From assembly GCF_009939295.1 (NCBI RefSeq), contig NZ_WVIC01000017.1:20872-84509 (forward strand): DNA of 63,638 bases. Reading direction: 5' to 3'. Source of the DNA: Petrachloros mirabilis ULC683 (GTDB lineage Bacteria; Cyanobacteriota; Cyanobacteriia; Thermosynechococcales; Thermosynechococcaceae). Made by a program: the position numbers and the translations under genes. Of this stretch, positions 1 to 63,638 are shown one piece after another. The notes beneath the pieces are model-generated. The model saw nothing but the letters and a program-made list of their open reading frames with translations. It was not told the DNA's origin and ran no database searches. Every line of letters starts with the position of its first letter. The stretch's first letter is position 1.

Positions 1-190
1 GAGTCGGTGTCGGCGTCGGAGTTGGGGCTGGAGTCGGCGTTGGCGTCGGAGTCGGTGTCGGCGTCGGAGTTGGGGCTGGAGTCGGAGTTGGCGTCGGAGT
101 TGGAGTTGGCGTTGGCGTCGGAGTCGGGGTTGGTGTCGGGGTTGGTGTCGGGGTTGGTGTCGGGGTTGGTGTTGGAGTCGGAGTGGGCTG
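1..190. repeat. 6-bp tandem repeat coding for Pro-Thr dipeptides
   Basis: On the + strand this is a degenerate GGnGTn hexamer repeated about 30 times. Read on the minus strand it encodes alternating Pro and Thr with rare Ala. Variation is largely at third codon positions, which fits selection on the peptide. The array continues past the window edge. Confidence 0.85.
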
Positions 191-1417
191 AGTTTCAGGA
201 GTAGGTTCAAAGGTTTCAACACCACCTATAGCTTCAGTAGGAGATGCTGGGGTGGTTGCAGTGGGCACATACTGACCTAGGCGACTAATGGCACCCTGTA
301 GGCGCTGATATTCAGCCGTTTTACCCTGTTGCTGAAAGAGCTTGGCAGCATGTAAATAGTCATTAACCGCAGCCTGGGGGTTACCCTGGCTATCATAAAC
401 CATGCCCCGATTGCTGAATGCTGTGGCATTGTTAGGATCCAAGGCAATGGCTCGGTTGTAGTCCTCTAGTGCCGATTGGCGGTTGCCGATCAGGAGTTGG
501 GCATTCCCACGATTGGCATAGGCCGCTGCATACCGAGCATCTAAGCGAATGGCTTCAGAATAATCATTGATGGCTGCTTGGCGATTACCCGATAGGGCAT
601 AGGCCACACCTCGGTTGTAATAAGTTTTGGCATCCTGTGGATCTAACCGCAGGGCTTGGTTGAAATCATTGATAGCAGCAGTGTGATTTCCCATTAGGGT
701 GTGGATGCTGCCTCGATTCTTGTAGGCTTGTCGATGAGACGCATCCCGCTGCAAGACTTGAGAAAAGTCAGCCAGTGCCGCAGCATTTTGACCCAGCTGA
801 TGATGAACAATGCCACGATCGTAGTAAGCCCGAATGTAGTTCCCATCCAATTCAATGGCTTTGCTGTAGTCTTGGAGGGCTGCTTGGGCATTACCCAAAG
901 TCATGTGAGCGACGCCGCGACTGTAGTAAACAGGTGCTTTGGCTTCCCCTTTTTCGATGGCTTTGTTGAAGTCATTGAGGGCATTGGTGGGCTGCCCTAG
1001 AACGGCATGGAGACGACCCCGATTGTAGTACAGCTCCCCCGAGTCAGGCTTGAGTTTCAGCGCTTGGTTGTAGTCTGCTATGGCAGCCTGCCGATTATTG
1101 AGGGCAAGATGGGCATTGGCACGGTTCACAAAGGCTAAGGCTTCGGTGTTGTCAAGCTGAATTGACTGATTGTAGGCTTGGAGGGCACCTTGGTAGTCCC
1201 CTTTGGAGAATTTTTCAACCCCCTCTCGCAGCAGTTTATTAGCTCTGATTTGGTTGTTGGTGTAAGTCTGAGCTAGACGCATTGAGGAGGGCGACTGTTC
1301 TAATGGATTGGCCTGACTCAGCGCCAATCCAACTTGGCCTGCACTACCTAAGAGCAGGGGTGTGAGTGCCGCAATTAGGGCATGACGTTTGAATTTGGCT
1401 ACTTGACAAAAAAGCAT
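1..1417 (-). CDS. Secreted TPR-repeat protein with Pro-Thr tail (3' end cut by window)
   Basis: The reading frame stays open from the ATG at 1417 to the window edge, so the C-terminus is missing. The first ~33 residues form a signal peptide (basic start, hydrophobic run, LALSQA). Residues ~55-365 are about nine 34-residue TPR units with the usual A-x-x-D-[YF]-N/S-x-A-[IL] and Y-x-N-R-G patterns. From ~405 onward the chain becomes an almost pure Pro-Thr dipeptide run with occasional Ala, encoded by the GC-rich tract at 1-190. TPR arrays bind proteins; a PT tail after them suggests a flexible or wall-associated linker. The partner is unknown. It is transcribed away from the next gene. Confidence 0.85.
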
Positions 1418-1595
1418 TTGTATCAGTCCTTATCTATATAAATCAGAATGTCATTAATCAGTCGCTTTCAAACAGTCTTTGTTGGTGAGACTCGCAATCG
1501 TTCTCAAAAGTTTCAACAACTTGTAGGATTTATGTTGAGGGCAGCACCGTACACTAGTGAGTGACGACTTAGTGATCATAAGGAATTGACGGCAC

Positions 1596-2534
1596 ATGCG
1601 GATCTTGGTGATGGGGGGTACCCGCTTTATTGGAGTGTACCTAATTCGGCTGCTACTTGCTCAAGGCCATGAGGTGTCAATCTTTAGTCGAGGTAAGCGT
1701 CCGATTCCTCAGGGGGTGCGCCACCTTCAAGGAGATCGGCAGGATGGGGCGCAATTGAAGGCCGCTTTGGCGACGGAAGACTTTGATGTCATTTTTGACA
1801 ATAATGGCCGTGAACTTAGCGATACTCAGCCGCTAGTCGAAATATTTCAAGGTCGCATCCAGCAGTTTATTTATATGAGTTCGGCGGGGGTCTATCTCAA
1901 GTCGGATCAAATGCCGCACCGAGAGGGGGATGCCCTAGATCCAAACAGTCGTCACCGAGGAAAGTCTGAGACAGAAGACTACTTACAGGCTCAGGGGCTT
2001 CCATTCACGGCTATTCGTCCTACTTATATCTATGGGTCTCAAAATTATAATGACTTAGAGGCTTGGTTTTTTGATCGGATTGTGCGCGATCGCACCCTCC
2101 CCATTCCTGGCAATGGCACCCATTTTACCCAGTTTGGTCATGTGAACGATCTAGCCGCTGCTATGGTGGCCACCCTCGGAAATCCCCAGGCGGTTGGGCA
2201 GATTTACAACATCAGCGGTGCGCGAGCGGTCACCTTCAATGGACTGGCTCGGGCCTGCGCGATCGCAGCCGGGAGGTCCCCAGAGCAACTCAAGTTCGTT
2301 CACTATGACCCCAAAGCCTTTGACTTTGGCAAGCGCAAAGCCTTTCCCATGCGGGTGCAGCATTTTTTTACCGATGTTCACAAAGCCATGACCGATCTAG
2401 ATTGGCAGCCTCAGTTTGACCTGGTGACCGGTCTGCAAGATTCGTTCCAGCAAGACTACTTGGCTCAGAAGCGCGATCAAGCTTCGATTGACTTTTCTCT
2501 AGACGATCAAATTTTGGCCTCAGAGGCGGTTTGA
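1596..2534 (+). CDS. NAD-dependent epimerase/dehydratase, CSP41-like
   Basis: A 312-residue atypical short-chain dehydrogenase. The Rossmann motif GGTRFIG lies at residues 7-13 and the active-site-like YMSSAGVY at 93-100, but no Lys stands four residues after Tyr100, so the classical YxxxK pair is not evident. The pattern matches the CSP41 group (chloroplast stem-loop RNA-binding proteins and their cyanobacterial homologues), where the fold is used for RNA binding rather than clear redox catalysis. The last codons and the stop (GAG GCG GTT TGA) are contributed by the terminal repeat of a mobile element starting at 2523. Without it the chain would have ended a few codons later over the 3' end of pfkA. 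Confidence 0.8.
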   Translation: MRILVMGGTRFIGVYLIRLLLAQGHEVSIFSRGKRPIPQGVRHLQGDRQDGAQLKAALATEDFDVIFDNNGRELSDTQPLVEIFQGRIQQFIYMSSAGVYLKSDQMPHREGDALDPNSRHRGKSETEDYLQAQGLPFTAIRPTYIYGSQNYNDLEAWFFDRIVRDRTLPIPGNGTHFTQFGHVNDLAAAMVATLGNPQAVGQIYNISGARAVTFNGLARACAIAAGRSPEQLKFVHYDPKAFDFGKRKAFPMRVQHFFTDVHKAMTDLDWQPQFDLVTGLQDSFQQDYLAQKRDQASIDFSLDDQILASEAV

Positions 2535-2815
2535 AAAGTTTTTAACGCCTTGCACCCGCCCCCTAAATCCCCCATTCTGGGGGGCTTAGATCATTGTTTA
2601 ACGTGAGTTCGACAGCTCTCGTCTGCCCTCCAACCCCTCTCCCAATGTTGGGAGAGGGGCTAAAACCTTGAATTTGTGCTCTGTTCCCCCTCTCCCAATG
2701 TTGGGAGAGGGGGCTAGGGGGTGAGGGCGGATAAGTCCTCGAACTCACGTTTGTTTAAGTCCTCGGGGGGGTTGGGGGGCGAATGTAGGGCATGAGAGGA
2801 TGTCAAAACAGCCTC
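2523..2815. mobile_element. Family A miniature element, copy 1, interrupted by a family B element
   Basis: The left end begins GAGGCGGTTTGAAAAG and the reverse complement of the right end begins GAGGCTGTTTTGAC. It is flanked by the direct repeat TCA (2520-2522 and 2816-2818) in CTCAG contexts. Inner parts carry the C-run/G-run palindromes seen in the other copies. Removing the nested 150-bp element and its 7-bp duplication leaves 136 bp. It lies exactly between two convergent genes: its left end supplies the stop of the CSP41-like gene and its right target duplication is the pfkA stop codon. Confidence 0.75.
2601..2750. mobile_element. Family B 150-bp miniature element nested in family A
   Basis: Perfect 12-bp inverted ends ACGTGAGTTCGA (2601-2612) and TCGAACTCACGT (2739-2750), flanked by the 7-bp direct repeat TTGTTTA (2594-2600 and 2751-2757). 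Inside are two copies of the hairpin CTCTCCCAATGTTGGGAGAG (around 2636-2657 and 2690-2711). No ORF of note, so it is non-autonomous. The boundaries are unusually clear because it sits inside another repeat. Confidence 0.8.
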
Positions 2816-3889
2816 TCAGTCTCCTAGGTAAATCCCCAACCCTCGCGCCGTTCGTACCAGCGTGCTTTCAGGATCGACAGCTTGGTAGTGTGCGATCGCA
2901 TCAGCAATGGGCACACTCACCACTTTCCGGTTTTGCCAGGTCACCATGTGGTCGAACCGTGCTTCGGCAACGAGATCCACAGCAGCCACGCCAAAGGCCG
3001 AGGCAATCAATCGATCCAGGGGTGAAGGAATGCCCCCCCGCTGCACATGCCCCAGAACGGTGACTCGGGTTTCGGCAACATGACGCTGGCAAATTTCTTC
3101 GGTAAGGTACTGACCAATGCCCCCCAGCCGACATTGCCCCAGGCTGTCAGTGGTAGTGATAGCTGTCCCCGTTTCTGTGCGGGCTGCTTCTGCCACAATA
3201 ATCAAAGAGTAGTTTTTGCCCTGGGCTTGCCGCTCCTTGAGCTTGTCACACACTTTTTCCACAGAGAAGGGAATCTCAGGAATCAGGATAATGTCGGCTC
3301 CACCTGCAATACCAGCACTGATGGCGATGTGACCCGCATCTCGTCCCATCACTTCTAAGACAATCACCCGACTGTGGCTGGCAGCCGTAAACTGAAGCCG
3401 ATCCAGGGCTTCCGTGGCAATATTAACGGCGGTATCAAAGCCAATGGAGCGCTCTGTGACCCCCACATCATTGTCAATGGTTTTGGGAATGCCTACCAGA
3501 TTCCAGCCCCCTTGCTGAGCCAGCTTCCGCAGAATGGCCAGACTGCCATCTCCGCCAATGCCGATGATGGCATCCAACCCTAACTGGTGGTACCCCCGGC
3601 TAATATCCTCGGAGCGATCGCGCAGGGTGCCATCGGGCATCGGAAAGGCAAAGGGATTGCCCTTATTGGTTGTACCCAAAACCGTACCACCAGCCGTGAG
3701 CAGTGAGCCAACCGCCTTGGGATCTAGAAGAACAGCTTGGGGTGGATCAGCCATGAGCCCTTGGGTGGCCTGTCGTATGCCCATCACTTCCCAGCCATAT
3801 TCAGCGGCACGAAGAACTACAGCACGAATAACTGGATTGAGTCCGGCACAGTCTCCGCCACTGGTCAGAATCCCAATTCGCTTGCCCAT
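2816..3889 (-). CDS. pfkA: 6-phosphofructokinase
   Basis: Phosphorylates fructose 6-phosphate to the 1,6-bisphosphate in glycolysis. The 357 residues carry the PFK-A signatures: GGDCAG at 11-16 (GGDAPG-like), GGDGS at 112-116 and PKTIDND at 135-141. In this superfamily a Gly in GGDGS goes with ATP use, whereas Lys in PKTIDND is common in PPi-type enzymes and in the longer ATP-PFK clades, so ATP is the better guess but not certain. The ATG at 3889 is preceded by GGAGC. The stop codon coincides with the target duplication of the element downstream. Confidence 0.92.
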   Translation of the reverse strand: MGKRIGILTSGGDCAGLNPVIRAVVLRAAEYGWEVMGIRQATQGLMADPPQAVLLDPKAVGSLLTAGGTVLGTTNKGNPFAFPMPDGTLRDRSEDISRGYHQLGLDAIIGIGGDGSLAILRKLAQQGGWNLVGIPKTIDNDVGVTERSIGFDTAVNIATEALDRLQFTAASHSRVIVLEVMGRDAGHIAISAGIAGGADIILIPEIPFSVEKVCDKLKERQAQGKNYSLIIVAEAARTETGTAITTTDSLGQCRLGGIGQYLTEEICQRHVAETRVTVLGHVQRGGIPSPLDRLIASAFGVAAVDLVAEARFDHMVTWQNRKVVSVPIADAIAHYQAVDPESTLVRTARGLGIYLGD

Positions 3890-4014
3890 ATTGCTCCTTC
3901 GACTCGTTGCAAAGCATACGCAGTACCATACCTTCTAATGGGTCTAGAGCGACCAGGTATAAATCTTGACTTTAGATTTGGGGCAGATTTGTTGAGATTT
4001 GCTGACAGGCCCAT

Positions 4015-4899
4015 TCAATCTCCCGTCCGAGGCACCCGCTGGGTGAGCCAGTCCTCAATATCGGTGAGTACCTGATCGCGGCTGAGATCGTTGTAGAGAT
4101 CGTGATAGGCTCCAGTGTATTCTCGCTTCACCTTCTGAGCCAGGGTGAGGTGATCAAAGAACTGACGACTGCCGGAAATCGGCACCACGCAATCGGCGGT
4201 GCCATGCAGCAGCAAAATGGGTACCTGCAAACTCGCAGCCTGAGACTGAATCCGGTTCACCGCCTGTTGAAATTCGGTACTGAGTCGAGCTGTACCCAGA
4301 CGATGCCGCAAGGGATCTTGCTGATAGGCCGCCAGCACGTCTGGATCACGGGTACTACAAGTCAGATCAAACCCTGTGGAGAGGCTAAACTGTGGCCAAA
4401 TACGGGAGAGTAAGCGCCCCAGGGCTAGCTTCACAGGCGAAATGGCAACTGCGCCAATGGCTGGTGCGGTGACAATTATCCCTTGCAGAACTTGGGGATG
4501 ATGCAGCACATAGTCTAAAAGAATGGTGCCCCCCAGGCTATGACCCACCGCAACAATAGGGATGTGGGGATGCTCTTGCTGGACGAACTGGACAAAGCAC
4601 TCTAAATCAGCCCGAAACTCCGACCAATGGTTAATGTGACCGCGCAGACCGGGAGAGCGACCATGACCCCGCAAGTCAAAGGTGTAGACGCCATACTGGC
4701 GCGGCACAAAATGGGTGGCAATGATGCTGTGCCAGCCGCTGTGTCCCCCCAAGCCATGCACAATGACCAGAACAGCTTGCAACTGAATAGCAGGTAGCCA
4801 GCGTTGATAAAACAGCGAGCAGTTGCCAGCCCCAGCAAAAAAGCCCTGGCAATAGGTTTCCAGATTGTGAGCAGTCTGTACCCACTCGGACGGGTTCAT
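4015..4899 (-). CDS. Alpha/beta hydrolase, lysophospholipase / monoacylglycerol lipase type
   Basis: 294 residues with an alpha/beta-hydrolase fold of the Hydrolase_4 type. The nucleophile elbow GHSLGG is at 119-124 (Ser121), with likely partners Asp236 (HGTADCVVP) and His266 (GAYHDLYND). The HGLGGHSGWH stretch at 49-58 forms the oxyanion region. Members cleave ester bonds of lysophospholipids or monoacylglycerols and release free fatty acids, which would suit the fatty-acid operon a few hundred bases away; that link is inference. No signal peptide is visible. Confidence 0.85.
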   Translation of the reverse strand: MNPSEWVQTAHNLETYCQGFFAGAGNCSLFYQRWLPAIQLQAVLVIVHGLGGHSGWHSIIATHFVPRQYGVYTFDLRGHGRSPGLRGHINHWSEFRADLECFVQFVQQEHPHIPIVAVGHSLGGTILLDYVLHHPQVLQGIIVTAPAIGAVAISPVKLALGRLLSRIWPQFSLSTGFDLTCSTRDPDVLAAYQQDPLRHRLGTARLSTEFQQAVNRIQSQAASLQVPILLLHGTADCVVPISGSRQFFDHLTLAQKVKREYTGAYHDLYNDLSRDQVLTDIEDWLTQRVPRTGD

Positions 4900-4951
4900 G
4901 GAGGCACTCCTGTACAGGATTAAGGCGGTGAGTTTTAGTCACAGAGACTTG

Positions 4952-5062
4952 TTCTGACCCACCCTCTTTGAGCCAGATGAGATAATTGTGTTTGCCAGAG
5001 GTACACAGGCAGCAACACTGTTGACCACGAGGCAGCGTAGGCGTCTTTAGGGTGGGTCAGAA
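4952..5062. repeat. 14-bp perfect inverted repeat pair, 83 bp apart
   Basis: TTCTGACCCACCCT at 4952-4965 is the exact reverse complement of 5049-5062. The right arm overlaps the last codons of the short ribbon-helix-helix gene. It could be a long-range hairpin or the ends of a small degenerate element. No target duplication was recognised. Confidence 0.5.
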
Positions 5063-5220
5063 GCATCCTGCTGCTCAAAGTCTGACAGACCTGTGCCATC
5101 TAGAGAGCGAATGAACTCACGAATAATGTCGGTCTTGGTTCGCTTTGTCTGCTTGGCGTAGCGATCCAGGATTTTGAGCTCATGCTCTGGAATCCTGATG
5201 CAAAGCTGGGTTGATGTCAT
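5047..5220 (-). CDS. Short ribbon-helix-helix (CopG/MetJ/Arc-type) DNA-binding protein
   Basis: A 57-residue ORF. The first 12 residues (MTSTQLCIRIPE) form the short beta strand of an RHH fold, followed by a helix (HELKILDRYAKQTKRTK), a turn and a second helix (TDIIREFIRSL). These proteins dimerise and bind inverted or tandem operator sites, commonly as autorepressors or antitoxins. No toxin ORF follows, and the tail ends in an inverted repeat. It is divergent from the beta-oxidation operon, so it may regulate itself, that operon or both. The function is inferred from fold pattern only. Confidence 0.65.
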   Translation of the reverse strand: MTSTQLCIRIPEHELKILDRYAKQTKRTKTDIIREFIRSLDGTGLSDFEQQDASDPP

Positions 5221-5222
5221 CT

Positions 5223-5253
5223 GTATAGAGATATGCTATACTCAAATGGTATA
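5223..5253. promoter_or_regulatory. Candidate RHH operator: GTATAG/CTATAC inverted repeat plus extra half-site
   Basis: Directly upstream of the RHH start codon: GTATAG (5223-5228), seven bases, CTATAC (5236-5241), then GTATA (5249-5253). Short repeated half-sites next to the gene's own start fit autoregulation. An A/T-rich possible -10 on the minus strand overlaps the last half-site. Confidence 0.4.
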
Positions 5254-5515
5254 ATAAAATCCCTGATCAAAGCAAGACTAGGCGTGGCCGTAACAGCGTC
5301 TTAGTTTTTGAAAGCAGTCTTTAAGCCACACCCCATTGCTTGAAAGGGTCGATTTGGGATTGTTTCAGACTTAAACCGCGAAATTTTTCAAAACTAACGT
5401 TTACACCTGAGTTTGGGCTGTTTAGGTCTGTGGTGTTTTCTCATTAAGGGTGTTTGTTGGCCTTTCCTGGCGTCTAGGGAAGGCGACATTCGCCTTTGGC
5501 ATTCACCCTTCCACC

Positions 5516-7699
5516 ATGGTTCTAAAGACTATGTTGCGGCCTTTTTTGTCCCACCCACTTGGTTTAGAAAATACTGCTCAGTTAACTTTGCCTGAGTTGT
5601 TGAGGGTGGGGTGCGATCGCACCCCCAATCCGCGAGCGTTCAACCAATGGACCGATCAGGGTTGGCAGTCTCTTTCTAATCAAGCCTTTCAGACGGCTGC
5701 CCAAGAGATTGCCCAGGGGTTAAGAATATTAATGCCAGACGCGCTGGCCACCGAGCCGCCTCGGGTGGCGCTGTTAATGCACAGCGATTTAGATTTTTGC
5801 CTGGTGGATATGGGGGGGCTGCTGGCGCACTGGGTCACGGTTCCCATTGACTTAACCGAAACCTGCGACCATGTGGTGTTTATCTTGAAGCACACCGCAG
5901 CGCGGGTGTTGGTGATTTCAGACCTTGATCTGCTAGCCCAAATGACGCCCTATTTGTGGGACACCCCTGACCTGGAACAGGTGATTGTGGCGACAGTGCC
6001 CCCAGACTGGGCGCAACGACAGCGGGAGTTATTGACAGCCTCGATGGGTGACACCATCCCTGCTGCTGACCCAGGATCTCAGGTAGCCTGTCTACACATC
6101 CCCTTATTTCTGTGTCATGGACGCTTGGAGCGGCCCTGCCCTCAAGTGCCACCCTGCATTCAGGTGCGATCGCTAGCCGAGTTACGTCAATTGGGACGCC
6201 AGCATCCCAGCCCCCTCCCCCCGTCCAGCCAACTGGATCCTCACACCCTAGCCACCTTGATTTATACCCCCAGTGCCACGGGGGAACTCCATGGGGTGAT
6301 GCTGTCCCATGGCAACCTGGCTGCCAACGCCCTGGCCGCCTTTGCCAGCTTCCCTGATCTGCGGTGGGGTCAGCAAGAAGTCGCCCTGTCCTTTTTGCCG
6401 TTGACTCATATTTTTGCGCGGGTGTTGCTCTATGGCCATCTCTACTATGGCCATTCCCTCTATCTGAGTACGCCCCATCGCGTCATGAAGCATTTGCCAG
6501 AGGTACGACCCACCGTTTTTGCTACCGTACCGTTGTTGCTGGACAAAATTCACAGCAAGATCGAAGAACAGGTTCACCGTCCCCTGCCAGAGCGCCCCGA
6601 CTCAGAAATCGCTCAGTTGTGGGGCAGTCTACATGTCTTGGGATTAATTTGGGCGTGGGCCACTCTGGTGGCCTGGTGGCAGCAGTTCAGCCAGAGAGTT
6701 CTCATTTGGGTCACTCGTCTGGCGGAACAGTTCGAGATTGGATCTCCTCAGTCGCTCTGGCAGCAGGCACAGCGAGTAGTGGCCGATCTGCTGGTGTATT
6801 GGCGCTGGCGACGCCTGTTTGGGGGACGCTTACGCTATTTGCTCACGGGTGGGGCGGCTTTAAATCCAAGGTTAGCCAACTTCTTTGGGGCAGCAGGACT
6901 GCCGGTGTTCCAGGGCTATGGGCTCACCGAAAGTTGTGTGGTCAGTTTTAACCGCCGAGGTCAAAATCGAGCTGGAACGGTCGGTCTGCCAATTCCGGGC
7001 GCAGACATTCGGATCGTGGCGGACGGGGAACTTTGGGTTCGCAGTCCTTACACCCTGTTGGGATACTACCGCAATCCCGAGGCCACGGCTCAGGTGCTGA
7101 CGGCAGAGGGCTGGCTGCGCACTGGCGATCGCGCTGAAATCACGGCGGCGGGTTTTCTGAAAATCATCGGTTGCAAGAAATCTCTCTTTAAGCTCTCGAC
7201 GGGCAAGTATGTGACGCCCTTGCCCCTGGAAACGCGGGTGCAAGCGTCACCCCTGGTGGCTCAGGCGATCGCAGTGGGGGCTCAGCGTAAATTCTGTGCC
7301 ATGTTGATTTTCCCCCACCGGGAAGCCCTGGCTCAGCGGGCGCACCGGCTGGGGCTGGAACACCGCTTTGAGAGTTTGCTGCGGCATCCCCAGGTGCTGG
7401 CCTGGTATCAAGCCCTGGTGGATCAGGCCAATCACTCCTTGGCCCCCTGGTCTACGGTGAAGCAGTTTCGATTGGTGGATGCGGTGCTGACGGTTGAGAA
7501 CCAATTGCTCCATGGGGACGGGACGTTGAACCGCGATCGCATCTACACCGTCTTTGCTGCCGACATTGAGGCTCTCTACGCAAGCCGCCCCCGGCGCGCG
7601 GCTCTGCGGCCATCCACCGCCGAGGTCGCCCCGGATTCGTCACCCCTGCCGATTCCAGTTCCCTATGCCTCTCCACCCCCCTCCATTGATCTACTGTAA
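5516..7699 (+). CDS. Long-chain fatty acid--CoA (or ACP) ligase, AMP-forming
   Basis: Activates fatty acids with ATP; first gene of the beta-oxidation block. I prefer the ATG at 5516 (727 aa); a GTG at 5450 would add 22 residues. ANL-superfamily features: P-loop region YTPSATGELHG near residue 250, GYGLTES near 467, TGDR near 535, and GCKKSLFKLSTGKYVTP ending in the catalytic-lysine segment typical of FadD15/eukaryotic ACSL-like enzymes. The basic residue normally ending the P-loop (TGxPKG) is His here, which may change kinetics. The insert around 360-440 is Trp/Leu-rich and could be membrane-associating. The C-terminus is Pro/Ser-rich. The next start codon is 18 bp downstream. Confidence 0.88.
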   Translation: MVLKTMLRPFLSHPLGLENTAQLTLPELLRVGCDRTPNPRAFNQWTDQGWQSLSNQAFQTAAQEIAQGLRILMPDALATEPPRVALLMHSDLDFCLVDMGGLLAHWVTVPIDLTETCDHVVFILKHTAARVLVISDLDLLAQMTPYLWDTPDLEQVIVATVPPDWAQRQRELLTASMGDTIPAADPGSQVACLHIPLFLCHGRLERPCPQVPPCIQVRSLAELRQLGRQHPSPLPPSSQLDPHTLATLIYTPSATGELHGVMLSHGNLAANALAAFASFPDLRWGQQEVALSFLPLTHIFARVLLYGHLYYGHSLYLSTPHRVMKHLPEVRPTVFATVPLLLDKIHSKIEEQVHRPLPERPDSEIAQLWGSLHVLGLIWAWATLVAWWQQFSQRVLIWVTRLAEQFEIGSPQSLWQQAQRVVADLLVYWRWRRLFGGRLRYLLTGGAALNPRLANFFGAAGLPVFQGYGLTESCVVSFNRRGQNRAGTVGLPIPGADIRIVADGELWVRSPYTLLGYYRNPEATAQVLTAEGWLRTGDRAEITAAGFLKIIGCKKSLFKLSTGKYVTPLPLETRVQASPLVAQAIAVGAQRKFCAMLIFPHREALAQRAHRLGLEHRFESLLRHPQVLAWYQALVDQANHSLAPWSTVKQFRLVDAVLTVENQLLHGDGTLNRDRIYTVFAADIEALYASRPRRAALRPSTAEVAPDSSPLPIPVPYASPPPSIDLL

Positions 7700-7717
7700 A
7701 GCGAGGAGATTCGCGCC

Positions 7718-10201
7718 ATGTTAACGCCATTCCGCACCGCCGCCGTTCTGGGTGCCGGGGTGATGGGCACCCAAATTGCCGCCCACCTGGCCAATGCAGG
7801 GCTGACCGTGCATCTGTTGGATCTGGCCAGCCCCAATGCCAGCTCAAATGACAGCCCCAATGCCCTGGTGGAAACCGCCCTAGCCAAAGGCCGTGCCGCC
7901 TCACCCCCAATCTTTTTTACGGAAGCGGTGGTGCAGCGGGTGATTCCCGGCAACTATGACCAGGATTTTGAACGCCTGGCTGATGTGGACTGGGTGATCG
8001 AAGCCGTTGTGGAAGATCTGACCATTAAACGCCAGCTCATGGCTCGCCTGGAAACCGTTGTTGGCGAGCAGACCGTCATTTCCACCAACACCAGCGGCTT
8101 GCCCATTCACCAGGTTGCGGCTGGGTGCAGTCCCAGTTTTCGGCGGCGCTTTTTGGGCACCCACTTTTTTAACCCCCCCCGCTATCTGAAATTGCTGGAG
8201 CTGATTCCCACCCCCGACACCGATCCCCAGGTGCTAGAGCGGCTGCGAGCCTTTGCGGAGCTGTACCTGGGCAAGGGCGTCGTAGTGGCCAAGGACACCC
8301 CCACCTTCATTGGCAACCGCATTGGCCTGTTTGCCATTCTCCTGGGACTGCGATCGCTCTTAGAGGGCTACACCATCACCGAAATTGATACCCTCACGGG
8401 TGCTCTGGTGGGACGACCCAAATCGGCGACCTTTCGCACTGCTGATCTGGTGGGTTTGGATATTTTACGAGCGGTGGCCATGCACCTCTACCAGGCGGTT
8501 CCCCAGGATGAGCACCGCCAGTTATTCCGTGTCCCTGATCTGCTCCACAAGCTAGTGGAGACCGGATCTTTAGGTGCCAAAACCGGCCAGGGGTTCTACA
8601 AAAAGGTGCAGGGACAAATTCTCAGCCTCAACCCCCAGACCCTGGCCTATGAGCCACCTGCTCCTCTGGACTTGGGGGATTTAGATGCGATCGCAGCCCT
8701 GCCGGACTTGGGCGAACGGCTGCACCGCCTCTATGCGGATCCGGGACGAGCCGGACAGTTTTTCCGGGACACCACCCTGGCGCTAATTCACTACAGTGCC
8801 CACCGCATCCCTGAAATTGCCGATCACCCCACTGATATTGATCGGGCCATGCGCTGGGGTTTTGGTTGGGAGCTGGGGCCCTTTGGCCTGTGGCAAGCCC
8901 TGGGCATCGAGCGGGTGAGCACAGATCTGGCTCAGCGGGGGATGGTGTTGCCGAATTGGGTCGAGCAATGGCAGCAGGATGAAACAGATGCTCAGAGAGT
9001 GTTTGAAAAGGTGTCTAGATCTTGGACTCGCCCCCCTAGCCCCCCAAGTTTGGGGGGAACAGGAACAGAGTTGTCGCCTTCCTCCCCCCAAACTTGGGGG
9101 GTCGGGGGGGCTAATGCAGGGGTGGATGAGACTTCTCAAGCCCTCTCTCAGCGCCACCGAGAAAAAGGACGATTGCTGCACCATCTCAGTCCAGATCTAG
9201 ATCTCAAGGCCATTTGCCAGGATCCCCAGCGTATCCTCTGGCAGAATCCGGAAGCCGCTCTGGTGGATCTGGGCGAGGGCGTGGTGCTCTATGAGTTTCG
9301 CTCCAAGGGCAACACGCTCAGCTTCAAGGTGATCGAAGGACTGGCCACCGTCCTGGATCGTCTGGCGGTCGAAGACTGGCACGGTTTGGTAATTGGCAAT
9401 GCTAGCCCCAACTTTTGTGGCGGAGCCAATTTGGTGGAAATGGCGGGGCTGGCTCAGCAGGGTCGCCTGGACGCCATCGAGGCGTTAATTAGCCAGTTCC
9501 AATCCCTTTTGCAGCGTCTGCACTATTTCCCGAAGCCCATCGTGGCAGCGGTGCAGGGGCGAGCCCTTGGGGGCGGCTGTGAGCTGGTGATGGCCTGTCC
9601 CCAGGTGGTGGCGGCGGCGGAAAGCTATATCGGCCTGGTGGAGCTGAGCGTGGGTCTGATTCCCGGAGCGGGGGGGATCATGCGCCTAGCAGCCTGGGCG
9701 TCAGAACGGGGCGCGTCGGAGCGCGCCAGTGAGGTGCAGCCGTTTTTGAGTCGAGCCTTTGCCACCATTGCCATGGCCAAGGTGTCGGGCAGTGCCCTAG
9801 AAGCTCAGGACTGGGGATTCTTGCCCCCCACGACCCGCGTGGTTATGGATGCGGATCGGCGGCTAGCGGTGGCCAAAGAAGAGGTGTTGCGCCTCAGCCG
9901 AGAGGGCTATCGACCCCCGGCTCCCCGTCAGATTCGGGTACTGGGGCGTCCCGGTCGGGCGGTGCTGGAGCATGGAGCCTATCTCTTCCAGGCCGGGGGC
10001 TATATCTCGGACTACGATCGCGCCCTGGCCCAGCGGTTGGCCCAGGTGATCACAGGGGGCGACTTTTCAGCACCGGCCTGGGTGTCTGAAGATCATCTGC
10101 TGGCGCTGGAGCGGCAGCAGTTTGTGCCCTTGCTGCGGGAGCCCAAAACCCAGGCGCGCATTGCCCATTTGCTCAAGACCAAGAAGCCCCTGCGGAATTA
10201 G
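7718..10201 (+). CDS. fadN: 3-hydroxyacyl-CoA dehydrogenase / enoyl-CoA hydratase fusion, FadN type
   Basis: 827 residues with SD GCGAGGAG before the ATG. The N-terminal half is a 3-hydroxyacyl-CoA dehydrogenase (NAD motif GAGVMG at 12-17). The C-terminal part (~510-770) is an enoyl-CoA hydratase with the oxyanion stretch GRALGGGCE near 614. Dehydrogenase first and hydratase second is the order of Bacillus FadN, opposite to E. coli FadB. It catalyses hydration of trans-2-enoyl-CoA and oxidation of the hydroxyacyl-CoA. Residues 427-478 (52 aa) are encoded by a family A mobile element plus its target duplication; without them the protein would be 775 aa, close to the family's usual length. Confidence 0.92.
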   Translation: MLTPFRTAAVLGAGVMGTQIAAHLANAGLTVHLLDLASPNASSNDSPNALVETALAKGRAASPPIFFTEAVVQRVIPGNYDQDFERLADVDWVIEAVVEDLTIKRQLMARLETVVGEQTVISTNTSGLPIHQVAAGCSPSFRRRFLGTHFFNPPRYLKLLELIPTPDTDPQVLERLRAFAELYLGKGVVVAKDTPTFIGNRIGLFAILLGLRSLLEGYTITEIDTLTGALVGRPKSATFRTADLVGLDILRAVAMHLYQAVPQDEHRQLFRVPDLLHKLVETGSLGAKTGQGFYKKVQGQILSLNPQTLAYEPPAPLDLGDLDAIAALPDLGERLHRLYADPGRAGQFFRDTTLALIHYSAHRIPEIADHPTDIDRAMRWGFGWELGPFGLWQALGIERVSTDLAQRGMVLPNWVEQWQQDETDAQRVFEKVSRSWTRPPSPPSLGGTGTELSPSSPQTWGVGGANAGVDETSQALSQRHREKGRLLHHLSPDLDLKAICQDPQRILWQNPEAALVDLGEGVVLYEFRSKGNTLSFKVIEGLATVLDRLAVEDWHGLVIGNASPNFCGGANLVEMAGLAQQGRLDAIEALISQFQSLLQRLHYFPKPIVAAVQGRALGGGCELVMACPQVVAAAESYIGLVELSVGLIPGAGGIMRLAAWASERGASERASEVQPFLSRAFATIAMAKVSGSALEAQDWGFLPPTTRVVMDADRRLAVAKEEVLRLSREGYRPPAPRQIRVLGRPGRAVLEHGAYLFQAGGYISDYDRALAQRLAQVITGGDFSAPAWVSEDHLLALERQQFVPLLREPKTQARIAHLLKTKKPLRN
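8995..9147. mobile_element. Family A miniature element, copy 2, in frame inside fadN
   Basis: The left end GAGAGTGTTTGAAAAG and the right end (reverse complement GAGAGGGCTTGAGAAG) are imperfect 16-bp inverted repeats, flanked by TCA at 8992-8994 and 9148-9150. The inner arms are C-run/G-run palindromes. The length of 153 bp plus the 3-bp duplication is 156 bp, or 52 codons, so the frame is kept and no stop is introduced. It lies between the two catalytic domains. Confidence 0.8.
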
Positions 10202-10237
10202 GGGGCTGCTCCCATCACATTTTGAGGAAATTGCACC

Positions 10238-11416
10238 ATGGATGCCTATATTGTCAGCAGTGTGCGGACGGCAGTCGGCAAAGCCGGTAAGGGAGTTCTC
10301 CGCCATGTGCGGCCCGATGACTTGGGGGCGGTGGCGGTGCAGGGTGCGATCGCCCAGGTTCCTGGCCTCACGCCCGACCAGATTGAGGATGTCCTCATGG
10401 GCTGTGCCTTCCCAGAAGCCGAGCAGGGCTTTAACTTGGGGCGGGTGGTGGCCCAGCGAGCGGGGCTGCCCGACTCGGTTCCCGGCTGTACGGTGAACCG
10501 CTTTTGTGCCTCTGGCCTCCAAACCATTGCTATGGGCACCCAGGCGATTCTGGCTCACCAGGCGGAGGTGGTGGTGGCGGGAGGGGCCGAGTCCATGAGC
10601 CTGATGCCCATGGGGGGACACCATCTGTCGCCCAACCCAGAGCTGCTGGCCCAGCACCCGGAGGTGTATCTGTCCATGGGGCTGACGGCAGAAAAAGTGG
10701 CTCAGGGGTATCAGGTGTCCCGAGCTGATCAAGATGCCTGGGCGCTGCGATCGCACCAAAAGGCTCTGGCCGCCATCCAGGCCGGTCGGTTTACCCCCGA
10801 AATTGTGCCGGTGCCCGTCCGCGAGACCCAGGATGACCATGGACAGGGGGTTGCCTCAGAAACCTACTTCCACATCGATGAAGGTCCTCGGGCTGACACC
10901 AGCCTGGAGGCTTTAGCCCAGCTCCAGCCCGTCTTCCAAGTCGGAGGAACCGTGACCGCTGGCAATGCCTCCCAAAAATCCGACGGGGCGGCAGCGGCGG
11001 TGCTGATGTGCGATCGCAAGGTCAAAGCGTTGGGCATCCAGCCCTTGGGTCGGCTCCTGGGCTATACCGTCGTGGGCGTGCCCCCAGAGATCATGGGCAT
11101 TGGCCCGGTGGAGGCCGTCCCCAAGGTGCTGAAACAGGTGGGGCTAACCCTGGCAGACATCGGCCTGATTGAACTCAACGAAGCCTTTGCCGCCCAGACC
11201 CTGGCTGTGATTCACAAGCTGGGTCTACCGGAAGAGCGGATTAACGTCAACGGCGGAGCCATTGCCCTGGGTCACCCCCTGGGCTGCTCTGGAGCCAAAC
11301 TCACCGCCACGCTCCTTCACGAAATGGAGCGTCGGGGCGTTCGCTATGGCCTGGTGACGATGTGTGTGGGCGGTGGTATGGGGGCGGCGGGCGTCTTTGA
11401 AAATTTACGCGTTTAG
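10238..11416 (+). CDS. fadA: Acetyl-CoA acyltransferase (3-ketoacyl-CoA thiolase)
   Basis: Cleaves 3-ketoacyl-CoA with CoA to give acetyl-CoA and a shortened acyl-CoA, the last step of the cycle. The length of 392 aa is standard. The nucleophilic Cys90 lies in NRFCASGLQ, His346 in GHPLGCSG and the second catalytic Cys376 in [10 protein letters not shown], so the active site is complete. The gene starts 36 bp after fadN with a GAGGAA ribosome site and is followed 9 bp later by fadE. A biosynthetic role (acetoacetyl-CoA or PHB synthesis) is possible for thiolases, but this context favours degradation. Confidence 0.93.
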
Positions 11417-11425
11417 GAGGGGGCT

Positions 11426-13867
11426 ATGAGTGGAGAATTGATACTGCTAGCCGTCCTCGGCTACCTGATCCTGGGTCTAGGTTTGGGCTATGGGGGCGCA
11501 CCTCTGTGGGGTTGGTTAGCCTATGGAGCCTTGATCCTGATCGGGGTGCAACCGCCCCTGTGGGTCTGGGGACTCTATGGCCTCCTGGTGCTGCTGGTGA
11601 ATGTGCCCTGGCTGCGGCAGCGGCTGATCACCGCCCCTTTGGTGGCCGGGCTGCGGTCTGCCCAGGTCTTGCCCACCATTTCCGCCACTGAGCGGGCTGC
11701 CATTGAAGCCGGTACCGTGGGCGTGGAAGGGGAATTTTTTAACGGCAGACCCAACTGGCAGCGGCTCCTGGCCGCCCCCTATCCCCAGGTGCCCCCGGAG
11801 GTGCAAGCCTTTCTGGATGGCCCAGTGGAGCAGGTTTGCCGCATGGCCACGGACTGGGAAATCTATGAACGCCGGGATTTGCCTCCGGAGGTGTGGGCCC
11901 ATCTGAAGCAAGCACGCTTCTTTGGCATGATGATTCCCCCGGAATACGGCGGTTTGGGATTCTCAAACCTGGCCTATAGCGCGGTCATGGCCAAGCTCGC
12001 CTCCCGCTCCTTTACCCATGTGGCCACCGTGGGCGTCACCAACTCCCTAGGACCCGCCAAGCTGCTGCTGCGCTACGGCACTCCCGAACAAAAAGCCCGC
12101 TATCTGCCCCGACTGGCTCAGGGAGAAGACATCCCCTGCTTTGCCCTCACCGAACCCCAGGCCGGCTCCGATGCCGCCAGTCTGACCTCCCGAGGTGAGG
12201 TGTTCCAGGGAACCGATGGCCAGCTCTATCTGCGGCTCAACTGGCGCAAGCGCTACATTACGCTAGGTGCGATCGCCACCCTTCTGGGGCTGGCCTTCCG
12301 TCTCTACGACCCCAACCATCTCCTGGGCGAGGTTGAAGATCTGGGCATCACCTGCGCCCTGGTGCCAACTGCCACCCCTGGTGTGGTCATTGACCACCGC
12401 CACGACCCCATGGGGGTACCCTTCTACAACTCGCCCACGGAAGGCCACGATGTGGTTGTGCCCCTGGATCACATCATTGGCGGCGTCGCCCAGGCCGGTC
12501 AGGGCTGGAAGATGCTGATGCAAACCCTGGCCGCCGGTCGGGGGGTGAGCTTCCCGGCCAGTTGTACGGGCGTGGCTCAGCTCGTCAGCCAGGTCACCGG
12601 AGCCTATGCCGTGGTGCGGCGACAGTTTGGCCTCCCCATTGGTCGCTTTGAAGGGGTGGCCGAACCCCTGGCTCGCATCGGGGGCCTCACCTACCTCCTG
12701 GATGCCCTGCGCCTCTACACCGTGGGCGCTGTGGATCAAGGGGAACAGCCTGCGGTGGTGGCCGCCATTGCCAAGTACCAGTCCACTGAGCTAACCCGCA
12801 AGATTGTCAGCGACGGCATGGACATTCTGGGGGGGGCGGGCATCTGTCGCGGCCCCCGCAACCTCCTGGCCAACCTGTATACCGCCATGCCCATCGCCAT
12901 CACCGTGGAAGGGGCCAATATCCTCACCCGTACCCTGATAATTTTTGGCCAGGGAGCCATTCGCAGCCACCCCTACGTCTATGCCGAAATTGCCGCTCTG
13001 GAGCAGAACAACATTGCCGCCTTTGATCGGGTGATCTGGCCCCACCTAGGAGCCACGGTGCGCCATCTGTGCCGTACTTTGCTTCTCAGCCTCACCCGAG
13101 GCCGTCTGGCCAGAGCCCCTGTAACCGGAGCCACTGCCCCCTACTACCGCCGCCTCACCTGGGCAGCAGCCACCTTTGCTCTGTTCACCGATGGGGTGCT
13201 GCTCACCTTTGGGGGCAGCCTCAAACGCCGGGAAGCCCTCACCGGTCGCTTTGCCGACTGGCTGAGCTGGCTGTATTTGGGCACTGCCATTCTGCGCCGC
13301 TATGAGGCCGAAGGCCGCCGCCCAGAAGACCTACCCTTCATCCACTGGGGGCTGCAATTCGCCCTCACCCAGATGCAGGAATCCCTAGAGGGCATTTTGG
13401 CCAATCTTCCCCCTCAAGGACTGCTGGCTCCGTTACGGTTTGCCGTGCGTCTAAATCCCTTGGGTACCCCTCCCCGTGATGCCCTGGGGCAAGCCGTGGC
13501 TCAGGTGCTGCAAACGCCTGGGGTGGGGCGCGATCGCATCACCCCAGACATTTTCCTACCCACCGACTCCACCGAAGCTCTGGGCCGCTTAGAACATGCC
13601 TTTGAGCTATCGGTGAAAGCCGAGGGCATTCTGGCTCAAATCAAACAGGCCAGTCGCAGCGGCATTTTGCCCTCACAGCCCCCCACTCAACTGATTGATG
13701 CTGCCGTTGCAGCTCATGCCATTACTGCTGAAGATCGTGAGCAACTGCTCACCGCCATGAAGGCTCGCTTAGACGCCATTCAAGTAGATGCCTTTCCTTG
13801 GCAACCATCCAGCTCAGCCCCAACTCAGTCCACTACCCCAGCCCATGTCGTTTCAGCTCGACTGTAA
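11426..13867 (+). CDS. fadE: Acyl-CoA dehydrogenase, E. coli FadE type
   Basis: FAD-dependent oxidation of acyl-CoA to trans-2-enoyl-CoA. At 813 aa it matches the ~814-aa FadE family rather than the ~380-aa soluble enzymes. Two hydrophobic segments (about 3-28 and 32-55) suggest membrane anchoring, followed by a FadE-like stretch with FLDGPVEQVCRMATDWEI and MMIPPEYGGLGFSNLAYS. The core has the acyl-CoA dehydrogenase motif CFALTEPQAGSDAAS and an extended C-terminal domain unique to FadE. SD GGAGGGGG precedes the ATG. FadE enzymes pass electrons to an ETF or the quinone pool; no ETF genes are in the window. Confidence 0.93.
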   Translation: MSGELILLAVLGYLILGLGLGYGGAPLWGWLAYGALILIGVQPPLWVWGLYGLLVLLVNVPWLRQRLITAPLVAGLRSAQVLPTISATERAAIEAGTVGVEGEFFNGRPNWQRLLAAPYPQVPPEVQAFLDGPVEQVCRMATDWEIYERRDLPPEVWAHLKQARFFGMMIPPEYGGLGFSNLAYSAVMAKLASRSFTHVATVGVTNSLGPAKLLLRYGTPEQKARYLPRLAQGEDIPCFALTEPQAGSDAASLTSRGEVFQGTDGQLYLRLNWRKRYITLGAIATLLGLAFRLYDPNHLLGEVEDLGITCALVPTATPGVVIDHRHDPMGVPFYNSPTEGHDVVVPLDHIIGGVAQAGQGWKMLMQTLAAGRGVSFPASCTGVAQLVSQVTGAYAVVRRQFGLPIGRFEGVAEPLARIGGLTYLLDALRLYTVGAVDQGEQPAVVAAIAKYQSTELTRKIVSDGMDILGGAGICRGPRNLLANLYTAMPIAITVEGANILTRTLIIFGQGAIRSHPYVYAEIAALEQNNIAAFDRVIWPHLGATVRHLCRTLLLSLTRGRLARAPVTGATAPYYRRLTWAAATFALFTDGVLLTFGGSLKRREALTGRFADWLSWLYLGTAILRRYEAEGRRPEDLPFIHWGLQFALTQMQESLEGILANLPPQGLLAPLRFAVRLNPLGTPPRDALGQAVAQVLQTPGVGRDRITPDIFLPTDSTEALGRLEHAFELSVKAEGILAQIKQASRSGILPSQPPTQLIDAAVAAHAITAEDREQLLTAMKARLDAIQVDAFPWQPSSSAPTQSTTPAHVVSARL

Positions 13868-13895
13868 CTTCAGACTCAAGTACAGTTCATCTCCT

Positions 13896-14003
13896 TATAG
13901 CGGTTTACAGATCAATGGAGTACATGGGGTGCAGGGGGCGCTGCCCCCTGCGTGGGGGTTACACCCCCACACCCCGTACCTCACTCAGATGAGAACCGCT
14001 GTA
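13896..14003. mobile_element. Family C 108-bp palindromic element, copy 1
   Basis: Starts TATAGCGGTT and ends AACCGCTGTA, with inner hairpins built from GCAGGGGGC/GCCCCCTGC and GTGGGGGT/ACCCCCAC. It is in inverse orientation to the other three copies at 45389, 53148 and 60457, all exactly 108 bp. No coding capacity. The ends read as TA-flanked, as in MITEs that insert at TA. Confidence 0.85.
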
Positions 14004-14049
14004 TTAGAGGCAATCTTAATTCAGAGATCGAGAACTTTGTCCAAATTAT

Positions 14050-14064
14050 TGACAATAATTCTCA
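14050..14064. promoter_or_regulatory. Fur box upstream of AraC regulator
   Basis: TGACAATAATTCTCA reads as a 7-1-7 inverted repeat (TGAGAAT-T-ATTGTCA on the other strand), the classical Fur-box layout. It lies 47 bp before the regulator's start codon, so iron-dependent repression of that gene is likely. Confidence 0.65.
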
Positions 14065-14111
14065 GACATTTCACAATTAGAGGCCACCACAGTTAATCAG
14101 AGACGATACCC

Positions 14112-15092
14112 ATGGCGATCGCCCTTTCCCAAAACGACTACTGGGAACTTATTTGTGAGAGCGTGGCCGCTGAGGCTGCAGAACCAGCCTCCGACGGGTT
14201 TGAATGGGTTCATCCCTTCCCAGCCCGGTTAGGGCACGGCTATGTTCGCACGATCTGTCTGCGAGAGGGGCTAGAGTTGACGATCGCAGACTACCAATGC
14301 CACGAAGATATCTGCACTTATTCGGCTGACCGTGAACACCCGCTAGAATACACCTTTCATCTTCCCGAAAAGACTTCCAGCCTAACTCGTGCAACTCCTT
14401 ACAGCCTATTTGGTAGCGGCATTGCTCCCGGTGAGCGGGGTCAAGTATCTGTTAAACAGCGAATCCGTCGGCTGAGTGTGCATCTTGAGCCGGAGGTGTT
14501 TCGATCATTTACCGGAAATCCCGATGGAGAAGTGCCCGATACGCTACAGCACTTGATTGGCGATCCGAATCAGGAGTACTACGTCCGTCCGGGACGGGCA
14601 ACCCCAGCTATGTGCATTGCTTTGTGGCAGATTTTGCACTGCCCCTATCAGGGGTTTACCCAGCGGATGTTTCTGGAAGGTAAGGTGTGGGAATTAATGT
14701 CACTCTTGCTGGAACAGGAGGCAGACATTCATTCAGGAAAAAAATGGTTTGCCGATCTGAAACCGGATGATGTCGATCGGCTACATCTCGCCAAAGAAGT
14801 TTTGCGCCAGAATCTAGACAATCCACTGTCAATTGGGCAGTTGGCGCGACAGATCGGACTGAACGAATGCACCTTAAAGCGGGGCTTTCGGCAGGTGTTT
14901 AACACCACAGTATTTGGCTATTTGCGTCAGTTCCGCATGGAACAAGCCAGGGTTCTGCTGATGCAGGGACACATGAATGTCAATGAGACTGCCCAAGCCG
15001 TAGGCTACGCCAGTCAAAGTCAGTTTGCCGCTGTGTTTCGCAAGACGTTTGGGGTGAATCCCAAGACCTTCTCCATGCAGCAATGGCAGTAG
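14112..15092 (+). CDS. AraC-family transcriptional regulator, PchR-like
   Basis: 326 residues. The C-terminal ~100 residues are a double helix-turn-helix of the AraC type (LARQIGLNECTLKRGFRQVF and ETAQAVGYASQSQFAAVFRKTFG). The N-terminal ~200 residues would be the effector domain. Regulators of this layout sit next to siderophore receptors in many cyanobacteria and activate them when the ferri-siderophore is present (PchR model from Pseudomonas). The Fur box upstream and the TonB receptor downstream support an iron role. Two Uma2 genes on the other strand separate it from the receptor. The start follows ACGATACCC; the SD is weak. Confidence 0.88.
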   Translation: MAIALSQNDYWELICESVAAEAAEPASDGFEWVHPFPARLGHGYVRTICLREGLELTIADYQCHEDICTYSADREHPLEYTFHLPEKTSSLTRATPYSLFGSGIAPGERGQVSVKQRIRRLSVHLEPEVFRSFTGNPDGEVPDTLQHLIGDPNQEYYVRPGRATPAMCIALWQILHCPYQGFTQRMFLEGKVWELMSLLLEQEADIHSGKKWFADLKPDDVDRLHLAKEVLRQNLDNPLSIGQLARQIGLNECTLKRGFRQVFNTTVFGYLRQFRMEQARVLLMQGHMNVNETAQAVGYASQSQFAAVFRKTFGVNPKTFSMQQWQ

Positions 15093-15113
15093 TCCAATTG
15101 CAGGAAAGTGGAA

Positions 15114-15821
15114 TTAGTTTTGCTGTAACTGCTGGATAAATGCAGCGTGCTCTGATGAATTTAAGCCCTCCTGCACCACGGCTAGCACCTTCACCATATC
15201 CTCCCTTAGCAAGGATGCCACCGCCAGCCACAGGCCGGGAAATACTCGACTGCGAAGGACGCCGTCCCCATCCGGCATCAACGGTCGATACTCATCTTCC
15301 ACTAATTGAAACCACTCCAGTTGATTTTCGTATGATTGCCAGATCACATACTCCAACACACCGTTGCGGCGATAGACTTGCTTTTTGATCCCGGTATCGA
15401 TCGCGGCACTGCTGGCGGCAATTTCAACAATTAATTCGGGGGATCCTTCAATATAGCCATCGCTGCTGACTTGGGTTTGCCCGCCTGCCTCCGCTTTAAT
15501 AAACAATACGGCATCCAGCTGAGGCTCATTATCTAGATCAAGTCTGACCGTTGGTGCATCACTCAAATCAACCCCTGGAGTCATTGCCTGATAGATCCCC
15601 AACCAAGTCATCACTCGGCTATGGGGTTTGCCATGCTGCTCATGGGGCAGTGGAGATGCCACGTAAACAATTCCTTCAATTAGTTCGGCTTTTTTAATCT
15701 GGGGTGCATCTGCATACCGCCGCTCAAACTCAGAGCGAGTGAGGCGATCGCCACTTTGTAAAGGTGGCAAGGATCGCCGAGCAGACCTGGATTGTAAATC
15801 GATCGATTGCATACTCATCAT
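15114..15821 (-). CDS. Uma2 family protein (putative restriction-endonuclease-like fold)
   Basis: 235 residues. Uma2 (DUF820) proteins have a PD-(D/E)xK-like fold, are greatly expanded in cyanobacteria and have no settled function. The core is visible as QLDAVLFIK and ELIVEIAASS, followed by the YRRNGVLEYVIW motif. It is clearly a close relative of the gene at 57130-57849 (shared ERRY, KKAELIEG, YRRNGV, VFPGL), so the two are recent paralogues. It lies between the AraC gene and the TonB receptor on the opposite strand. Confidence 0.85.
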   Translation of the reverse strand: MMSMQSIDLQSRSARRSLPPLQSGDRLTRSEFERRYADAPQIKKAELIEGIVYVASPLPHEQHGKPHSRVMTWLGIYQAMTPGVDLSDAPTVRLDLDNEPQLDAVLFIKAEAGGQTQVSSDGYIEGSPELIVEIAASSAAIDTGIKKQVYRRNGVLEYVIWQSYENQLEWFQLVEDEYRPLMPDGDGVLRSRVFPGLWLAVASLLREDMVKVLAVVQEGLNSSEHAAFIQQLQQN

Positions 15822-15881
15822 CCCATCCTTGCAATCTCGGAAGTTTAGCCAGATTGAGGATATCTTGAACCTTTGAGAGGA

Positions 15882-16475
15882 TTAGCGGTCATCCGCTGAT
15901 GACAAAATCCCATCCAGTTGCAGCACAAATCCACACAACACCGTCTCTCCGGATAGCTCTTTTGGGGACTTTAACACCTCAACGGGTTGCCCAACTCGAT
16001 AAATTTCAACTTGCTGGCCATAGGGGTCAAGCAGCCAGCCCAACTGCATTCCATTCTCCAGATATTCCTGCATTTTGGCTCGCACCCTGTCGAGATCATC
16101 ACTGGCAGAACGTAACTCAATGGCAAAATCTGGACAGAGCGGTAAAAATTGATTGGGATCAGGGCGGAGTGCTTCTAAACGCTCTCGTTTCACCCAGGCT
16201 GCATCTGGCGATCGCGTCGCGCCATTGGGCAGGATAAACCCGGTAGAAGAATCAAACCCCAGTCCTGTGCCATCTGCGTCAGCCCAATTACCTAAACGCT
16301 GACCCAGTTTAAGGTTGCGGTTTCCAGTCTCCCATCCCGTTGGCGGCATAATAATCAGTTTCCCTGCGGCAGTGCGCTCCAGCCTCAAGTCTCGGTTGAT
16401 CTGACAGAGCTGATAAAACTGCTCATCGCTCAGGTGAATATCTGCGGTTTCCATCTCCAGAACGAGGGGAATCAT
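15882..16475 (-). CDS. Uma2 family protein
   Basis: 197 residues with the DUF820/Uma2 layout: NRNLKLGQRLGNWADADGTG, a substrate-side PDAAWVKRERLEAL and the acidic DFAIELRSASDD segment, then GWLLDPYGQQVEIYR. It belongs to a different subgroup from the gene at 15114, 60 bp away. Together they form a Uma2 pair inserted in the iron island. The product end LDGILSSADDR looks complete. Confidence 0.85.
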   Translation of the reverse strand: MIPLVLEMETADIHLSDEQFYQLCQINRDLRLERTAAGKLIIMPPTGWETGNRNLKLGQRLGNWADADGTGLGFDSSTGFILPNGATRSPDAAWVKRERLEALRPDPNQFLPLCPDFAIELRSASDDLDRVRAKMQEYLENGMQLGWLLDPYGQQVEIYRVGQPVEVLKSPKELSGETVLCGFVLQLDGILSSADDR

Positions 16476-16619
16476 GAGCCCGACCTGTTGGATTAACGTG
16501 AACTAATTTTAGCGTGGGGTTGATCAAGGGGCGATCGCACTTATTCCGTTTTGGGCGCAAAATATTCCCTTTCAGGCGCATTTCCTTTCTCCATTGCCCT
16601 GCTATTCCCGATAAGCTTT

Positions 16620-16634
16620 TGAGAAGCATTCTTA
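16620..16634. promoter_or_regulatory. Degenerate Fur-like or regulator site upstream of the TonB receptor
   Basis: TGAGAAGCATTCTTA has 7-1-7 symmetry with five of seven positions matching between arms. It lies about 75 bp before the receptor start. It may be a weak Fur site or a binding site of the AraC regulator; not distinguishable by eye. Confidence 0.35.
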
Positions 16635-16708
16635 ATTGGTAGAGCAGAACGGTTGCGTCTCAACGCCTTGCTCTTCCTCGTTTAGCATAACGGTGTCAGG
16701 AGTGGATC

Positions 16709-19351
16709 ATGAATCAAATTCAGGTTTTGGCGCTTAGTGTGGGTGTTTTGGCGGTATTAGCTGGGCAATCTGTTCAGGCAGAAACGATCGTGACCAATCC
16801 AGTGCCGGGGGAAGCATCCGCTGTCCGTCGTCCTTTGTCCTCGGAGCAGTCCCAGCTTCAAATCACCGATGACCTCACCCAGGTCACTGATGACCAGGGA
16901 CAACAGCCCAATAACAATATTTTCTATCTCAGCGACTTTGACCAACCCGCAACCACCATAGATGAATGGATGGCTCAAATTGCTCAATCGCTGGTGCAGG
17001 TGACGGGGGTGCGGGTGAATGCAACGGAGACGGGTTTAGAAATCACGCTGGAAACGTCTGAGCCTTTGGAATCTCCTTCTACTTCGGTGGTGGGCAATGC
17101 CCTGATTGCTGAGATTTCCAATGCGGTGCTGGCACTGCCAGAAGGGGATGCCTTTGAGCAGTTTGGCCCGGCGGAGGGGATTGCGCTGGTGAGCGTGACG
17201 GGTTTACCGGGCGATCGGGTGCGGGTATCGATAACGGGAGCTGAGGCAGCACCCCAGGCTCAGGTGGGTGTAGAGGCCGGGAATCTGGTGTTGAGTGTGG
17301 TGCCAGGTGTTGCCCAGGTGGGTGATGGGGATAATGCGATTCAAATTGTGGTGACGGGGGAAGGGGACACTGGGTATCGGGTGGATAGGGCAAGTACGGC
17401 CACTCGAACTGATACGCCAATTCGTGATGTGCCGCAGTCGATTCAGGTGGTGCCGCGACAGGTACTAGAGGATCAAAGACCTAATAGTCTCAGTGATGCT
17501 CTCCGCAATGTTAGCGGTATTTCAGCCGGAAATTCCTCACTGCAATTTTTTGAGTCCCCTATTATTCGAGGGTTTGATGCAGCACAAAGCATTTTCACAA
17601 ATGGCACTCGCAATACCGTAGGCGGATTTACGCTTACCTTTGAAACGGCGAATGTTGAACGGATTGAAGTGCTCAAAGGACCTGCCTCAGTCCTTTATGG
17701 TGGAGCTGAACCAGGTGGTATCATTAATCTAGTCACTGAGTTGCCCTTAGCTGACCCGTATTATGCCGTTCAGGGAACTGTTGGCAACTTTGATTTTTAC
17801 AGCCCTTCCATTGATTTTTCGGGTCCCCTCAATGAAGATCGCACCATTCGTTATCGTCTCAACGCACTCTATCAAGACTCCGGTACCTTTATCGACTTCG
17901 TGGATATCGAGCGGTTATTTATTGCCCCCGTTCTCAGCTTTCAATTAGGGGAGAATACAAACTTGATTGTGGAAGCAAGCTATCAGCGCCGTTCTCAAAC
18001 CTCTATTCCAGGCTTACCTGCCGCTGGTACCGTCTTACCTAACCCTTTAGGTGAAGTAGATCGATCACGGTTTCTGGGAGATCCAGATTTTTCGGAAACT
18101 GGATTCGAAGCAACGATTATTGGCTACCGGCTAGAACATGAGTTTAGTGAAAACTGGTCAATTCAAAATGCCTTTAGAGCTGAGTTTGGCAATATTATCA
18201 CCAACAGGAATATTCGTCCAATAAGACTGGAAGCAGATAACAAAACCGTTAATCGCCGTGCTGGCTTTACAACTGGAAACAGACAGGGTTACTCTCTACA
18301 AACAGATGTCATTGGTGAAGTTCAGACGGGTTCTATTAGTCACGAACTGTTATTTGGTTTAGAACTGCGTCGATTTAACAATACATTTGAGCAGTTTGGA
18401 GGATCTGCTCCCAGTATTGATTTATTTGAACCCATGTATGGTCTGCCACCACTTAATATTCTCCAAAACAGTGGAGGAGATGCAAAGGATAGCTTTGTAG
18501 GTGTGTATGCTCAAGACTTAATTGCAATTACAGATAATCTAAAGTTTCTTATTGGTGGTCGCTTTGACTGGGCTGAGCAATTATACACAGATACATTTGC
18601 AGGCATTGAAGCTACGCCTCAAAGTGATACTGCATTTAGTCCACGGCTTGGCGTCGTCTACCAGCCGATTGAACCTATTTCACTCTATGCCAGCTATAGC
18701 CGCTCCTTTCAACCACAAGGAGGTTTTGGTTTTAGAAATACAGACGAGACACCATTTGAACCAACCATCGGTGAACAATTTGAAGTGGGTGTGAAAACCG
18801 ATTTTCTCGACGGTCGGCTCTCAGCAACGTTAGCAGCGTATCAACTGACTCGCCAGAATGATATTGTGAGTGATCCCAACGACCCCAACTTTTTCATTCA
18901 GGTAGGTGAGCGTCGTAGTCGAGGCATTGAACTAGATATGATTGGGGAAATTCTACCCGGCTGGAATCTCATCGCTAGTTATGCCTATACCGATGCAGAG
19001 ATTACGGAGGATACCAGTGGTTTTGAGGGAAATCGACCGAACAACGTGCCTAGGCATAGTGGTAGCCTCTGGACAACTTATGAAATTCAAAGTGGTGATT
19101 TCCAGGGCTTAGGATTTGGAGCAGGAATCTTCGTGGTGGGCGATCGTCCTGCCGATTTAGCCAACACGTTTGAGCTCCCCGGCTACGTGCGCACCGATGC
19201 TGCCATCTTTTATCGACGTGATAACTGGCAAGCTCAGCTCAACTTCCAAAATTTGTTTGATGTAGACTATTTTGAGAGTGCGAATAGTATCAATAGGGTA
19301 GTTCCTGGTCCACCTTTTACCATTCGAGGAACGGTTTCAGTTCGTTTTTGA
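16709..19351 (+). CDS. TonB-dependent siderophore receptor with N-terminal AMIN domain
   Basis: 880 residues. The signal peptide covers about 1-24 (cleavage near VQA-E). Residues ~70-205 look like an AMIN domain, a cyanobacterial addition to such receptors. The plug starts near 230 (TDTPIRDVPQSIQVVP) and contains VERIEVLKGPASVLYGGAEPGG. The remainder is a beta barrel ending in the terminal Phe of GTVSVRF. It imports ferric siderophores across the outer membrane using TonB energy. SD AGGAGTG. The lipoprotein gene follows 13 bp later and DUF1636 after that, forming one uptake operon. The ligand is unknown; no synthetase genes are visible here. Confidence 0.93.
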   Translation: MNQIQVLALSVGVLAVLAGQSVQAETIVTNPVPGEASAVRRPLSSEQSQLQITDDLTQVTDDQGQQPNNNIFYLSDFDQPATTIDEWMAQIAQSLVQVTGVRVNATETGLEITLETSEPLESPSTSVVGNALIAEISNAVLALPEGDAFEQFGPAEGIALVSVTGLPGDRVRVSITGAEAAPQAQVGVEAGNLVLSVVPGVAQVGDGDNAIQIVVTGEGDTGYRVDRASTATRTDTPIRDVPQSIQVVPRQVLEDQRPNSLSDALRNVSGISAGNSSLQFFESPIIRGFDAAQSIFTNGTRNTVGGFTLTFETANVERIEVLKGPASVLYGGAEPGGIINLVTELPLADPYYAVQGTVGNFDFYSPSIDFSGPLNEDRTIRYRLNALYQDSGTFIDFVDIERLFIAPVLSFQLGENTNLIVEASYQRRSQTSIPGLPAAGTVLPNPLGEVDRSRFLGDPDFSETGFEATIIGYRLEHEFSENWSIQNAFRAEFGNIITNRNIRPIRLEADNKTVNRRAGFTTGNRQGYSLQTDVIGEVQTGSISHELLFGLELRRFNNTFEQFGGSAPSIDLFEPMYGLPPLNILQNSGGDAKDSFVGVYAQDLIAITDNLKFLIGGRFDWAEQLYTDTFAGIEATPQSDTAFSPRLGVVYQPIEPISLYASYSRSFQPQGGFGFRNTDETPFEPTIGEQFEVGVKTDFLDGRLSATLAAYQLTRQNDIVSDPNDPNFFIQVGERRSRGIELDMIGEILPGWNLIASYAYTDAEITEDTSGFEGNRPNNVPRHSGSLWTTYEIQSGDFQGLGFGAGIFVVGDRPADLANTFELPGYVRTDAAIFYRRDNWQAQLNFQNLFDVDYFESANSINRVVPGPPFTIRGTVSVRF

Positions 19352-19364
19352 TAACTCATATTCA

Positions 19365-20357
19365 ATGATTGATAAAATTCATCATGTAATCAAAGGGTGT
19401 TTTTTGAGCGTATTGGCACTCATACTTATTGTCGCTTGTAGCGGCAAAAGTCCTCACAACATCACGGCTCAAGATCATATCTCTCCTTCATCAGTCACTC
19501 GAATTGTCGAGCATACGATGGGGAAAACCATAGTTCCAGCAAGCCCCCAACGAATAGTGACCATTAATCCTCTCTTTTTGGGCAATGCATTGGCGCTAGG
19601 CATTAAGCCAACCGGTTCAACAGGATGGCAGTTAGACGACAGCTCAAACTTGTCAGCTTATGAAGCTTATCTCCAACGTCTACCAGGAGAGTTTACTTAT
19701 TTAGGTTTAGTAACTCAACCGAGTTTGGAGAAAATTCTATCGGTCAAACCTGATTTAATTGTTGGTTTTGATTCCTCTAAACCTATTTATGGCCAACTCT
19801 CGCAAATTGCTCCTACCCTACTATTTAGTTGGAGTGGTACGGCTCAATCTTGGAAGGAGACGTTACTCGCCTTTGGTGAGGCGATTGGTAAATCTCAAGA
19901 AGCTAACGAGGCATTAGAGGCTTACTACCAGCGAACACAAGAATTCAAGCAGAACATGGGAGAAAAGGCAGCTCAAACTCAAGTTTCTCTAATAGAACTA
20001 GATAGTAATAACACGATCAGTCTCATCCCTAAAGATGTATTTGCTGGTAGTATTCTGGAGGACGCGGGATTATCCCGACCTTCTTCACAGAACTGGACAA
20101 GGGGCTACCAAATTATCTCCCTTGAACAGCTCCCCCAAATAGATGGTGATGTAATTTTTATCCGGACTTCGGGTGATAATGATCAAGAACGTGCACAGCT
20201 AGTTAAGCAATTACAGAGTCATGTCCTTTGGTCTCAGCTAAACGCTGTCCGACAGGGAAAAGTGTATCAGATTGATCCATACTATTGGTTTAACAGCAGT
20301 ATCATTGATGCAAATCTGGTTCTGGATGATCTGTCTAAATACATACTTGAGGAGTAG
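19365..20357 (+). CDS. Iron-siderophore ABC transporter substrate-binding lipoprotein (FecB type)
   Basis: 330 residues. The lipoprotein signal ends in the lipobox LIVAC (Cys24). A class III periplasmic binding fold follows: PQRIVTINPLFLGNALALGI, a helix linker in the middle, and RQGKVYQIDPYYWFNSS near the end. It would hand ferri-siderophore from the receptor to an inner-membrane ABC permease, which is not in this window. It starts 13 bp after the receptor and ends 8 bp before DUF1636, so co-transcription is near certain. Confidence 0.9.
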   Translation: MIDKIHHVIKGCFLSVLALILIVACSGKSPHNITAQDHISPSSVTRIVEHTMGKTIVPASPQRIVTINPLFLGNALALGIKPTGSTGWQLDDSSNLSAYEAYLQRLPGEFTYLGLVTQPSLEKILSVKPDLIVGFDSSKPIYGQLSQIAPTLLFSWSGTAQSWKETLLAFGEAIGKSQEANEALEAYYQRTQEFKQNMGEKAAQTQVSLIELDSNNTISLIPKDVFAGSILEDAGLSRPSSQNWTRGYQIISLEQLPQIDGDVIFIRTSGDNDQERAQLVKQLQSHVLWSQLNAVRQGKVYQIDPYYWFNSSIIDANLVLDDLSKYILEE

Positions 20358-20365
20358 GGATACTG

Positions 20366-20755
20366 ATGCCTAAAGACGTTTTATTTGTCTGTAAATCTTG
20401 CAACTCCGTCCACTCGGATGATGTTGATTATGACAAAGCTGAAGGTGCTGTTTTGCTCAATCAATTGCTCGAGCTGCATCAACATTGCTCAGAACAAGAC
20501 ACATTAGACATTCGTGAAGTTGGCTGCCTCTGGACTTGCTCTCGCCCCTGCTCAGCCGCCTTTTCTGCCCCAGACAAAGCCACCTATCTCTTCACCAACG
20601 TCCCCGCCACCGCAGCAGAGGCTCTGCTGCAATTTGGTCAGCTCTACCAGGCCAGCAAAGACGGCAACATTCCCTGGAAACAGTTCCCTGAAGTGCTGCA
20701 ATCCGCAGAAGTTGCCAAAATTCCATCGCTTATTTTTGAGGAAGTAGATAGTTGA
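20366..20755 (+). CDS. DUF1636 family Cys-rich protein
   Basis: 129 residues with CKSC at 9-13 and a second cluster CLWTCSRPC in the middle, the DUF1636 pattern (thioredoxin-like ferredoxin fold, predicted metal or Fe-S binding). It is a usual companion of cyanobacterial TonB receptor/FecB pairs, so a role in iron release or handling is likely but unproven. The ATG is preceded by GAGGAGTAGGG. A degraded copy of its Cys-proximal segment lies at 21379-21453, beyond the toxin-antitoxin pair. Confidence 0.88.
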   Translation: MPKDVLFVCKSCNSVHSDDVDYDKAEGAVLLNQLLELHQHCSEQDTLDIREVGCLWTCSRPCSAAFSAPDKATYLFTNVPATAAEALLQFGQLYQASKDGNIPWKQFPEVLQSAEVAKIPSLIFEEVDS

Positions 20756-20818
20756 ATATAAATAATTTGGTCTTGCTGATTATGACCTGCGGACTGTTAA
20801 GGCACTGTTATGGCACTG

Positions 20819-21088
20819 TTATGGAAAAGATCGATAGATCTCTCTACGATGCAAGACACGAGCAAACGTTATTGTGTCATTTTCAAAAAAGAAGCCAATA
20901 CGGTAATCCCCGATTCGTAGGCGGTAAGCACTGTCAGATGCTTTCAGTTTCTTCAAACCTCGAATTTCCTCAAAATTGGAACAGTTCGGAATCTCTTGGA
21001 ACACCAGATTTCTAATTGCAGAGTAGCTAGGTGTGCTTTTGAGTGCCTTCAAATCTTTTAGGAAACTTGGTAAATACTCAACCTTCAT
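20819..21088 (-). CDS. RelE/ParE-type toxin
   Basis: About 89 residues from the ATG at 21088 (MKVEYLPSFLKDLKAL); earlier ATG or TTG codons would add up to three. The RelE/ParE fold is seen in LKKLKASDSAYRLRIGDYRIGFFFENDTITFARVLHRREIYR (read in pieces), with Arg/Lys residues and the terminal HRREIY typical of mRNA interferases. The start overlaps the end of the antitoxin gene by 11 bp, as expected for a coupled pair. Confidence 0.88.
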   Translation of the reverse strand: MKVEYLPSFLKDLKALKSTPSYSAIRNLVFQEIPNCSNFEEIRGLKKLKASDSAYRLRIGDYRIGFFFENDTITFARVLHRREIYRSFP

Positions 21089-21296
21089 CGCCATCAAGAT
21101 TTTTTAGGGCAGCATTCAAGCTGAGTGGAATTTCATGCTTAACATCTTGCATGACTTGATATAAACCTTCATCTTCAATCGCTTCGAGTAACCGTTGATA
21201 GTCCTCAACTTGCAAGACAACCTTATGGACTCGACCGCTATTATCTGTTACAAACTCTTCAACAAAAGGATAATCGTTTGCCTTTATCTGTGTCAT
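21078..21296 (-). CDS. Antitoxin of the RelE/ParE pair
   Basis: 72 residues from the ATG at 21296; an ATG at 21314 or TTG at 21329 would extend it. The N-terminal part (residues 1-~35) is a small beta-rich segment with VVLQVEDYQRLLEAIED, like Phd/YefM-type or cyanobacterial DUF antitoxins, and the C-terminus is acidic and helical, suited to wrap the toxin. Translationally coupled to the toxin by overlap. Such antitoxins usually repress their own promoter. Confidence 0.8.
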   Translation of the reverse strand: MTQIKANDYPFVEEFVTDNSGRVHKVVLQVEDYQRLLEAIEDEGLYQVMQDVKHEIPLSLNAALKNLDGDEG

Positions 21297-21378
21297 ATGA
21301 GAATCGGTAAGCATACCTAAGTATGCCAAAGCTACCTCTTCAGGTTAGCGTAAATCAAGCTCGGCAAACCTAAACATC

Positions 21379-21453
21379 GCCTTCTCTGCCCCAGACAAAG
21401 CCACCTCTCTCTCTTCGGGCATTGCTCACCCTACAGCAGCTTTAGAGGCTATC
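21379..21453 (+). pseudogene. Remnant of a duplicated DUF1636 segment
   Basis: Translates to AFSAPDKATSLSSGIAHP and then TAALEAI, matching AFSAPDKATYLFTNVPATAAEAL of the intact DUF1636 gene, with near-identical bases over CTGCCCCAGACAAAGCCACC. No start or stop context remains. It shows that the region between 20755 and 21379 was rearranged, with the toxin-antitoxin pair now lying between the two copies. Confidence 0.65.
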
Positions 21454-22016
21454 GCGATACTCTGACAGCAGTGCGATCGTTTGGGTCAACACATCTCGAT
21501 TCTGCTCTGACGGGTCAACCAGAAAGCTCAAGAGTGCAAGATCTCGTTCAACTTCGATTCTAGCTCGGCGAGCCGCTTGTTCCGATTCTTCAACTCTTCG
21601 TTGCTTTTCTTCAGCTCTCTCAGCCTCTGCTCGTGCTTGATCTTCTCTTCTCTCCTCAGCTCTTCGTTTCTCATCCTCAGCTCTTCGTTTCTCATCCTCA
21701 ACTCTTCGTCTGTCATCCTCAACTCTTCGTCTCTCTGCTTTTGCTCTATCCGCCTCTGCTTCATCGAGGCGGTCTGTTTCTCGATTTCGACGGTTCCACT
21801 CAATGCCGAGATTAACCACTGCCACCAAGAGGGCTGCCACGGTGAGTTGGTTACTCCAGAGCCGGGGGTAGGCAAGTTGTCCGAGGAGGAGGAAGTCTGT
21901 TTCGTCATAGAACCATGCCTTCGGCAGGCTTGAGTCAACAAAAAGGCAATGCTAATAACCAGCAGGGTGAGGCTGGTGCTGGGTAAAAGGGCTAGCAGAT
22001 TAATCCATCGGCTCAT
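21442..22016 (-). pseudogene. Frameshifted membrane-anchored coiled-coil protein
   Basis: Two overlapping reading frames belong together. From the ATG at 22016, MSRWINLLALLPSTSLTLLV continues into a hydrophobic segment up to a run of five A on the + strand (21940-21944). Adding one base there reads through into FFVDSSLPKAWFYDETDFLL and LGQLAYPRLWSNQLT, a second hydrophobic segment (VAALLVAVVNLGIEW), and a highly charged coiled coil rich in RRVEDEKRR units up to the stop at 21442. The joined frame is 192 codons. As it stands, frame 1 runs on to 21528 as a different charged sequence. It may be a true lesion, slippage or sequencing error. Function unknown. Confidence 0.6.
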
Positions 22017-22082
22017 TTAGGCTGGTTCTGTTCATTGATTTCAGTGACAATGAACCACTCGCAGAGAACTGCATGACTTAGC

Positions 22083-22763
22083 TTACCATTGACCTGGGTT
22101 GGCATTGTTACCGCCCCAGGACGAGGCCGCTAGCCGCTGCTTCAGGTCTCGAATGGCGGCACTGGAGTTACGATCATAGGCGAGTTGTATGCAGCGGGCA
22201 GTTGTCTCTGGTAGATCAAAACCCGGAAAGAATTGACTATACCTCACAAGATGATAAGCGCTCTGCTGAAACTGATAGATCAAAATTTGTTGGTTTTTGT
22301 AGAGCCAGACTTCTGGCACTCGAAAGGGCGAGTAATCTTGCACATCCGAAAAGCTGGTCACATCAACTTCAATCACTAAATCAGGGGGTGGGTCATGCTG
22401 CCAGTCAATCCGTTTTTTGCCCGATATCGCTTGCCAATTTTGAATGTAAAAACAGTAGTCTGGCTCCAGGCCGCTGGTCTCTGGCAGCGCCATCATCACC
22501 GGGGTAAAGGCATCATAATCTTGCCCGTTATGGTCGAGCAGTGCCTTGACAATATCGGCAATTAGATTGGCATCGCGCCCATGTACCGGCAAGGGAGACA
22601 TCAGTAGCACTTCGCCATTGTGGTATTTTAGGCGAGGAATCGACCCATCCCCCCGCTGTGCACTCAAACGCTGATACTCCTGCCAGGTGGCTGGCAAGCG
22701 CACTACTGCCCCCGCTGGCAATTGAATGCTTTCGGGTGAAACCAGTGCAAACATAGTGGGCAA
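22083..22763 (-). CDS. Uma2 family protein
   Basis: 226 residues with the signature GLEPDYCFYI and PPDLVIEVDVTSFSD (PD...ExD core), then VPEVWLYKNQQILIYQF. It belongs to the same subgroup as the gene at 41051-41701. The C-terminal tail SSWGGNNANPGQW looks unstructured. Stand-alone gene between the frameshifted coiled-coil gene and the GTPase at 22901. Function of the family is unresolved. Confidence 0.85.
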   Translation of the reverse strand: MPTMFALVSPESIQLPAGAVVRLPATWQEYQRLSAQRGDGSIPRLKYHNGEVLLMSPLPVHGRDANLIADIVKALLDHNGQDYDAFTPVMMALPETSGLEPDYCFYIQNWQAISGKKRIDWQHDPPPDLVIEVDVTSFSDVQDYSPFRVPEVWLYKNQQILIYQFQQSAYHLVRYSQFFPGFDLPETTARCIQLAYDRNSSAAIRDLKQRLAASSWGGNNANPGQW

Positions 22764-22900
22764 AATCTACAGTGCAGTGTACTGCCATCATAACGATAGA
22801 GACGAGCCTAAATCAGCGCACACCAGTCAATGGGAAATGAGCCATGATCTGAGATACTCAGTTTTGGCCATAATGTCTATAGCGCTGTAGAGAGTATGCC

Positions 22901-24058
22901 ATGACATCCACCACCGTAACTTCTGATGCCTTCAACCCCATGAACGCTGACAAGCAAGGCATTCCGGTCACCATCATTACCGGGTTCTTGGGTAGCGGCA
23001 AAACTACGCTGCTCAACCATATCCTCACCAACCAGGAAGGTTTGAAAACAGCAGTGCTGGTGAATGAGTTTGGCGAGATTGGCATTGACAACGAGCTGCT
23101 GATCACCACAGGTGAAGATATGGTTGAACTCAGCAACGGCTGCATCTGCTGCACGATCAACAGTGATTTGATCAACGCGGTTAACAAGGTGCTGGAGCGT
23201 CCCGAGAAGGTAGACTACATCGTTGTTGAAACCACGGGACTAGCCGATCCATTGCCGGTGGCGCTCACATTTCTGGGTACAGAGCTACGAGACTACACCC
23301 GGCTGGATTCGATTGTGACGGTGGTGGATGCTGAGAATTTCAGTCTGGATTTATTTAACAGTGAGGCGGCTCAAAGCCAGATCACCTACGGCGATATTAT
23401 TTTGCTGAATAAGGCTGACTTGGTGGATGAGGCTGATCTGGATTTGCTAGAGGTGCGGGTACGAGAAATGCGTCAGGGTGCCCGCATCTTGCGCACAGTG
23501 AAGGGGGAAGTCTCCCTACCGCTAATTCTCAGCGTTGGGTTGTTTGAATCTGATCAGTATTTTGCGCCAGATAGCCCTAAGGACGAGCATGGGCACCATC
23601 TTGATCACGTCCACGAGGTAGCAGATCACTCAAACTGTGACCACGACCATGATCACTGCATTCATGATCAGGCCGATCATGATCACGGCCACAGTCACAA
23701 CCACAGTCACGACCACCACCATCATTCCCATCACCTTGAAAATGATGGATTTACCTCCCTATCTTTCCAGAGTGACCGTCCCTTCTCGGTGCGAAAGTTT
23801 CAGCATTTTCTCGATGAGCAGTTGCCTGCCAATGTGTTTCGCGCCAAGGGAATTCTTTGGTTTGATGAAAGCCCCAAGCGTCATGTGTTTCATCTCAGCG
23901 GCAAGCGCTTTTCCCTTGAAGATGAAGACTGGAAAGGCATTCCTAAAAATCAACTGGTGATGATTGGCCAAGATCTGGATTTAGAGGGGCTGCGATCGCA
24001 GCTTAACGCCTGCCTCTCCCTACCCAAAACCCAGCGAGGCAAAGGTTTTAGCAGCTAA
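22901..24058 (+). CDS. COG0523 (CobW/Zng1-like) GTP-binding metallochaperone, His-rich
   Basis: 385 residues. Walker A GFLGSGKT at 28-35, the metal-binding CICC at 81-84 (CxCC signature of the family), NKAD guanine-specificity motif near 170, then a very His/Asp-rich segment about residues 225-285, and the CobW C-terminal domain (VFRAKGILWFDESPKRHVFHLSG). COG0523 proteins use GTP to deliver metal, mostly zinc, sometimes cobalt or iron. It is a paralogue of the gene at 24781 on the other strand, with leuD between them. No metal box was found in its own upstream region. Confidence 0.9.
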   Translation: MTSTTVTSDAFNPMNADKQGIPVTIITGFLGSGKTTLLNHILTNQEGLKTAVLVNEFGEIGIDNELLITTGEDMVELSNGCICCTINSDLINAVNKVLERPEKVDYIVVETTGLADPLPVALTFLGTELRDYTRLDSIVTVVDAENFSLDLFNSEAAQSQITYGDIILLNKADLVDEADLDLLEVRVREMRQGARILRTVKGEVSLPLILSVGLFESDQYFAPDSPKDEHGHHLDHVHEVADHSNCDHDHDHCIHDQADHDHGHSHNHSHDHHHHSHHLENDGFTSLSFQSDRPFSVRKFQHFLDEQLPANVFRAKGILWFDESPKRHVFHLSGKRFSLEDEDWKGIPKNQLVMIGQDLDLEGLRSQLNACLSLPKTQRGKGFSS

Positions 24059-24086
24059 CATCTAGCTTTGGGATGCAATCGACTCA

Positions 24087-24680
24087 TTAACAACTCCAAG
24101 CCAAGTAAGGCAACTTTGCCACCGTTGCCTTCACCTGCTCGACCTGGCTCAGCAGTTGCCCCGTCCCATCCCAACTACCGCTCAACATCATTTGCCGTGA
24201 CCCGTCCCCCATATAAATCGGCGCACACCAGTTGCCAGCTTGCACTTGCAACGTGATCAAATCAAGTATGACCTCCGTTTGGGGCTGAGTTTGAATCAAC
24301 GCCTGAAGAGCAGCAACCGCCTCTGACCCTGCTGTAACGCAAGGAATACCTATTGCCACACAATTGCCAAAGAAAATTTCTGCAAAACTTTCCCCCACAA
24401 TCGCCTTGATACCCCAACGCGCAATGGATTGCGGCGCATGTTCCCGCGAAGAACCACAGCCAAAATTGCCATTCACCACCAAAATCTGGGCACCTTGATA
24501 CTGAGGCAAATCAAAGGGATGCTGCCCATTGGCCTGCTGCCGATCATCTGCAAACACCTGTTCGCCTAGCCCGTCAAAGGTGACACATTTCAGAAAACGA
24601 GCTGGGATGATGCGATCTGTATCAATATCATTGCCGAGCAAAGGAAGTGCCCGCCCCATAACGGCCTGAACTTGACGCAT
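24087..24680 (-). CDS. leuD: 3-isopropylmalate dehydratase small subunit
   Basis: About 197 residues from the ATG at 24680; a GTG at 24689 is an alternative. Contains the swivel-domain motifs [15 protein letters not shown] and [15 protein letters not shown] of LeuD. Works with LeuC to isomerise isopropylmalate in leucine synthesis; leuC is not in the window. It lies on the same strand as the GTPase and sufE genes, about 100 bp beyond the GTPase, so it may be read from their promoter. LeuC, its partner, carries a [4Fe-4S] cluster, a loose tie to sufE upstream. Confidence 0.92.
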
Positions 24681-24780
24681 GAATGCCACCCGCTTACTCG
24701 CGCTATTGTGCTTATTCTGCCAGATCCCAGGTCACTGTTGTTACAGCAACACCCTGAAAGGTTAACAACTCATCCGGGGG

Positions 24781-25830
24781 TCAGGCCAAACAGTCCTGCA
24801 ACTGCTGACGCAGTTGTTCAGGATTTAGATGACGACCAATCAAGACCAACTGATTGCTGGGTGCTCCAGACCAGTCATCCACATTCATTTCATAGCGTTT
24901 GCCACTGAGTTGAAAAATATAGCGAGGAGCGTTGTTTTGAAACCACAGCAAACCCTTAGCCCGAAACACATCCTCAGGCATGACCTCCGTGAGAAAGTTT
25001 TGGAATTTTTCAATCACAAAGGGGCGATCGCTCTGAAAAGAAACGGAAATAAACCCATCGTTGGCTAGGTGATCTGAGCCATGGGCATGATGGTGATGCC
25101 CATGATCTGTCTGATCAGGATGCTCATGGGGGTGATGCTCACCATGAACATCTTCTTGTACCTTAGGATACAACTCAGCCTGGGACAGCTCCACATCTAA
25201 AATCAGCGCCAGGGGCACTTCTCCATAATGGGTGCGAAGCATCCGAGCCCCTGCCTTGAGATCCCGAATCGTCTGCTCCACAGCTTCGACTTGCTCAATG
25301 GGCACCAGGTCAGTTTTGTTAAGCAATATAATATCACCGTAGGTCACCTGACTTAAAGCAGCCTGACTTTGGAAATACTCAGGGGTAAAGGTTTCCACAT
25401 CCACAACTGTCAACACCGAGTCTAAACGGGTCAGATCTCGCAACTCAGTGCCAACAAAAGTCAACACAATGGGGAGCGGATCAGCCACCCCCGTGGTCTC
25501 AATCACCAAATAATCAACCTGCTCCTGCTCCAGCACCCTATAGACAGCCGCAACCAAATCATCGTTGATTGTGCAGCAGATACAGCCATTGCTAAGCTGC
25601 ACCATATCTTGATCCATGGAAACCAGCAGTTGACTATCAATGTTAATGTCACCAAACTCATTGACGAGTACAGCCACCTTCAAATCCTGACGGTTGATGA
25701 GAATGTGATTGAGCAGCGTAGTTTTGCCACTGCCCAAAAAGCCAGTAATCACCGTGACGGGCATCCCTCTTTTAGGGAGCGCCACCGATTCCTGAGTGAC
25801 TTGAGTTTGGGGCGTTTGGGTCGAAACCAT
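24781..25830 (-). CDS. COG0523 (CobW/Zng1-like) GTP-binding metallochaperone
   Basis: 349 residues; GGAGG six bases before the ATG at 25830 fixes the start. GFLGSGKT Walker A, CICC metal motif, NKTD guanine motif and a His-rich stretch (HGEHHPHEHPDQTDHGHHHH and on) mirror the gene at 22901. The C-terminal domain has VFRAKGLLWFQNNAPRYIFQLSGKRY. It is 36 bp downstream of sufE and probably shares its promoter, which contains a Fur/Zur-like palindrome, so production under metal shortage is likely. Confidence 0.92.
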   Translation of the reverse strand: MVSTQTPQTQVTQESVALPKRGMPVTVITGFLGSGKTTLLNHILINRQDLKVAVLVNEFGDINIDSQLLVSMDQDMVQLSNGCICCTINDDLVAAVYRVLEQEQVDYLVIETTGVADPLPIVLTFVGTELRDLTRLDSVLTVVDVETFTPEYFQSQAALSQVTYGDIILLNKTDLVPIEQVEAVEQTIRDLKAGARMLRTHYGEVPLALILDVELSQAELYPKVQEDVHGEHHPHEHPDQTDHGHHHHAHGSDHLANDGFISVSFQSDRPFVIEKFQNFLTEVMPEDVFRAKGLLWFQNNAPRYIFQLSGKRYEMNVDDWSGAPSNQLVLIGRHLNPEQLRQQLQDCLA

Positions 25831-25866
25831 AGATCCTCCGTTCAATGTTTAAGGGCAGCCCGTTCC

Positions 25867-26307
25867 CTAGCTTGCTTCTGCTTGCAACGCCTGGGTTTTG
25901 AGCTGCATGGTTTTGAAAATGTTGTAAAAGCCATTGGCGCGAGAGGGGGTCAGACTGACATTTAATCCTGTTTCCTGAATAAAGTCGGGAGTTAACCGCA
26001 AAATCTCGGCTGGCGAAAGACCATTCAGCCCCTCGACCAGGAAAGCAACCAACCCCTTCGTGAGTTGAGAATCTGAATCGGCCTGAAACTGTACCCCCCC
26101 ATCAACCAGTGCCGCCACCACAAAAACCTGAGAAACACAGCCTGGCACTTTGTTTTCTGGCGTTTTGGCCGATTCTGGAAACGGGGGCAACCGCTTGGCC
26201 AACCAAAACAACTGCTCATAGCGCCGTTTAGGATCGGTTACCCGCTGAAACTTTTTCAGAATAGCCTCTAGAGAGGCGGGGCGAACAGAAGATTGCGGAG
26301 AGTTCAT
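25867..26307 (-). CDS. sufE: SufE family Fe-S assembly protein
   Basis: 146 residues. SufE accepts sulfur from the cysteine desulfurase SufS; the acceptor Cys is visible in NKVPGCVSQVFV. Other family marks are YEQLFWLAKRLPPFP and the C-terminal SLTPSRANGFYNIFKTM. ATG at 26307 is preceded by GATTGCGGAGAGTTC. It heads a minus-strand run sufE, COG0523 GTPase, leuD. Its promoter contains the palindrome at 26354-26370, tying Fe-S sulfur supply to metal status. Confidence 0.92.
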   Translation of the reverse strand: MNSPQSSVRPASLEAILKKFQRVTDPKRRYEQLFWLAKRLPPFPESAKTPENKVPGCVSQVFVVAALVDGGVQFQADSDSQLTKGLVAFLVEGLNGLSPAEILRLTPDFIQETGLNVSLTPSRANGFYNIFKTMQLKTQALQAEAS

Positions 26308-26832
26308 GGGTCAACATCATAGGACAAGTCGAACTTTCCCCCACGCAAGCATGATAATGGTTTTCATTATTGCATGCAATATCAAGATGATAAAGGGGCA
26401 GCTCTCTCCTTATTGTGCCGGGTGGCGGAGTGGACTGCACCCCCGTTGTGGAGCATCACCTTTGAGAAATTGCATTATTGAGAACTCCGAAAAAAAACCA
26501 AGTTGGACTTATTGGGTATTGGACATTAGGAATTGAGCATTTCATAAATAGGAATTATGGATCTCACAAAAGTGACAGGGAAACACCAAGATTGTGATCC
26601 CCCAGAGAATAAAAAGACAGCAATATCTCCAATAAATGAGGTCAGGAAATTCCATTTCCAAGGAGTCAAATCGGAGTCTATTCCCTGAGATAGAGATTCT
26701 CTTAAAAGTGGAACTTTTCGTTGCCAATCAGTGACAAAAGATTTATGAATAAAAGAAACGCAGTGTTGCTGTTTGTTGCAAGTTGCAGCACTGACCTGTT
26801 TCTCATTGAAGTTTAGAGTGACGAAAATTCCT
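26308..26832. other. 525-bp intergenic region
   Basis: Apart from the metal box near the left end, I see no convincing gene. Two overlapping minus-strand frames (26526-27149 and 26542-26727) give short hydrophobic peptides but overlap the FAS1 gene or lack a start with a ribosome site. The stretch 26419-26450 has tRNA D-arm-like bases but no matching arms. Confidence 0.4.
26354..26370. promoter_or_regulatory. Fur/Zur-type palindrome ahead of sufE
   Basis: ATAATG, five bases, CATTAT: the exact spacing of Fur/Zur boxes (ATAATGATTTTCATTAT-like). It is flanked by GCATG on the left and TGCATGC on the right, lengthening the symmetry. It is centred about 55 bp upstream of the sufE start. Because a COG0523 GTPase follows, zinc-dependent Zur is at least as likely as Fur. 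Confidence 0.6.
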
Positions 26833-27552
26833 ATGAAAGCACGCACACTTCGCCTTTTAAGTACCTGCCTTCTGCTGGGAACCGGCAGCAGCTTGATCGC
26901 CTCAGAGGCTCTTGCTAGCAACCACGGCCTAGAGTTATCTCCAGCAGCCATGGACATTCTGTGCGAACGTTTCCCCCTAAATTCTCGCTGTCCTGGCGGC
27001 ACTCCCGTTGCAGATGCTCCTATGACCCCCATGCCCAGTGAGCCGACGGCACCCGCTGCCACAGAAATGCCCGAGCCAACGGCACCTGCCGCCACAGAAA
27101 TGCCCGAGCCGACGGCTCCAGCGGCTGCTGAACCAGGCGGCACTAGCATTGTTGATATTGCTAGCTCCAGCGACTCTTTTTCAATTTTGACTCAGGCCAT
27201 TGAGGCTGCGGGCTTGACAAATACCCTGGCCGGGGAAGGCCCCTTCACCGTTTTTGCCCCCACAGATACGGCCTTTGCAGCGCTGCCTGAGGGAGCCCTA
27301 GATATGCTAATGATGCCAGAGAACCGAGATACGCTGGTTAAAATTCTGACCTATCATGTGGTGCCAGGTGAGGCACTCTCAACTTCCCTTGAAAGTGGTT
27401 CGGTGCAGACGGTAGAGGGGGGTGATGTTGAGGTGACTGTCAACGAAACATCTGTGATGGTTAACAATGCCAACGTGGTTCAGGCTGATATTGAAGCCAG
27501 CAACGGCGTCATTCACGTGATCGACCAAGTGATTCTGCCCCCAGATCTCTAA
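26833..27552 (+). CDS. Secreted fasciclin (FAS1) domain protein
   Basis: 239 residues from the ATG at 26833; upstream in-frame starts add a non-signal extension. Signal peptide MKARTLRLLSTCLLLGTGSS and on to ASEALA. A linker with three tandem PEPTAPAATEM-type units (about 70-102) leads into one FAS1 domain (about 110-239) with FTVFAPTDTAFAALP and the closing GVIHVIDQVILP. FAS1 domains mediate adhesion at the cell surface. Two Cys (CERFPLNSRC) lie before the linker. A hairpin follows the stop. Confidence 0.9.
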   Translation: MKARTLRLLSTCLLLGTGSSLIASEALASNHGLELSPAAMDILCERFPLNSRCPGGTPVADAPMTPMPSEPTAPAATEMPEPTAPAATEMPEPTAPAAAEPGGTSIVDIASSSDSFSILTQAIEAAGLTNTLAGEGPFTVFAPTDTAFAALPEGALDMLMMPENRDTLVKILTYHVVPGEALSTSLESGSVQTVEGGDVEVTVNETSVMVNNANVVQADIEASNGVIHVIDQVILPPDL

Positions 27553-27617
27553 TGTTCAAGAGTCTGGCTGGCCTCTTGGCTAGGCTTTAGCTGATGGACA
27601 AGAGTACATTCAGCACC

Positions 27618-27650
27618 ATACATCAGGAGTCCTTCAGACTCCTGATGTAT
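27618..27650. terminator. 14-bp perfect stem-loop after the FAS1 gene
   Basis: ATACATCAGGAGTC (27618-27631), loop CTTCA, GACTCCTGATGTAT (27637-27650), then TTTA. It lies between the convergent FAS1 gene and the gene at 27678, so it could end transcription from both sides. The T-tract is short. Confidence 0.6.
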
Positions 27651-27677
27651 TTACCCCCTAGAAACAGGGGGTTTTGT

Positions 27678-28151
27678 CTAGAAGGTTGGTAGTTCTTTAC
27701 TGGCTTTTTTGACCTGTTGGGCTTGGTGTGCAGTGACCTCTTGGTGGCAGTGGGCTAGACTGCGATGCTCTTCAAATCCGATTTCACTGATGGCGTGGAG
27801 TTGATTGAGGGCAATTCTGACCTCTGTGGGTTCCTCATGTCCCATGCCAAGCGCCAACACTTGCAGGTTTTTTTGCTGCAAGTCACCCACAAAGCAACTG
27901 AATTCAGATCGAGGATAGTAAAATGCCCCAATCACTTGCTCTCCCTGATGCCGAAACACAATATACCCTTTGCCAATTTGGTTGGCTTCTTGGGCTTCAC
28001 CATAGAGGTAAGTGCCGGGTTCGAGGGTCGGTGCTAGCGGTTGTTCAACGGCCAATGTGATTGCAGTTGTAGATATGAGAACTAAAGCACTCCCCAGCCC
28101 CAAGACTAGCCGCAGCGTTTGACGGTATGGTTGCCACCCTTGCTTGCCCAT
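27678..28151 (-). CDS. Hypothetical exported or membrane-anchored protein
   Basis: About 157 residues from the ATG at 28151 (a TTG at 28169 adds six). A hydrophobic segment near residues 15-38 (LVLGLGSALVLISTTAITLA) is a signal peptide or anchor. The rest is a compact domain with GTYLYGEAQEANQIGKGYIV and FRHQGEQVIGAFYYPRSEF, seen in cyanobacterial proteins of unknown role. Cys residues at SCFVGD and AHCHQE could form a disulfide outside the cytoplasm. Family not recognised. Confidence 0.7.
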   Translation of the reverse strand: MGKQGWQPYRQTLRLVLGLGSALVLISTTAITLAVEQPLAPTLEPGTYLYGEAQEANQIGKGYIVFRHQGEQVIGAFYYPRSEFSCFVGDLQQKNLQVLALGMGHEEPTEVRIALNQLHAISEIGFEEHRSLAHCHQEVTAHQAQQVKKASKELPTF

Positions 28152-28285
28152 GTTAGATATTCTCCCCAATCACTATGCTTATGATTCATCAGGGCGACGC
28201 GGCAAGCAGTGACCAATTTGGGCAAAAGCTGTGCTTTGGATCAAAGGTGGCGGTGATCCAAAGCACAGGAGTGAGGGTTAATCGG

Positions 28286-28624
28286 CTAGCGAGATAAACT
28301 TTCTGGGCTGAGGGGCACAATTGTGCCCTGGGTGGTAACCCCTAACAGCATTGGATCTTGAGGAGAGATGGATTGACCAGTTAATGCGCAACGTTGCGCC
28401 TGTTGGGCGGTGGCGGTAATGCTGGCGCAAATGTCGGTTTCTGAGCATTGGGAGGGGGGGGTAGAGGAGCGCTGATGCACGTAGCTCCAGAGTACGTCCC
28501 GGATCAGCGCTTGGTAGCCTTGCTGGCCAGCGAGTTCTTTGAGCCGCTCTTTCAGCTCTCGTTCTAGGCGAATGCTGGTGACTTGCATGTCGGTGGTGGG
28601 CATTTGCCGAAAGGTGGTTAGCAT
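28286..28624 (-). CDS. Ribbon-helix-helix-like cyanobacterial protein
   Basis: 112 residues from the ATG at 28624, which has AGGAGA eight bases upstream; longer in-frame starts lack this. The middle part TSIRLERELKERLKELAGQQ then GYQALIRDVLWSYV matches an RHH strand-helix-helix. The C-terminal half is polar with two Cys and a QDPMLLGVTTQGTIVPLSP segment. Probably DNA-binding; target unknown. It is the last gene after the giant membrane protein on the same strand. Confidence 0.65.
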   Translation of the reverse strand: MLTTFRQMPTTDMQVTSIRLERELKERLKELAGQQGYQALIRDVLWSYVHQRSSTPPSQCSETDICASITATAQQAQRCALTGQSISPQDPMLLGVTTQGTIVPLSPESLSR

Positions 28625-28711
28625 ATGAAGTCTCCTAAAGATTGCGTTCAACATACTACGATTGTAGTATTTAGGTTGGGCAATCCTCGAAGCAGGCACG
28701 AAAACGACAGA

Positions 28712-31700
28712 TTATTCCCAGGTACTGAGCGTGCCCACCCAGGTTTGCATCCAGGGGGCAATTTGATTGCGCCGGGCTTCAAAGGTGGCAGCGGCCCAAA
28801 TCAGGATCAAGCCCAGCACAATGCCAATGGCCCAGAGGAGCATGGCGTCACTGGCAATAAAAAGCCACAGTTGACGGATAATTTTGAGGGCAAAGGCGAG
28901 GGTGCCCATGTAGAGAAAGGCTCGTACCTGTAACCCCAAACCGGCCAAGGTCAGAACCAAAAACCCTCCTGCGGCTAGGAGCCCGCCGATCAGATAGCCG
29001 TCTGACTCGTATAGGGCGGCCAGACAAATGAGTCCGGTGGCCATGAGTCGCAGCCAGTGACGCAAATGGCGCTGATCTGAAGCTCCGAGAGATGGATCAA
29101 CCTGGGTGATGTAGAGCACAGAGCCGCCTAATAGGGTGGCGTGCCCGACTAGGCTGATGCCAGACAACTGAAATAGAAATCGCCAAAGTGCCAGATTGGC
29201 GAGGAGGAGTCCTAGGTAACTCAACCGCACTTGGCGCTCGGTGAGGGCAAAGCCTGCGTAGCTGGCTGCTGCCAACAGCAAACTGGTCAGGCTGGCCTGG
29301 GGCAGGGTCAAAAGGGCGACAAACCCCGGCAGAATCAGGGCAATCTGTTTCCAGGGCTGGGGCGACCAGCCCCAGCGGCTCCAGGGGAGGGCATAGAGAA
29401 TAATGGCAAGTAGGGCTGCGATCGCACCCCCCCACTGCCACAATTGCGATGCAGGCAGGGTCAGCCCGAGGGCACTCCCCACTGCTGCAAGTGCCAACCC
29501 TAACCCCAGGTAAACCCAGAGTGTCTGAGTGCGTCCCTGGTACAAGGCATAGACTGCCGTCACCAGAGTGACTCCGACCCAGCCCCAAGTTCCGGAGAGG
29601 CTTAAGGGAGCTACACGGCTGATGCCCAGCAACCCGAGACAAGCCCCCCAATGCAGATGCCCGCCCCACTGGCATTCTGTGGCACTGAGCTGCCAAAAAT
29701 CATGGCCACCCTTGGCCCAAAGATGATAGGCCAGGGCCAGCCCCAGTGCCAAGGCGGCCAAAACCACAAAACCATCCCCCCAAGTAGCTGATTCAACCTG
29801 GAGCAGGCGGTATAGCACCAGCTCTGTAAAGCCCAGGGAGCCAGCCACAAGTGCCAGATATAGCACCAGCTTCAGGCCGCGTCGCCCCACCCCCAAGCCA
29901 ATGAGTGCCATGCCCAAGCTATAAAAGCCCGTGGCAGAGGTAAAGGCGGTGTGGCCAAAGATCCAGGCCAGCAGGCCGTAGGCCAGGGGAATCCCATGCC
30001 AACCCCAGCGATAGGCTCCCCCTCGATAGCGCACCCAGAGATCCCCCGCCAGTTGACAGGTGAACCCTGCCCCTAAATGGGCAACCGCCAATGCTGTGAC
30101 GTTCCAGGCTTCAAGACGCAGGGTCGCCAGCAGAATCAGATCGACACTCCAAGCCAGTCCCCAAAAGCCTAGCCCTTGGGGACGAGCGTAGGTGTGAACT
30201 GCCAACCCCAGCAGCAGGATGAAAGCCGCAGCCCCAACTTGATAGATTAGGGTGCTGGCTTCGGGGCTGAGGATATCCTGCCGCCCGGTATAGGCCACAG
30301 TTATCGTCAGCAAAATCAGGGTTAAGCTGCTGAGCACCCAGGCCCATCCTCGGGCTGCCCCCTGGTAAATGGCCATGGGAGCCAGCCTGGGAGCCCCCAC
30401 CTCCAGAAGCCACAGGAGTAGACTACTGGCGGCCAACAACATCAAAAACTCGCCCCAGCTTGGGGGCTGAGAGAGCGCCAACCACAGGCTGGTAAACCCG
30501 AGGGTGAGGCCAAAGCCAATAGCGAGCACGGCTGCACCAGGATGGGCTAGACGACGAGTCTGAAGACTGGTGCCGACCCAAGCCAGAACCAAACCCACAA
30601 TGCGGGGGGCAGGTAGGCCAAAGGTGAGGGGTTGCACGCCCACAAATGCCAGAAGGCTCAGCCAGGCGGTCAGGGCGGTGGCGGGATAGTGCCCCCATTG
30701 ACTCAGCACCATGAGCATCAGGGGCACCGCTAGCCAGCGTGCCCCCATCCAAGCCTGGGGAGGGTCATTGAGGGCAAACACCTCTGGCAGCAACAGTAGA
30801 TAGCTGAGGGTGGCTAACCCCAGCCCCAACCACCAGGCACTCTGCCGCCAAGCGCGGGGTTCCAAGCGGGGCCAGAACCCTCCAATGCCCCATTCCAAAA
30901 GCGCTACCCCTAGCCAAACTGTGCCCCATTGGCTCAGCGAGAGGGTCGGGAACCGCCAAGCCAAAAAGGCTGCGATCGCAGCCAATCCTGTACCCTGGGT
31001 CAAATAAATCCAAGCCGTCCCTGCCTGAGAAACCCACACCTGCCACACCAGCGTCCCCGTGGTCAATCCCAAATTGACAGCCCGCAACCATGGGTTGTTC
31101 AGACTGAGCAAGCTAAGGGCAAGACCCAGCAGTAGCCCCAGACACCGCACATCGCGGCGGAAAGGCTGCCGCAAGCGCGTGGCCAAAAACAACATTCCCC
31201 ACAAATAGGGAAACAGGGTTACGCTCCAAATCCCCCCAGGTAAGCCTGTCGCCGTGCCTGCGATCGCCGCCACCTGCGCCACCCAGTCCTGTCGCACCGC
31301 CTCAGGAATCAGCCGATGTAGGAGCCAGAAGCTCTGTAATCCGACCCCCAAAACAATGCCCAGATCAAACCGTCGTCCATGGCGCTGCCAGCGATCTCCA
31401 AATAGCCCGATTGCCAACCCACTGAGTCCCAGTGCTGGCCAGGGCATCGCCACTGCACCGGTAGCCACCCGGCCCACCCCCAAACCCACCAGGGATAGCC
31501 CCACCCCTCCGCCAATGGCTCTGCGACGGGTTAACCAGCCCAACAGCCAACCACAACTGCCCAAGGCTAGCCCCATGGATGCCAGGGGAATTTGGGCAAC
31601 CAGCATAGCTCGCAACAGCAGGAGCAACAGGGCACCCATAACCGCTAGCAGCGTGGGATACCTCAAAATTTGTGCCCAGGATGAAACCGGTTCTGCCCTG

Positions 31701-32491
31701 TCTACATTGGTAGGATCCGGTCGATGCCTGCTCCAATCCCGATAGACCAGGATCACAATCGTCACCCCCACCCCCCCATAGCTAGCAATCAGGGGGATTT
31801 GGGGCGTTGCCCAGCCCCAATGCAGCCAGCTTAGGAGCACACCATTGAGTACTAGCCACGGCCAATCTACCCGTTGGGATTCACCGATAGGTGCCAGTCC
31901 GACCCAAAGCAGGGTGAGCAAAACCGTCGCAAGCGTCACAACCCCCCACCCCGCTGAACTCTGAATCACGCCCAGCACATCCATCATCCAGAAATTGACT
32001 GGAATCAACATCAGCGTTGCCAACTGCAACATATGAGCTGTCAGGATTAAGTTCGGTCGCCGTCCCAGGGTCAAACTCGCCCCCCCAAAGGCCAGGGTAT
32101 AAAGCCCTAAAATGCTATACTGAGCCGCCGCCGAAAACTGCTGCCACTGAGTTGCCGCCAGCACGGCTGAAGACACCACCACCAAAAATACGCCCAGGAT
32201 CAGGAGCCACAGCACACTGAACTCAGCCATCAATGCTGAGAATCTCCATGAAAATCGGCTCTGCTGCGGAACCACAGCTTCAAGAGAAGTACGAGGGCGC
32301 GCGGGACTAGCCATGGCGGACGCCACCGGCTCTGGTTTTTGAGGAAGTGCGCAGACCAAATGTGCAGACGCCAAGCGACGTACTCGGTCATCAGAAATCA
32401 AGCCTAACGTCAGCCAGGACTCCAAGCCCTCTAGCAGGGCTGGGTGTTCAATATCAAGCAAAACCCGAGGAGAGTCATCTGAAGGTGTCAA
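28712..32491 (-). CDS. Very large polytopic membrane protein, function unknown
   Basis: 1259 residues beginning at TTG 32491. A ~60-residue soluble N-terminus (PALLEGLESWLTLGLISDDRVRRL) is followed, after a Pro-rich linker, by roughly 35 hydrophobic segments rich in Trp, Leu and Gly to the end. No catalytic motif, repeat or transporter signature is evident. Similar proteins of this size are found in cyanobacteria; the N-terminal segment resembles that of DUF2157-type proteins, which is only a suggestion. Followed by the RHH-like gene 87 bp later and preceded 21 bp upstream by rbcR on the same strand. Confidence 0.75.
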   Translation of the reverse strand: MTPSDDSPRVLLDIEHPALLEGLESWLTLGLISDDRVRRLASAHLVCALPQKPEPVASAMASPARPRTSLEAVVPQQSRFSWRFSALMAEFSVLWLLILGVFLVVVSSAVLAATQWQQFSAAAQYSILGLYTLAFGGASLTLGRRPNLILTAHMLQLATLMLIPVNFWMMDVLGVIQSSAGWGVVTLATVLLTLLWVGLAPIGESQRVDWPWLVLNGVLLSWLHWGWATPQIPLIASYGGVGVTIVILVYRDWSRHRPDPTNVDRAEPVSSWAQILRYPTLLAVMGALLLLLLRAMLVAQIPLASMGLALGSCGWLLGWLTRRRAIGGGVGLSLVGLGVGRVATGAVAMPWPALGLSGLAIGLFGDRWQRHGRRFDLGIVLGVGLQSFWLLHRLIPEAVRQDWVAQVAAIAGTATGLPGGIWSVTLFPYLWGMLFLATRLRQPFRRDVRCLGLLLGLALSLLSLNNPWLRAVNLGLTTGTLVWQVWVSQAGTAWIYLTQGTGLAAIAAFLAWRFPTLSLSQWGTVWLGVALLEWGIGGFWPRLEPRAWRQSAWWLGLGLATLSYLLLLPEVFALNDPPQAWMGARWLAVPLMLMVLSQWGHYPATALTAWLSLLAFVGVQPLTFGLPAPRIVGLVLAWVGTSLQTRRLAHPGAAVLAIGFGLTLGFTSLWLALSQPPSWGEFLMLLAASSLLLWLLEVGAPRLAPMAIYQGAARGWAWVLSSLTLILLTITVAYTGRQDILSPEASTLIYQVGAAAFILLLGLAVHTYARPQGLGFWGLAWSVDLILLATLRLEAWNVTALAVAHLGAGFTCQLAGDLWVRYRGGAYRWGWHGIPLAYGLLAWIFGHTAFTSATGFYSLGMALIGLGVGRRGLKLVLYLALVAGSLGFTELVLYRLLQVESATWGDGFVVLAALALGLALAYHLWAKGGHDFWQLSATECQWGGHLHWGACLGLLGISRVAPLSLSGTWGWVGVTLVTAVYALYQGRTQTLWVYLGLGLALAAVGSALGLTLPASQLWQWGGAIAALLAIILYALPWSRWGWSPQPWKQIALILPGFVALLTLPQASLTSLLLAAASYAGFALTERQVRLSYLGLLLANLALWRFLFQLSGISLVGHATLLGGSVLYITQVDPSLGASDQRHLRHWLRLMATGLICLAALYESDGYLIGGLLAAGGFLVLTLAGLGLQVRAFLYMGTLAFALKIIRQLWLFIASDAMLLWAIGIVLGLILIWAAATFEARRNQIAPWMQTWVGTLSTWE

Positions 32492-32512
32492 GATCCTGAC
32501 CTCTGAGCAGAC

Positions 32513-33514
32513 TTATTCGGCGGAGTGAGGGGCAGCAACCGAAAGGGAGGGGGATGACGTTGGCACTGGAGTCAGTGCTTGAAGGTGTGAGCTGAGACTC
32601 GAAAACTGGGGCAGAACTTCTGTAATGAAAATTTCGGCGGCCTTAGAGCGATAGCGACTGGGATTAATAATCAGAGAAAGAACGCGCTTAACCACTACAT
32701 TGTCAATACTGACTTGTTTTAAGGCTCCGAGTTCCAGCTCTTTTTCAATGGCAGAAACCGAGACAAAAGCTGCACCCAAGCCAGACTGTACCGCATTTTT
32801 GATAGCTTCAATGGAGTTCAATTCCATCTCAATCTTCAGCAATCGAGGGTCAATGTTGCTGCGAATCAAAATTTGATCAATGACTTTACGAATGGTGGAC
32901 TGGGCATCCAGGGCAATAAAATTGAGTCGATACAGATCTTCTCGTTGAATTTGGCTACTGCCCGCAAGGGGATGAGATCTGGGCAAGACCAAGGCTAGCT
33001 CGTCTTCGGCATAGGGGGTCATTTCCAGGGACTCTTTAACTTCAGGAGGAACTTCCCCACCAATAATGGCCAAGTCCACTTGGCCGTTGACGACGCTCCA
33101 GCAGGTGCGGCGAGTAGAGTGAACATGGAGCTGAACCGCCACTTCAGGATATTGGTGTCGGAACAGGCCAATCAACTTTGGCATCAAATAGGTGCCCGTG
33201 GTCTGGCTGGCTCCAATGATCAGGGTACCGCCCTGTAAGTTTTGTAAATCTTCAATGGCGCGACAGGTTTCCTGGCACAACGCTAGAATGCGATCGCCGT
33301 AGCTGAGCAGCAAATGTCCAGCTTCTGTGAGCTGTGCCCGCCGTCCCCCCCGGTCAAACAGCGGCACATCTAGCTGCCGTTCTAGGTTTTGCACTTGCAG
33401 ACTTACAGCCGGCTGCGAGACATACAAGCTATCCGCCGCCCGCTTAAAACTCCCTTCAGCCGCGATTGCCTTCAGAATCCGCAGCTGATCGAGCGTAAAG
33501 GGAAGGTCAGTCAT
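32513..33514 (-). CDS. rbcR: LysR-family regulator RbcR
   Basis: 333 residues from the ATG at 33514 ([20 protein letters not shown]). The N-terminal winged HTH reads [20 protein letters not shown], then the linker helix and a LysR substrate domain with [20 protein letters not shown]. It is very similar to the RbcR/Ycf30 group, which controls RuBisCO and other carbon-metabolism genes in cyanobacteria and red-algal plastids, and also close to NdhR/CmpR. The C-terminus ends with a Ser/Pro-rich tail. The gene precedes the giant membrane protein. Confidence 0.88.
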
Positions 33515-33731
33515 ACGGTTTAGACCCGACAACAATAGGTAAATCGCAGGGAGGCAACGTCACAATCACGATTGTGGTAGTCCCAAATGGGTTGCAATTT
33601 TTGACTGGATGCACTGCAAGTTTACCTTGAACCGGTTCAGGCCGTTGCAGTTCTCAGCATTTCAGATCAATTGGGTTTTCAACCCGCTCCACTATCGACG
33701 GGTAGTCTGTCAACTTTGTCTTAAGGAAAAA

Positions 33732-34586
33732 CTAGGTCAGTCTGAGGCTAATATCTAGCCAGGGAGCCTGGGTGATCGGTGCACTGGTGGAAATATAGTC
33801 AACACCCGTCTCAGCCACCGAACCCAGGGTGTCGAGGGTGATATTCCCTGAAGCCTCAATTTTGGTGGTGGGTCGGCGCTCTCGAATCAGTTTCACTGCG
33901 GCTTTCAGGATGTCGAGGGGCATGTTGTCCAGCATAATAATATCGACCGGGTACTCCAGGCATTCCTGAACCTGAGCGAGGGTCTCTGTCTCCACTTCTA
34001 AGGCTAGGGGAAAGGGCATAGACTGACGGGCACATGCGATCGCAGCCCCAATCCCCCCAGCCGCCACAATGTGATTATCTTTGAGCATCACCGCATCATC
34101 CAGGCCAAACCGATGGTTGCAGCCACCCCCCAGACGCGTAGCATATTTTTCCAGTACACGTAGCCCTGGCGTCGTCTTGCGGGTATCTGCCAATTGAGTC
34201 GAGAATCCCGCCAGCCTTAAGACATAGCAGTGAGTGAGCGTCGCCACGCCACTCAGACGCATCAACAAATTCAGCGCCACCCGCTCCCCCATCAAGATAG
34301 CTGCCATCGATCCTTGAATTTCAGCAATGACCGTCTGAGCCTCGCAGGTTTCTCCCTCCTGCACCCTCGGCGAAAACACCACCTGGTCATCCAAAAGGGC
34401 AAACACCCGCGCCGCAAGGGGCAACCCTGCAACCACACCGGGCTGCTTCAGCCGAAAGACACCCGTTACCCAGTCACTCCCTACCGAATCTGATGCTGAC
34501 CCAAACGACAACAGCGCTTGGGTGGCGCGATCCCCTCGTCCCAAATCTTCTGCCAACCAGTCCCGGAGCATTGGATCCAGCAACAT
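33732..34586 (-). CDS. nadC: Nicotinate-nucleotide diphosphorylase (carboxylating)
   Basis: Converts quinolinate and PRPP to nicotinate mononucleotide in NAD synthesis. 284 residues from the ATG at 34586 (MLLDPMLRDWLAEDLGRGD); GTG or TTG starts upstream extend it to 304. The family motifs are DLGRGD near 14-19, NLLMRLSGVATLT, TRKTTPGLR, GGGCNHRFGLDDAVMLKDNH and EASGNITLDT, all present. Standard length. The tRNA-Ser gene lies upstream on the same strand. Confidence 0.93.
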   Translation of the reverse strand: MLLDPMLRDWLAEDLGRGDRATQALLSFGSASDSVGSDWVTGVFRLKQPGVVAGLPLAARVFALLDDQVVFSPRVQEGETCEAQTVIAEIQGSMAAILMGERVALNLLMRLSGVATLTHCYVLRLAGFSTQLADTRKTTPGLRVLEKYATRLGGGCNHRFGLDDAVMLKDNHIVAAGGIGAAIACARQSMPFPLALEVETETLAQVQECLEYPVDIIMLDNMPLDILKAAVKLIRERRPTTKIEASGNITLDTLGSVAETGVDYISTSAPITQAPWLDISLRLT

Positions 34587-34729
34587 AAACGGCGGCAACC
34601 CTGCTGCCTGACCCACGACCTTCACTCCCCAGATAGTTCTCAACAATAGGATGGAGCAGATCCAGTTTAGAGTGAATCAAGCCTCCAGTCCTGGGTATGC
34701 CTAGCTTCTAATCTACATTTCTAAATCAA

Positions 34730-34816
34730 CGGAGAGGGAGGGATTCGAACCCTCGTTAGAGTCACCCCTAAACAGCATTTCCAGTGCTGCGCCTTCAACC
34801 ACTCGGCCACCTCTCC
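34730..34816 (-). tRNA. tRNA-Ser (GGA)
   Basis: 87 nt. The acceptor GGAGAGG pairs with CCTCTCC, discriminator G. The anticodon stem CAGCA/TGCTG encloses CTGGAAA, giving anticodon GGA (reads UCC/UCU). It has the long variable arm expected of tRNA-Ser and the T arm GAGGGTTCGAATCCCTC. CCA is not encoded. Confidence 0.95.
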
Positions 34817-34975
34817 TCAGAGGACTATGCCCAGATAGCCTGTCCCAGCCGAAATGGGATAGACAACTTCATCTCTAGTCTAGATTGCACCCGTTAAATC
34901 GCCCCTAGACTGTGAGAACCCAGCATAAGTAAGCTATGTTAACAGAATCTAGGGTCACAAAGAAACCATTTGCCG

Positions 34976-35341
34976 ATGAGAACTTTTACCGTTCAGATTC
35001 TCGACCGTCGCACACATCACCAGTACCAATTTTCTGCCACCCCAGATCGCTACATTCTTGAAAGCGCTGAAGCCGAAGGCATTCAGTTGCCCTTCTCCTG
35101 TCGAAATGGAGCTTGTACAACCTGTGCCGTCCGGGTTAAATCAGGAGATTTATGGCAGCCCGAAGCCATGGGGCTTTCTCCCAAATTGCAGCAGCAAGGC
35201 TATGCCCTTCTTTGTGTCAGCTACCCCCGCAGCAATCTGACCGTCGAAACCCAAGACGAAGATGAGGTCTACGAACTTCAGTTTGGGCGGTACTTTGGTC
35301 AAGGAAAAGTACGACGGAGCCTACCCCTGGATGAAGACTAA
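34976..35341 (+). CDS. Plant-type [2Fe-2S] ferredoxin
   Basis: 121 residues from the ATG at 34976. The four cluster ligands are Cys42, Cys47, Cys50 (SCRNGACTTC) and Cys80 (YALLC). It has a ~20-residue charged C-terminal extension (YELQFGRYFGQGKVRRSLPL), longer than PetF, so it is likely one of the secondary ferredoxins of cyanobacteria. The last 11 bases overlap the next gene's start, implying translational coupling with an inositol monophosphatase family enzyme. Confidence 0.9.
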   Translation: MRTFTVQILDRRTHHQYQFSATPDRYILESAEAEGIQLPFSCRNGACTTCAVRVKSGDLWQPEAMGLSPKLQQQGYALLCVSYPRSNLTVETQDEDEVYELQFGRYFGQGKVRRSLPLDED

Positions 35342-36155
35342 TCCACTCACACTGGAGCACTACCTAGACATTGCCACAGAAGCTGCTTTGGCAGGGGGTG
35401 CTGTTTTACAGCAATACTGGGGCAAGCTAGATCATGTCATCGAAAAAGGCCGATCGGGTGATCTTGTCACCGAAGCGGATACGGCTGCCGAGGCTGCCAT
35501 CTTGGCTGTGATTCAGCGGCACTTGCCAGATCATCCCATTTTGGCTGAAGAGGCAGGTGCCCTGGGCAATTCAGACAGCCCCTTCTTGTGGGCCATTGAC
35601 CCCCTCGATGGCACCACAAACTATGCCCATCAATATCCTTTTTCGGCCAGTTCCATTGCCCTGCTCATTGATGGCATTCCTCAAGTGGGGGTGGTTTACG
35701 ACCCCTTCCACCAAGAGCTGTTTCGGGCAGCCACCGGTTTAGGAGCCACCCGAAACCGTCAGCCCATGAGCGTTTCCCAGACCTCAAAGCTTTCTCAGAG
35801 CCTATTGGTAACTGGGTTTGCCTATGATCGTCGAGAAACCCCGGACAACAACTACGCTGAGTTTTGTCACCTCACCCATCTCACCCAAGGGGTGCGGCGG
35901 GGAGGGGCGGCTTCTGTGGATCTGGCCTACGTGGCCTGTGGTCGTCTGGATGGGTATTGGGAGCGCGGCCTATCTCCCTGGGATATTGCCGCTGGAATCG
36001 TCTTAGTACAGGAGGCCGGAGGCCAGGTAACGGCCTACGATCAAAGTCCTCAAATTTTAGAGTCGGGTCGTCTACTGGCCACTAATGGACTGATCCACGA
36101 AGCGCTGAGCGACGTACTCATACAGGTCGAGCCACTGGCGCTGCCGCTTCCGTAG
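35331..36155 (+). CDS. Inositol monophosphatase family protein
   Basis: 274 residues from the ATG at 35331, which overlaps the ferredoxin stop by 11 bp. Metal-site motifs: EEAG near 80, WAIDPLDGTTNYAH near 95 and SPWDIAAGIVLVQEAGG near 220, the standard IMPase set with Mg2+. Substrates in the family include inositol phosphate, fructose bisphosphate, histidinol phosphate and PAP; this sequence does not settle it. Confidence 0.9.
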   Translation: MKTNPLTLEHYLDIATEAALAGGAVLQQYWGKLDHVIEKGRSGDLVTEADTAAEAAILAVIQRHLPDHPILAEEAGALGNSDSPFLWAIDPLDGTTNYAHQYPFSASSIALLIDGIPQVGVVYDPFHQELFRAATGLGATRNRQPMSVSQTSKLSQSLLVTGFAYDRRETPDNNYAEFCHLTHLTQGVRRGGAASVDLAYVACGRLDGYWERGLSPWDIAAGIVLVQEAGGQVTAYDQSPQILESGRLLATNGLIHEALSDVLIQVEPLALPLP

Positions 36156-36242
36156 CGAGTTCAGACGGCTTGACTGTATGCGGTGCTTTAGAATAACACA
36201 TAGAGTACGCATTCGTAGAAGACGAACCATAGGCTAGGTGTG

Positions 36243-37253
36243 ATGACCTCGTTAACACTAAAAATGGACAGTGGCTTGGCAGCATTTGACTGCCCAGATC
36301 ACTATGCGACTTTGGGAATTCCAATTGGTGCCTCATCCAAGAGCATTCGCAAACGATATTTGAGTTTAGCTCGCAGCCTCCACCCCGATAGTTGTGGGTC
36401 TGGGGTAGATAAAGATTTAGCCAGCTTACTGCTTTCTAAGCTCATCAATCCAGCCTATGAAGTGCTTTCCAACGAGAAGCAGCGGGAAGAGTACAGCGTT
36501 TTACTGCGCTTGGTCGGCAAGCGGGTGTACCAAGAGCGGAATTTGTCTTACTTCAAAACCCAGGGGGCACAGGCAGTCCTGGAGTCTGAAAACTACGAAA
36601 GTCTCTATGACCAAACGGTGACTACACTAGCTCAATCCCAATACAACGTACTGGATCATGTAATGGGGTTGATTAACGAGCTGAGCGAACTTAACCTAGC
36701 CTACTTGATGAGACAAGAGAACCAGCCCACTCATCCTAAACCTGCATCTGGGACGATGGGAATGCCCACCGCTCCGCCTCCGGTTGCAGTAGCCTCTCCA
36801 CCGGACATGGAAGCGCCAGTGGCTTCTGCCGTCGCCCCTGCAACGCGCACTCCTGCGCCAAAGCAGCCCCCCGCAGATTCCTTTGTCAGTCAATATTGCC
36901 GTCGAGCGGAAGAGCTAATTGACAAGAAAGCCTACGAAATGGCGATTAAAGAGCTAAAAGATGCCCTAGGACTAGATGCCAAGAGTGCCACCTGTCACAG
37001 CTTGTTGGGAACGATTTATTTGCATCAAAGCCGCCCTACGATGGCTAAAGTGCATTTTAACCAAGCGCTCAAAATCAATCCCCAAGAAATTGCGGCGATC
37101 AAGGGTCTCGAAACTCTCAACAAGCAGCAGAAAGCCCAGCAAAAAAACCAGCAAAAAAACCCAGCTAAACCTCCCCATCAGTCAACCCATGCCTCGAAAC
37201 CCGCAGCCAAGAAATCTGGACGGGGCTTATTTGGGTTCTTTGGGGGCAAGTGA
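36243..37253 (+). CDS. J-domain protein with TPR repeats
   Basis: 336 residues from the ATG at 36243. The J-like domain (about 15-75) contains YATLGIPIGASSKSIRKRYL and the HPD triad in ARSLHPDSCG that stimulates Hsp70 ATPase. A middle region, about 155-205, is Pro/Ala-rich. Two TPR-like units lie near 230-300 (AIKELKDALGLDAKSATCHS and MAKVHFNQALKINPQEI). The tail is a Lys/Gln/Pro-rich stretch ending GLFGFFGGK. Likely a cochaperone that recruits DnaK to a membrane or partner. Confidence 0.85.
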   Translation: MTSLTLKMDSGLAAFDCPDHYATLGIPIGASSKSIRKRYLSLARSLHPDSCGSGVDKDLASLLLSKLINPAYEVLSNEKQREEYSVLLRLVGKRVYQERNLSYFKTQGAQAVLESENYESLYDQTVTTLAQSQYNVLDHVMGLINELSELNLAYLMRQENQPTHPKPASGTMGMPTAPPPVAVASPPDMEAPVASAVAPATRTPAPKQPPADSFVSQYCRRAEELIDKKAYEMAIKELKDALGLDAKSATCHSLLGTIYLHQSRPTMAKVHFNQALKINPQEIAAIKGLETLNKQQKAQQKNQQKNPAKPPHQSTHASKPAAKKSGRGLFGFFGGK

Positions 37254-37413
37254 ACAGATCCATCAATGAGCCGATCACCCTGAGTGTTGCTTGTGGCCAA
37301 TCAATGTGAAACTAGAGGCTGGGTTCATTTTGGCTCGACTTGGGTTGTCTTGAGTCTTGGCCTTGAGTTTTTTTGAATCCCTTTGAGTGCCCTTTGTCAG
37401 CAACGAACACCCT

Positions 37414-38652
37414 ATGATTTATCAAGCGCCATCTGGGGCCAGAGATTTATTACCCCTGGATGTAGCCCGTAAGCGATGGATTGAGCAGCGCTTGCAGCAA
37501 GTGTTTCACGGATGGGGCTATCACCGCATGATTACCCCCACCCTAGAGCATATGAAAACCCTCACAGCTGGGGGAGCGGTACAGCCCGAAACGGTGATTC
37601 AAGTCTGGGATGCCGATGAAGGCTTGCTAGGGCTGCGCCCGGAACTGACTGCTTCTATTGCCCGAGCTGCGGTTACCCGCTTGGCGGCGGGAGTGATGCC
37701 GCAGCGGTTATACTACAACGCCAATGTCTTTCGGCGACAAACCTCGGTAGTGGGGAGTAGCCAGCATGAGTTTTTTCAGGCTGGGGTGGAGCTGTTGGGG
37801 GGAGAAGGCTTAAGGGCTGATGCCGAAGTGCTGTTGTTACTGGCTGATTGTTTGACGGCTGTGGGGTTGCCCCATTGGCACTTGGTGTTGGGTGAGGCCG
37901 GTTTGACGCGATCGCTCCTCTCTTTTTTTCCGGCTGATCTGCGTCAATCTCTGCGACAGGCCATTGCCCAGATGGACTGGTTAGCGGTAGCTCAGTTGCC
38001 CTTGGAACCTGGGCTGCGAGAACGAGCCCTCAGTTTTTTTGACTTGCGCGGCACCCCTGCTATGGTATTGCAGCAGGTGAGTGATTGGGGCTTAGATCCC
38101 GCCCAGCAAGATGCCCTTCACAACCTGAAGTCACTGGTGGAGTTGCTGGAGGCTCATCCGTCAATTACTCTTGATTTGAGCTTATTGCAAACCTTTGACT
38201 ACTACACTGGCATTGTGTTTGAGGTGGTCAGTGCCCCAGACGGTGGGCAACGGGTTTTAGGCCAAGGTGGCCGCTATGATCAGCTTCTCAGTCTCTACCA
38301 TCCCCAAGGAGAGGCGCTGCCTGGAATTGGATTTTCGCTCAATATTGAGGATCTACAGCAAGTGCTGTTGCCCCTTGGTAAACTGCCTCAGCAGACCGCT
38401 CAGAGTGAATGGCTCGTGGCGGCAGTGGCAGATCCAACCGAGACAGATGCCGCCATCGCCGCCGCTTTTCACCATGCCCAGATCCTGAGAGCAGCTACTC
38501 CTGGTGCTCAACGGGTCGAAGTCGAATTATGTCAACGTTCCCCTGCCGATACCCGCCGCTATGCCCAGGAGCGACGGATTCACAACATCGCCTGGGTTCA
38601 TGCCGATGGCTCGGTGCAGACCGAGGGGGTGACATCGGCTGCCACCTGTTAA
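37414..38652 (+). CDS. hisZ: ATP phosphoribosyltransferase regulatory subunit
   Basis: 412 residues from the ATG at 37414 (MIYQAPSGARDLLPLDV). It is a HisRS-like domain without tRNA ligase function: it has a motif-2-like stretch LRPELTASIARAAVTR and a motif-3-like GIGFSLNIEDL but lacks the anticodon domain. HisZ pairs with the short HisG to form the first, histidine-inhibited enzyme of histidine synthesis. The partner gene hisG follows 36 bp later. Confidence 0.92.
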   Translation: MIYQAPSGARDLLPLDVARKRWIEQRLQQVFHGWGYHRMITPTLEHMKTLTAGGAVQPETVIQVWDADEGLLGLRPELTASIARAAVTRLAAGVMPQRLYYNANVFRRQTSVVGSSQHEFFQAGVELLGGEGLRADAEVLLLLADCLTAVGLPHWHLVLGEAGLTRSLLSFFPADLRQSLRQAIAQMDWLAVAQLPLEPGLRERALSFFDLRGTPAMVLQQVSDWGLDPAQQDALHNLKSLVELLEAHPSITLDLSLLQTFDYYTGIVFEVVSAPDGGQRVLGQGGRYDQLLSLYHPQGEALPGIGFSLNIEDLQQVLLPLGKLPQQTAQSEWLVAAVADPTETDAAIAAAFHHAQILRAATPGAQRVEVELCQRSPADTRRYAQERRIHNIAWVHADGSVQTEGVTSAATC

Positions 38653-38688
38653 CGCCAAGCTGTTGATCTTTGATTCTGGACTACTGCC

Positions 38689-39342
38689 ATGCTTACTGTT
38701 GCTTTACCCAAGGGGGCGCTGCTCAAAGACAGCATTCGCTTGTTTCAGGCTGTGGGGCTAGACTTTAGTGTCTTGCTAGACAGTGACAATCGCCTTCTGC
38801 AAATTACTGACCCCACCCAAACCGCTCAGGGACTTTTGGTGCGCGCCCAAGATGTGCCTGTATATGTGGAATATGGTCAGGCTCAGCTTGGCGTTGTGGG
38901 ATATGACGTTCTGCGCGAGAAAAAGCCCCAGGTTGCCCATCTGGTTGACTTGGGGTTTGGTCACTGCCGCATGTCGGTGGCGGTGCCGAGTCATAGCCCC
39001 TATCACTCAGCGTTAGAATTCCCCCCCCATAGCCGGGTCGCATCAAAGTTTGTGCACTGCGCCCGCGACTATTTTGGTCAGTTGGATTTGCCCGTTGAAA
39101 TCATTCCCCTCTATGGCTCGGTGGAATTGGGGCCGATTACGGGCATGTCAGAGGCGATTGTTGACTTGGTTTCGACGGGGCGGACGCTTCGAGACAATGG
39201 CCTAGTGGAGCTGGAGTGTTTATTTGAGAGTACGGCTCGCTTAATTGCCCATCCCCTCAGCTATCGCCTCAGTCGAGATCACCTCACCCACTGGTTGGCT
39301 CAACTGCGGACGGTTCGCCTGGACACACCAGTGGCGATATAG
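38689..39342 (+). CDS. hisG: ATP phosphoribosyltransferase, short form
   Basis: 217 residues: the short HisG that lacks the C-terminal regulatory domain and so needs HisZ. Motifs: [23 protein letters not shown], the PRPP loop [20 protein letters not shown] with [10 protein letters not shown]. First committed step of histidine synthesis. Adjacent hisZ supports the heteromeric enzyme. Confidence 0.95.
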
Positions 39343-39407
39343 TGTGGCTTGGGCATTGCTCAATGTTTGGTTAAGGATTTCTGCCACTGCTCTTTTTCTG
39401 GCTTCCG

Positions 39408-40400
39408 ATGACCCCTACTTCCTGGACTCGGCGTCACGTTCTTTCTCTGGCTGACTTTACTTTGGCAGAATTAGACACCGTGATGCAAACTGCAAACCGA
39501 TTTCAATCGGTGCTGCAACGGCGCACCAAGAAGGTGCCAACTTTGCAAGCGCGGTTGGTAAGCAATTTATTTTTTGAGCCTTCAACGCGCACTCGCAATA
39601 GTTTTGAATTAGCTGCTAAGCGCCTTTCGGCAGATGTTCTCAACTTTGCACCCGCTACCTCGGCGCTGAGTAAGGGAGAAACGATTCTCGATACAGCGAA
39701 GACTTTTCTGGCCATGGGAGCCGATCTGATGGTGATTCGGCACCAGCAGTCGGGGGTGCCCCAGCGGATTGCTGCGGAAATGGATCGCCTGGGCGGTCAG
39801 GTGGGAATTCTCAATGCTGGAGATGGCTGCCATGAGCATCCATCCCAGGCGCTCCTAGATTTGTTTACGCTATGTAACGTTCTGGACTCGGAGGCACCTA
39901 CCCCCACGCTTCTGACTGGAAAGAAGGTGGCGATTGTGGGAGATATTTTGCATTCACGGGTGGTGCGATCGAATCTCTACAGTCTGGGGGTCAGTGGTGC
40001 GGTGGTGCATTTGGCGGCTCCCCCTACTCTTTTGCCCCGTGAGTTTGAAGCCTATGGGGCGACGGTACATTGGGCTTTGCAGCCCGCTCTGCAAGAGGCT
40101 GATTTTGTGATGACTTTGCGGCTTCAAAAAGAGCGTATGAGCCAACACTTGATTCCGAGTCTGCGGGAATATTTCCAGCAGTTTGGCATTACCCGCGATC
40201 GCCTGCAAGTTTGCCAGCCTCATGTTAAGGTGCTTCATCCTGGTCCGGTGAATCGGGGGGTTGAGATCAGCTCAGATTTAATGGATGATCCTGACCTGAG
40301 CTTGATTACTGATCAGGTGACCAGTGGGGTGGCGGTGCGCATGGCGCTGCTGTATTTGATGGGCAGTGGGGGCAACTTGGCTGGGTTGCCCGTTGGCTAA
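39408..40400 (+). CDS. pyrB: Aspartate carbamoyltransferase catalytic subunit
   Basis: 330 residues. The carbamoyl-phosphate site STRTR lies at 59-63 ([12 protein letters not shown]), with HPSQALLDL and [11 protein letters not shown] for aspartate binding. Second step of pyrimidine synthesis. ATG at 39408 is 66 bp after hisG; no regulatory subunit gene pyrI is near, as is normal in cyanobacteria. Confidence 0.95.
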
Positions 40401-40428
40401 AGGATTCGGAGGCCGTAAGCCCTTGAAT

Positions 40429-40941
40429 CTAGGCACATCCGAGGGACTCTCGGGTGGCCACCCCTGTGATTGGGTTGGTGCCGCTGGCGGTTTGACACAG
40501 GGCTTTGACCTGCGATCGCTCTAGGGTGGCATCGGTAAAGTCAGCCCCGGTGACGGTGGCATCCTCAAAGGTACTTTTGAGCAAAATGGCAGTATTCAAC
40601 CGGGCATTGGTCAAGTCTGCGCGGGTAAAGTCACTGAGGTAGGCAATGCTATCGGTTAGGTCTGCATCCCGAAACTGGGCGTTGGTGAGGGTCACACTAT
40701 TAAAGACAGCCCCTCGCAGGTCGGCACGGCTGAAATTGGCTCCTTCTAATTTGACGTTGCTAAACTCGGCCTGCTCAAGATTTTGAGCGGTATAGTCTTT
40801 CCCAGCGACGGCAAAGTCATCATAGGCGCGAATCGCAGAAGAACTGGCTGCCAGGGCTGGATCTGTGAATAAAAAGCTCAAACTGGCTACGCCCACCCAT
40901 ACCCAACACAGCCAGGGTTTTAACCTTGATTTGCCGCTCAT
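40429..40941 (-). CDS. Pentapeptide-repeat protein, exported
   Basis: 170 residues. A hydrophobic signal segment (about 8-32, [17 protein letters not shown]) ends at ALA, so it is exported, probably to the thylakoid lumen or periplasm. Residues ~60-140 are a run of A-[DN]-[LF]-x-x pentapeptides ([18 protein letters not shown] and so on), which form a square beta helix. The C-terminus has two Cys (ALCQTAS and SLGCA). It resembles lumenal pentapeptide proteins of cyanobacteria and plastids. Confidence 0.88.
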
Positions 40942-41050
40942 GTCTGTCCTTATATGGCTAGCTGACCAACCGTGATCATAGCAAGCCTGGGTCGTACAGC
41001 CACACCGAAGCTAAACTGGGTATGGCGACCCTACCCCATTAGAAGCCGAC

Positions 41051-41701
41051 GTGACTGCCACCTTGATTCAAAGCCCTGATCGGGTCATTCTTCAGAACAT
41101 AAGCTGGCCAACTTATCAGTCTCTAGTCCAGGACTTTGAGGCGGATCCAGTGCTTCGGCTTACCTACGATCGCGGCACCCTGGAAATTCGCATGCCCCTA
41201 GATCCCCACGAAACCTTCAAGAAATTGCTGGGTCGTCTGATTGAAGCCGCCACGGAAGAACTCGGTTTAGAAATTCGCAGTCTGGGGTCTCGCACCTGCG
41301 ATCGCAAGGATCTCTCTAGAGGCTTAGAGCCTGATCAATGCTATTACATTCAGCATGAAGCCCTGGTTCGGGATCTAAAACAAATTGACTTAGCCCAGTT
41401 CCCACCGCCCGATTTGGCAATCGAAGTCGATATCAGCAGAAGCTCCCTGGATCGACTGGCCATCTATGCTGCCCTCGGCATTCCAGAGCTTTGGCGCTAC
41501 GATGGCAAATCTTTGGTCATTTACGTCTGGCGTAGGGGAGTCTACACAATCCAGAATCACAGTCTTGCCCTTCCCCCACTTACCGCTAGCGACATTACCA
41601 GATTTCTGGCGCTGCGATTTCCAGAATCCAAAGACCAGCCCCCACTGGGTGAAAATCAATGGATTCAGCAGTTCCGACGGTGGGTGCAAAGCCAAGTCTA
41701 G
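41051..41701 (+). CDS. Uma2 family protein
   Basis: 216 residues from a GTG start. Core motifs GLEPDQCYYI and PPDLAIEVDISRSSLDR, followed by IPELWRYDGKSLVIYVW. It is close in layout to the gene at 22083. It is a single gene between an outward-facing pentapeptide gene and mgtE. Function unresolved. Confidence 0.85.
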   Translation: MTATLIQSPDRVILQNISWPTYQSLVQDFEADPVLRLTYDRGTLEIRMPLDPHETFKKLLGRLIEAATEELGLEIRSLGSRTCDRKDLSRGLEPDQCYYIQHEALVRDLKQIDLAQFPPPDLAIEVDISRSSLDRLAIYAALGIPELWRYDGKSLVIYVWRRGVYTIQNHSLALPPLTASDITRFLALRFPESKDQPPLGENQWIQQFRRWVQSQV

Positions 41702-41721
41702 GGTTCAACCAATCAGGAGCG

Positions 41722-43113
41722 CTAGATTCTCAAAATGGCACGGGCAATAACGAAATAAATAAATACCCCTAACACATCTACTGCTGTGGTGATAAAAGGT
41801 GCCGACATGAGTGCCGGATCTAGCCTTAGGGCGCGGAATAGGTACGGAAGGGATGAGCCTGCCACCGAAGCTAGGAATGAAATGGCGATTAAGCTTAGCC
41901 CTACGGCTAAGGAAACGGCGAAATTGCCTTGGAGGATATAGGCCCAGCCCACCACAATGCAACCCAGCATCACCCCCAAGAGCAGCCCTGCCTTAGCTTC
42001 TCGCTGAATCACCCAAGCGGCACTGCCTGCGGTGTTTTTGTCCACCACAAAGCTGCGAATCACCACCGTTGACGACTGGGCACCCACATTGCCACCGGTG
42101 CCAATCAGCAGCGGAATAAAGCTAGACAGCACCACTACCTGCTGCAAAATATCTTCCTGGGCATGAATCACCGCCGAGGTGCCGGTGTTGGTGAGTAACA
42201 GAACCAGCAACCACACCACTCGCCGTCTGGCCACGGTGAGCAGGTTAGTCTGAAAGTAATCATCTGCACCACTTTGAACACCTCCCATGGTGTAGATGTC
42301 TTCCGTGGTTTCTTGCTCCAGGATGTCTAGGACATCATCGACTGTGACAATGCCTACCAGTCGCTGCTCTCGATCAACGACCGGTAAGGCGAGGAAGTCG
42401 TAGCGCTGAATTGTGCGTGCCACTTCTTCTTGATCGGCATCGGTATGGACAAAGACCACGTCTCGGCCAATGATTTCCCCCACCGGTTGATCGGGTTCGG
42501 CGGTCACCAAGTCTCGCAGAGAGATAATTCCGATGAGGTGACGAGCGGCATCTACAACGTAGAGGTAGTAAACTGTTTCGGTGAACCGAGCCAGCCCGCG
42601 AATGCGCTCCATGGCCTGAAATACCGTGGAGGATTCTTTGAGGGAGATATATTCCGGGGTCATGATCCGCCCGGCGGTTCCGGCTTCGTAGCCCAGCAAC
42701 AGCGCGGTAGACTGGCGCTCTATGGGGCTCAGTTGAGCCAGCAGTCGAGAGACAACTTTGGCTGGCAGCTCGTCAAAGAGACGGGCACGGTCGTCTGGGG
42801 ACATTTGATCGACGACATCAAGCACATCTTGTCGCCGAAAGTCCTCAATCAGGGTTTGCTGGACGCTGGAGTCGAGGTGCTCATAAACTTCAATGGCCAC
42901 GTCTTTGGGCAAAAGACGAAAGGCAATGGCCTGCATAGCTTCGGGGAGTCCTTCAATGGCTTCAGCCGTGTCTGCGGGCTGCACAGGCACGAGTAGGGCT
43001 TTAGCGCCTTGCAGGTTGCCTTGGTCTAGCATCAAATGGAGCTGCGATCGCACCAGTTGCCGCAATTCCTTGCGAGAGACCGTTTGGGTTTGGAGGTCAG
43101 GACTGTTAACCAT
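41722..43113 (-). CDS. mgtE: Magnesium transporter MgtE
   Basis: 463 residues. The N-terminal helical MgtE_N superhelix (about 20-150), a CBS pair (about 150-280, with IISLRDLVTAEPD and GIVTVDDVLDIL) and five C-terminal membrane helices (290-463) with NVGAQSSTVVIRS lining the pore. The family is a homodimeric Mg2+ channel, closed by Mg2+ bound to the cytoplasmic domains. No Mg2+ riboswitch was recognised upstream. Confidence 0.93.
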   Translation of the reverse strand: MVNSPDLQTQTVSRKELRQLVRSQLHLMLDQGNLQGAKALLVPVQPADTAEAIEGLPEAMQAIAFRLLPKDVAIEVYEHLDSSVQQTLIEDFRRQDVLDVVDQMSPDDRARLFDELPAKVVSRLLAQLSPIERQSTALLLGYEAGTAGRIMTPEYISLKESSTVFQAMERIRGLARFTETVYYLYVVDAARHLIGIISLRDLVTAEPDQPVGEIIGRDVVFVHTDADQEEVARTIQRYDFLALPVVDREQRLVGIVTVDDVLDILEQETTEDIYTMGGVQSGADDYFQTNLLTVARRRVVWLLVLLLTNTGTSAVIHAQEDILQQVVVLSSFIPLLIGTGGNVGAQSSTVVIRSFVVDKNTAGSAAWVIQREAKAGLLLGVMLGCIVVGWAYILQGNFAVSLAVGLSLIAISFLASVAGSSLPYLFRALRLDPALMSAPFITTAVDVLGVFIYFVIARAILRI

Positions 43114-43286
43114 CCGTGGGGCAAGAAGGGGTAGAACGGTTCATCGACATTTGGCGAAACCCTTAGCGAGATGCTTGGGAACTCCGCCAGCCATCAGTGT
43201 AAGCCATTCAGCCCCTTTACTGATGCCCAATAATCCGCCACAGTGGAATAGAGACTCTTCTGCCCTTTTTGCAAATACCTGCAACC

Positions 43287-43622
43287 ATGACGCTATCCCC
43301 CAGCCCACCGCCCCCAGAGCAGACTGATTTAACCTACACCAGCGGTATGCGGATCTTTGGCGGAATTGCTTGGGGCACCCTAGTGTCTGTATTAGTCGCC
43401 ATAGCATTGATTTTGCCCCCTCAGGTGCCTCGATCCTGGTTATGGGCGATTCCCCCGCTGTGGGTGGCTCTATCTCTACTGGGAATTGCTTTGCAGTGGT
43501 CGGTGGCTCGTGGGTCTTGTCCTAAGTGTGGCTTTGAGTTAACCGTGCCCATTCTAGGCAAGCGTTGCCCCAAATGCCGCAGTTACCTCAAAGCCGTCAA
43601 TCGCCAAATCGTGAAGCTGTAA
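43287..43622 (+). CDS. Small membrane protein with zinc ribbon
   Basis: 111 residues from the ATG at 43287. Two hydrophobic helices (about 22-45 and 48-66) are followed by a zinc-ribbon-like pair CPKC and CPKC. Function unknown. Ends 4 bp before the SRPBCC gene, so the two are likely co-expressed. Confidence 0.75.
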   Translation: MTLSPSPPPPEQTDLTYTSGMRIFGGIAWGTLVSVLVAIALILPPQVPRSWLWAIPPLWVALSLLGIALQWSVARGSCPKCGFELTVPILGKRCPKCRSYLKAVNRQIVKL

Positions 43623-43626
43623 CCCC

Positions 43627-44103
43627 ATGCTCCACTTTCAAAAATCCAGCCTGATTTATGCCCCAGTCAAAACCGTGTGGCAGTTTCACGAGCGCTCTGA
43701 TATTTTGCAACTCCTCACCCCACCCTGGCAGCCCGTGCAAATTGTCCGGCGAACTGGAGGGCTAGGAGTAGGAGCCCTCTCTGAGTTTCGCATTTGGCTA
43801 GGACCCATCCCCGTGCAATGGGTGGCCGTTCATACAGAATGTGTTCCCTACCAGCACTTTGTCGATGAACAGCAGTCGGGGCCTATGGCCTACTGGCGGC
43901 ACCGCCATCAGTTTGAAGCCCAAGGCAGCCATACTCAGCTTACCGACACCATTGCCTTTGCCTTGCCAGGGGGCAAAACACCTGAAGCGCTGATGGGCTG
44001 GTGGATCAACTCACGTCTCGAAGAGATGTTTCAGTACCGGCATCGGGTGACTCGCAACCAGTGTCAACATCAAGGAACCACGGCTGAACGTGATTTGCCC
44101 TAG
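43627..44103 (+). CDS. SRPBCC (START-like) family protein
   Basis: 158 residues of the polyketide-cyclase/START-like fold, beginning HFQKSSLIYAPVKTVWQFHE, with FVDEQQSGPMAYWRHRHQFE and TQLTDTIAFALPGG. This subgroup is often annotated cell-division inhibitor or cyclase/dehydrase; the ligand is not known. It follows the zinc-ribbon gene directly. Confidence 0.85.
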   Translation: MLHFQKSSLIYAPVKTVWQFHERSDILQLLTPPWQPVQIVRRTGGLGVGALSEFRIWLGPIPVQWVAVHTECVPYQHFVDEQQSGPMAYWRHRHQFEAQGSHTQLTDTIAFALPGGKTPEALMGWWINSRLEEMFQYRHRVTRNQCQHQGTTAERDLP

Positions 44104-44121
44104 GGCTAACATCTGGGTGAT

Positions 44122-44838
44122 TCAGCCCGCTTTCACCAGCAATTGTTGCAAGCTGGGATCATTAAAATCTTCAATACAGTGAACTGCACCGGCTTCGATC
44201 AGGGCTTCCGAAGGCTGCGTGGTCAGCACTCCCCAGCAGATCATGTTGGCATTGCAGGCAGACTGCACCCCTGCGATCGCATCTTCAAAGACGATGCAAT
44301 TTTGAGGTGTCACTCCCAACCGCTCCGCCACCAGCAGGTAGCACTGGGGATCAGGCTTCCCCTGTTGCACATCTGTTTCCACCACCTGGGCTGCAAAAAA
44401 CCGTCCTAAGGACTGATGCCCCATCAGCAGATCGGCATTTTCCTGACAGGCCGACGTGCCCAACCCAATTTTGATCCCCGCTGAGTGCACCTGCTCTAAA
44501 AAGGGAATCAACCCCGGCAATAACTGAATGTGGGGGCGAATCAGCTCCCGATAGACCGCCTCTTTCCCCCTGGCCCATTGGTGCAGCTCTGAGGCCGACA
44601 CTGCACGCCCCAACAGTTCCGGGAGCAGTTCACTATTGCGCTTACCTCCCATTTGAGTCAGGCGACCTCGGTCAATCTCAGCCAGTTCAGGCGTCTGCTC
44701 TACATATTGCTCCCAAGCTTGCAGGTGAAAGGGCATCGTGTCACACAACACCCCATCCATGTCAAAAATGCAGGCATCTACCGAGATTTCACACGCCTGA
44801 AACTGCTTTAAGGAAAGACTTGCAGCCTTAAAACTCAT
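44122..44838 (-). CDS. HAD hydrolase, beta-phosphoglucomutase-like
   Basis: 238 residues. Motif I DMDGVLCD with nucleophile Asp26 and Asp28, a helical cap with PELAEIDRGRLTQMGGKR, motif II LGTSACQENA, motif III Lys near GKPDPQCYLLVAERLG and motif IV VFEDAIAGVQSA. This is the pattern of beta-phosphoglucomutase and related sugar-phosphate phosphatases. Substrate cannot be told from sequence. Confidence 0.88.
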   Translation of the reverse strand: MSFKAASLSLKQFQACEISVDACIFDMDGVLCDTMPFHLQAWEQYVEQTPELAEIDRGRLTQMGGKRNSELLPELLGRAVSASELHQWARGKEAVYRELIRPHIQLLPGLIPFLEQVHSAGIKIGLGTSACQENADLLMGHQSLGRFFAAQVVETDVQQGKPDPQCYLLVAERLGVTPQNCIVFEDAIAGVQSACNANMICWGVLTTQPSEALIEAGAVHCIEDFNDPSLQQLLVKAG

Positions 44839-44921
44839 AATTCAACTTTGCCCCACTCCATAACCAACTGCTTCCAGAATATGCTAACTTTTATAACGTT
44901 TGGTTAATTCCCTGAAACCCT

Positions 44922-45386
44922 ATGACCGTCCCTTCTTTTCTAGAACCAGTACTCCCCTTCTTTCACCCCCTCATCATGTGGGTGCTGCTGGGACTCTCTG
45001 GCTATGCCCTTTACCTGGGCGTACAAATACGGCGCACGCGGTCAGCAGCAGGGGATCGCAAAAAGGAACTGATCAAGGGTAAGTTCAACATCAAACATCA
45101 CCAGATCGGCTCCTTGCTGCTGGCGTTGATGGTATTGGGCACCATCGGAGGCATGGCGGTTACCTACCTCAACAACGACAAACTATTTGTGGGTCCCCAC
45201 TTACTCGTGGGCTTAACCATGACTTCTATGGTGGCCATTTCAGCCAGCCTGACGCCGTTGATGCAGAAAGGCAATGACATTGCTCGCTACACCCACATCG
45301 CCCTGAACGTGACGCTCCTGGGATTGTTCAGTTGGCAGGCGGTCACCGGTATGCAAATCGTGCAAAAAATCTTGACCAAAAGTTGA
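44922..45386 (+). CDS. DUF4079 family membrane protein
   Basis: 154 residues with four hydrophobic segments (about 18-36, 63-82, 92-112, 125-146). His residues on the helix borders (HHQIGS, THIALN) and the overall plan resemble cytochrome b561-like proteins. DUF4079 is found widely in cyanobacteria; role unknown. A family C element begins 3 bp after the stop. Confidence 0.88.
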   Translation: MTVPSFLEPVLPFFHPLIMWVLLGLSGYALYLGVQIRRTRSAAGDRKKELIKGKFNIKHHQIGSLLLALMVLGTIGGMAVTYLNNDKLFVGPHLLVGLTMTSMVAISASLTPLMQKGNDIARYTHIALNVTLLGLFSWQAVTGMQIVQKILTKS

Positions 45387-45388
45387 CC

Positions 45389-45496
45389 TATAGCGGTTCT
45401 CACCTGAGTGAGGTACGGGGTGTGAGGGTGGAACCCCCACGCAGGGGGCACTGCCCCCTGCACCCCATGTACTCCATTGATCTGTAAACCGCTATA
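45389..45496. mobile_element. Family C 108-bp palindromic element, copy 2
   Basis: TATAGCGGTT to AACCGCTATA, same orientation as copies at 53148 and 60457. It starts just 3 bp past the DUF4079 stop codon and could serve as its transcript end because of the GC-rich internal hairpin. Confidence 0.88.
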
Positions 45497-45869
45497 TATG
45501 GCTCGACTTTCTCATCTAGCCAGAGACGTTGACTGAAATTTTGTCATCCTCTGTTAGGCTTTGCAGCTAAGCTTCCTGTACAATGACCTACTGTATTAAA
45601 TGTGTCAAACTAACTTGAACAAGATTTGGTTGGCACCACAATGATAGTTCAGCCTTCAGTCTAAGGTGCATGAGTTCTGCCGCAACGACCGTCTGACCCC
45701 ATTGATGGGACGCGATGACCAAAGCCCCCTTAGAAATTAGTGCAGATGCTCTGTGAGTCGAGGTGAGTCAGATAGCTCCTCTAGCCAACCTCTTGGGCGA
45801 CTATCCTTAGATCTACAGCCTTCTCATCAACGCCATACCCCCTGACATTGCTTAACCCCAAAATTTACT
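45497..45869. other. 373-bp leader region of serA
   Basis: No gene seen. Very short start-to-stop runs occur (for example 45715-45756) but have no supporting ribosome site. TACAAT near 45580 is a possible -10 for serA but lacks a clear -35. Confidence 0.4.
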
Positions 45870-47450
45870 ATGCCCAAGGTTCTCGTTTCCGATCCGATTG
45901 ATCCGGCTGGTCTGGAATTGCTGGCACAAGTTGCCCAAGTTGATGTTCGCACTGACTTAACGCCAGACGACCTCATTCAAACCATCCCCGCCTACGACGC
46001 CTTAATGATTCGCTCTGGAACTCGGGTCACCCAAGCCGTGATCGAAGCAGCTAACCAGCTTAAAATCATTGGCCGTGCTGGCGTGGGCGTAGACAACGTT
46101 GATGTGCCCGCAGCCACCCGCAAAGGCATTGTGGTGGTGAACTCCCCAGAAGGTAACACCGTTGCCGCTGCCGAGCATACCCTAGCATTGATGCTAGCGT
46201 TGTCACGCCATATCCCCGATGCCAATGCATCCCTTAAAACAGGGCGCTGGGATCGAAAGCGCTTTACCGGGGTTGAGGTCTACAAAAAAACCTTGGGGAT
46301 CGTAGGGCTCGGCAAAATTGGTTCCCATGTGGCTGCGGTGGCGCGCTCCCTAGGCATGAAGCTGCTGGCCTACGATCCCTATTTGTCCCAAGAGCGTGCT
46401 GAGCAGTTGGGCTGCCGCTTGGTCGAACTCGATTTCTTATTTGCTGAAGCCGATTATATTACCCTGCACCTGCCCAAAACACCTGAAACTCAACATCTCA
46501 TTAATGCCGACACCCTAGCAAAAATGAAGCCAACCACCCGCATCATTAACTGTGCGCGCGGAGGCATTATTGACGAGCAAGCTCTAGCTGAAGCCCTGAA
46601 AGTCGGACAAATCGGCGGAGCCGCCCTAGATGTATTTGAGAATGAGCCTTTAGGAGAGTCTCCTCTGTGCGCCTTGGAAGGAAATTTGGTGTTGACCCCC
46701 CACCTAGGAGCCTCCACCGAAGAAGCTCAAATCAATGTAGCCATTGATGTGGCTGAACAAATTCGAGATGTACTGCTGGGTCTGCCAGCTCGGTCGGCTG
46801 TCAATATTCCCGGTCTGAGACCCGAGTTACTAGAGCAATTAAAACCATACCTCCAACTGGCAGAAACCTTAGGCAATTTGGCTGGTCAGTTAGCAGGGGG
46901 TCGCATTGAGTCCCTAGAAATTCGTCTTCAGGGTGAGTTGGCGACCAGTGACGGCCAGCCCATTGTCATTGCTGCCCTCAAAGGTCTGCTGTCCCAAGCC
47001 CTGCGGGAGCGCGTCAACTATGTCAATGCGGCCATTGAGGCCAAAGACCGAGGTATCCGGGTCGTGGAAACCCGAGATGCATCCGCCCGAGACTACTCTG
47101 GATCGATTCACCTAGAGGCCAAGGGTCCCCTAGGGACTCGTTCGGTGACCGGAGCGCTCTTGGGTAAAGAAGAAATTCGGATCACTGATATTGATGACTT
47201 CCCCATTAACGTCGTACCGACCCGCTATATGTTGCTGACCCTGCACCGCGATATGCCGGGAATCATTGGCCAGATTGGCTCTCTTCTAGGCAGCTTTAAT
47301 GTCAATATTGCCAGTATGCAGGTTGGCCGCAAAATTGTCCGGGGTGAAGCCGTCATGGTCTTGAGTCTGGACGACCCGTTACCCGATGGCATTCTCACGG
47401 AGATCACCAAGCTTCAAGGCATTCGAGATGCTTATACCGTTAACCTGTAA
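45870..47450 (+). CDS. serA: D-3-phosphoglycerate dehydrogenase
   Basis: 526 residues, first step of serine synthesis. The NAD motif GIVGLGKIGSHVA is near 145, the catalytic Arg/Glu/His set in ARGGIIDEQAL and HLGASTEEAQ, then an intervening ASB domain and a C-terminal ACT domain (MLLTLHRDMPGIIGQIGSLL). The long form with ACT domain is typical of cyanobacteria and plants and may be inhibited by serine. Confidence 0.95.
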   Translation: MPKVLVSDPIDPAGLELLAQVAQVDVRTDLTPDDLIQTIPAYDALMIRSGTRVTQAVIEAANQLKIIGRAGVGVDNVDVPAATRKGIVVVNSPEGNTVAAAEHTLALMLALSRHIPDANASLKTGRWDRKRFTGVEVYKKTLGIVGLGKIGSHVAAVARSLGMKLLAYDPYLSQERAEQLGCRLVELDFLFAEADYITLHLPKTPETQHLINADTLAKMKPTTRIINCARGGIIDEQALAEALKVGQIGGAALDVFENEPLGESPLCALEGNLVLTPHLGASTEEAQINVAIDVAEQIRDVLLGLPARSAVNIPGLRPELLEQLKPYLQLAETLGNLAGQLAGGRIESLEIRLQGELATSDGQPIVIAALKGLLSQALRERVNYVNAAIEAKDRGIRVVETRDASARDYSGSIHLEAKGPLGTRSVTGALLGKEEIRITDIDDFPINVVPTRYMLLTLHRDMPGIIGQIGSLLGSFNVNIASMQVGRKIVRGEAVMVLSLDDPLPDGILTEITKLQGIRDAYTVNL

Positions 47451-47513
47451 CCGTTAATCCGCAGTGGATCCTCGATGACGGCGTGAATCGGCACGCTATG
47501 ACATGTGACAAAT

Positions 47514-47587
47514 TATAGCGATGGCCATTACGCTTAGGACATCAGCCCCTTCCAGCTTCAAAACTGGGACAGCGCAATGGCGGTATA
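47514..47587. repeat. Possible small inverted-end repeat
   Basis: TATAGCGATGGCCATT at the left and, reversed, TATACCGCCATTGCGC at the right give imperfect inverted ends 74 bp apart. It resembles short cyanobacterial palindromic repeats but only one copy is in the window. Confidence 0.3.
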
Positions 47588-47714
47588 GTCATCGTTCTAA
47601 GCCTGCAAGTCACGTCCTAATCGTTCTGGCGATGCCTAAATGACATCTGGGTCTGACCTTATTGAGTGTAGCTCAGCTCTCTCAGACCGCTGGGGGAGTG
47701 AGTCATAGGAGACA

Positions 47715-48614
47715 ATGAATCAATCCTGGTGGGAATTTCAGGTCACAGGTGAGCCCTCACTCGAAGAGCTACTTTTTTGGCGGCTGCAAACCTTGGGTGC
47801 CCAAGGAACAGCCAGTCAAGTGATCGGACAAATGGTGCGGCTGACGGTCTATGTGCCCCACCCTCAGATATCTGAAGAAACCCTGACGCAATTGGCTCAG
47901 CAGCTTCAGGCCGATGCTCTTACCCTAGGCTATACATCGCCAACCGTGGGGTGGCAAATTATTCATGAAGAGGATTGGGCTCAGAGTTGGAAAGCCTTCT
48001 GGCATATACAGCCCGTGGGAAAGCGGTTGCTCATTTGTCCAGAGTGGCAAACCCCGCCCCCCACAGATCGCCTAGTGTTGCGCCTCAATCCTGGATCTGC
48101 CTTTGGAACAGGGGAACATGCCACCACTCAACTGTGCTTGCTAGCCTTAGAAGCACAGGCTTTGACAGGCACCATCCTAGCTGATATTGGCTGTGGTTCA
48201 GGAATTTTATCCGTTGCTGCCCTGCTCTTGGGAGCCGATCAAGTTTATGCCGTCGATACCGATCCCCTGGCTGTAGATGCCGCTCAAGCTGGGCGAGATT
48301 TGAATGGCTTCACACCCAAGCAGATGACTGTTGCCCAAGGCAGCATCGAACAACTTGCACAGAGGCTGCCTCAGCCCGTAGATGGTTTTTGCTGCAATAT
48401 TTTAGCTGAGGTGATTTTGCGCCTCATTCCCCAGTTCCATGAAATCACCCAGCCGGGAAGCTGGGGGATTCTCAGTGGGCTTTTGGCTGCCCAAGGCGCT
48501 CAGATCGCCGATGTACTCCAGGGGTATGGCTGGCATGTGGTTCAAGAGCAATATCTGGGGGACTGGTGTTGCTTACAAATTCAACGAACTGATGCCTTAA
48601 GTCAGGCCGCCTAG
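47715..48614 (+). CDS. prmA: Ribosomal protein L11 methyltransferase
   Basis: 299 residues. SAM site DIGCGSGILSVAALLLGA near 157, GSAFGTGEHATTQLCL just before it (PrmA-specific) and CNILAEVILRLIPQ as the NPPY-equivalent region. SD AGGAGA seven bases before the ATG. Trimethylates L11 in the 50S subunit. Confidence 0.93.
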   Translation: MNQSWWEFQVTGEPSLEELLFWRLQTLGAQGTASQVIGQMVRLTVYVPHPQISEETLTQLAQQLQADALTLGYTSPTVGWQIIHEEDWAQSWKAFWHIQPVGKRLLICPEWQTPPPTDRLVLRLNPGSAFGTGEHATTQLCLLALEAQALTGTILADIGCGSGILSVAALLLGADQVYAVDTDPLAVDAAQAGRDLNGFTPKQMTVAQGSIEQLAQRLPQPVDGFCCNILAEVILRLIPQFHEITQPGSWGILSGLLAAQGAQIADVLQGYGWHVVQEQYLGDWCCLQIQRTDALSQAA

Positions 48615-48624
48615 GGTTCTGTTA

Positions 48625-48792
48625 GAGGCCGTTTGAAAAGCCTCATTCATCCCTGCATTAGCCCCCCCGACCCCCCAAAATTGGGGGGAGAAAGCCATAA
48701 ACTCTGACCATTTCCCCCAGAGTTACGCCCTGCGGGCACGCTGCGCGAGGGGGGGGCGAGTGCAAGGTCTAAGCAACTTCTCAAACAGGCTC
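48625..48792. mobile_element. Family A miniature element, copy 3
   Basis: Left end GAGGCCGTTTGAAAAG, right end (reverse complement) GAGCCTGTTTGAGAAG, flanked by TTA at 48622-48624 and 48793-48795. The interior shares CCCTGCATTAGCCCCCCC with the fadN copy. It is 168 bp because the middle also holds GCCCTGCGGGCACGCTGCGC, a common cyanobacterial repeat. It starts 10 bp after the prmA stop. Confidence 0.75.
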
Positions 48793-48798
48793 TTAGGA

Positions 48799-48829
48799 AA
48801 ATTTTGAAGGGTATAACCCTTCAAAATTT
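48799..48829. terminator. Perfect 14-bp stem, 3-base loop
   Basis: AAATTTTGAAGGGT, ATA, ACCCTTCAAAATTT. It lies between convergent prmA and the His-tailed chelatase gene. Could terminate prmA transcription; the T run is part of the stem itself. Confidence 0.5.
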
Positions 48830-48905
48830 AACCCCCATCAAAGCTGACAGATCACTAGTGCTTTGTTAGCCTTGAATTTATGAGCCTGGGATAGAGAAGG
48901 GGTTA

Positions 48906-48937
48906 TTATTTTGGGATTTTCAACCCCCAAAATAATT
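48906..48937. terminator. Hairpin after the ferrochelatase-like gene
   Basis: ATTATTTTGGG pairs with CCCAAAATAAT around a ~10-base loop just beyond the stop codon of the minus-strand gene. On the minus strand it is followed by AACCCC rather than a T run, so it may act as a 3' stabilising hairpin. Confidence 0.4.
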
Positions 48938-48949
48938 CTTGACAGACCA

Positions 48950-50170
48950 CTAGTGATGATGATGATGATGCCCATCATGGTTGGTGTTGGTATGCAGGGG
49001 TACTAAAGCGGGGGGCGCTTGTGTAGACAGGAGCGCCTCAATTTGAGCATCAGCCCAGCCCGCTGCCATCGCCAAGAAATGGGGATGATCGTTGACGCAG
49101 GCCATTTGGACAGAGCTGACTTGGGGGTATTTGCGCTCCAGATTGTGAATGATGTGGTGGACATCTAAAAGGGTTTCATGATTTTCTGTGGCAAACCCAA
49201 TGGGCATAAATACAATGGCTTTTGCCCCCAACTCAATCAGGTTGCGAGCCGCCTGGTAGGCATTGGGCTGAGTCCATTCAATTAAGGGGGTGTCATGGTT
49301 AAGCCAGCCTACTGAAATCAATGGATAGCGATGAACCAGTTCGTCGCGCACCTTGTCATATAGGGCTTGACTCTCCGCGATGCCAGAAACAAAGCCCTTG
49401 GCTTTATGGGGGCAGCCGTGATTCATGAGCACAATGCCAATCTGAGAAGGTAAATACTGCGCAATCAAGTCCTGTTGAATTTTAGATTCGACTAGATTGG
49501 CCGTGAGCTGGATATAGTCGGGTCGATCATAAAAGGAGGGAATATAGCGAATTTGCTGAGGCCACTGCTCTGAATGGCTCTGGAGCTTAGAAAGGGCTTG
49601 ATTCACTTGCTCTACCGCGATACCACTGGTGAAGATAGAATCGACGACTAGCAAAGGATAGATCAGAAGTCGATCAAATCCTTGTTGGTGAATGTCTACT
49701 AAGACTTGATCGGGTAAGAAGGGGGGACAAAAGTTAAAGGCCTTAAAGACCTGGACGCGATCGCCCCAGCGAAACTGCAAATGCTGCTCAATTCCCGCTC
49801 GTTGCTGCTCAAAGATGGCATTGTGGGGAGAGATAAAGTTGTTGTGCTGATGACTCCACTCATGGAGGTCAAATATGGCTAACAGTTTGGCAATGGGGGG
49901 ATAGAGCCAAGTCGGCACGGGAGCGAACTTGGCTGTCAGCAAGTTGAGGGCTTGCTCGTTGTAGTTGGCGAAGTCTTCGTAGCGCTCAACTTCTCCGTAG
50001 CCCATGAGCAAGACGGCGACTCGGCCATCTAGGTTAGCCTGGTGATGATTGGATCGAATTTTTTCTGGTGTTGCAACCACGCTGTCCTCCTTCAAGGCCA
50101 TCGGAACTGAATTGGGTAAGATTTGGGACATCCAGTGCTGAAGTGCTTGCCGCTTTGGTCGTTGGGTCAC
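48950..50170 (-). CDS. Ferrochelatase-family protein with natural His-rich C-terminus
   Basis: 406 residues. Both halves of the class II chelatase fold are visible: VAVLLMGYGEVERYEDFANY near 50 and VLMNHGCPHKAKGF near 245, with the His of NHG and PIGFATENHETLLDVHHI near 330, matching the His and Glu regions of HemH. The length and the N-terminal extension differ from HemH. The C-terminus ends in HDGHHHHHH followed by the stop. It may insert or carry a metal other than iron (Co, Ni) or be a metal-responsive HemH paralogue. The start is uncertain: an internal ATG (MALKEDSVVATPE) is a plausible alternative. Confidence 0.7.
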   Translation of the reverse strand: MTQRPKRQALQHWMSQILPNSVPMALKEDSVVATPEKIRSNHHQANLDGRVAVLLMGYGEVERYEDFANYNEQALNLLTAKFAPVPTWLYPPIAKLLAIFDLHEWSHQHNNFISPHNAIFEQQRAGIEQHLQFRWGDRVQVFKAFNFCPPFLPDQVLVDIHQQGFDRLLIYPLLVVDSIFTSGIAVEQVNQALSKLQSHSEQWPQQIRYIPSFYDRPDYIQLTANLVESKIQQDLIAQYLPSQIGIVLMNHGCPHKAKGFVSGIAESQALYDKVRDELVHRYPLISVGWLNHDTPLIEWTQPNAYQAARNLIELGAKAIVFMPIGFATENHETLLDVHHIIHNLERKYPQVSSVQMACVNDHPHFLAMAAGWADAQIEALLSTQAPPALVPLHTNTNHDGHHHHHH

Positions 50171-50221
50171 TTAGCTTCAGGCATTTATAACCGCTGGACG
50201 ATTGTCTCTCCTTAGCCTAGC

Positions 50222-50276
50222 ATCCCCTCCGGGGGGATAGGGCGGGGGTCGCCTATAAACAGGGCTGAGGCGACCC
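50222..50276. repeat. Two GC hairpins between divergent genes
   Basis: ATCCCC/GGGGAT (50222-50238) and GGGTCGCCT/AGGCGACCC (50246-50276). They lie in the 289-bp gap before the S1 gene. Probably short palindromic repeats; no operator is recognised. Confidence 0.5.
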
Positions 50277-50459
50277 TCCTCCATCTGAGCAGTTGGGCTC
50301 AGTCTTGTGAAGTGTGGGAGCCGGATGGGCGGGTAACTCATGGTTATGATTCAGAGTATGAATGCCCCATCCCTGAAAATTGCTAGCATCGCTATAAGAA
50401 TCGCTAAACCTTGCTATAGAGTAGAAGGGATAACCTTCAGATAAAGATAGAAAAGTACT

Positions 50460-51329
50460 TTGACTTTTTCAGCAGATGAGTTTGCCCGCGCCCTAGCACA
50501 ACACGACTATGTGTTTGAAGTTGGCGAAACGGTGCGGGGCACGGTCATTCAACATGACAATGAAGGCGCTTATGTCGATATTGGGGGGAAAGCGGCGGCG
50601 TTTATTCCCAAGACAGAGCTGTCGATTCAGGCCACCCGCAACTTAGCTGAGAGTTTGCCCCTCCAGGAGACCCATGATTTTTTGATTATTCGGGGACAGG
50701 ATGCTGAAGGTCAGGTGTTGCTGTCGATTCGCCGATTGGAAATTCAAGCGCTCTGGGCGCGCTTAGAGCAGCAAGCTGCTGATAATCAAACCCTGCAAGT
50801 CTGGGTCACGGGGGTGAATAAAGGCGGGGTGACGGTTGATGTTGAAGGTCTACGGGGCTTTATTCCGCGCTCTCATCTTGCGGAACGGGGGGCTCTGGAA
50901 GCGTTGGTGGGCAGCCAGCTCATGGTCAGCTTTTTAGAAGTCGATCCCAACCGTAATAAGCTGGTGTTGTCCAATCGGTTGGCGATGCGCTCGTCTCGGA
51001 TGGAAGAGCTAGAAATTGGACAACTGGTGCGGGGGACGGTTACAGATTTAAAGCCCTATGGGGCGTTTATTGACTTGAATGGCATTACAGCTTTGCTGCA
51101 CATCAAAGAGGTGAGCCAAAATTATATTGCTTCGCTGCCGGAGGTTCTGAAAGTAGGGCAATCTATTCAGGCGGTGGTTTTGGATTTAGATCCAGGGCGC
51201 AGCCGAATTTCTCTGTCTACCAAGGCTTTAGAAAATCAAGCGGGGGAAATCCTTGACAATTGGGAACAGGTGATGGCTGAGGCGGAGGTGCGCGCACACC
51301 GCTTCCAAGACAAACTCAAACAAGCCTAG
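50460..51329 (+). CDS. S1 RNA-binding domain protein (ribosomal protein S1 paralogue)
   Basis: 289 residues from a TTG start (MTFSADEFARAL). Three S1 domains: about 20-90 (GTVIQHDNEGAYVDIGGK), 100-165 (VTGVNKGGVTVDVEGLRGFI) and 180-250 (GTVTDLKPYGAFIDLNGI). Cyanobacteria carry two S1-type proteins, a ~320-aa Rps1a and this shorter Rps1b-like form; it binds pyrimidine-rich mRNA leaders. It ends 13 bp before the RDD gene. Confidence 0.85.
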   Translation: MTFSADEFARALAQHDYVFEVGETVRGTVIQHDNEGAYVDIGGKAAAFIPKTELSIQATRNLAESLPLQETHDFLIIRGQDAEGQVLLSIRRLEIQALWARLEQQAADNQTLQVWVTGVNKGGVTVDVEGLRGFIPRSHLAERGALEALVGSQLMVSFLEVDPNRNKLVLSNRLAMRSSRMEELEIGQLVRGTVTDLKPYGAFIDLNGITALLHIKEVSQNYIASLPEVLKVGQSIQAVVLDLDPGRSRISLSTKALENQAGEILDNWEQVMAEAEVRAHRFQDKLKQA

Positions 51330-51342
51330 TGCCTTTTTGATC

Positions 51343-53091
51343 ATGGCTGACGCTTTGCAACTTGAGCATTCTATTCCCAGTCTATCTGCTGGCAATATAG
51401 TTAGCGTGGCGTTCCAAGTCTATCAGCAACAGCGGGGGGTTTACTTTACCAAAAGTTTGCTTGCTCATCTGTGGGTTTATTTGACGTTGATTGGCTTGGT
51501 GGGAGTGGGGATGTTGGCGGTGGGGGTCATGTCTGCCATGGTGTCAGACGTACTCTCGGAGATGATGCAGCTCCAGATCATGCTTGTGGTCGCTTTAATG
51601 GTGACTCTTTTGGTACTTCATGCTCTGGGTCGGTTTTGGGCGGCAGGGGGGTTGTTATCTCGGGTCGCGTTTCTGAGTCTGCAAGGGCAAGTGGAGCCGG
51701 ATGAGGTCGCCCGGACTCAGATTTTTGGCCGCAGTTGGAGTTATTTGCTAGCTGTCCTGATTACGGGGCTCCTGCTGCTGTTGATGTATGGGGGCATTGC
51801 TTTAAGTGGTTACATCATCTTTGTCACCACCCTTCCCCTATGGGAAATGGGGTGGGCGGCCATAGATGACTTAGAGACAGGATTTTTGTTTTTTACAGTG
51901 CTGTCTCTGCTGGGACTAGGACTTCTGTTAGGGTTGGGATTGCTGACTTATTACGTGACGGCACGTCTGTGGCTGTTTGACGTGGTTCTGGCGGTGGAAG
52001 AGGGGGTTTCGCCTTGGGAGGCGGTTCTCCGCAGTTGGCAGGTCACCCATGGCCACGGCTGGAAAATGACGGCAATTCTGTTTACGGGCACTCTGGTGAC
52101 GATGCCAATCTTGATGGTGGCGACGTTGTTTAATTTCTTTGTGCCGGTGGCCAGTATCGTGGTGAATATTCTGTTGTTCCCGCTGTGGCAGGTGACGAAG
52201 GCGGTGGCGTATCACGATCTGGTTAGTGTGCGCGAAGGGCTCACGTTTGACCTGACGCTGGCGGCTCCACACCCGCGAGAGTCTCTGCGACGAGTGGCTC
52301 TGCAAACCCCTGAAAGTGTCTCTTTAGACTTTGCGCTGGGGGGAATTGGCAGTCGGGCGTTAGCTTGGTTTTTGGATCAGGCTTTGATTGGGTTGGGGGT
52401 GATGCTGTTTTGGTATGTGGGGGCGTTGGTTTATTTTTATGCGCTTCTGCCTGGGTTGACTGAAATGCTGGCGGTTGATGTGGATACGCTGAATCTCTGG
52501 GGGGTTGCGATCGCAGCCCTTCTCACTTACGCCTTCAGTAACGGCTACTACATTGCTTTTGAAACCCTGTGGCGGGGGCAAACCCCAGGCAAGCGATTTG
52601 CCCAAATTCGAGTCATCTGTGACAATGGCCAACCCGTCAGCATTCGGGAAGCAAGTCTCAGAAGCTTAATGGGTCCACTTGATCTGGGTCTTTTTTGGAT
52701 CGGCGTGCTGCTTATTATTGGCAGTAGATCTGAAAAACGGCTGGGAGACATGGCTGCAGGCACCCTCGTCATTCAGGATGAAAAGACCGTCACGCGGCAG
52801 CGGGGCACAAGCGACCCCCCCCACTCGTCCTCTGCCCAGAGAGTCGCTGACCAGATGGTCAGCCAGGACTGGCTGCGTGATCTAACCCTGGATCAATACC
52901 TAATCCTGCGGAACTTCTTAGCCTATCAACACCAGCTTTCCAAGAGCCATCGCCGCCAAGTGACTCTCCGCCTCACCCAGCAACTTCAGAGCCTAATGGC
53001 AGCAGACACCCCGAGATACCCCTTTGAAATTGGCGATCCCGATCTGATTGTTGCCACATACTTGGCCTACCGACAAGTTCATCACCTCTAG
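51343..53091 (+). CDS. RDD-family membrane protein
   Basis: 582 residues from the ATG at 51343. The N-terminal half has about six membrane helices in the style of DUF-type glycerophosphoryl/YciC regions. A C-terminal RDD domain follows (about 325-470; GIGSRALAWFLDQALIGLGV, GQTPGKRFAQIRVI), then a ~110-residue soluble helical tail. RDD proteins are thought to be ion or Na+/H+ related transporters in some bacteria; here unproven. Confidence 0.82.
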   Translation: MADALQLEHSIPSLSAGNIVSVAFQVYQQQRGVYFTKSLLAHLWVYLTLIGLVGVGMLAVGVMSAMVSDVLSEMMQLQIMLVVALMVTLLVLHALGRFWAAGGLLSRVAFLSLQGQVEPDEVARTQIFGRSWSYLLAVLITGLLLLLMYGGIALSGYIIFVTTLPLWEMGWAAIDDLETGFLFFTVLSLLGLGLLLGLGLLTYYVTARLWLFDVVLAVEEGVSPWEAVLRSWQVTHGHGWKMTAILFTGTLVTMPILMVATLFNFFVPVASIVVNILLFPLWQVTKAVAYHDLVSVREGLTFDLTLAAPHPRESLRRVALQTPESVSLDFALGGIGSRALAWFLDQALIGLGVMLFWYVGALVYFYALLPGLTEMLAVDVDTLNLWGVAIAALLTYAFSNGYYIAFETLWRGQTPGKRFAQIRVICDNGQPVSIREASLRSLMGPLDLGLFWIGVLLIIGSRSEKRLGDMAAGTLVIQDEKTVTRQRGTSDPPHSSSAQRVADQMVSQDWLRDLTLDQYLILRNFLAYQHQLSKSHRRQVTLRLTQQLQSLMAADTPRYPFEIGDPDLIVATYLAYRQVHHL

Positions 53092-53147
53092 CACTTTGCG
53101 TCATAGTTGAGCCCTACATCCCATGTTTTAGCTCACTCCAACCGAAA

Positions 53148-53255
53148 TATAGCGGTTCTCACCTGAGTGAGGTACGGGGTGTGGGGGTTCCACCCCCACG
53201 CAGGGGGCAGTGCCCCCTGCACCCCATGTACTCCATTGATCTGTAAACCGCTATA
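53148..53255. mobile_element. Family C 108-bp palindromic element, copy 3
   Basis: TATAGCGGTT to AACCGCTATA in the gap between the convergent RDD and metH genes. Differs from copy 2 at only a few bases; the central hairpin loop reads TTCC instead of GGAA. Confidence 0.9.
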
Positions 53256-53382
53256 CTAGGCTTCCATAGCTGAACCTACTACGGTATTCAGCTTAATCAG
53301 GAGATCAGGGTGTCGATCTTGGAACCCATATCTGATCCGCCAACCGGGCAACGTCAACGGAGCAATGATCGGGAACTCACCA

Positions 53383-56300
53383 CTAAGCACTAAAGTATTT
53401 GGCCACTGGATGATAGGTGATAATTGCCGTTGTAGACTGCTCTGGATAGATCTGCTCACTCTCATCCATATAGAGACCAATGCGATCTGCCCCCAGGAGG
53501 TCAAGCTGGGTGTACTGGTCTTGAATATTGGGACAGGCTGGATACCCAAAGCTATAGCGAGAGCCTTGATAGCGCTGAGCCAGCACATCCCGAAGGGTGT
53601 CCGGCTCCTGCTGGCCAAAGCCCAATTCTCGGCGAATGCGGGCATGGGTCCATTCTGCTAGGGCTTCTGCCGTTTGCACCGCCAGACCATGGAAATAGAG
53701 GTAGTCTGTGTACTCATTGTCGGCAAAGAGCTGCTGGGCGAATTCCGTGGCAATGTTGCCAACGGTGACGGCCTGCATTGGGAACAGGTCAAATTGCCCG
53801 GGTTCCGCCGCTTCTTTGGGTAAAAAGAAGTCGGCAATGCAGAGGCGACGCAGGGACTTTTGGCGGGGAAAGCGGAAGGTGGCCACGGGCTTTGACGCAT
53901 CGAGTGAGTCGGGGGCATAGAGATGCAAATCATTGCCCTCGGCCAAGCAGGGGAAATAGCCATAAACAACTTGGGGATGCAGTAGATTTTCCGCCACCAC
54001 CCGCTGTTTCCAGCTCTCTAGGAGGGGATACACCTTTGCTGCCAAGAAGGCATCATACTCAGTCCGAGATTGTTCCTTGGGTTTGCGGAACTGCCACTGG
54101 CCCGCAATCAGTGCTTGCAGGTCGAGATACCAGAAGATGTCATTGAGATCCAGCTCATCCGGCGACAGAATTTGGGTACCCCAGAACGGTGGCGTTGGCC
54201 GGGAAATATCAATGGCGACGGCTTCTGAGCGGCGCGTATCCACCTCAAGTGACTGCTCCGGTTCAGCTGCGTCTTCAGGTTGAGAGGTATCAGCCTTTTC
54301 TGTGCTGCTGATGATCTCTAGGGCATGACCGTTCAAAAAGCCTTGGTGGTCATCCCATTGCCCCTCCGCTTTGGCAGGCATGAGCTGATCCATAAAGTGC
54401 AAATCAGAAAAGGCGTCTTTGCCATAGATCACCTGGCCTTTGTAGGTGTTCTGACAATCTTCATGCACAAATTTTGGTGTCAGGGCTGCCCCGCCCAAAA
54501 TCACGGGCACGGTGATGCCCCGCTCGTTGAAGGTCTCTAGATTTTCTTTCATGAAGGCGGTGGATTTCACCAGCAAACCACTCATGGCAATACAGTCGGC
54601 CTGGTGTTCTTGGTAAGCCTGAATGATATTTTCGACTGGCTGCTTGATGCCTAGGTTGATCACCCGGTAGCCGTTGTTGGACAAAATAATATCAACCAGG
54701 TTTTTGCCAATATCATGGACATCACCCTTAACGGTGGCAATGAGAAAGGTGCCTTTAGCGCTGTTGCCCCCTTCTGATTTTTCCATCAAGGGTTCTAAAT
54801 AAGCCACCGCCGCTTTCATGGTCTGGGCCGATTGCAACACAAAGGGTAACTGCATTTGTCCTGAGCCAAACAGTTCCCCCACCACTTTCATGCCATCTAG
54901 CAAGAAGGTGTTGATAATCTCCAGGGGCGGATACAGTTCTAGTGCCTGGGTAAGTTGATCTTCTAGGCCAATGCGTTCGCCGTCAATAATATGGCGCTTT
55001 AGCCGCTCCTCCAGGGGCAGGTCAGCGTCCATGGTACGGGTGCTTTTGGCGGTCTTGCCCGCAAAGAGGGTGGTGAGCTGGGTTAAGGGATCCTCAATAC
55101 ACACGTCCCCATCAAACTGGCGGCGGTCAAAGATCAGATTACGGCAAATAGCCTGATGCTCAGGTTCAATCTTGGCCAGGGGTAAAATTTTGCTGGCGCT
55201 GACAATGGCTGCATCCATGCCCACGGCCATGGCCTCGTGCAAAAACACTGAATTAAGCGCCATGCGGGCAGCGGGGTTGAGTCCGAAGGAGATATTCGAG
55301 ACGCCCAGCATGATATGGCACCCCGGCAGTTCAGTCCGGATCCGTCGGATGGCCTCAATGGTGGCGCTGCCGTTGGCGCGATCTTCTTCAATGCCGGTGG
55401 AAATGGGCAAGGCCAGGGGGTCAAAGAAGACTTCGTAGGCAGGAATGCCAACTTTTAGGGCATCCTGGTAAGCACGCTGGGCAATGGCAAATTTTTGGTC
55501 GGCGGTGCGAGCCATCCCCTCTTCGTCGATGGTGCCAATTACCACTCCTGCCCCGTATTGCTTGGCCAACTCTAAGACTTGAAAGAAGCGCTCTTCACCA
55601 TCTTCATAGTTGGTGGAGTTGAGGATGCACTTGCCTCCTGCCACTTTTAGCCCCGCTTCCATCTTCGTCCACTCAGTAGAGTCGAGCATCAGGGGCAGGG
55701 TGACATTATTGACCAGCCGCGACACGAGCTCGTGCATGTCGCGCACGCCGTCACGACCCACGTAGTCTACGTTCACATCCAGGATATGGGCTCCTTCGCG
55801 TACCTGGGCTTTGGCCAGGGAGACAAGGCCATCCCAGTCTTCGGCGTTGAGCAAGTCCCGACACTTTTTGGAGCCGCTGGCATTGAGGCGTTCCCCCACG
55901 ATCAAAAAGGAGTTGTCTTGGTCGTAGGGCTGAGCGCTGTAAATGGAGGCGGCAGCAGGGGTAAAGGGAAGCGGGGCATAGGGGGGTAGGCTAGTGCGTT
56001 GGCCGACTTCTCTAGGTTTGGGCTTGAGATCTTGAGAGAGTTCAGCAAGCTGTTGAATATGCTCGGGACGGGTGCCACAGCAGCCGCCGATCACCTGTAC
56101 GCCTAAATCTTCAATGAAGTGCATGAGCGCCATGCGCAGCTCTAGGGGGGTGAGCCGGTAGTGGGCTTGCCCCCCCACGTTTTCGGGTAGACCCGCGTTG
56201 GGGATGCAGGAGACCACGAAGGGGGAATGCTGGCAGAGGTACTTGATGTGGTCTTTCATCAAGTCTGGCCCGGTGGCACAGTTCAGCCCCAAAATGTCGA

Positions 56301-56961
56301 TGGGGTAGGGTTCCAGGATGGTGAGAGCAGCGTTAATCTCGGAACCCACCAGCATGGTGCCCATGGATTCCATGGTGATTGAGACCATCACGGGTAGGCG
56401 AGCGCTTTTGGCTGTGAAGAGATCTGCGATCGCACTCAATGCTGCCTTAATTTGCAACACATCCTGGCAGGTTTCCACCAGCAGTAGATCTGCTCCGCCA
56501 TCGAACAATCCTTCTGCCTGCTCTCGATAGGCATTTCTGAGGGTGTCAAAATCAATGTGTCCCAGCGTTGGCAACTTCGTTCCTGGCCCCATGGAACCGG
56601 CCACAAATCGGGGTTTGTCTGGCGTGGAATACCCAGCCGCCACCTGCTTGGCCAACTGTGCTGCTTTCTGATTCAGTTCGTAAGCCCGATCTGCTAGGTC
56701 ATACTCTGCCAACACAATAGAGGTTGCGCCAAAGGTGTCGGTTTCAATGACATCTGCCCCGACTTCGAGAAAGTTCTGGTGAACCTTGGCCACTGCTTCC
56801 GGCTTGGTTTGGATCAAATATTCATTGCAGCCCTCATACTCTGACCCGCCAAAGTCTTCTGCCGTCAAGTTTTGCAGTTGTAGAGACGTGCCCATGGCAC
56901 CGTCAAACACGATCACAGGACGTTCAGGGCTATGCAGCCGCGCTAGAAAAGGACTGTGCAT
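53383..56961 (-). CDS. metH: Cobalamin-dependent methionine synthase
   Basis: 1192 residues with the full module order: homocysteine-binding (1-320, Zn Cys in GLNCATG and [10 protein letters not shown]), pterin-binding (350-620, [19 protein letters not shown]), cobalamin cap and B12 domain (650-890, with DVHDIGKN near 750 as the base-off His motif) and AdoMet activation domain (980-1192). Transfers the methyl group from methyl-THF via B12 to homocysteine. The organism therefore needs or makes B12. No cobalamin riboswitch was seen upstream. Confidence 0.97.
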
Positions 56962-57129
56962 GGGTTCGCCAGATTAACTCGGTGGATGTACCCACCATCT
57001 TACGGGAAGCTTATCTGTAGAGGGTAAATTTTAGGCTCGGAATTTCCACGCCATTCTTTGATGTCAATTAGGGGTCAACACAGATTCTCCTACAGGTGCT
57101 AGACCTATGCCAAGGTTGTTTTCCCAAGT

Positions 57130-57849
57130 TCAGACCTGCTGCAACTGATGCACAAATTGATCATGTTCCGGTGTATTCAGCCCCTGTTGTAAGACAATAA
57201 TCACTTGGGACAGGTTACCCGCCAACAACGACGCTACATCGAGGCGTAAGCCAGGGAAGACCTGGCTGTGAATGACCCCTGCTCCATCTGGCTGAAGGGG
57301 GACATAAATTTCTTGCTGCAAACCAAACCAGTCTATTGTTTGATCGAGAACGCACCAGACTAAATATTCCTGAACCCCATTGCGGCGATAGACATGCTTC
57401 TTGTCATGTACATCATTGGCTACGCTGCTGGCTGCTACCTCTACCACCAACTCGGGTGCCCCCTCAATATAGTCATCAGCACTGAGGCTAGACTGACCCC
57501 CTGTCTCGATCCGCAAACAAGCATCGGGCTGAGGCTCATTGTCAGCATCCAGACGGATGGTCGGATTGTCATTGACGACAACACCGGGTGTCGCCACCCA
57601 ATAGTGGAACAGCCAACCCATTATGGCTGCATGGGGACGGGCGTGGCTACTAGACCTGACCGGTGAGGACACGTAGACAACTCCTTCAATTAATTCCGCT
57701 TTTTTGAGTTGGGGCATGGCCTGGTAACGGCGCTCAAATTCAGGGCGCGAGATGCGATCGCCACTTTCTAGCCAAGGCATCAAAGCAACAAGCTGGGAAT
57801 CTGATGGAAATGGATTGATCACCATGGCAGAGTCTTGACTCGTGGACAT
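57130..57849 (-). CDS. Uma2 family protein
   Basis: 239 residues, paralogue of the gene at 15114 with the same blocks (SGDRISRPEFERRYQAMPQL, YIEGAPELVVEVAASS, HVYRRNGVQEYLVW). Core PD...ExA form: QPDACLRI and ELVVEVAASS. Single gene between metH and an FMN reductase. Function of the family unresolved. Confidence 0.85.
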   Translation of the reverse strand: MSTSQDSAMVINPFPSDSQLVALMPWLESGDRISRPEFERRYQAMPQLKKAELIEGVVYVSSPVRSSSHARPHAAIMGWLFHYWVATPGVVVNDNPTIRLDADNEPQPDACLRIETGGQSSLSADDYIEGAPELVVEVAASSVANDVHDKKHVYRRNGVQEYLVWCVLDQTIDWFGLQQEIYVPLQPDGAGVIHSQVFPGLRLDVASLLAGNLSQVIIVLQQGLNTPEHDQFVHQLQQV

Positions 57850-57909
57850 GATCAGGGGATAGCCACCTGGATCCTAACCTAATCCCCTGAATTTATACTT
57901 CATCACCCA

Positions 57910-58455
57910 TCAAGCCCTCTGGCTCAGGGTTCCGGCTGCCCTGACTAGATTCTCGACAAACTGAGTCAGCCGCTGATCTAACTTTTCATCCTTAAGCCGT
58001 TCTTCGTCATCAAAGGCGTTCCAAGCTTGGCCGATCGCCACCTGCTCCGGAATCATCCAGGCGTGAACCCAGCGCGTAATCAAACGCAGTTGGTTGAGGG
58101 CGTTGCTGTTGGCTTGTCCACCCAACACGCTGATCGCTCCCGTAACCTTCCCGGATAAATGCTCAAAACTGAGTAAATCCAGGGCATTTTTTAGCACCCC
58201 ACTCACCGCTCCGTGGTATTCCGGCGTTACTAGAATCAACCCATCCGCAGCCTCGACCGACTGCCGCAGCTTGATCACGCCAGGATGCTGATCTAACTCA
58301 TCCGTGCCATCACAAAAGGGCAAATCCAGATCTCGTAAATCCAATAAGGTTACCGCAGCCCCCAGAGCCTCTGCTTTCTGCCCTGCTAGATGCAGCGCTT
58401 GACGAGAATAGGAGGTGGGCCGCAAACTGCCGCTAAACCCCACAATCTTAATCAT
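57910..58455 (-). CDS. NADPH-dependent FMN reductase
   Basis: 181 residues of flavodoxin-like fold: GFSGSLRPTSYSRQAL holds the FMN phosphate, LVTPEYHGAVSGVLKNALD the second flavin loop. Related to ChrR/ArsH/SsuE enzymes that reduce FMN, quinones or metals. Substrate not known. Starts in a clean intergenic region. Confidence 0.9.
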   Translation of the reverse strand: MIKIVGFSGSLRPTSYSRQALHLAGQKAEALGAAVTLLDLRDLDLPFCDGTDELDQHPGVIKLRQSVEAADGLILVTPEYHGAVSGVLKNALDLLSFEHLSGKVTGAISVLGGQANSNALNQLRLITRWVHAWMIPEQVAIGQAWNAFDDEERLKDEKLDQRLTQFVENLVRAAGTLSQRA

Positions 58456-58749
58456 GGCGATCTCTTATATAAACTCATAACGACTACAACTAAGGTAGCG
58501 AATGTAAAGTCTTCTCAGCAACCTGGGGTCTCTGAGCTTCGTTTGTCATCCTTGGCCAAACAAGCACGACATCATACCCAATGCTTCTGTCCTGGCTCAT
58601 GCCCATCTCTTCTTTAGGGTTGAAGCGATCCTAAATGATTTGTAAATTTACAGACCTTGTACTACCCCCTTGTTCCCCTTGGTTCTAGCGCAGCGGCGCG
58701 CTGCTCTGCTGTAAAGCCAGGAATTCTGGAAGCTGGATTGTTTTGGAGG

Positions 58750-60390
58750 TTATGCTGCCGCCTTGTGTCGGCAATAGCAGGAGGCTTGAATCGGAACTTC
58801 AGCGCGAGCAATCGCTTTATCGAGTTGGAGTTTGATATGAGCCGCTTCAACCATTTCGCCTCGATGCCTGAGACACTCGTAGAGGCCGTGTAAGCTCCAA
58901 ACATTGTGGGGATGCTGACAAGCTCGACTTAAGGTCTTGTCTAACCCCAAGTCTGCTCTATAGATGGCTTCCGCTTCGTCATAATGCCCCTGCTCTAACA
59001 GCAGGGCACCCAAGGCATGGCGGGTGGGCTGCATCCAGCCCCAGGGTTCGTCATAGGGCAAGTTATCATCTAATGCCACTGAGCGGTGCAAGTACTCAAA
59101 TGCCTTGGCATAATGACCCTGGTGATAGGCCAGCTCCCCTAACATCATCTGTTCGGCAACCTGAAGGATATCCCGACAGGTGTTGTTAAAGAGCATTCTC
59201 GACTCGGGAACCCGCTCATAAGCCTGACCAAAGAGGACTCGCTCGGCTTCTGCTTCCGCATGTAGCTTAAGATTGGCAAACGCGATCGCACGAGAATATC
59301 GCATCATTGCCGTGGTCACGCAATACAGCTCAGCATCCTGGGGCAAAGGCTGAGCCAAAATATCTTCCCATCGTCCGAAGCGGATTAGAGCATGTTGCTT
59401 CATCGGTAAAAAGCCTTCAAACCAGTCAGCCATCGGACGCAGAAAATCCTCTGGCAATGCGGCCATCAGGTTCTGTGAAGCCGTTAACGCCACAGAGGGT
59501 TGACCCAGAAACATCGCTCCGTAAATCGTGAAATGATAGTTGTGCAGGCGATAAACGGTGTAAAAGTTATCGGCTCCGATTTTTTCTACAAACTCTTTGT
59601 CCGCTTGAGTTGCCCTTTGGTTACGAGACACAACATTCACATAGTCGCCACAGAGCACATCAATGTGAGTGGCCATATGCAACAGATGCCCTGCATCGGG
59701 AACCAGCGTGGTGAGGCGATCACCATGGGGGAGTGCTCGTTCAGGATGCGGTGACATCTCCATCAGATGGATATACATATGCAGCAACCCCGGATGCTCC
59801 CACGCCCCTTCTAACTGCTCAAAAGCAGTTTCGAGAACACTGAGAGCTTCGGGTGTACTCGCCCCCAGAGCGGGTTGCCCTGAGGGCAGATCCCATAGCT
59901 GCCAAGGCGTTCTATTCATGAGTGCCTCGGCGAACAGGCTACAGACATCCAGATCTTTCGGGAAGGCTTGATACACCTTACCCATGGCATCAGCATAGGC
60001 ATCGTTCCAGGGGGCAAAATCCTCAACAGCAGGATTCTCTGGATAACGATGGGAAATAGCTTGAATCAGCGCTTGCTCGACAGGTATCCCTTTATTCTTA
60101 AGGGCAGAAGCTTGGGTGATCGATTTCTTTGCAATTTGGACAGCATTGGGCTTTTCCTTCTCCTCAAATGCTTCCCAGGGTTTGTTGTAATTTGGCCCAA
60201 TTGCATAAGCAATGCCCCAATGAGCCATGGCACATTCAGGGTCATTATTCAAAGCTTTCTCAAAACAAGAAATTGCCTCTTCGTGATTGTAGGCGTAGAG
60301 CCAGATGAGACCTCGGTTGAACCAAAGTTGGGCTGAAGGTGAAGTTGTTGTGATCGACCGAGAATAGTGTCCTAAATCAAAATAATCCAT
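58750..60390 (-). CDS. TPR-repeat protein
   Basis: 546 residues from the ATG at 60390 with GAGGTG nine bases upstream; an ATG at 60405 is less likely. TPR units at the N-terminus (AQLWFNRGLIWLYAYNHEEA, CFEKALNNDPECAMAHWGIA) and C-terminus (YAKAFEYLHRSVALDDNLPY, YDEAEAIYRADLGLDKTLSR), with a helical middle rich in His (LHMYIHLMEMSPHPE, GHLLHMATHIDV). These His-containing motifs are conserved in this family of bacterial proteins and could bind metal. Function unknown. Confidence 0.85.
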   Translation of the reverse strand: MDYFDLGHYSRSITTTSPSAQLWFNRGLIWLYAYNHEEAISCFEKALNNDPECAMAHWGIAYAIGPNYNKPWEAFEEKEKPNAVQIAKKSITQASALKNKGIPVEQALIQAISHRYPENPAVEDFAPWNDAYADAMGKVYQAFPKDLDVCSLFAEALMNRTPWQLWDLPSGQPALGASTPEALSVLETAFEQLEGAWEHPGLLHMYIHLMEMSPHPERALPHGDRLTTLVPDAGHLLHMATHIDVLCGDYVNVVSRNQRATQADKEFVEKIGADNFYTVYRLHNYHFTIYGAMFLGQPSVALTASQNLMAALPEDFLRPMADWFEGFLPMKQHALIRFGRWEDILAQPLPQDAELYCVTTAMMRYSRAIAFANLKLHAEAEAERVLFGQAYERVPESRMLFNNTCRDILQVAEQMMLGELAYHQGHYAKAFEYLHRSVALDDNLPYDEPWGWMQPTRHALGALLLEQGHYDEAEAIYRADLGLDKTLSRACQHPHNVWSLHGLYECLRHRGEMVEAAHIKLQLDKAIARAEVPIQASCYCRHKAAA

Positions 60391-60456
60391 GAACAGCCAC
60401 CTCATGGTTTTGGGGGTAGCTCAATTATCACAGTTAACAGCGCAAGATCTCAGTCA

Positions 60457-60564
60457 TATAGCGGTTCTCACCTGAGTGAGGTATGGGGTGTGGGGGTGGA
60501 ACCCCCACGCAGGGGGCAGCGCCCCCTGCACCCCATGTACTCCATTGATCTGTAAACCGCTGTA
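60457..60564. mobile_element. Family C 108-bp palindromic element, copy 4
   Basis: TATAGCGGTT to AACCGCTGTA, next to the start region of the TPR gene and before the DUF4278 terminator. Nearly the same sequence as copies 2 and 3. Confidence 0.9.
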
Positions 60565-60578
60565 ACAATTTACGCTAA

Positions 60579-60608
60579 CAAAAAGCGGAGGGACAGTGTC
60601 TCTCCGCT
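60579..60608 (-). terminator. Intrinsic terminator of the DUF4278 gene
   Basis: On the minus strand, AGCGGAGAGACA pairs with TGTCCCTCCGCT (one wobble) and is directly followed by TTTTTG. A stable stem plus T run 40 bp after the stop codon, a textbook rho-independent terminator. Confidence 0.85.
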
Positions 60609-60649
60609 CAAGTACATTTTGTATGGGAATGCGTTGACCGCTCAGCACC

Positions 60650-61051
60650 CTAGTTAAAGTGCTGCTGCTCCATTTCGAGGAGCTTCACCAAATTGTCATT
60701 CCCTTGGCGTTTGGCTACTGCCAAACGGTGTTCAAGGGTGCGACGAATAAAGATATTATGCACTTGGTCTGCTTCAGATAGGCCGCGATAGCGAAAGGCC
60801 GCCGCCGGACTAGCGGGAACGGTGAGCGGAGCCACTGTCACAGGTTCAGGTGCCAAGGGAGAAACCGCAACGCCAGACTGATAGACAGCCCCGCGATACT
60901 TGAGCAAGTGAGTGGCCTGTGGCACCGGAATGGATGCCAAGTGAGTTCGGTAGCAAGGACGCCCCCGATATTGGCCGATGAGTTCTGGTTCAGTAACTTC
61001 GATGGAAATGGGTTGATAATTATACTCAACCCCGCGATAAGAAAGTTTCAT
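60650..61051 (-). CDS. DUF4278 family protein
   Basis: 133 residues from the ATG at 61051, which has GGAGG nine bases upstream; longer in-frame starts run through unrelated sequence. Begins MKLSYRGVEYNYQPISIEVT, the DUF4278 signature, with two YRG repeats (GQYRGRPCYRTH, LLKYRGAVYQSG) and a C-terminal helix. Common in cyanobacteria, role unknown, often stress-linked by expression in other species. Confidence 0.85.
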   Translation of the reverse strand: MKLSYRGVEYNYQPISIEVTEPELIGQYRGRPCYRTHLASIPVPQATHLLKYRGAVYQSGVAVSPLAPEPVTVAPLTVPASPAAAFRYRGLSEADQVHNIFIRRTLEHRLAVAKRQGNDNLVKLLEMEQQHFN

Positions 61052-61270
61052 GAAGAGCTGCCTCCGATCTGGATCCTGAGATGGTTTGTGAGGCGCGTTC
61101 CTTCGGGATGAGTCCCTACTTCCGTCTTGCTGCAAGCGCGCTGGATGTAGTCAGGGCTACTTAAAGCAAGATGAACGTTTTTTCTGTATCTAATGATACC
61201 CACTAGGGCTTATCTTTATTCTAATGCAAATTTATAGAATGTTTAAGCCTTGCTGCACAGTGTTACGGGG

Positions 61271-61801
61271 TTATCGGGATTGACAACTTCCGGCGATCGT
61301 CGTTCCGGGGGCACCTGAGTAATGGCCACTGCGCATCAGACCAATGCCCGATGAGATCACCAAGCATCGTTGGTAGGAAGTGCCATCATTGGGCAGGGAA
61401 AGAACCAGGGTGCCAGCGCTATTGACTGGATTGCGGCCTTTGAAGTCATAGATGACGACCCAGGAGGGAGTAGTTGGGCTGTAGCGAAACTCAATCCCCT
61501 CAAAGGTACGTGCACCTGTGACCAAGCAAGTACCACGAATTACCGGATTCGTTCCGTCAGGAATATTAAGGCTACAGGTTTGGCTGCGTTTAATGGCTTC
61601 GCGCTGGGTTTCTTTGAAGGCACCTTCAGCACGAGCCAGGGCATCATCAACGCGCTTGAGGTTAAGCCAGTTGAGGAAGCTGGGAATGGAGATGGCGGCC
61701 AGGATACCAATAATGACGACGATGATTGCCGTCTCGATTTGCGTAAATCCTTTTGGGTTATGCGTGGTAGGCAAAGGTGGCATCGGGAGAAACTTTGACA
61801 T
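61271..61801 (-). CDS. Prepilin-like protein (type IV pilin/pseudopilin)
   Basis: 176 residues. Prepilin peptidase site KG|FTQIETAIIVVIIGILAA: cleavage after Gly18, mature Glu5 present, Gln at mature position 3 in place of Leu. The rest is a small globular domain with Cys pairs (SQTCSL, GTCLV, YQRCLV, GSCQSR). Cyanobacterial PilA-like or minor pilin/competence pseudopilin. No other pilus gene nearby. Confidence 0.9.
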   Translation of the reverse strand: MSKFLPMPPLPTTHNPKGFTQIETAIIVVIIGILAAISIPSFLNWLNLKRVDDALARAEGAFKETQREAIKRSQTCSLNIPDGTNPVIRGTCLVTGARTFEGIEFRYSPTTPSWVVIYDFKGRNPVNSAGTLVLSLPNDGTSYQRCLVISSGIGLMRSGHYSGAPGTTIAGSCQSR

Positions 61802-61938
61802 GGGGGAAGCAACCGTTGCAGTATTTTTATTATTCCCACGTTAGAGTTTATTCTATTGGACTGCATTAATACTACGTCCGTTACGTTCCAATTCCACCCC
61901 CTTGGTAACCCCTTGTTGAGAATGGTGCAAGACCTCAG

Positions 61939-63204
61939 ATGACTCGTTTTTTACACCTGGCCGATGTTCACCTCGGCTATACCAAGTACGATAGCCCCAC
62001 CCGTACCCTCGATTTTTTTGTGGCCTTTCAAGATGCCCTGGAAAAATATGCCTTGGGTGAGTCCGTTGATTTTGTTCTCATTGCAGGGGATCTGTTTGAG
62101 CATCGCCAAGTGTTGCCCTCTGTGCTCAATCAAGCACAGGTGTGTCTTGAACGGCTGAAGGCAGCAGGAATTCCCGTCTTTGCTATTGAAGGAAACCACG
62201 ACTACGAACCCTACGGTACCAAAACCAGTTGGTTACGATACCTGGCTAGTTGGGATAAGTTGATTTTGCTGCGACCCGAAGACGAAGATGTGCTGGAACC
62301 CTGGGACTGCGATCGCAAAACCGGTAGCTACATTGACCTCGACTGCGGCGTGCGCATCATTGGCTCACGTTGGTACGGTGCAGCCGCCCCTCGCGCCATT
62401 GACAAATTAGCGCGGAGCATTCAAGCCCTACCCCCTGCCCCCCCCCACACCGTGATGATGTTTCACCATGGGCTAGAAGGACATGTCGCCCGCTATGCTG
62501 GAGCCTTGCGCTACCAAGACTTTTTGCCCCTCCGAGCGGCTGGGGTCAGCTACCTTGCCCTAGGACATATCCACCAAAACTACAGCGAGGCAGACTGGAT
62601 TTTTAATCCCGGCTCTGTTGAGGCCAATAGTGTTGCCGAAAACCAAGACCAAATGGCCCGAGGCGTTTACCTGGTGGAACTAACCCCCCAAGGCATTCAG
62701 ACAGACTTAAAGCGAGACTACCAACAACGGCCTATTCTACGACTGGCGCTGAAAGTGAATCTCCAGCAGACCCCCACCGAAGTTGCCGCCGCTGCGATCG
62801 CCCTTGTGCAAGAAGCGACTACCCAAGGGCGAACCCAAAACGCCATCGTCGAACTGCGAATCCACGGCAATATTGGCTTTGAACGGATGGACTTAAATGT
62901 CCGAGAACTACGAGAGTGCCTGTGCACCGAAAGCAAAGCGCTCATTTTCTTACTGCGCTATGACGTCACCGGAGCCGCCTACAAAACCTTCCTCAATGAC
63001 CACGACCAAATTCCCAATCGAGCCGACATTGAACGTACCGTATTTAGTGACTTTCTGGCTGCCAATGTTCACTACCAAGATCAAGCAGACGCCCTCGCCA
63101 CCGGATTAATTGACCTAAAAAGTCGGGTACTGGCTCAAGAATCTGTAGCCGACCTCTATGACTTTATTGACAGTCTACTCAGCAAATCTTTGACAGATGG
63201 ATAA
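61939..63204 (+). CDS. DNA repair exonuclease SbcD / Mre11 family
   Basis: 421 residues. Metallophosphoesterase motifs: DVH at 9-11, GDLF at 50-53, GNHDY at 85-89, and HHG and GHIH further on, all two-metal ligands. The ~150-residue C-terminal part is the family's cap or SbcC-binding region. Normally partnered with an SbcC/Rad50 ATPase in double-strand break processing; no such gene is in the window. Confidence 0.9.
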   Translation: MTRFLHLADVHLGYTKYDSPTRTLDFFVAFQDALEKYALGESVDFVLIAGDLFEHRQVLPSVLNQAQVCLERLKAAGIPVFAIEGNHDYEPYGTKTSWLRYLASWDKLILLRPEDEDVLEPWDCDRKTGSYIDLDCGVRIIGSRWYGAAAPRAIDKLARSIQALPPAPPHTVMMFHHGLEGHVARYAGALRYQDFLPLRAAGVSYLALGHIHQNYSEADWIFNPGSVEANSVAENQDQMARGVYLVELTPQGIQTDLKRDYQQRPILRLALKVNLQQTPTEVAAAAIALVQEATTQGRTQNAIVELRIHGNIGFERMDLNVRELRECLCTESKALIFLLRYDVTGAAYKTFLNDHDQIPNRADIERTVFSDFLAANVHYQDQADALATGLIDLKSRVLAQESVADLYDFIDSLLSKSLTDG

Positions 63205-63331
63205 CATAAATAGACCCAGTTCCAATCACAGTGCTTCTCATCGGCAACTAGATGGGGAGAGCGCCGTTGCCGTTTTGATGATACTGCCAACAATAGACGC
63301 GCGACCAAAAGCCTTGACAAAATTGATTTAA

Positions 63332-63404
63332 TACCCCCAAGGGAATTCGAATCCCTGTCGCCTCCGTGAAAGGGAGGTGTCCTAGGCCTCTAGACGATGG
63401 GGGC
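63332..63404 (-). tRNA. tRNA-Glu (UUC)
   Basis: 73 nt. Acceptor GCCCCCA pairs with TGGGGGT (G-U at the end), discriminator A. The anticodon stem CCTCC/GGAGG encloses CTTTCAC, anticodon TTC. T arm AGGGATTCGAATTCCCT. In cyanobacteria tRNA-Glu also feeds tetrapyrrole synthesis. Confidence 0.95.
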
Positions 63405-63495
63405 TTATGGTGCAACGTTCTTTAAGGTAACGAATCTTGGTGCATCTGTCAATCTTTTCTGACGGTTGCAAAAGACCCTTGAGAATCAGCCAGTC

Positions 63496-63638
63496 TTACT
63501 GAGGCAGCAGGATGCGTAGCCATGCCCCTCCAGTTTCTGGGTGATTTTTGGCTTGAATAAAGCCTCCGTGAGCGGTCACAATTCGTTGAACGATGGCCAA
63601 TCCTAAGCCGCTGCCCCCTCCGGTACGATTCACGCTCG
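63496..63638 (-). CDS. Sensor histidine kinase, C-terminal end (cut by window)
   Basis: 47 residues to the stop at 63496. Contains the G2 box [20 protein letters not shown] of a HATPase_c domain and the usual ending [11 protein letters not shown]. The N-terminal part lies beyond the window, so the sensed signal is unknown. Confidence 0.88.

Follow-up and report, generated by a model that had tools for sequence, protein, structure and literature searches.

In the window (the whole stretch of 63,638 nt that was analysed, from Petrachloros mirabilis ULC683), a small non-coding element is located in the stop codon of pfkA, and an element of a second kind is nested inside it. Very probably, a non-autonomous MITE with a TNA target entered the TCA of the pfkA stop when this codon lay within an overlap with the neighboring gene, and a second MITE was later nested in the first. 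The case is clear but largely ordinary for an already known kind of insertion. The features are the following (evidence in brackets):

1596-2534, plus strand: CSP41-like gene, of the atypical SDR / NAD-dependent epimerase fold (ORF; Pfam Epimerase PF01370, E 9e-23)
2520-2522: left TCA copy of the target duplication, an in-frame Ser codon of the CSP41-like gene (sequence; family analysis of target duplications)
2523-2815: outer MITE, split by the inner MITE (family matches; alignment after removal of the inner MITE and one 7-bp copy)
2523-2538, plus strand: left terminal repeat of the outer MITE, GAGGCGGTTTGAAAAG, of which bases 2523-2534 encode E-A-V-stop (sequence, family comparison)
2594-2600: left 7-bp duplication TTGTTTA of the inner MITE (sequence)
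2601-2750: inner MITE, 150 bp, terminal repeats ACGTGAGTTCGA/TCGAACTCACGT (repeat family comparison)
2751-2757: right 7-bp duplication TTGTTTA of the inner MITE (sequence)
2801-2815, minus strand: right terminal repeat of the outer MITE, GAGGCTGTTTTGACA in minus-strand reading (sequence, family comparison)
2816-2818: right TCA copy of the target duplication, identical with the pfkA stop (sequence; family analysis of target duplications)
2816-3889, minus strand: pfkA, ATP-dependent 6-phosphofructokinase (ORF; NF010674, E 4e-195; PF00365, E 8e-100)

The CSP41-like gene, whose orthologues (60-74% identity) are present across many cyanobacteria, and pfkA form a convergent pair with stops now 281 nt apart. 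The CSP41-like 3' end reads ATT TTG GCC TCA GAG GCG GTT TGA, leading to the C-terminus A-S-E-A-V, in which the Ser codon TCA is host sequence and E-A-V-stop (GAG GCG GTT TGA) is the element's own contribution. On the opposite side, the right TCA is the stop codon of pfkA, read as TGA on the minus strand. That the terminal repeat supplies the CSP41-like stop and that the right TCA is the pfkA stop had been stated in a preliminary description of the locus and was borne out by the present analysis, as was the placement of the insertion in TCA. When the flanks were joined with a single TCA, the sequence became CAA ATT TTG GCC TCA GTC TCC TAG, i.e., Q I L A S V S stop, in agreement with the A-S-V-S ending and the former 3' overlap predicted earlier; this CSP41-like end and that of pfkA share 12 nt, both stops included. 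It was the stop codon of pfkA, within this predicted gene overlap, that served as target of the outer MITE, and the context of this target, CTCAG, fits the CTNAG favored by the family (see below). The preliminary description had seen a single family A copy at 2519-2819, lying exactly between two convergent stops. Its positions and codons were right and the insertion is indeed at the convergent gene ends; however, it falls within the pfkA stop rather than between separate stops, spans 2520-2818 with both TCA duplications, and consists of an outer repeat of that family plus a second, nested MITE at 2601-2750 that had been missed.

The composite nature of the element was apparent from genome searches. 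Used as a query in full, the element was matched along its whole length once, and its middle part alone was matched about 40 times; with the two outer parts fused as the query, a 142-150-bp repeat was recovered at some 40 places. Taking out the inner MITE and one TTGTTTA left an outer element of 142 bp (counting one TCA copy) that aligned with its family from end to end. Because removal of the inner MITE restores a full-length outer element, the structure represents one MITE within another, and the outer one was the first to insert. The two parts belong to different, unrelated families, and both are short, flanked by target duplications, provided with TIRs, devoid of a transposase gene and dispersed in many copies. 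The only ORF of at least 60 aa in the composite element is 61 aa long and no transposase gene was found there. The inner family comprises about 45 copies in the genome, with ends ACGTGAGTTCGA; the length between the outer ends of the terminal repeats was 154 bp in all 26 copies measured, compared with 150 bp for the copy in the window, and the duplication was of 7 bp in 14 and of 8 bp in 5 of these 26. Unpaired inner terminal repeats were considered as the trace of an IS, and proved to be fragments, truncated or degenerate copies. Rfam matches to the element were weak, concerned animal microRNA families far below gathering scores, and were set aside as chance hairpin similarity.

The outer family has at least 44 copies in the genome, with ends GAGGC.GTTTGAAAA and AGACTTTAAAGACAGCCTC, and the following statistics rest on the 44 copies inspected. 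Identical TNA triplets were found on both sides of 35 copies (10 TAA, 10 TTA, 9 TCA and 6 TGA). Within these 35 targets the T and the A were invariant, with C preferred at the preceding position (22) and G at the following one (19). Since the outer repeat recurs at some 40 places and 35/44 copies carry identical TNA, the match of the CSP41-like gene end to the terminal repeat is not due to chance. A genome from a different genus of the same family (G003, locus L168) also carries an outer-type element, 82% identical and with a TCA duplication; hence, the outer family extends beyond the genome studied here. Besides, a whole-genome count (G000) of the TNAGAGGCNGTYTTDANA terminal repeat, with at most one mismatch, gave 152 occurrences versus 5 for the reversed pattern, which points to a larger superfamily of TNA-flanked elements in the genome; GAGGCCGTCTGAAAA is a frequent subtype among these repeats. 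A sister element is located in the window at 48622-48795, with a TTA duplication and the ends GAGGCCGTTTGAAAAGC and GAGCCTGTTTGAGAAG.

The state that preceded the insertion was approached through related genomes. In three genomes of the same family (G015, G019 and G021), the convergent pair occurs without the element and its stops are 69-70 nt apart; in a fourth relative, 761 nt separate them. The CSP41-like tails of the three are DDQIL-AAAA, -AAAA and -AAVS, respectively, the last being encoded by GCA GCA GTG TCC TAG. The predicted pre-insertion tail, DDQIL-ASVS (GCC TCA GTC TCC TAG), has the same length as these four-residue tails and is nearly codon-identical to the AAVS relative, with the same TCC TAG end, in a comparison where the nearest CSP41-like orthologue is 74% identical and the empty site is taken from the joined flanks, not from a genome of the same genus. 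From these joined flanks, we infer that the two genes once overlapped. Because the genes of the relatives lie 69-70 nt apart, this overlap would be the derived state, and it probably arose by loss of the spacer. On this strand, pfkA ends in the relatives with GTC(T/A)CCGAGGTA, the SDR gene ends in one relative with GTGTCCTAG, and the joined site here reads GTCTCCTAGGTA. A deletion between such similar pfkA-end and SDR-end stretches may have removed the spacer and brought the SDR stop into a pfkA Leu codon; a point change from GAG to TAG is another possible route to the old stop. Since the TAG predicted to have closed the old reading frame falls within the pfkA codons for YLGD, one of these two events must also be assumed before the insertion.

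According to the favored scenario, a MITE with the TIR GAGGC.GTTTGAAAA and a 3-bp TNA target would have inserted into the TCA of the pfkA stop, which then belonged to the final codons of the convergent CSP41-like gene. As the TCA was duplicated, pfkA would have retained its stop at the right-hand end, and three codons of the left TIR, read in frame, would have led to a new CSP41-like stop, converting S-V-S-TAG into S-E-A-V-TGA. The second, unrelated MITE (mostly with a 7-8-bp duplication) would later have entered the first one, so that 281 nt with a strong tendency to form hairpins now separate the two stops.

The MITE could have been kept for terminating transcription in both directions or insulating the two convergent genes from each other, thereby repairing an interference caused by their overlap, an explanation that we regard as unlikely, albeit the best of the alternatives. 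In its favor, the RNA of the element folds far better than shuffled sequences (-169.8 vs. -111.3 kcal/mol, z -12.2), and a spacer of 69-70 nt is retained in the relatives. However, any palindromic MITE is expected to fold strongly, a terminator scan of the element found no stem-loop followed by a U-run (the canonical intrinsic terminator, a T-run in DNA), and the same families are found at many other places without such a gene arrangement. Terminator scans of the intergenic spacers of the relatives also found nothing. Separation of the two transcripts by the element, as put forward in the preliminary description, is possible but unproven. Far less probable is an insertion into an existing spacer followed by deletions that trimmed both flanks down to the ends of the element, so that the genes would never have overlapped. 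The spacer of the relatives would offer a starting point for this course of events, which has to accommodate two intact element ends, matching TCA duplications and a predicted joined tail with the length of a normal CSP41-like ending; trimming on two sides to an exact duplication is unlikely. Finally, an ancestral GAG GCG GTT TGA ending that resembles a terminal repeat by chance can practically be discarded, as the match runs through the whole 142-bp repeat at some 40 places, the family alignment contradicts it, and none of about 50 CSP41-like orthologues ends in GAG GCG GTT TGA or in EAV, the ending that, in genomes free of the element, would have refuted the preliminary description.

In six of the 44 outer copies, the insertion coincides precisely with the stop codon of a long neighboring ORF, namely pfkA in the window and the genes for a glycosyltransferase (L036), a ComEC-type competence protein (L043), SpoIIM (L044), a methyltransferase (L045) and a protein of 171 aa with no Pfam match (L054). 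The stop survives in all six, because the duplicated TNA is itself TGA or TAA, or because TTA followed by the first G of the element reads TAG. Based on the gene calls of the window, stop codons make up approximately 4-5% of the TNA sites that are either intergenic or part of a stop. Compared with an expectation of about 5%, the 6/44 observed correspond to a P of about 0.01-0.03 in a post hoc test prompted by the window copy, and to about 0.03-0.08 when this copy is left out. An enrichment of the outer family at stop codons was considered on these grounds and is not claimed as established; its likely cause would be that harmless insertions survive, not that stops are targeted. On a tentative view that is more likely wrong than right, a TNA-targeting MITE family may build up at gene ends, where stops could be entered without harm and an insertion could set overlapping convergent genes apart: the duplication would keep a TAA or TGA, the first G would turn TTA into TAG, and the TIR would give the overlapping frame a stop. 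The open-access literature yielded no account of a TNA MITE that targets stop codons, which is weak evidence. The locus is a well-resolved example of small mobile elements rewriting gene ends with no obvious damage: the duplication preserved one stop, the repeat provided another, and two presumably overlapping genes were pulled apart. The 6/44 pattern is suggestive of a simple rule, open to testing, on where elements with a TNA target persist. At L046 1501, another outer copy would end a 294-nt ORF, possibly a spurious one, with S-E-A-V-stop.

A 3-bp TNA target duplication is a trait of MITEs derived from the IS5 family (IS1031/ISL2-type). The outer family resembles them in this duplication and in a TIR starting with GAG, and differs in that the genome yielded no IS5-type transposase bounded by such ends; its membership in that group is thus not established. 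More generally, no autonomous transposase with matching terminal repeats was detected in this draft assembly of 79 contigs, which may hide multicopy IS, and PF13359, PF13586 and PF13340 had no match in it. Two PF01609 matches were examined as the autonomous partner and rejected, since they lack these ends. Bacterial MITEs are short and multicopy, with TIRs, target duplications and no transposase, and they can enter or alter reading frames; in cyanobacteria, Nezha and the MITEs of Anabaena and Microcystis are known (PMC10969869). Both families described here share these general traits. What distinguishes the present case is the replaced 3' end at a convergent pair and the nesting of one family in another, neither family having been matched to a named MITE.

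The Rickettsia palindromic elements (RPE) are palindromic repeats of ~150 bp that add codons to a protein (PMC10969869). The outer MITE is similar to them in being a palindromic repeat of about 150 bp that gives codons to a protein, although it provides only three C-terminal codons and a stop. A sister MITE of the window (8992-9150, TCA duplication, ends GAGAGTGTTTGAAAAGG and GAGAGAGGGCTTGAGAAGTC) does lie in frame within a gene, an ORF of 827 aa (7718-10201, plus strand) whose start resembles 3-hydroxyacyl-CoA dehydrogenase. This insert of 156 bp, or 52 codons, falls in a variable linker (about residues 420-490) where alignments to relatives break; most relatives have open frames of 795-807 aa. 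In addition, the window contains a further repeat family of ~110 bp, with four copies (13895-14005, 45389-45503, 53148-53262 and 60457-60571) in both orientations and with 90-95% identity.
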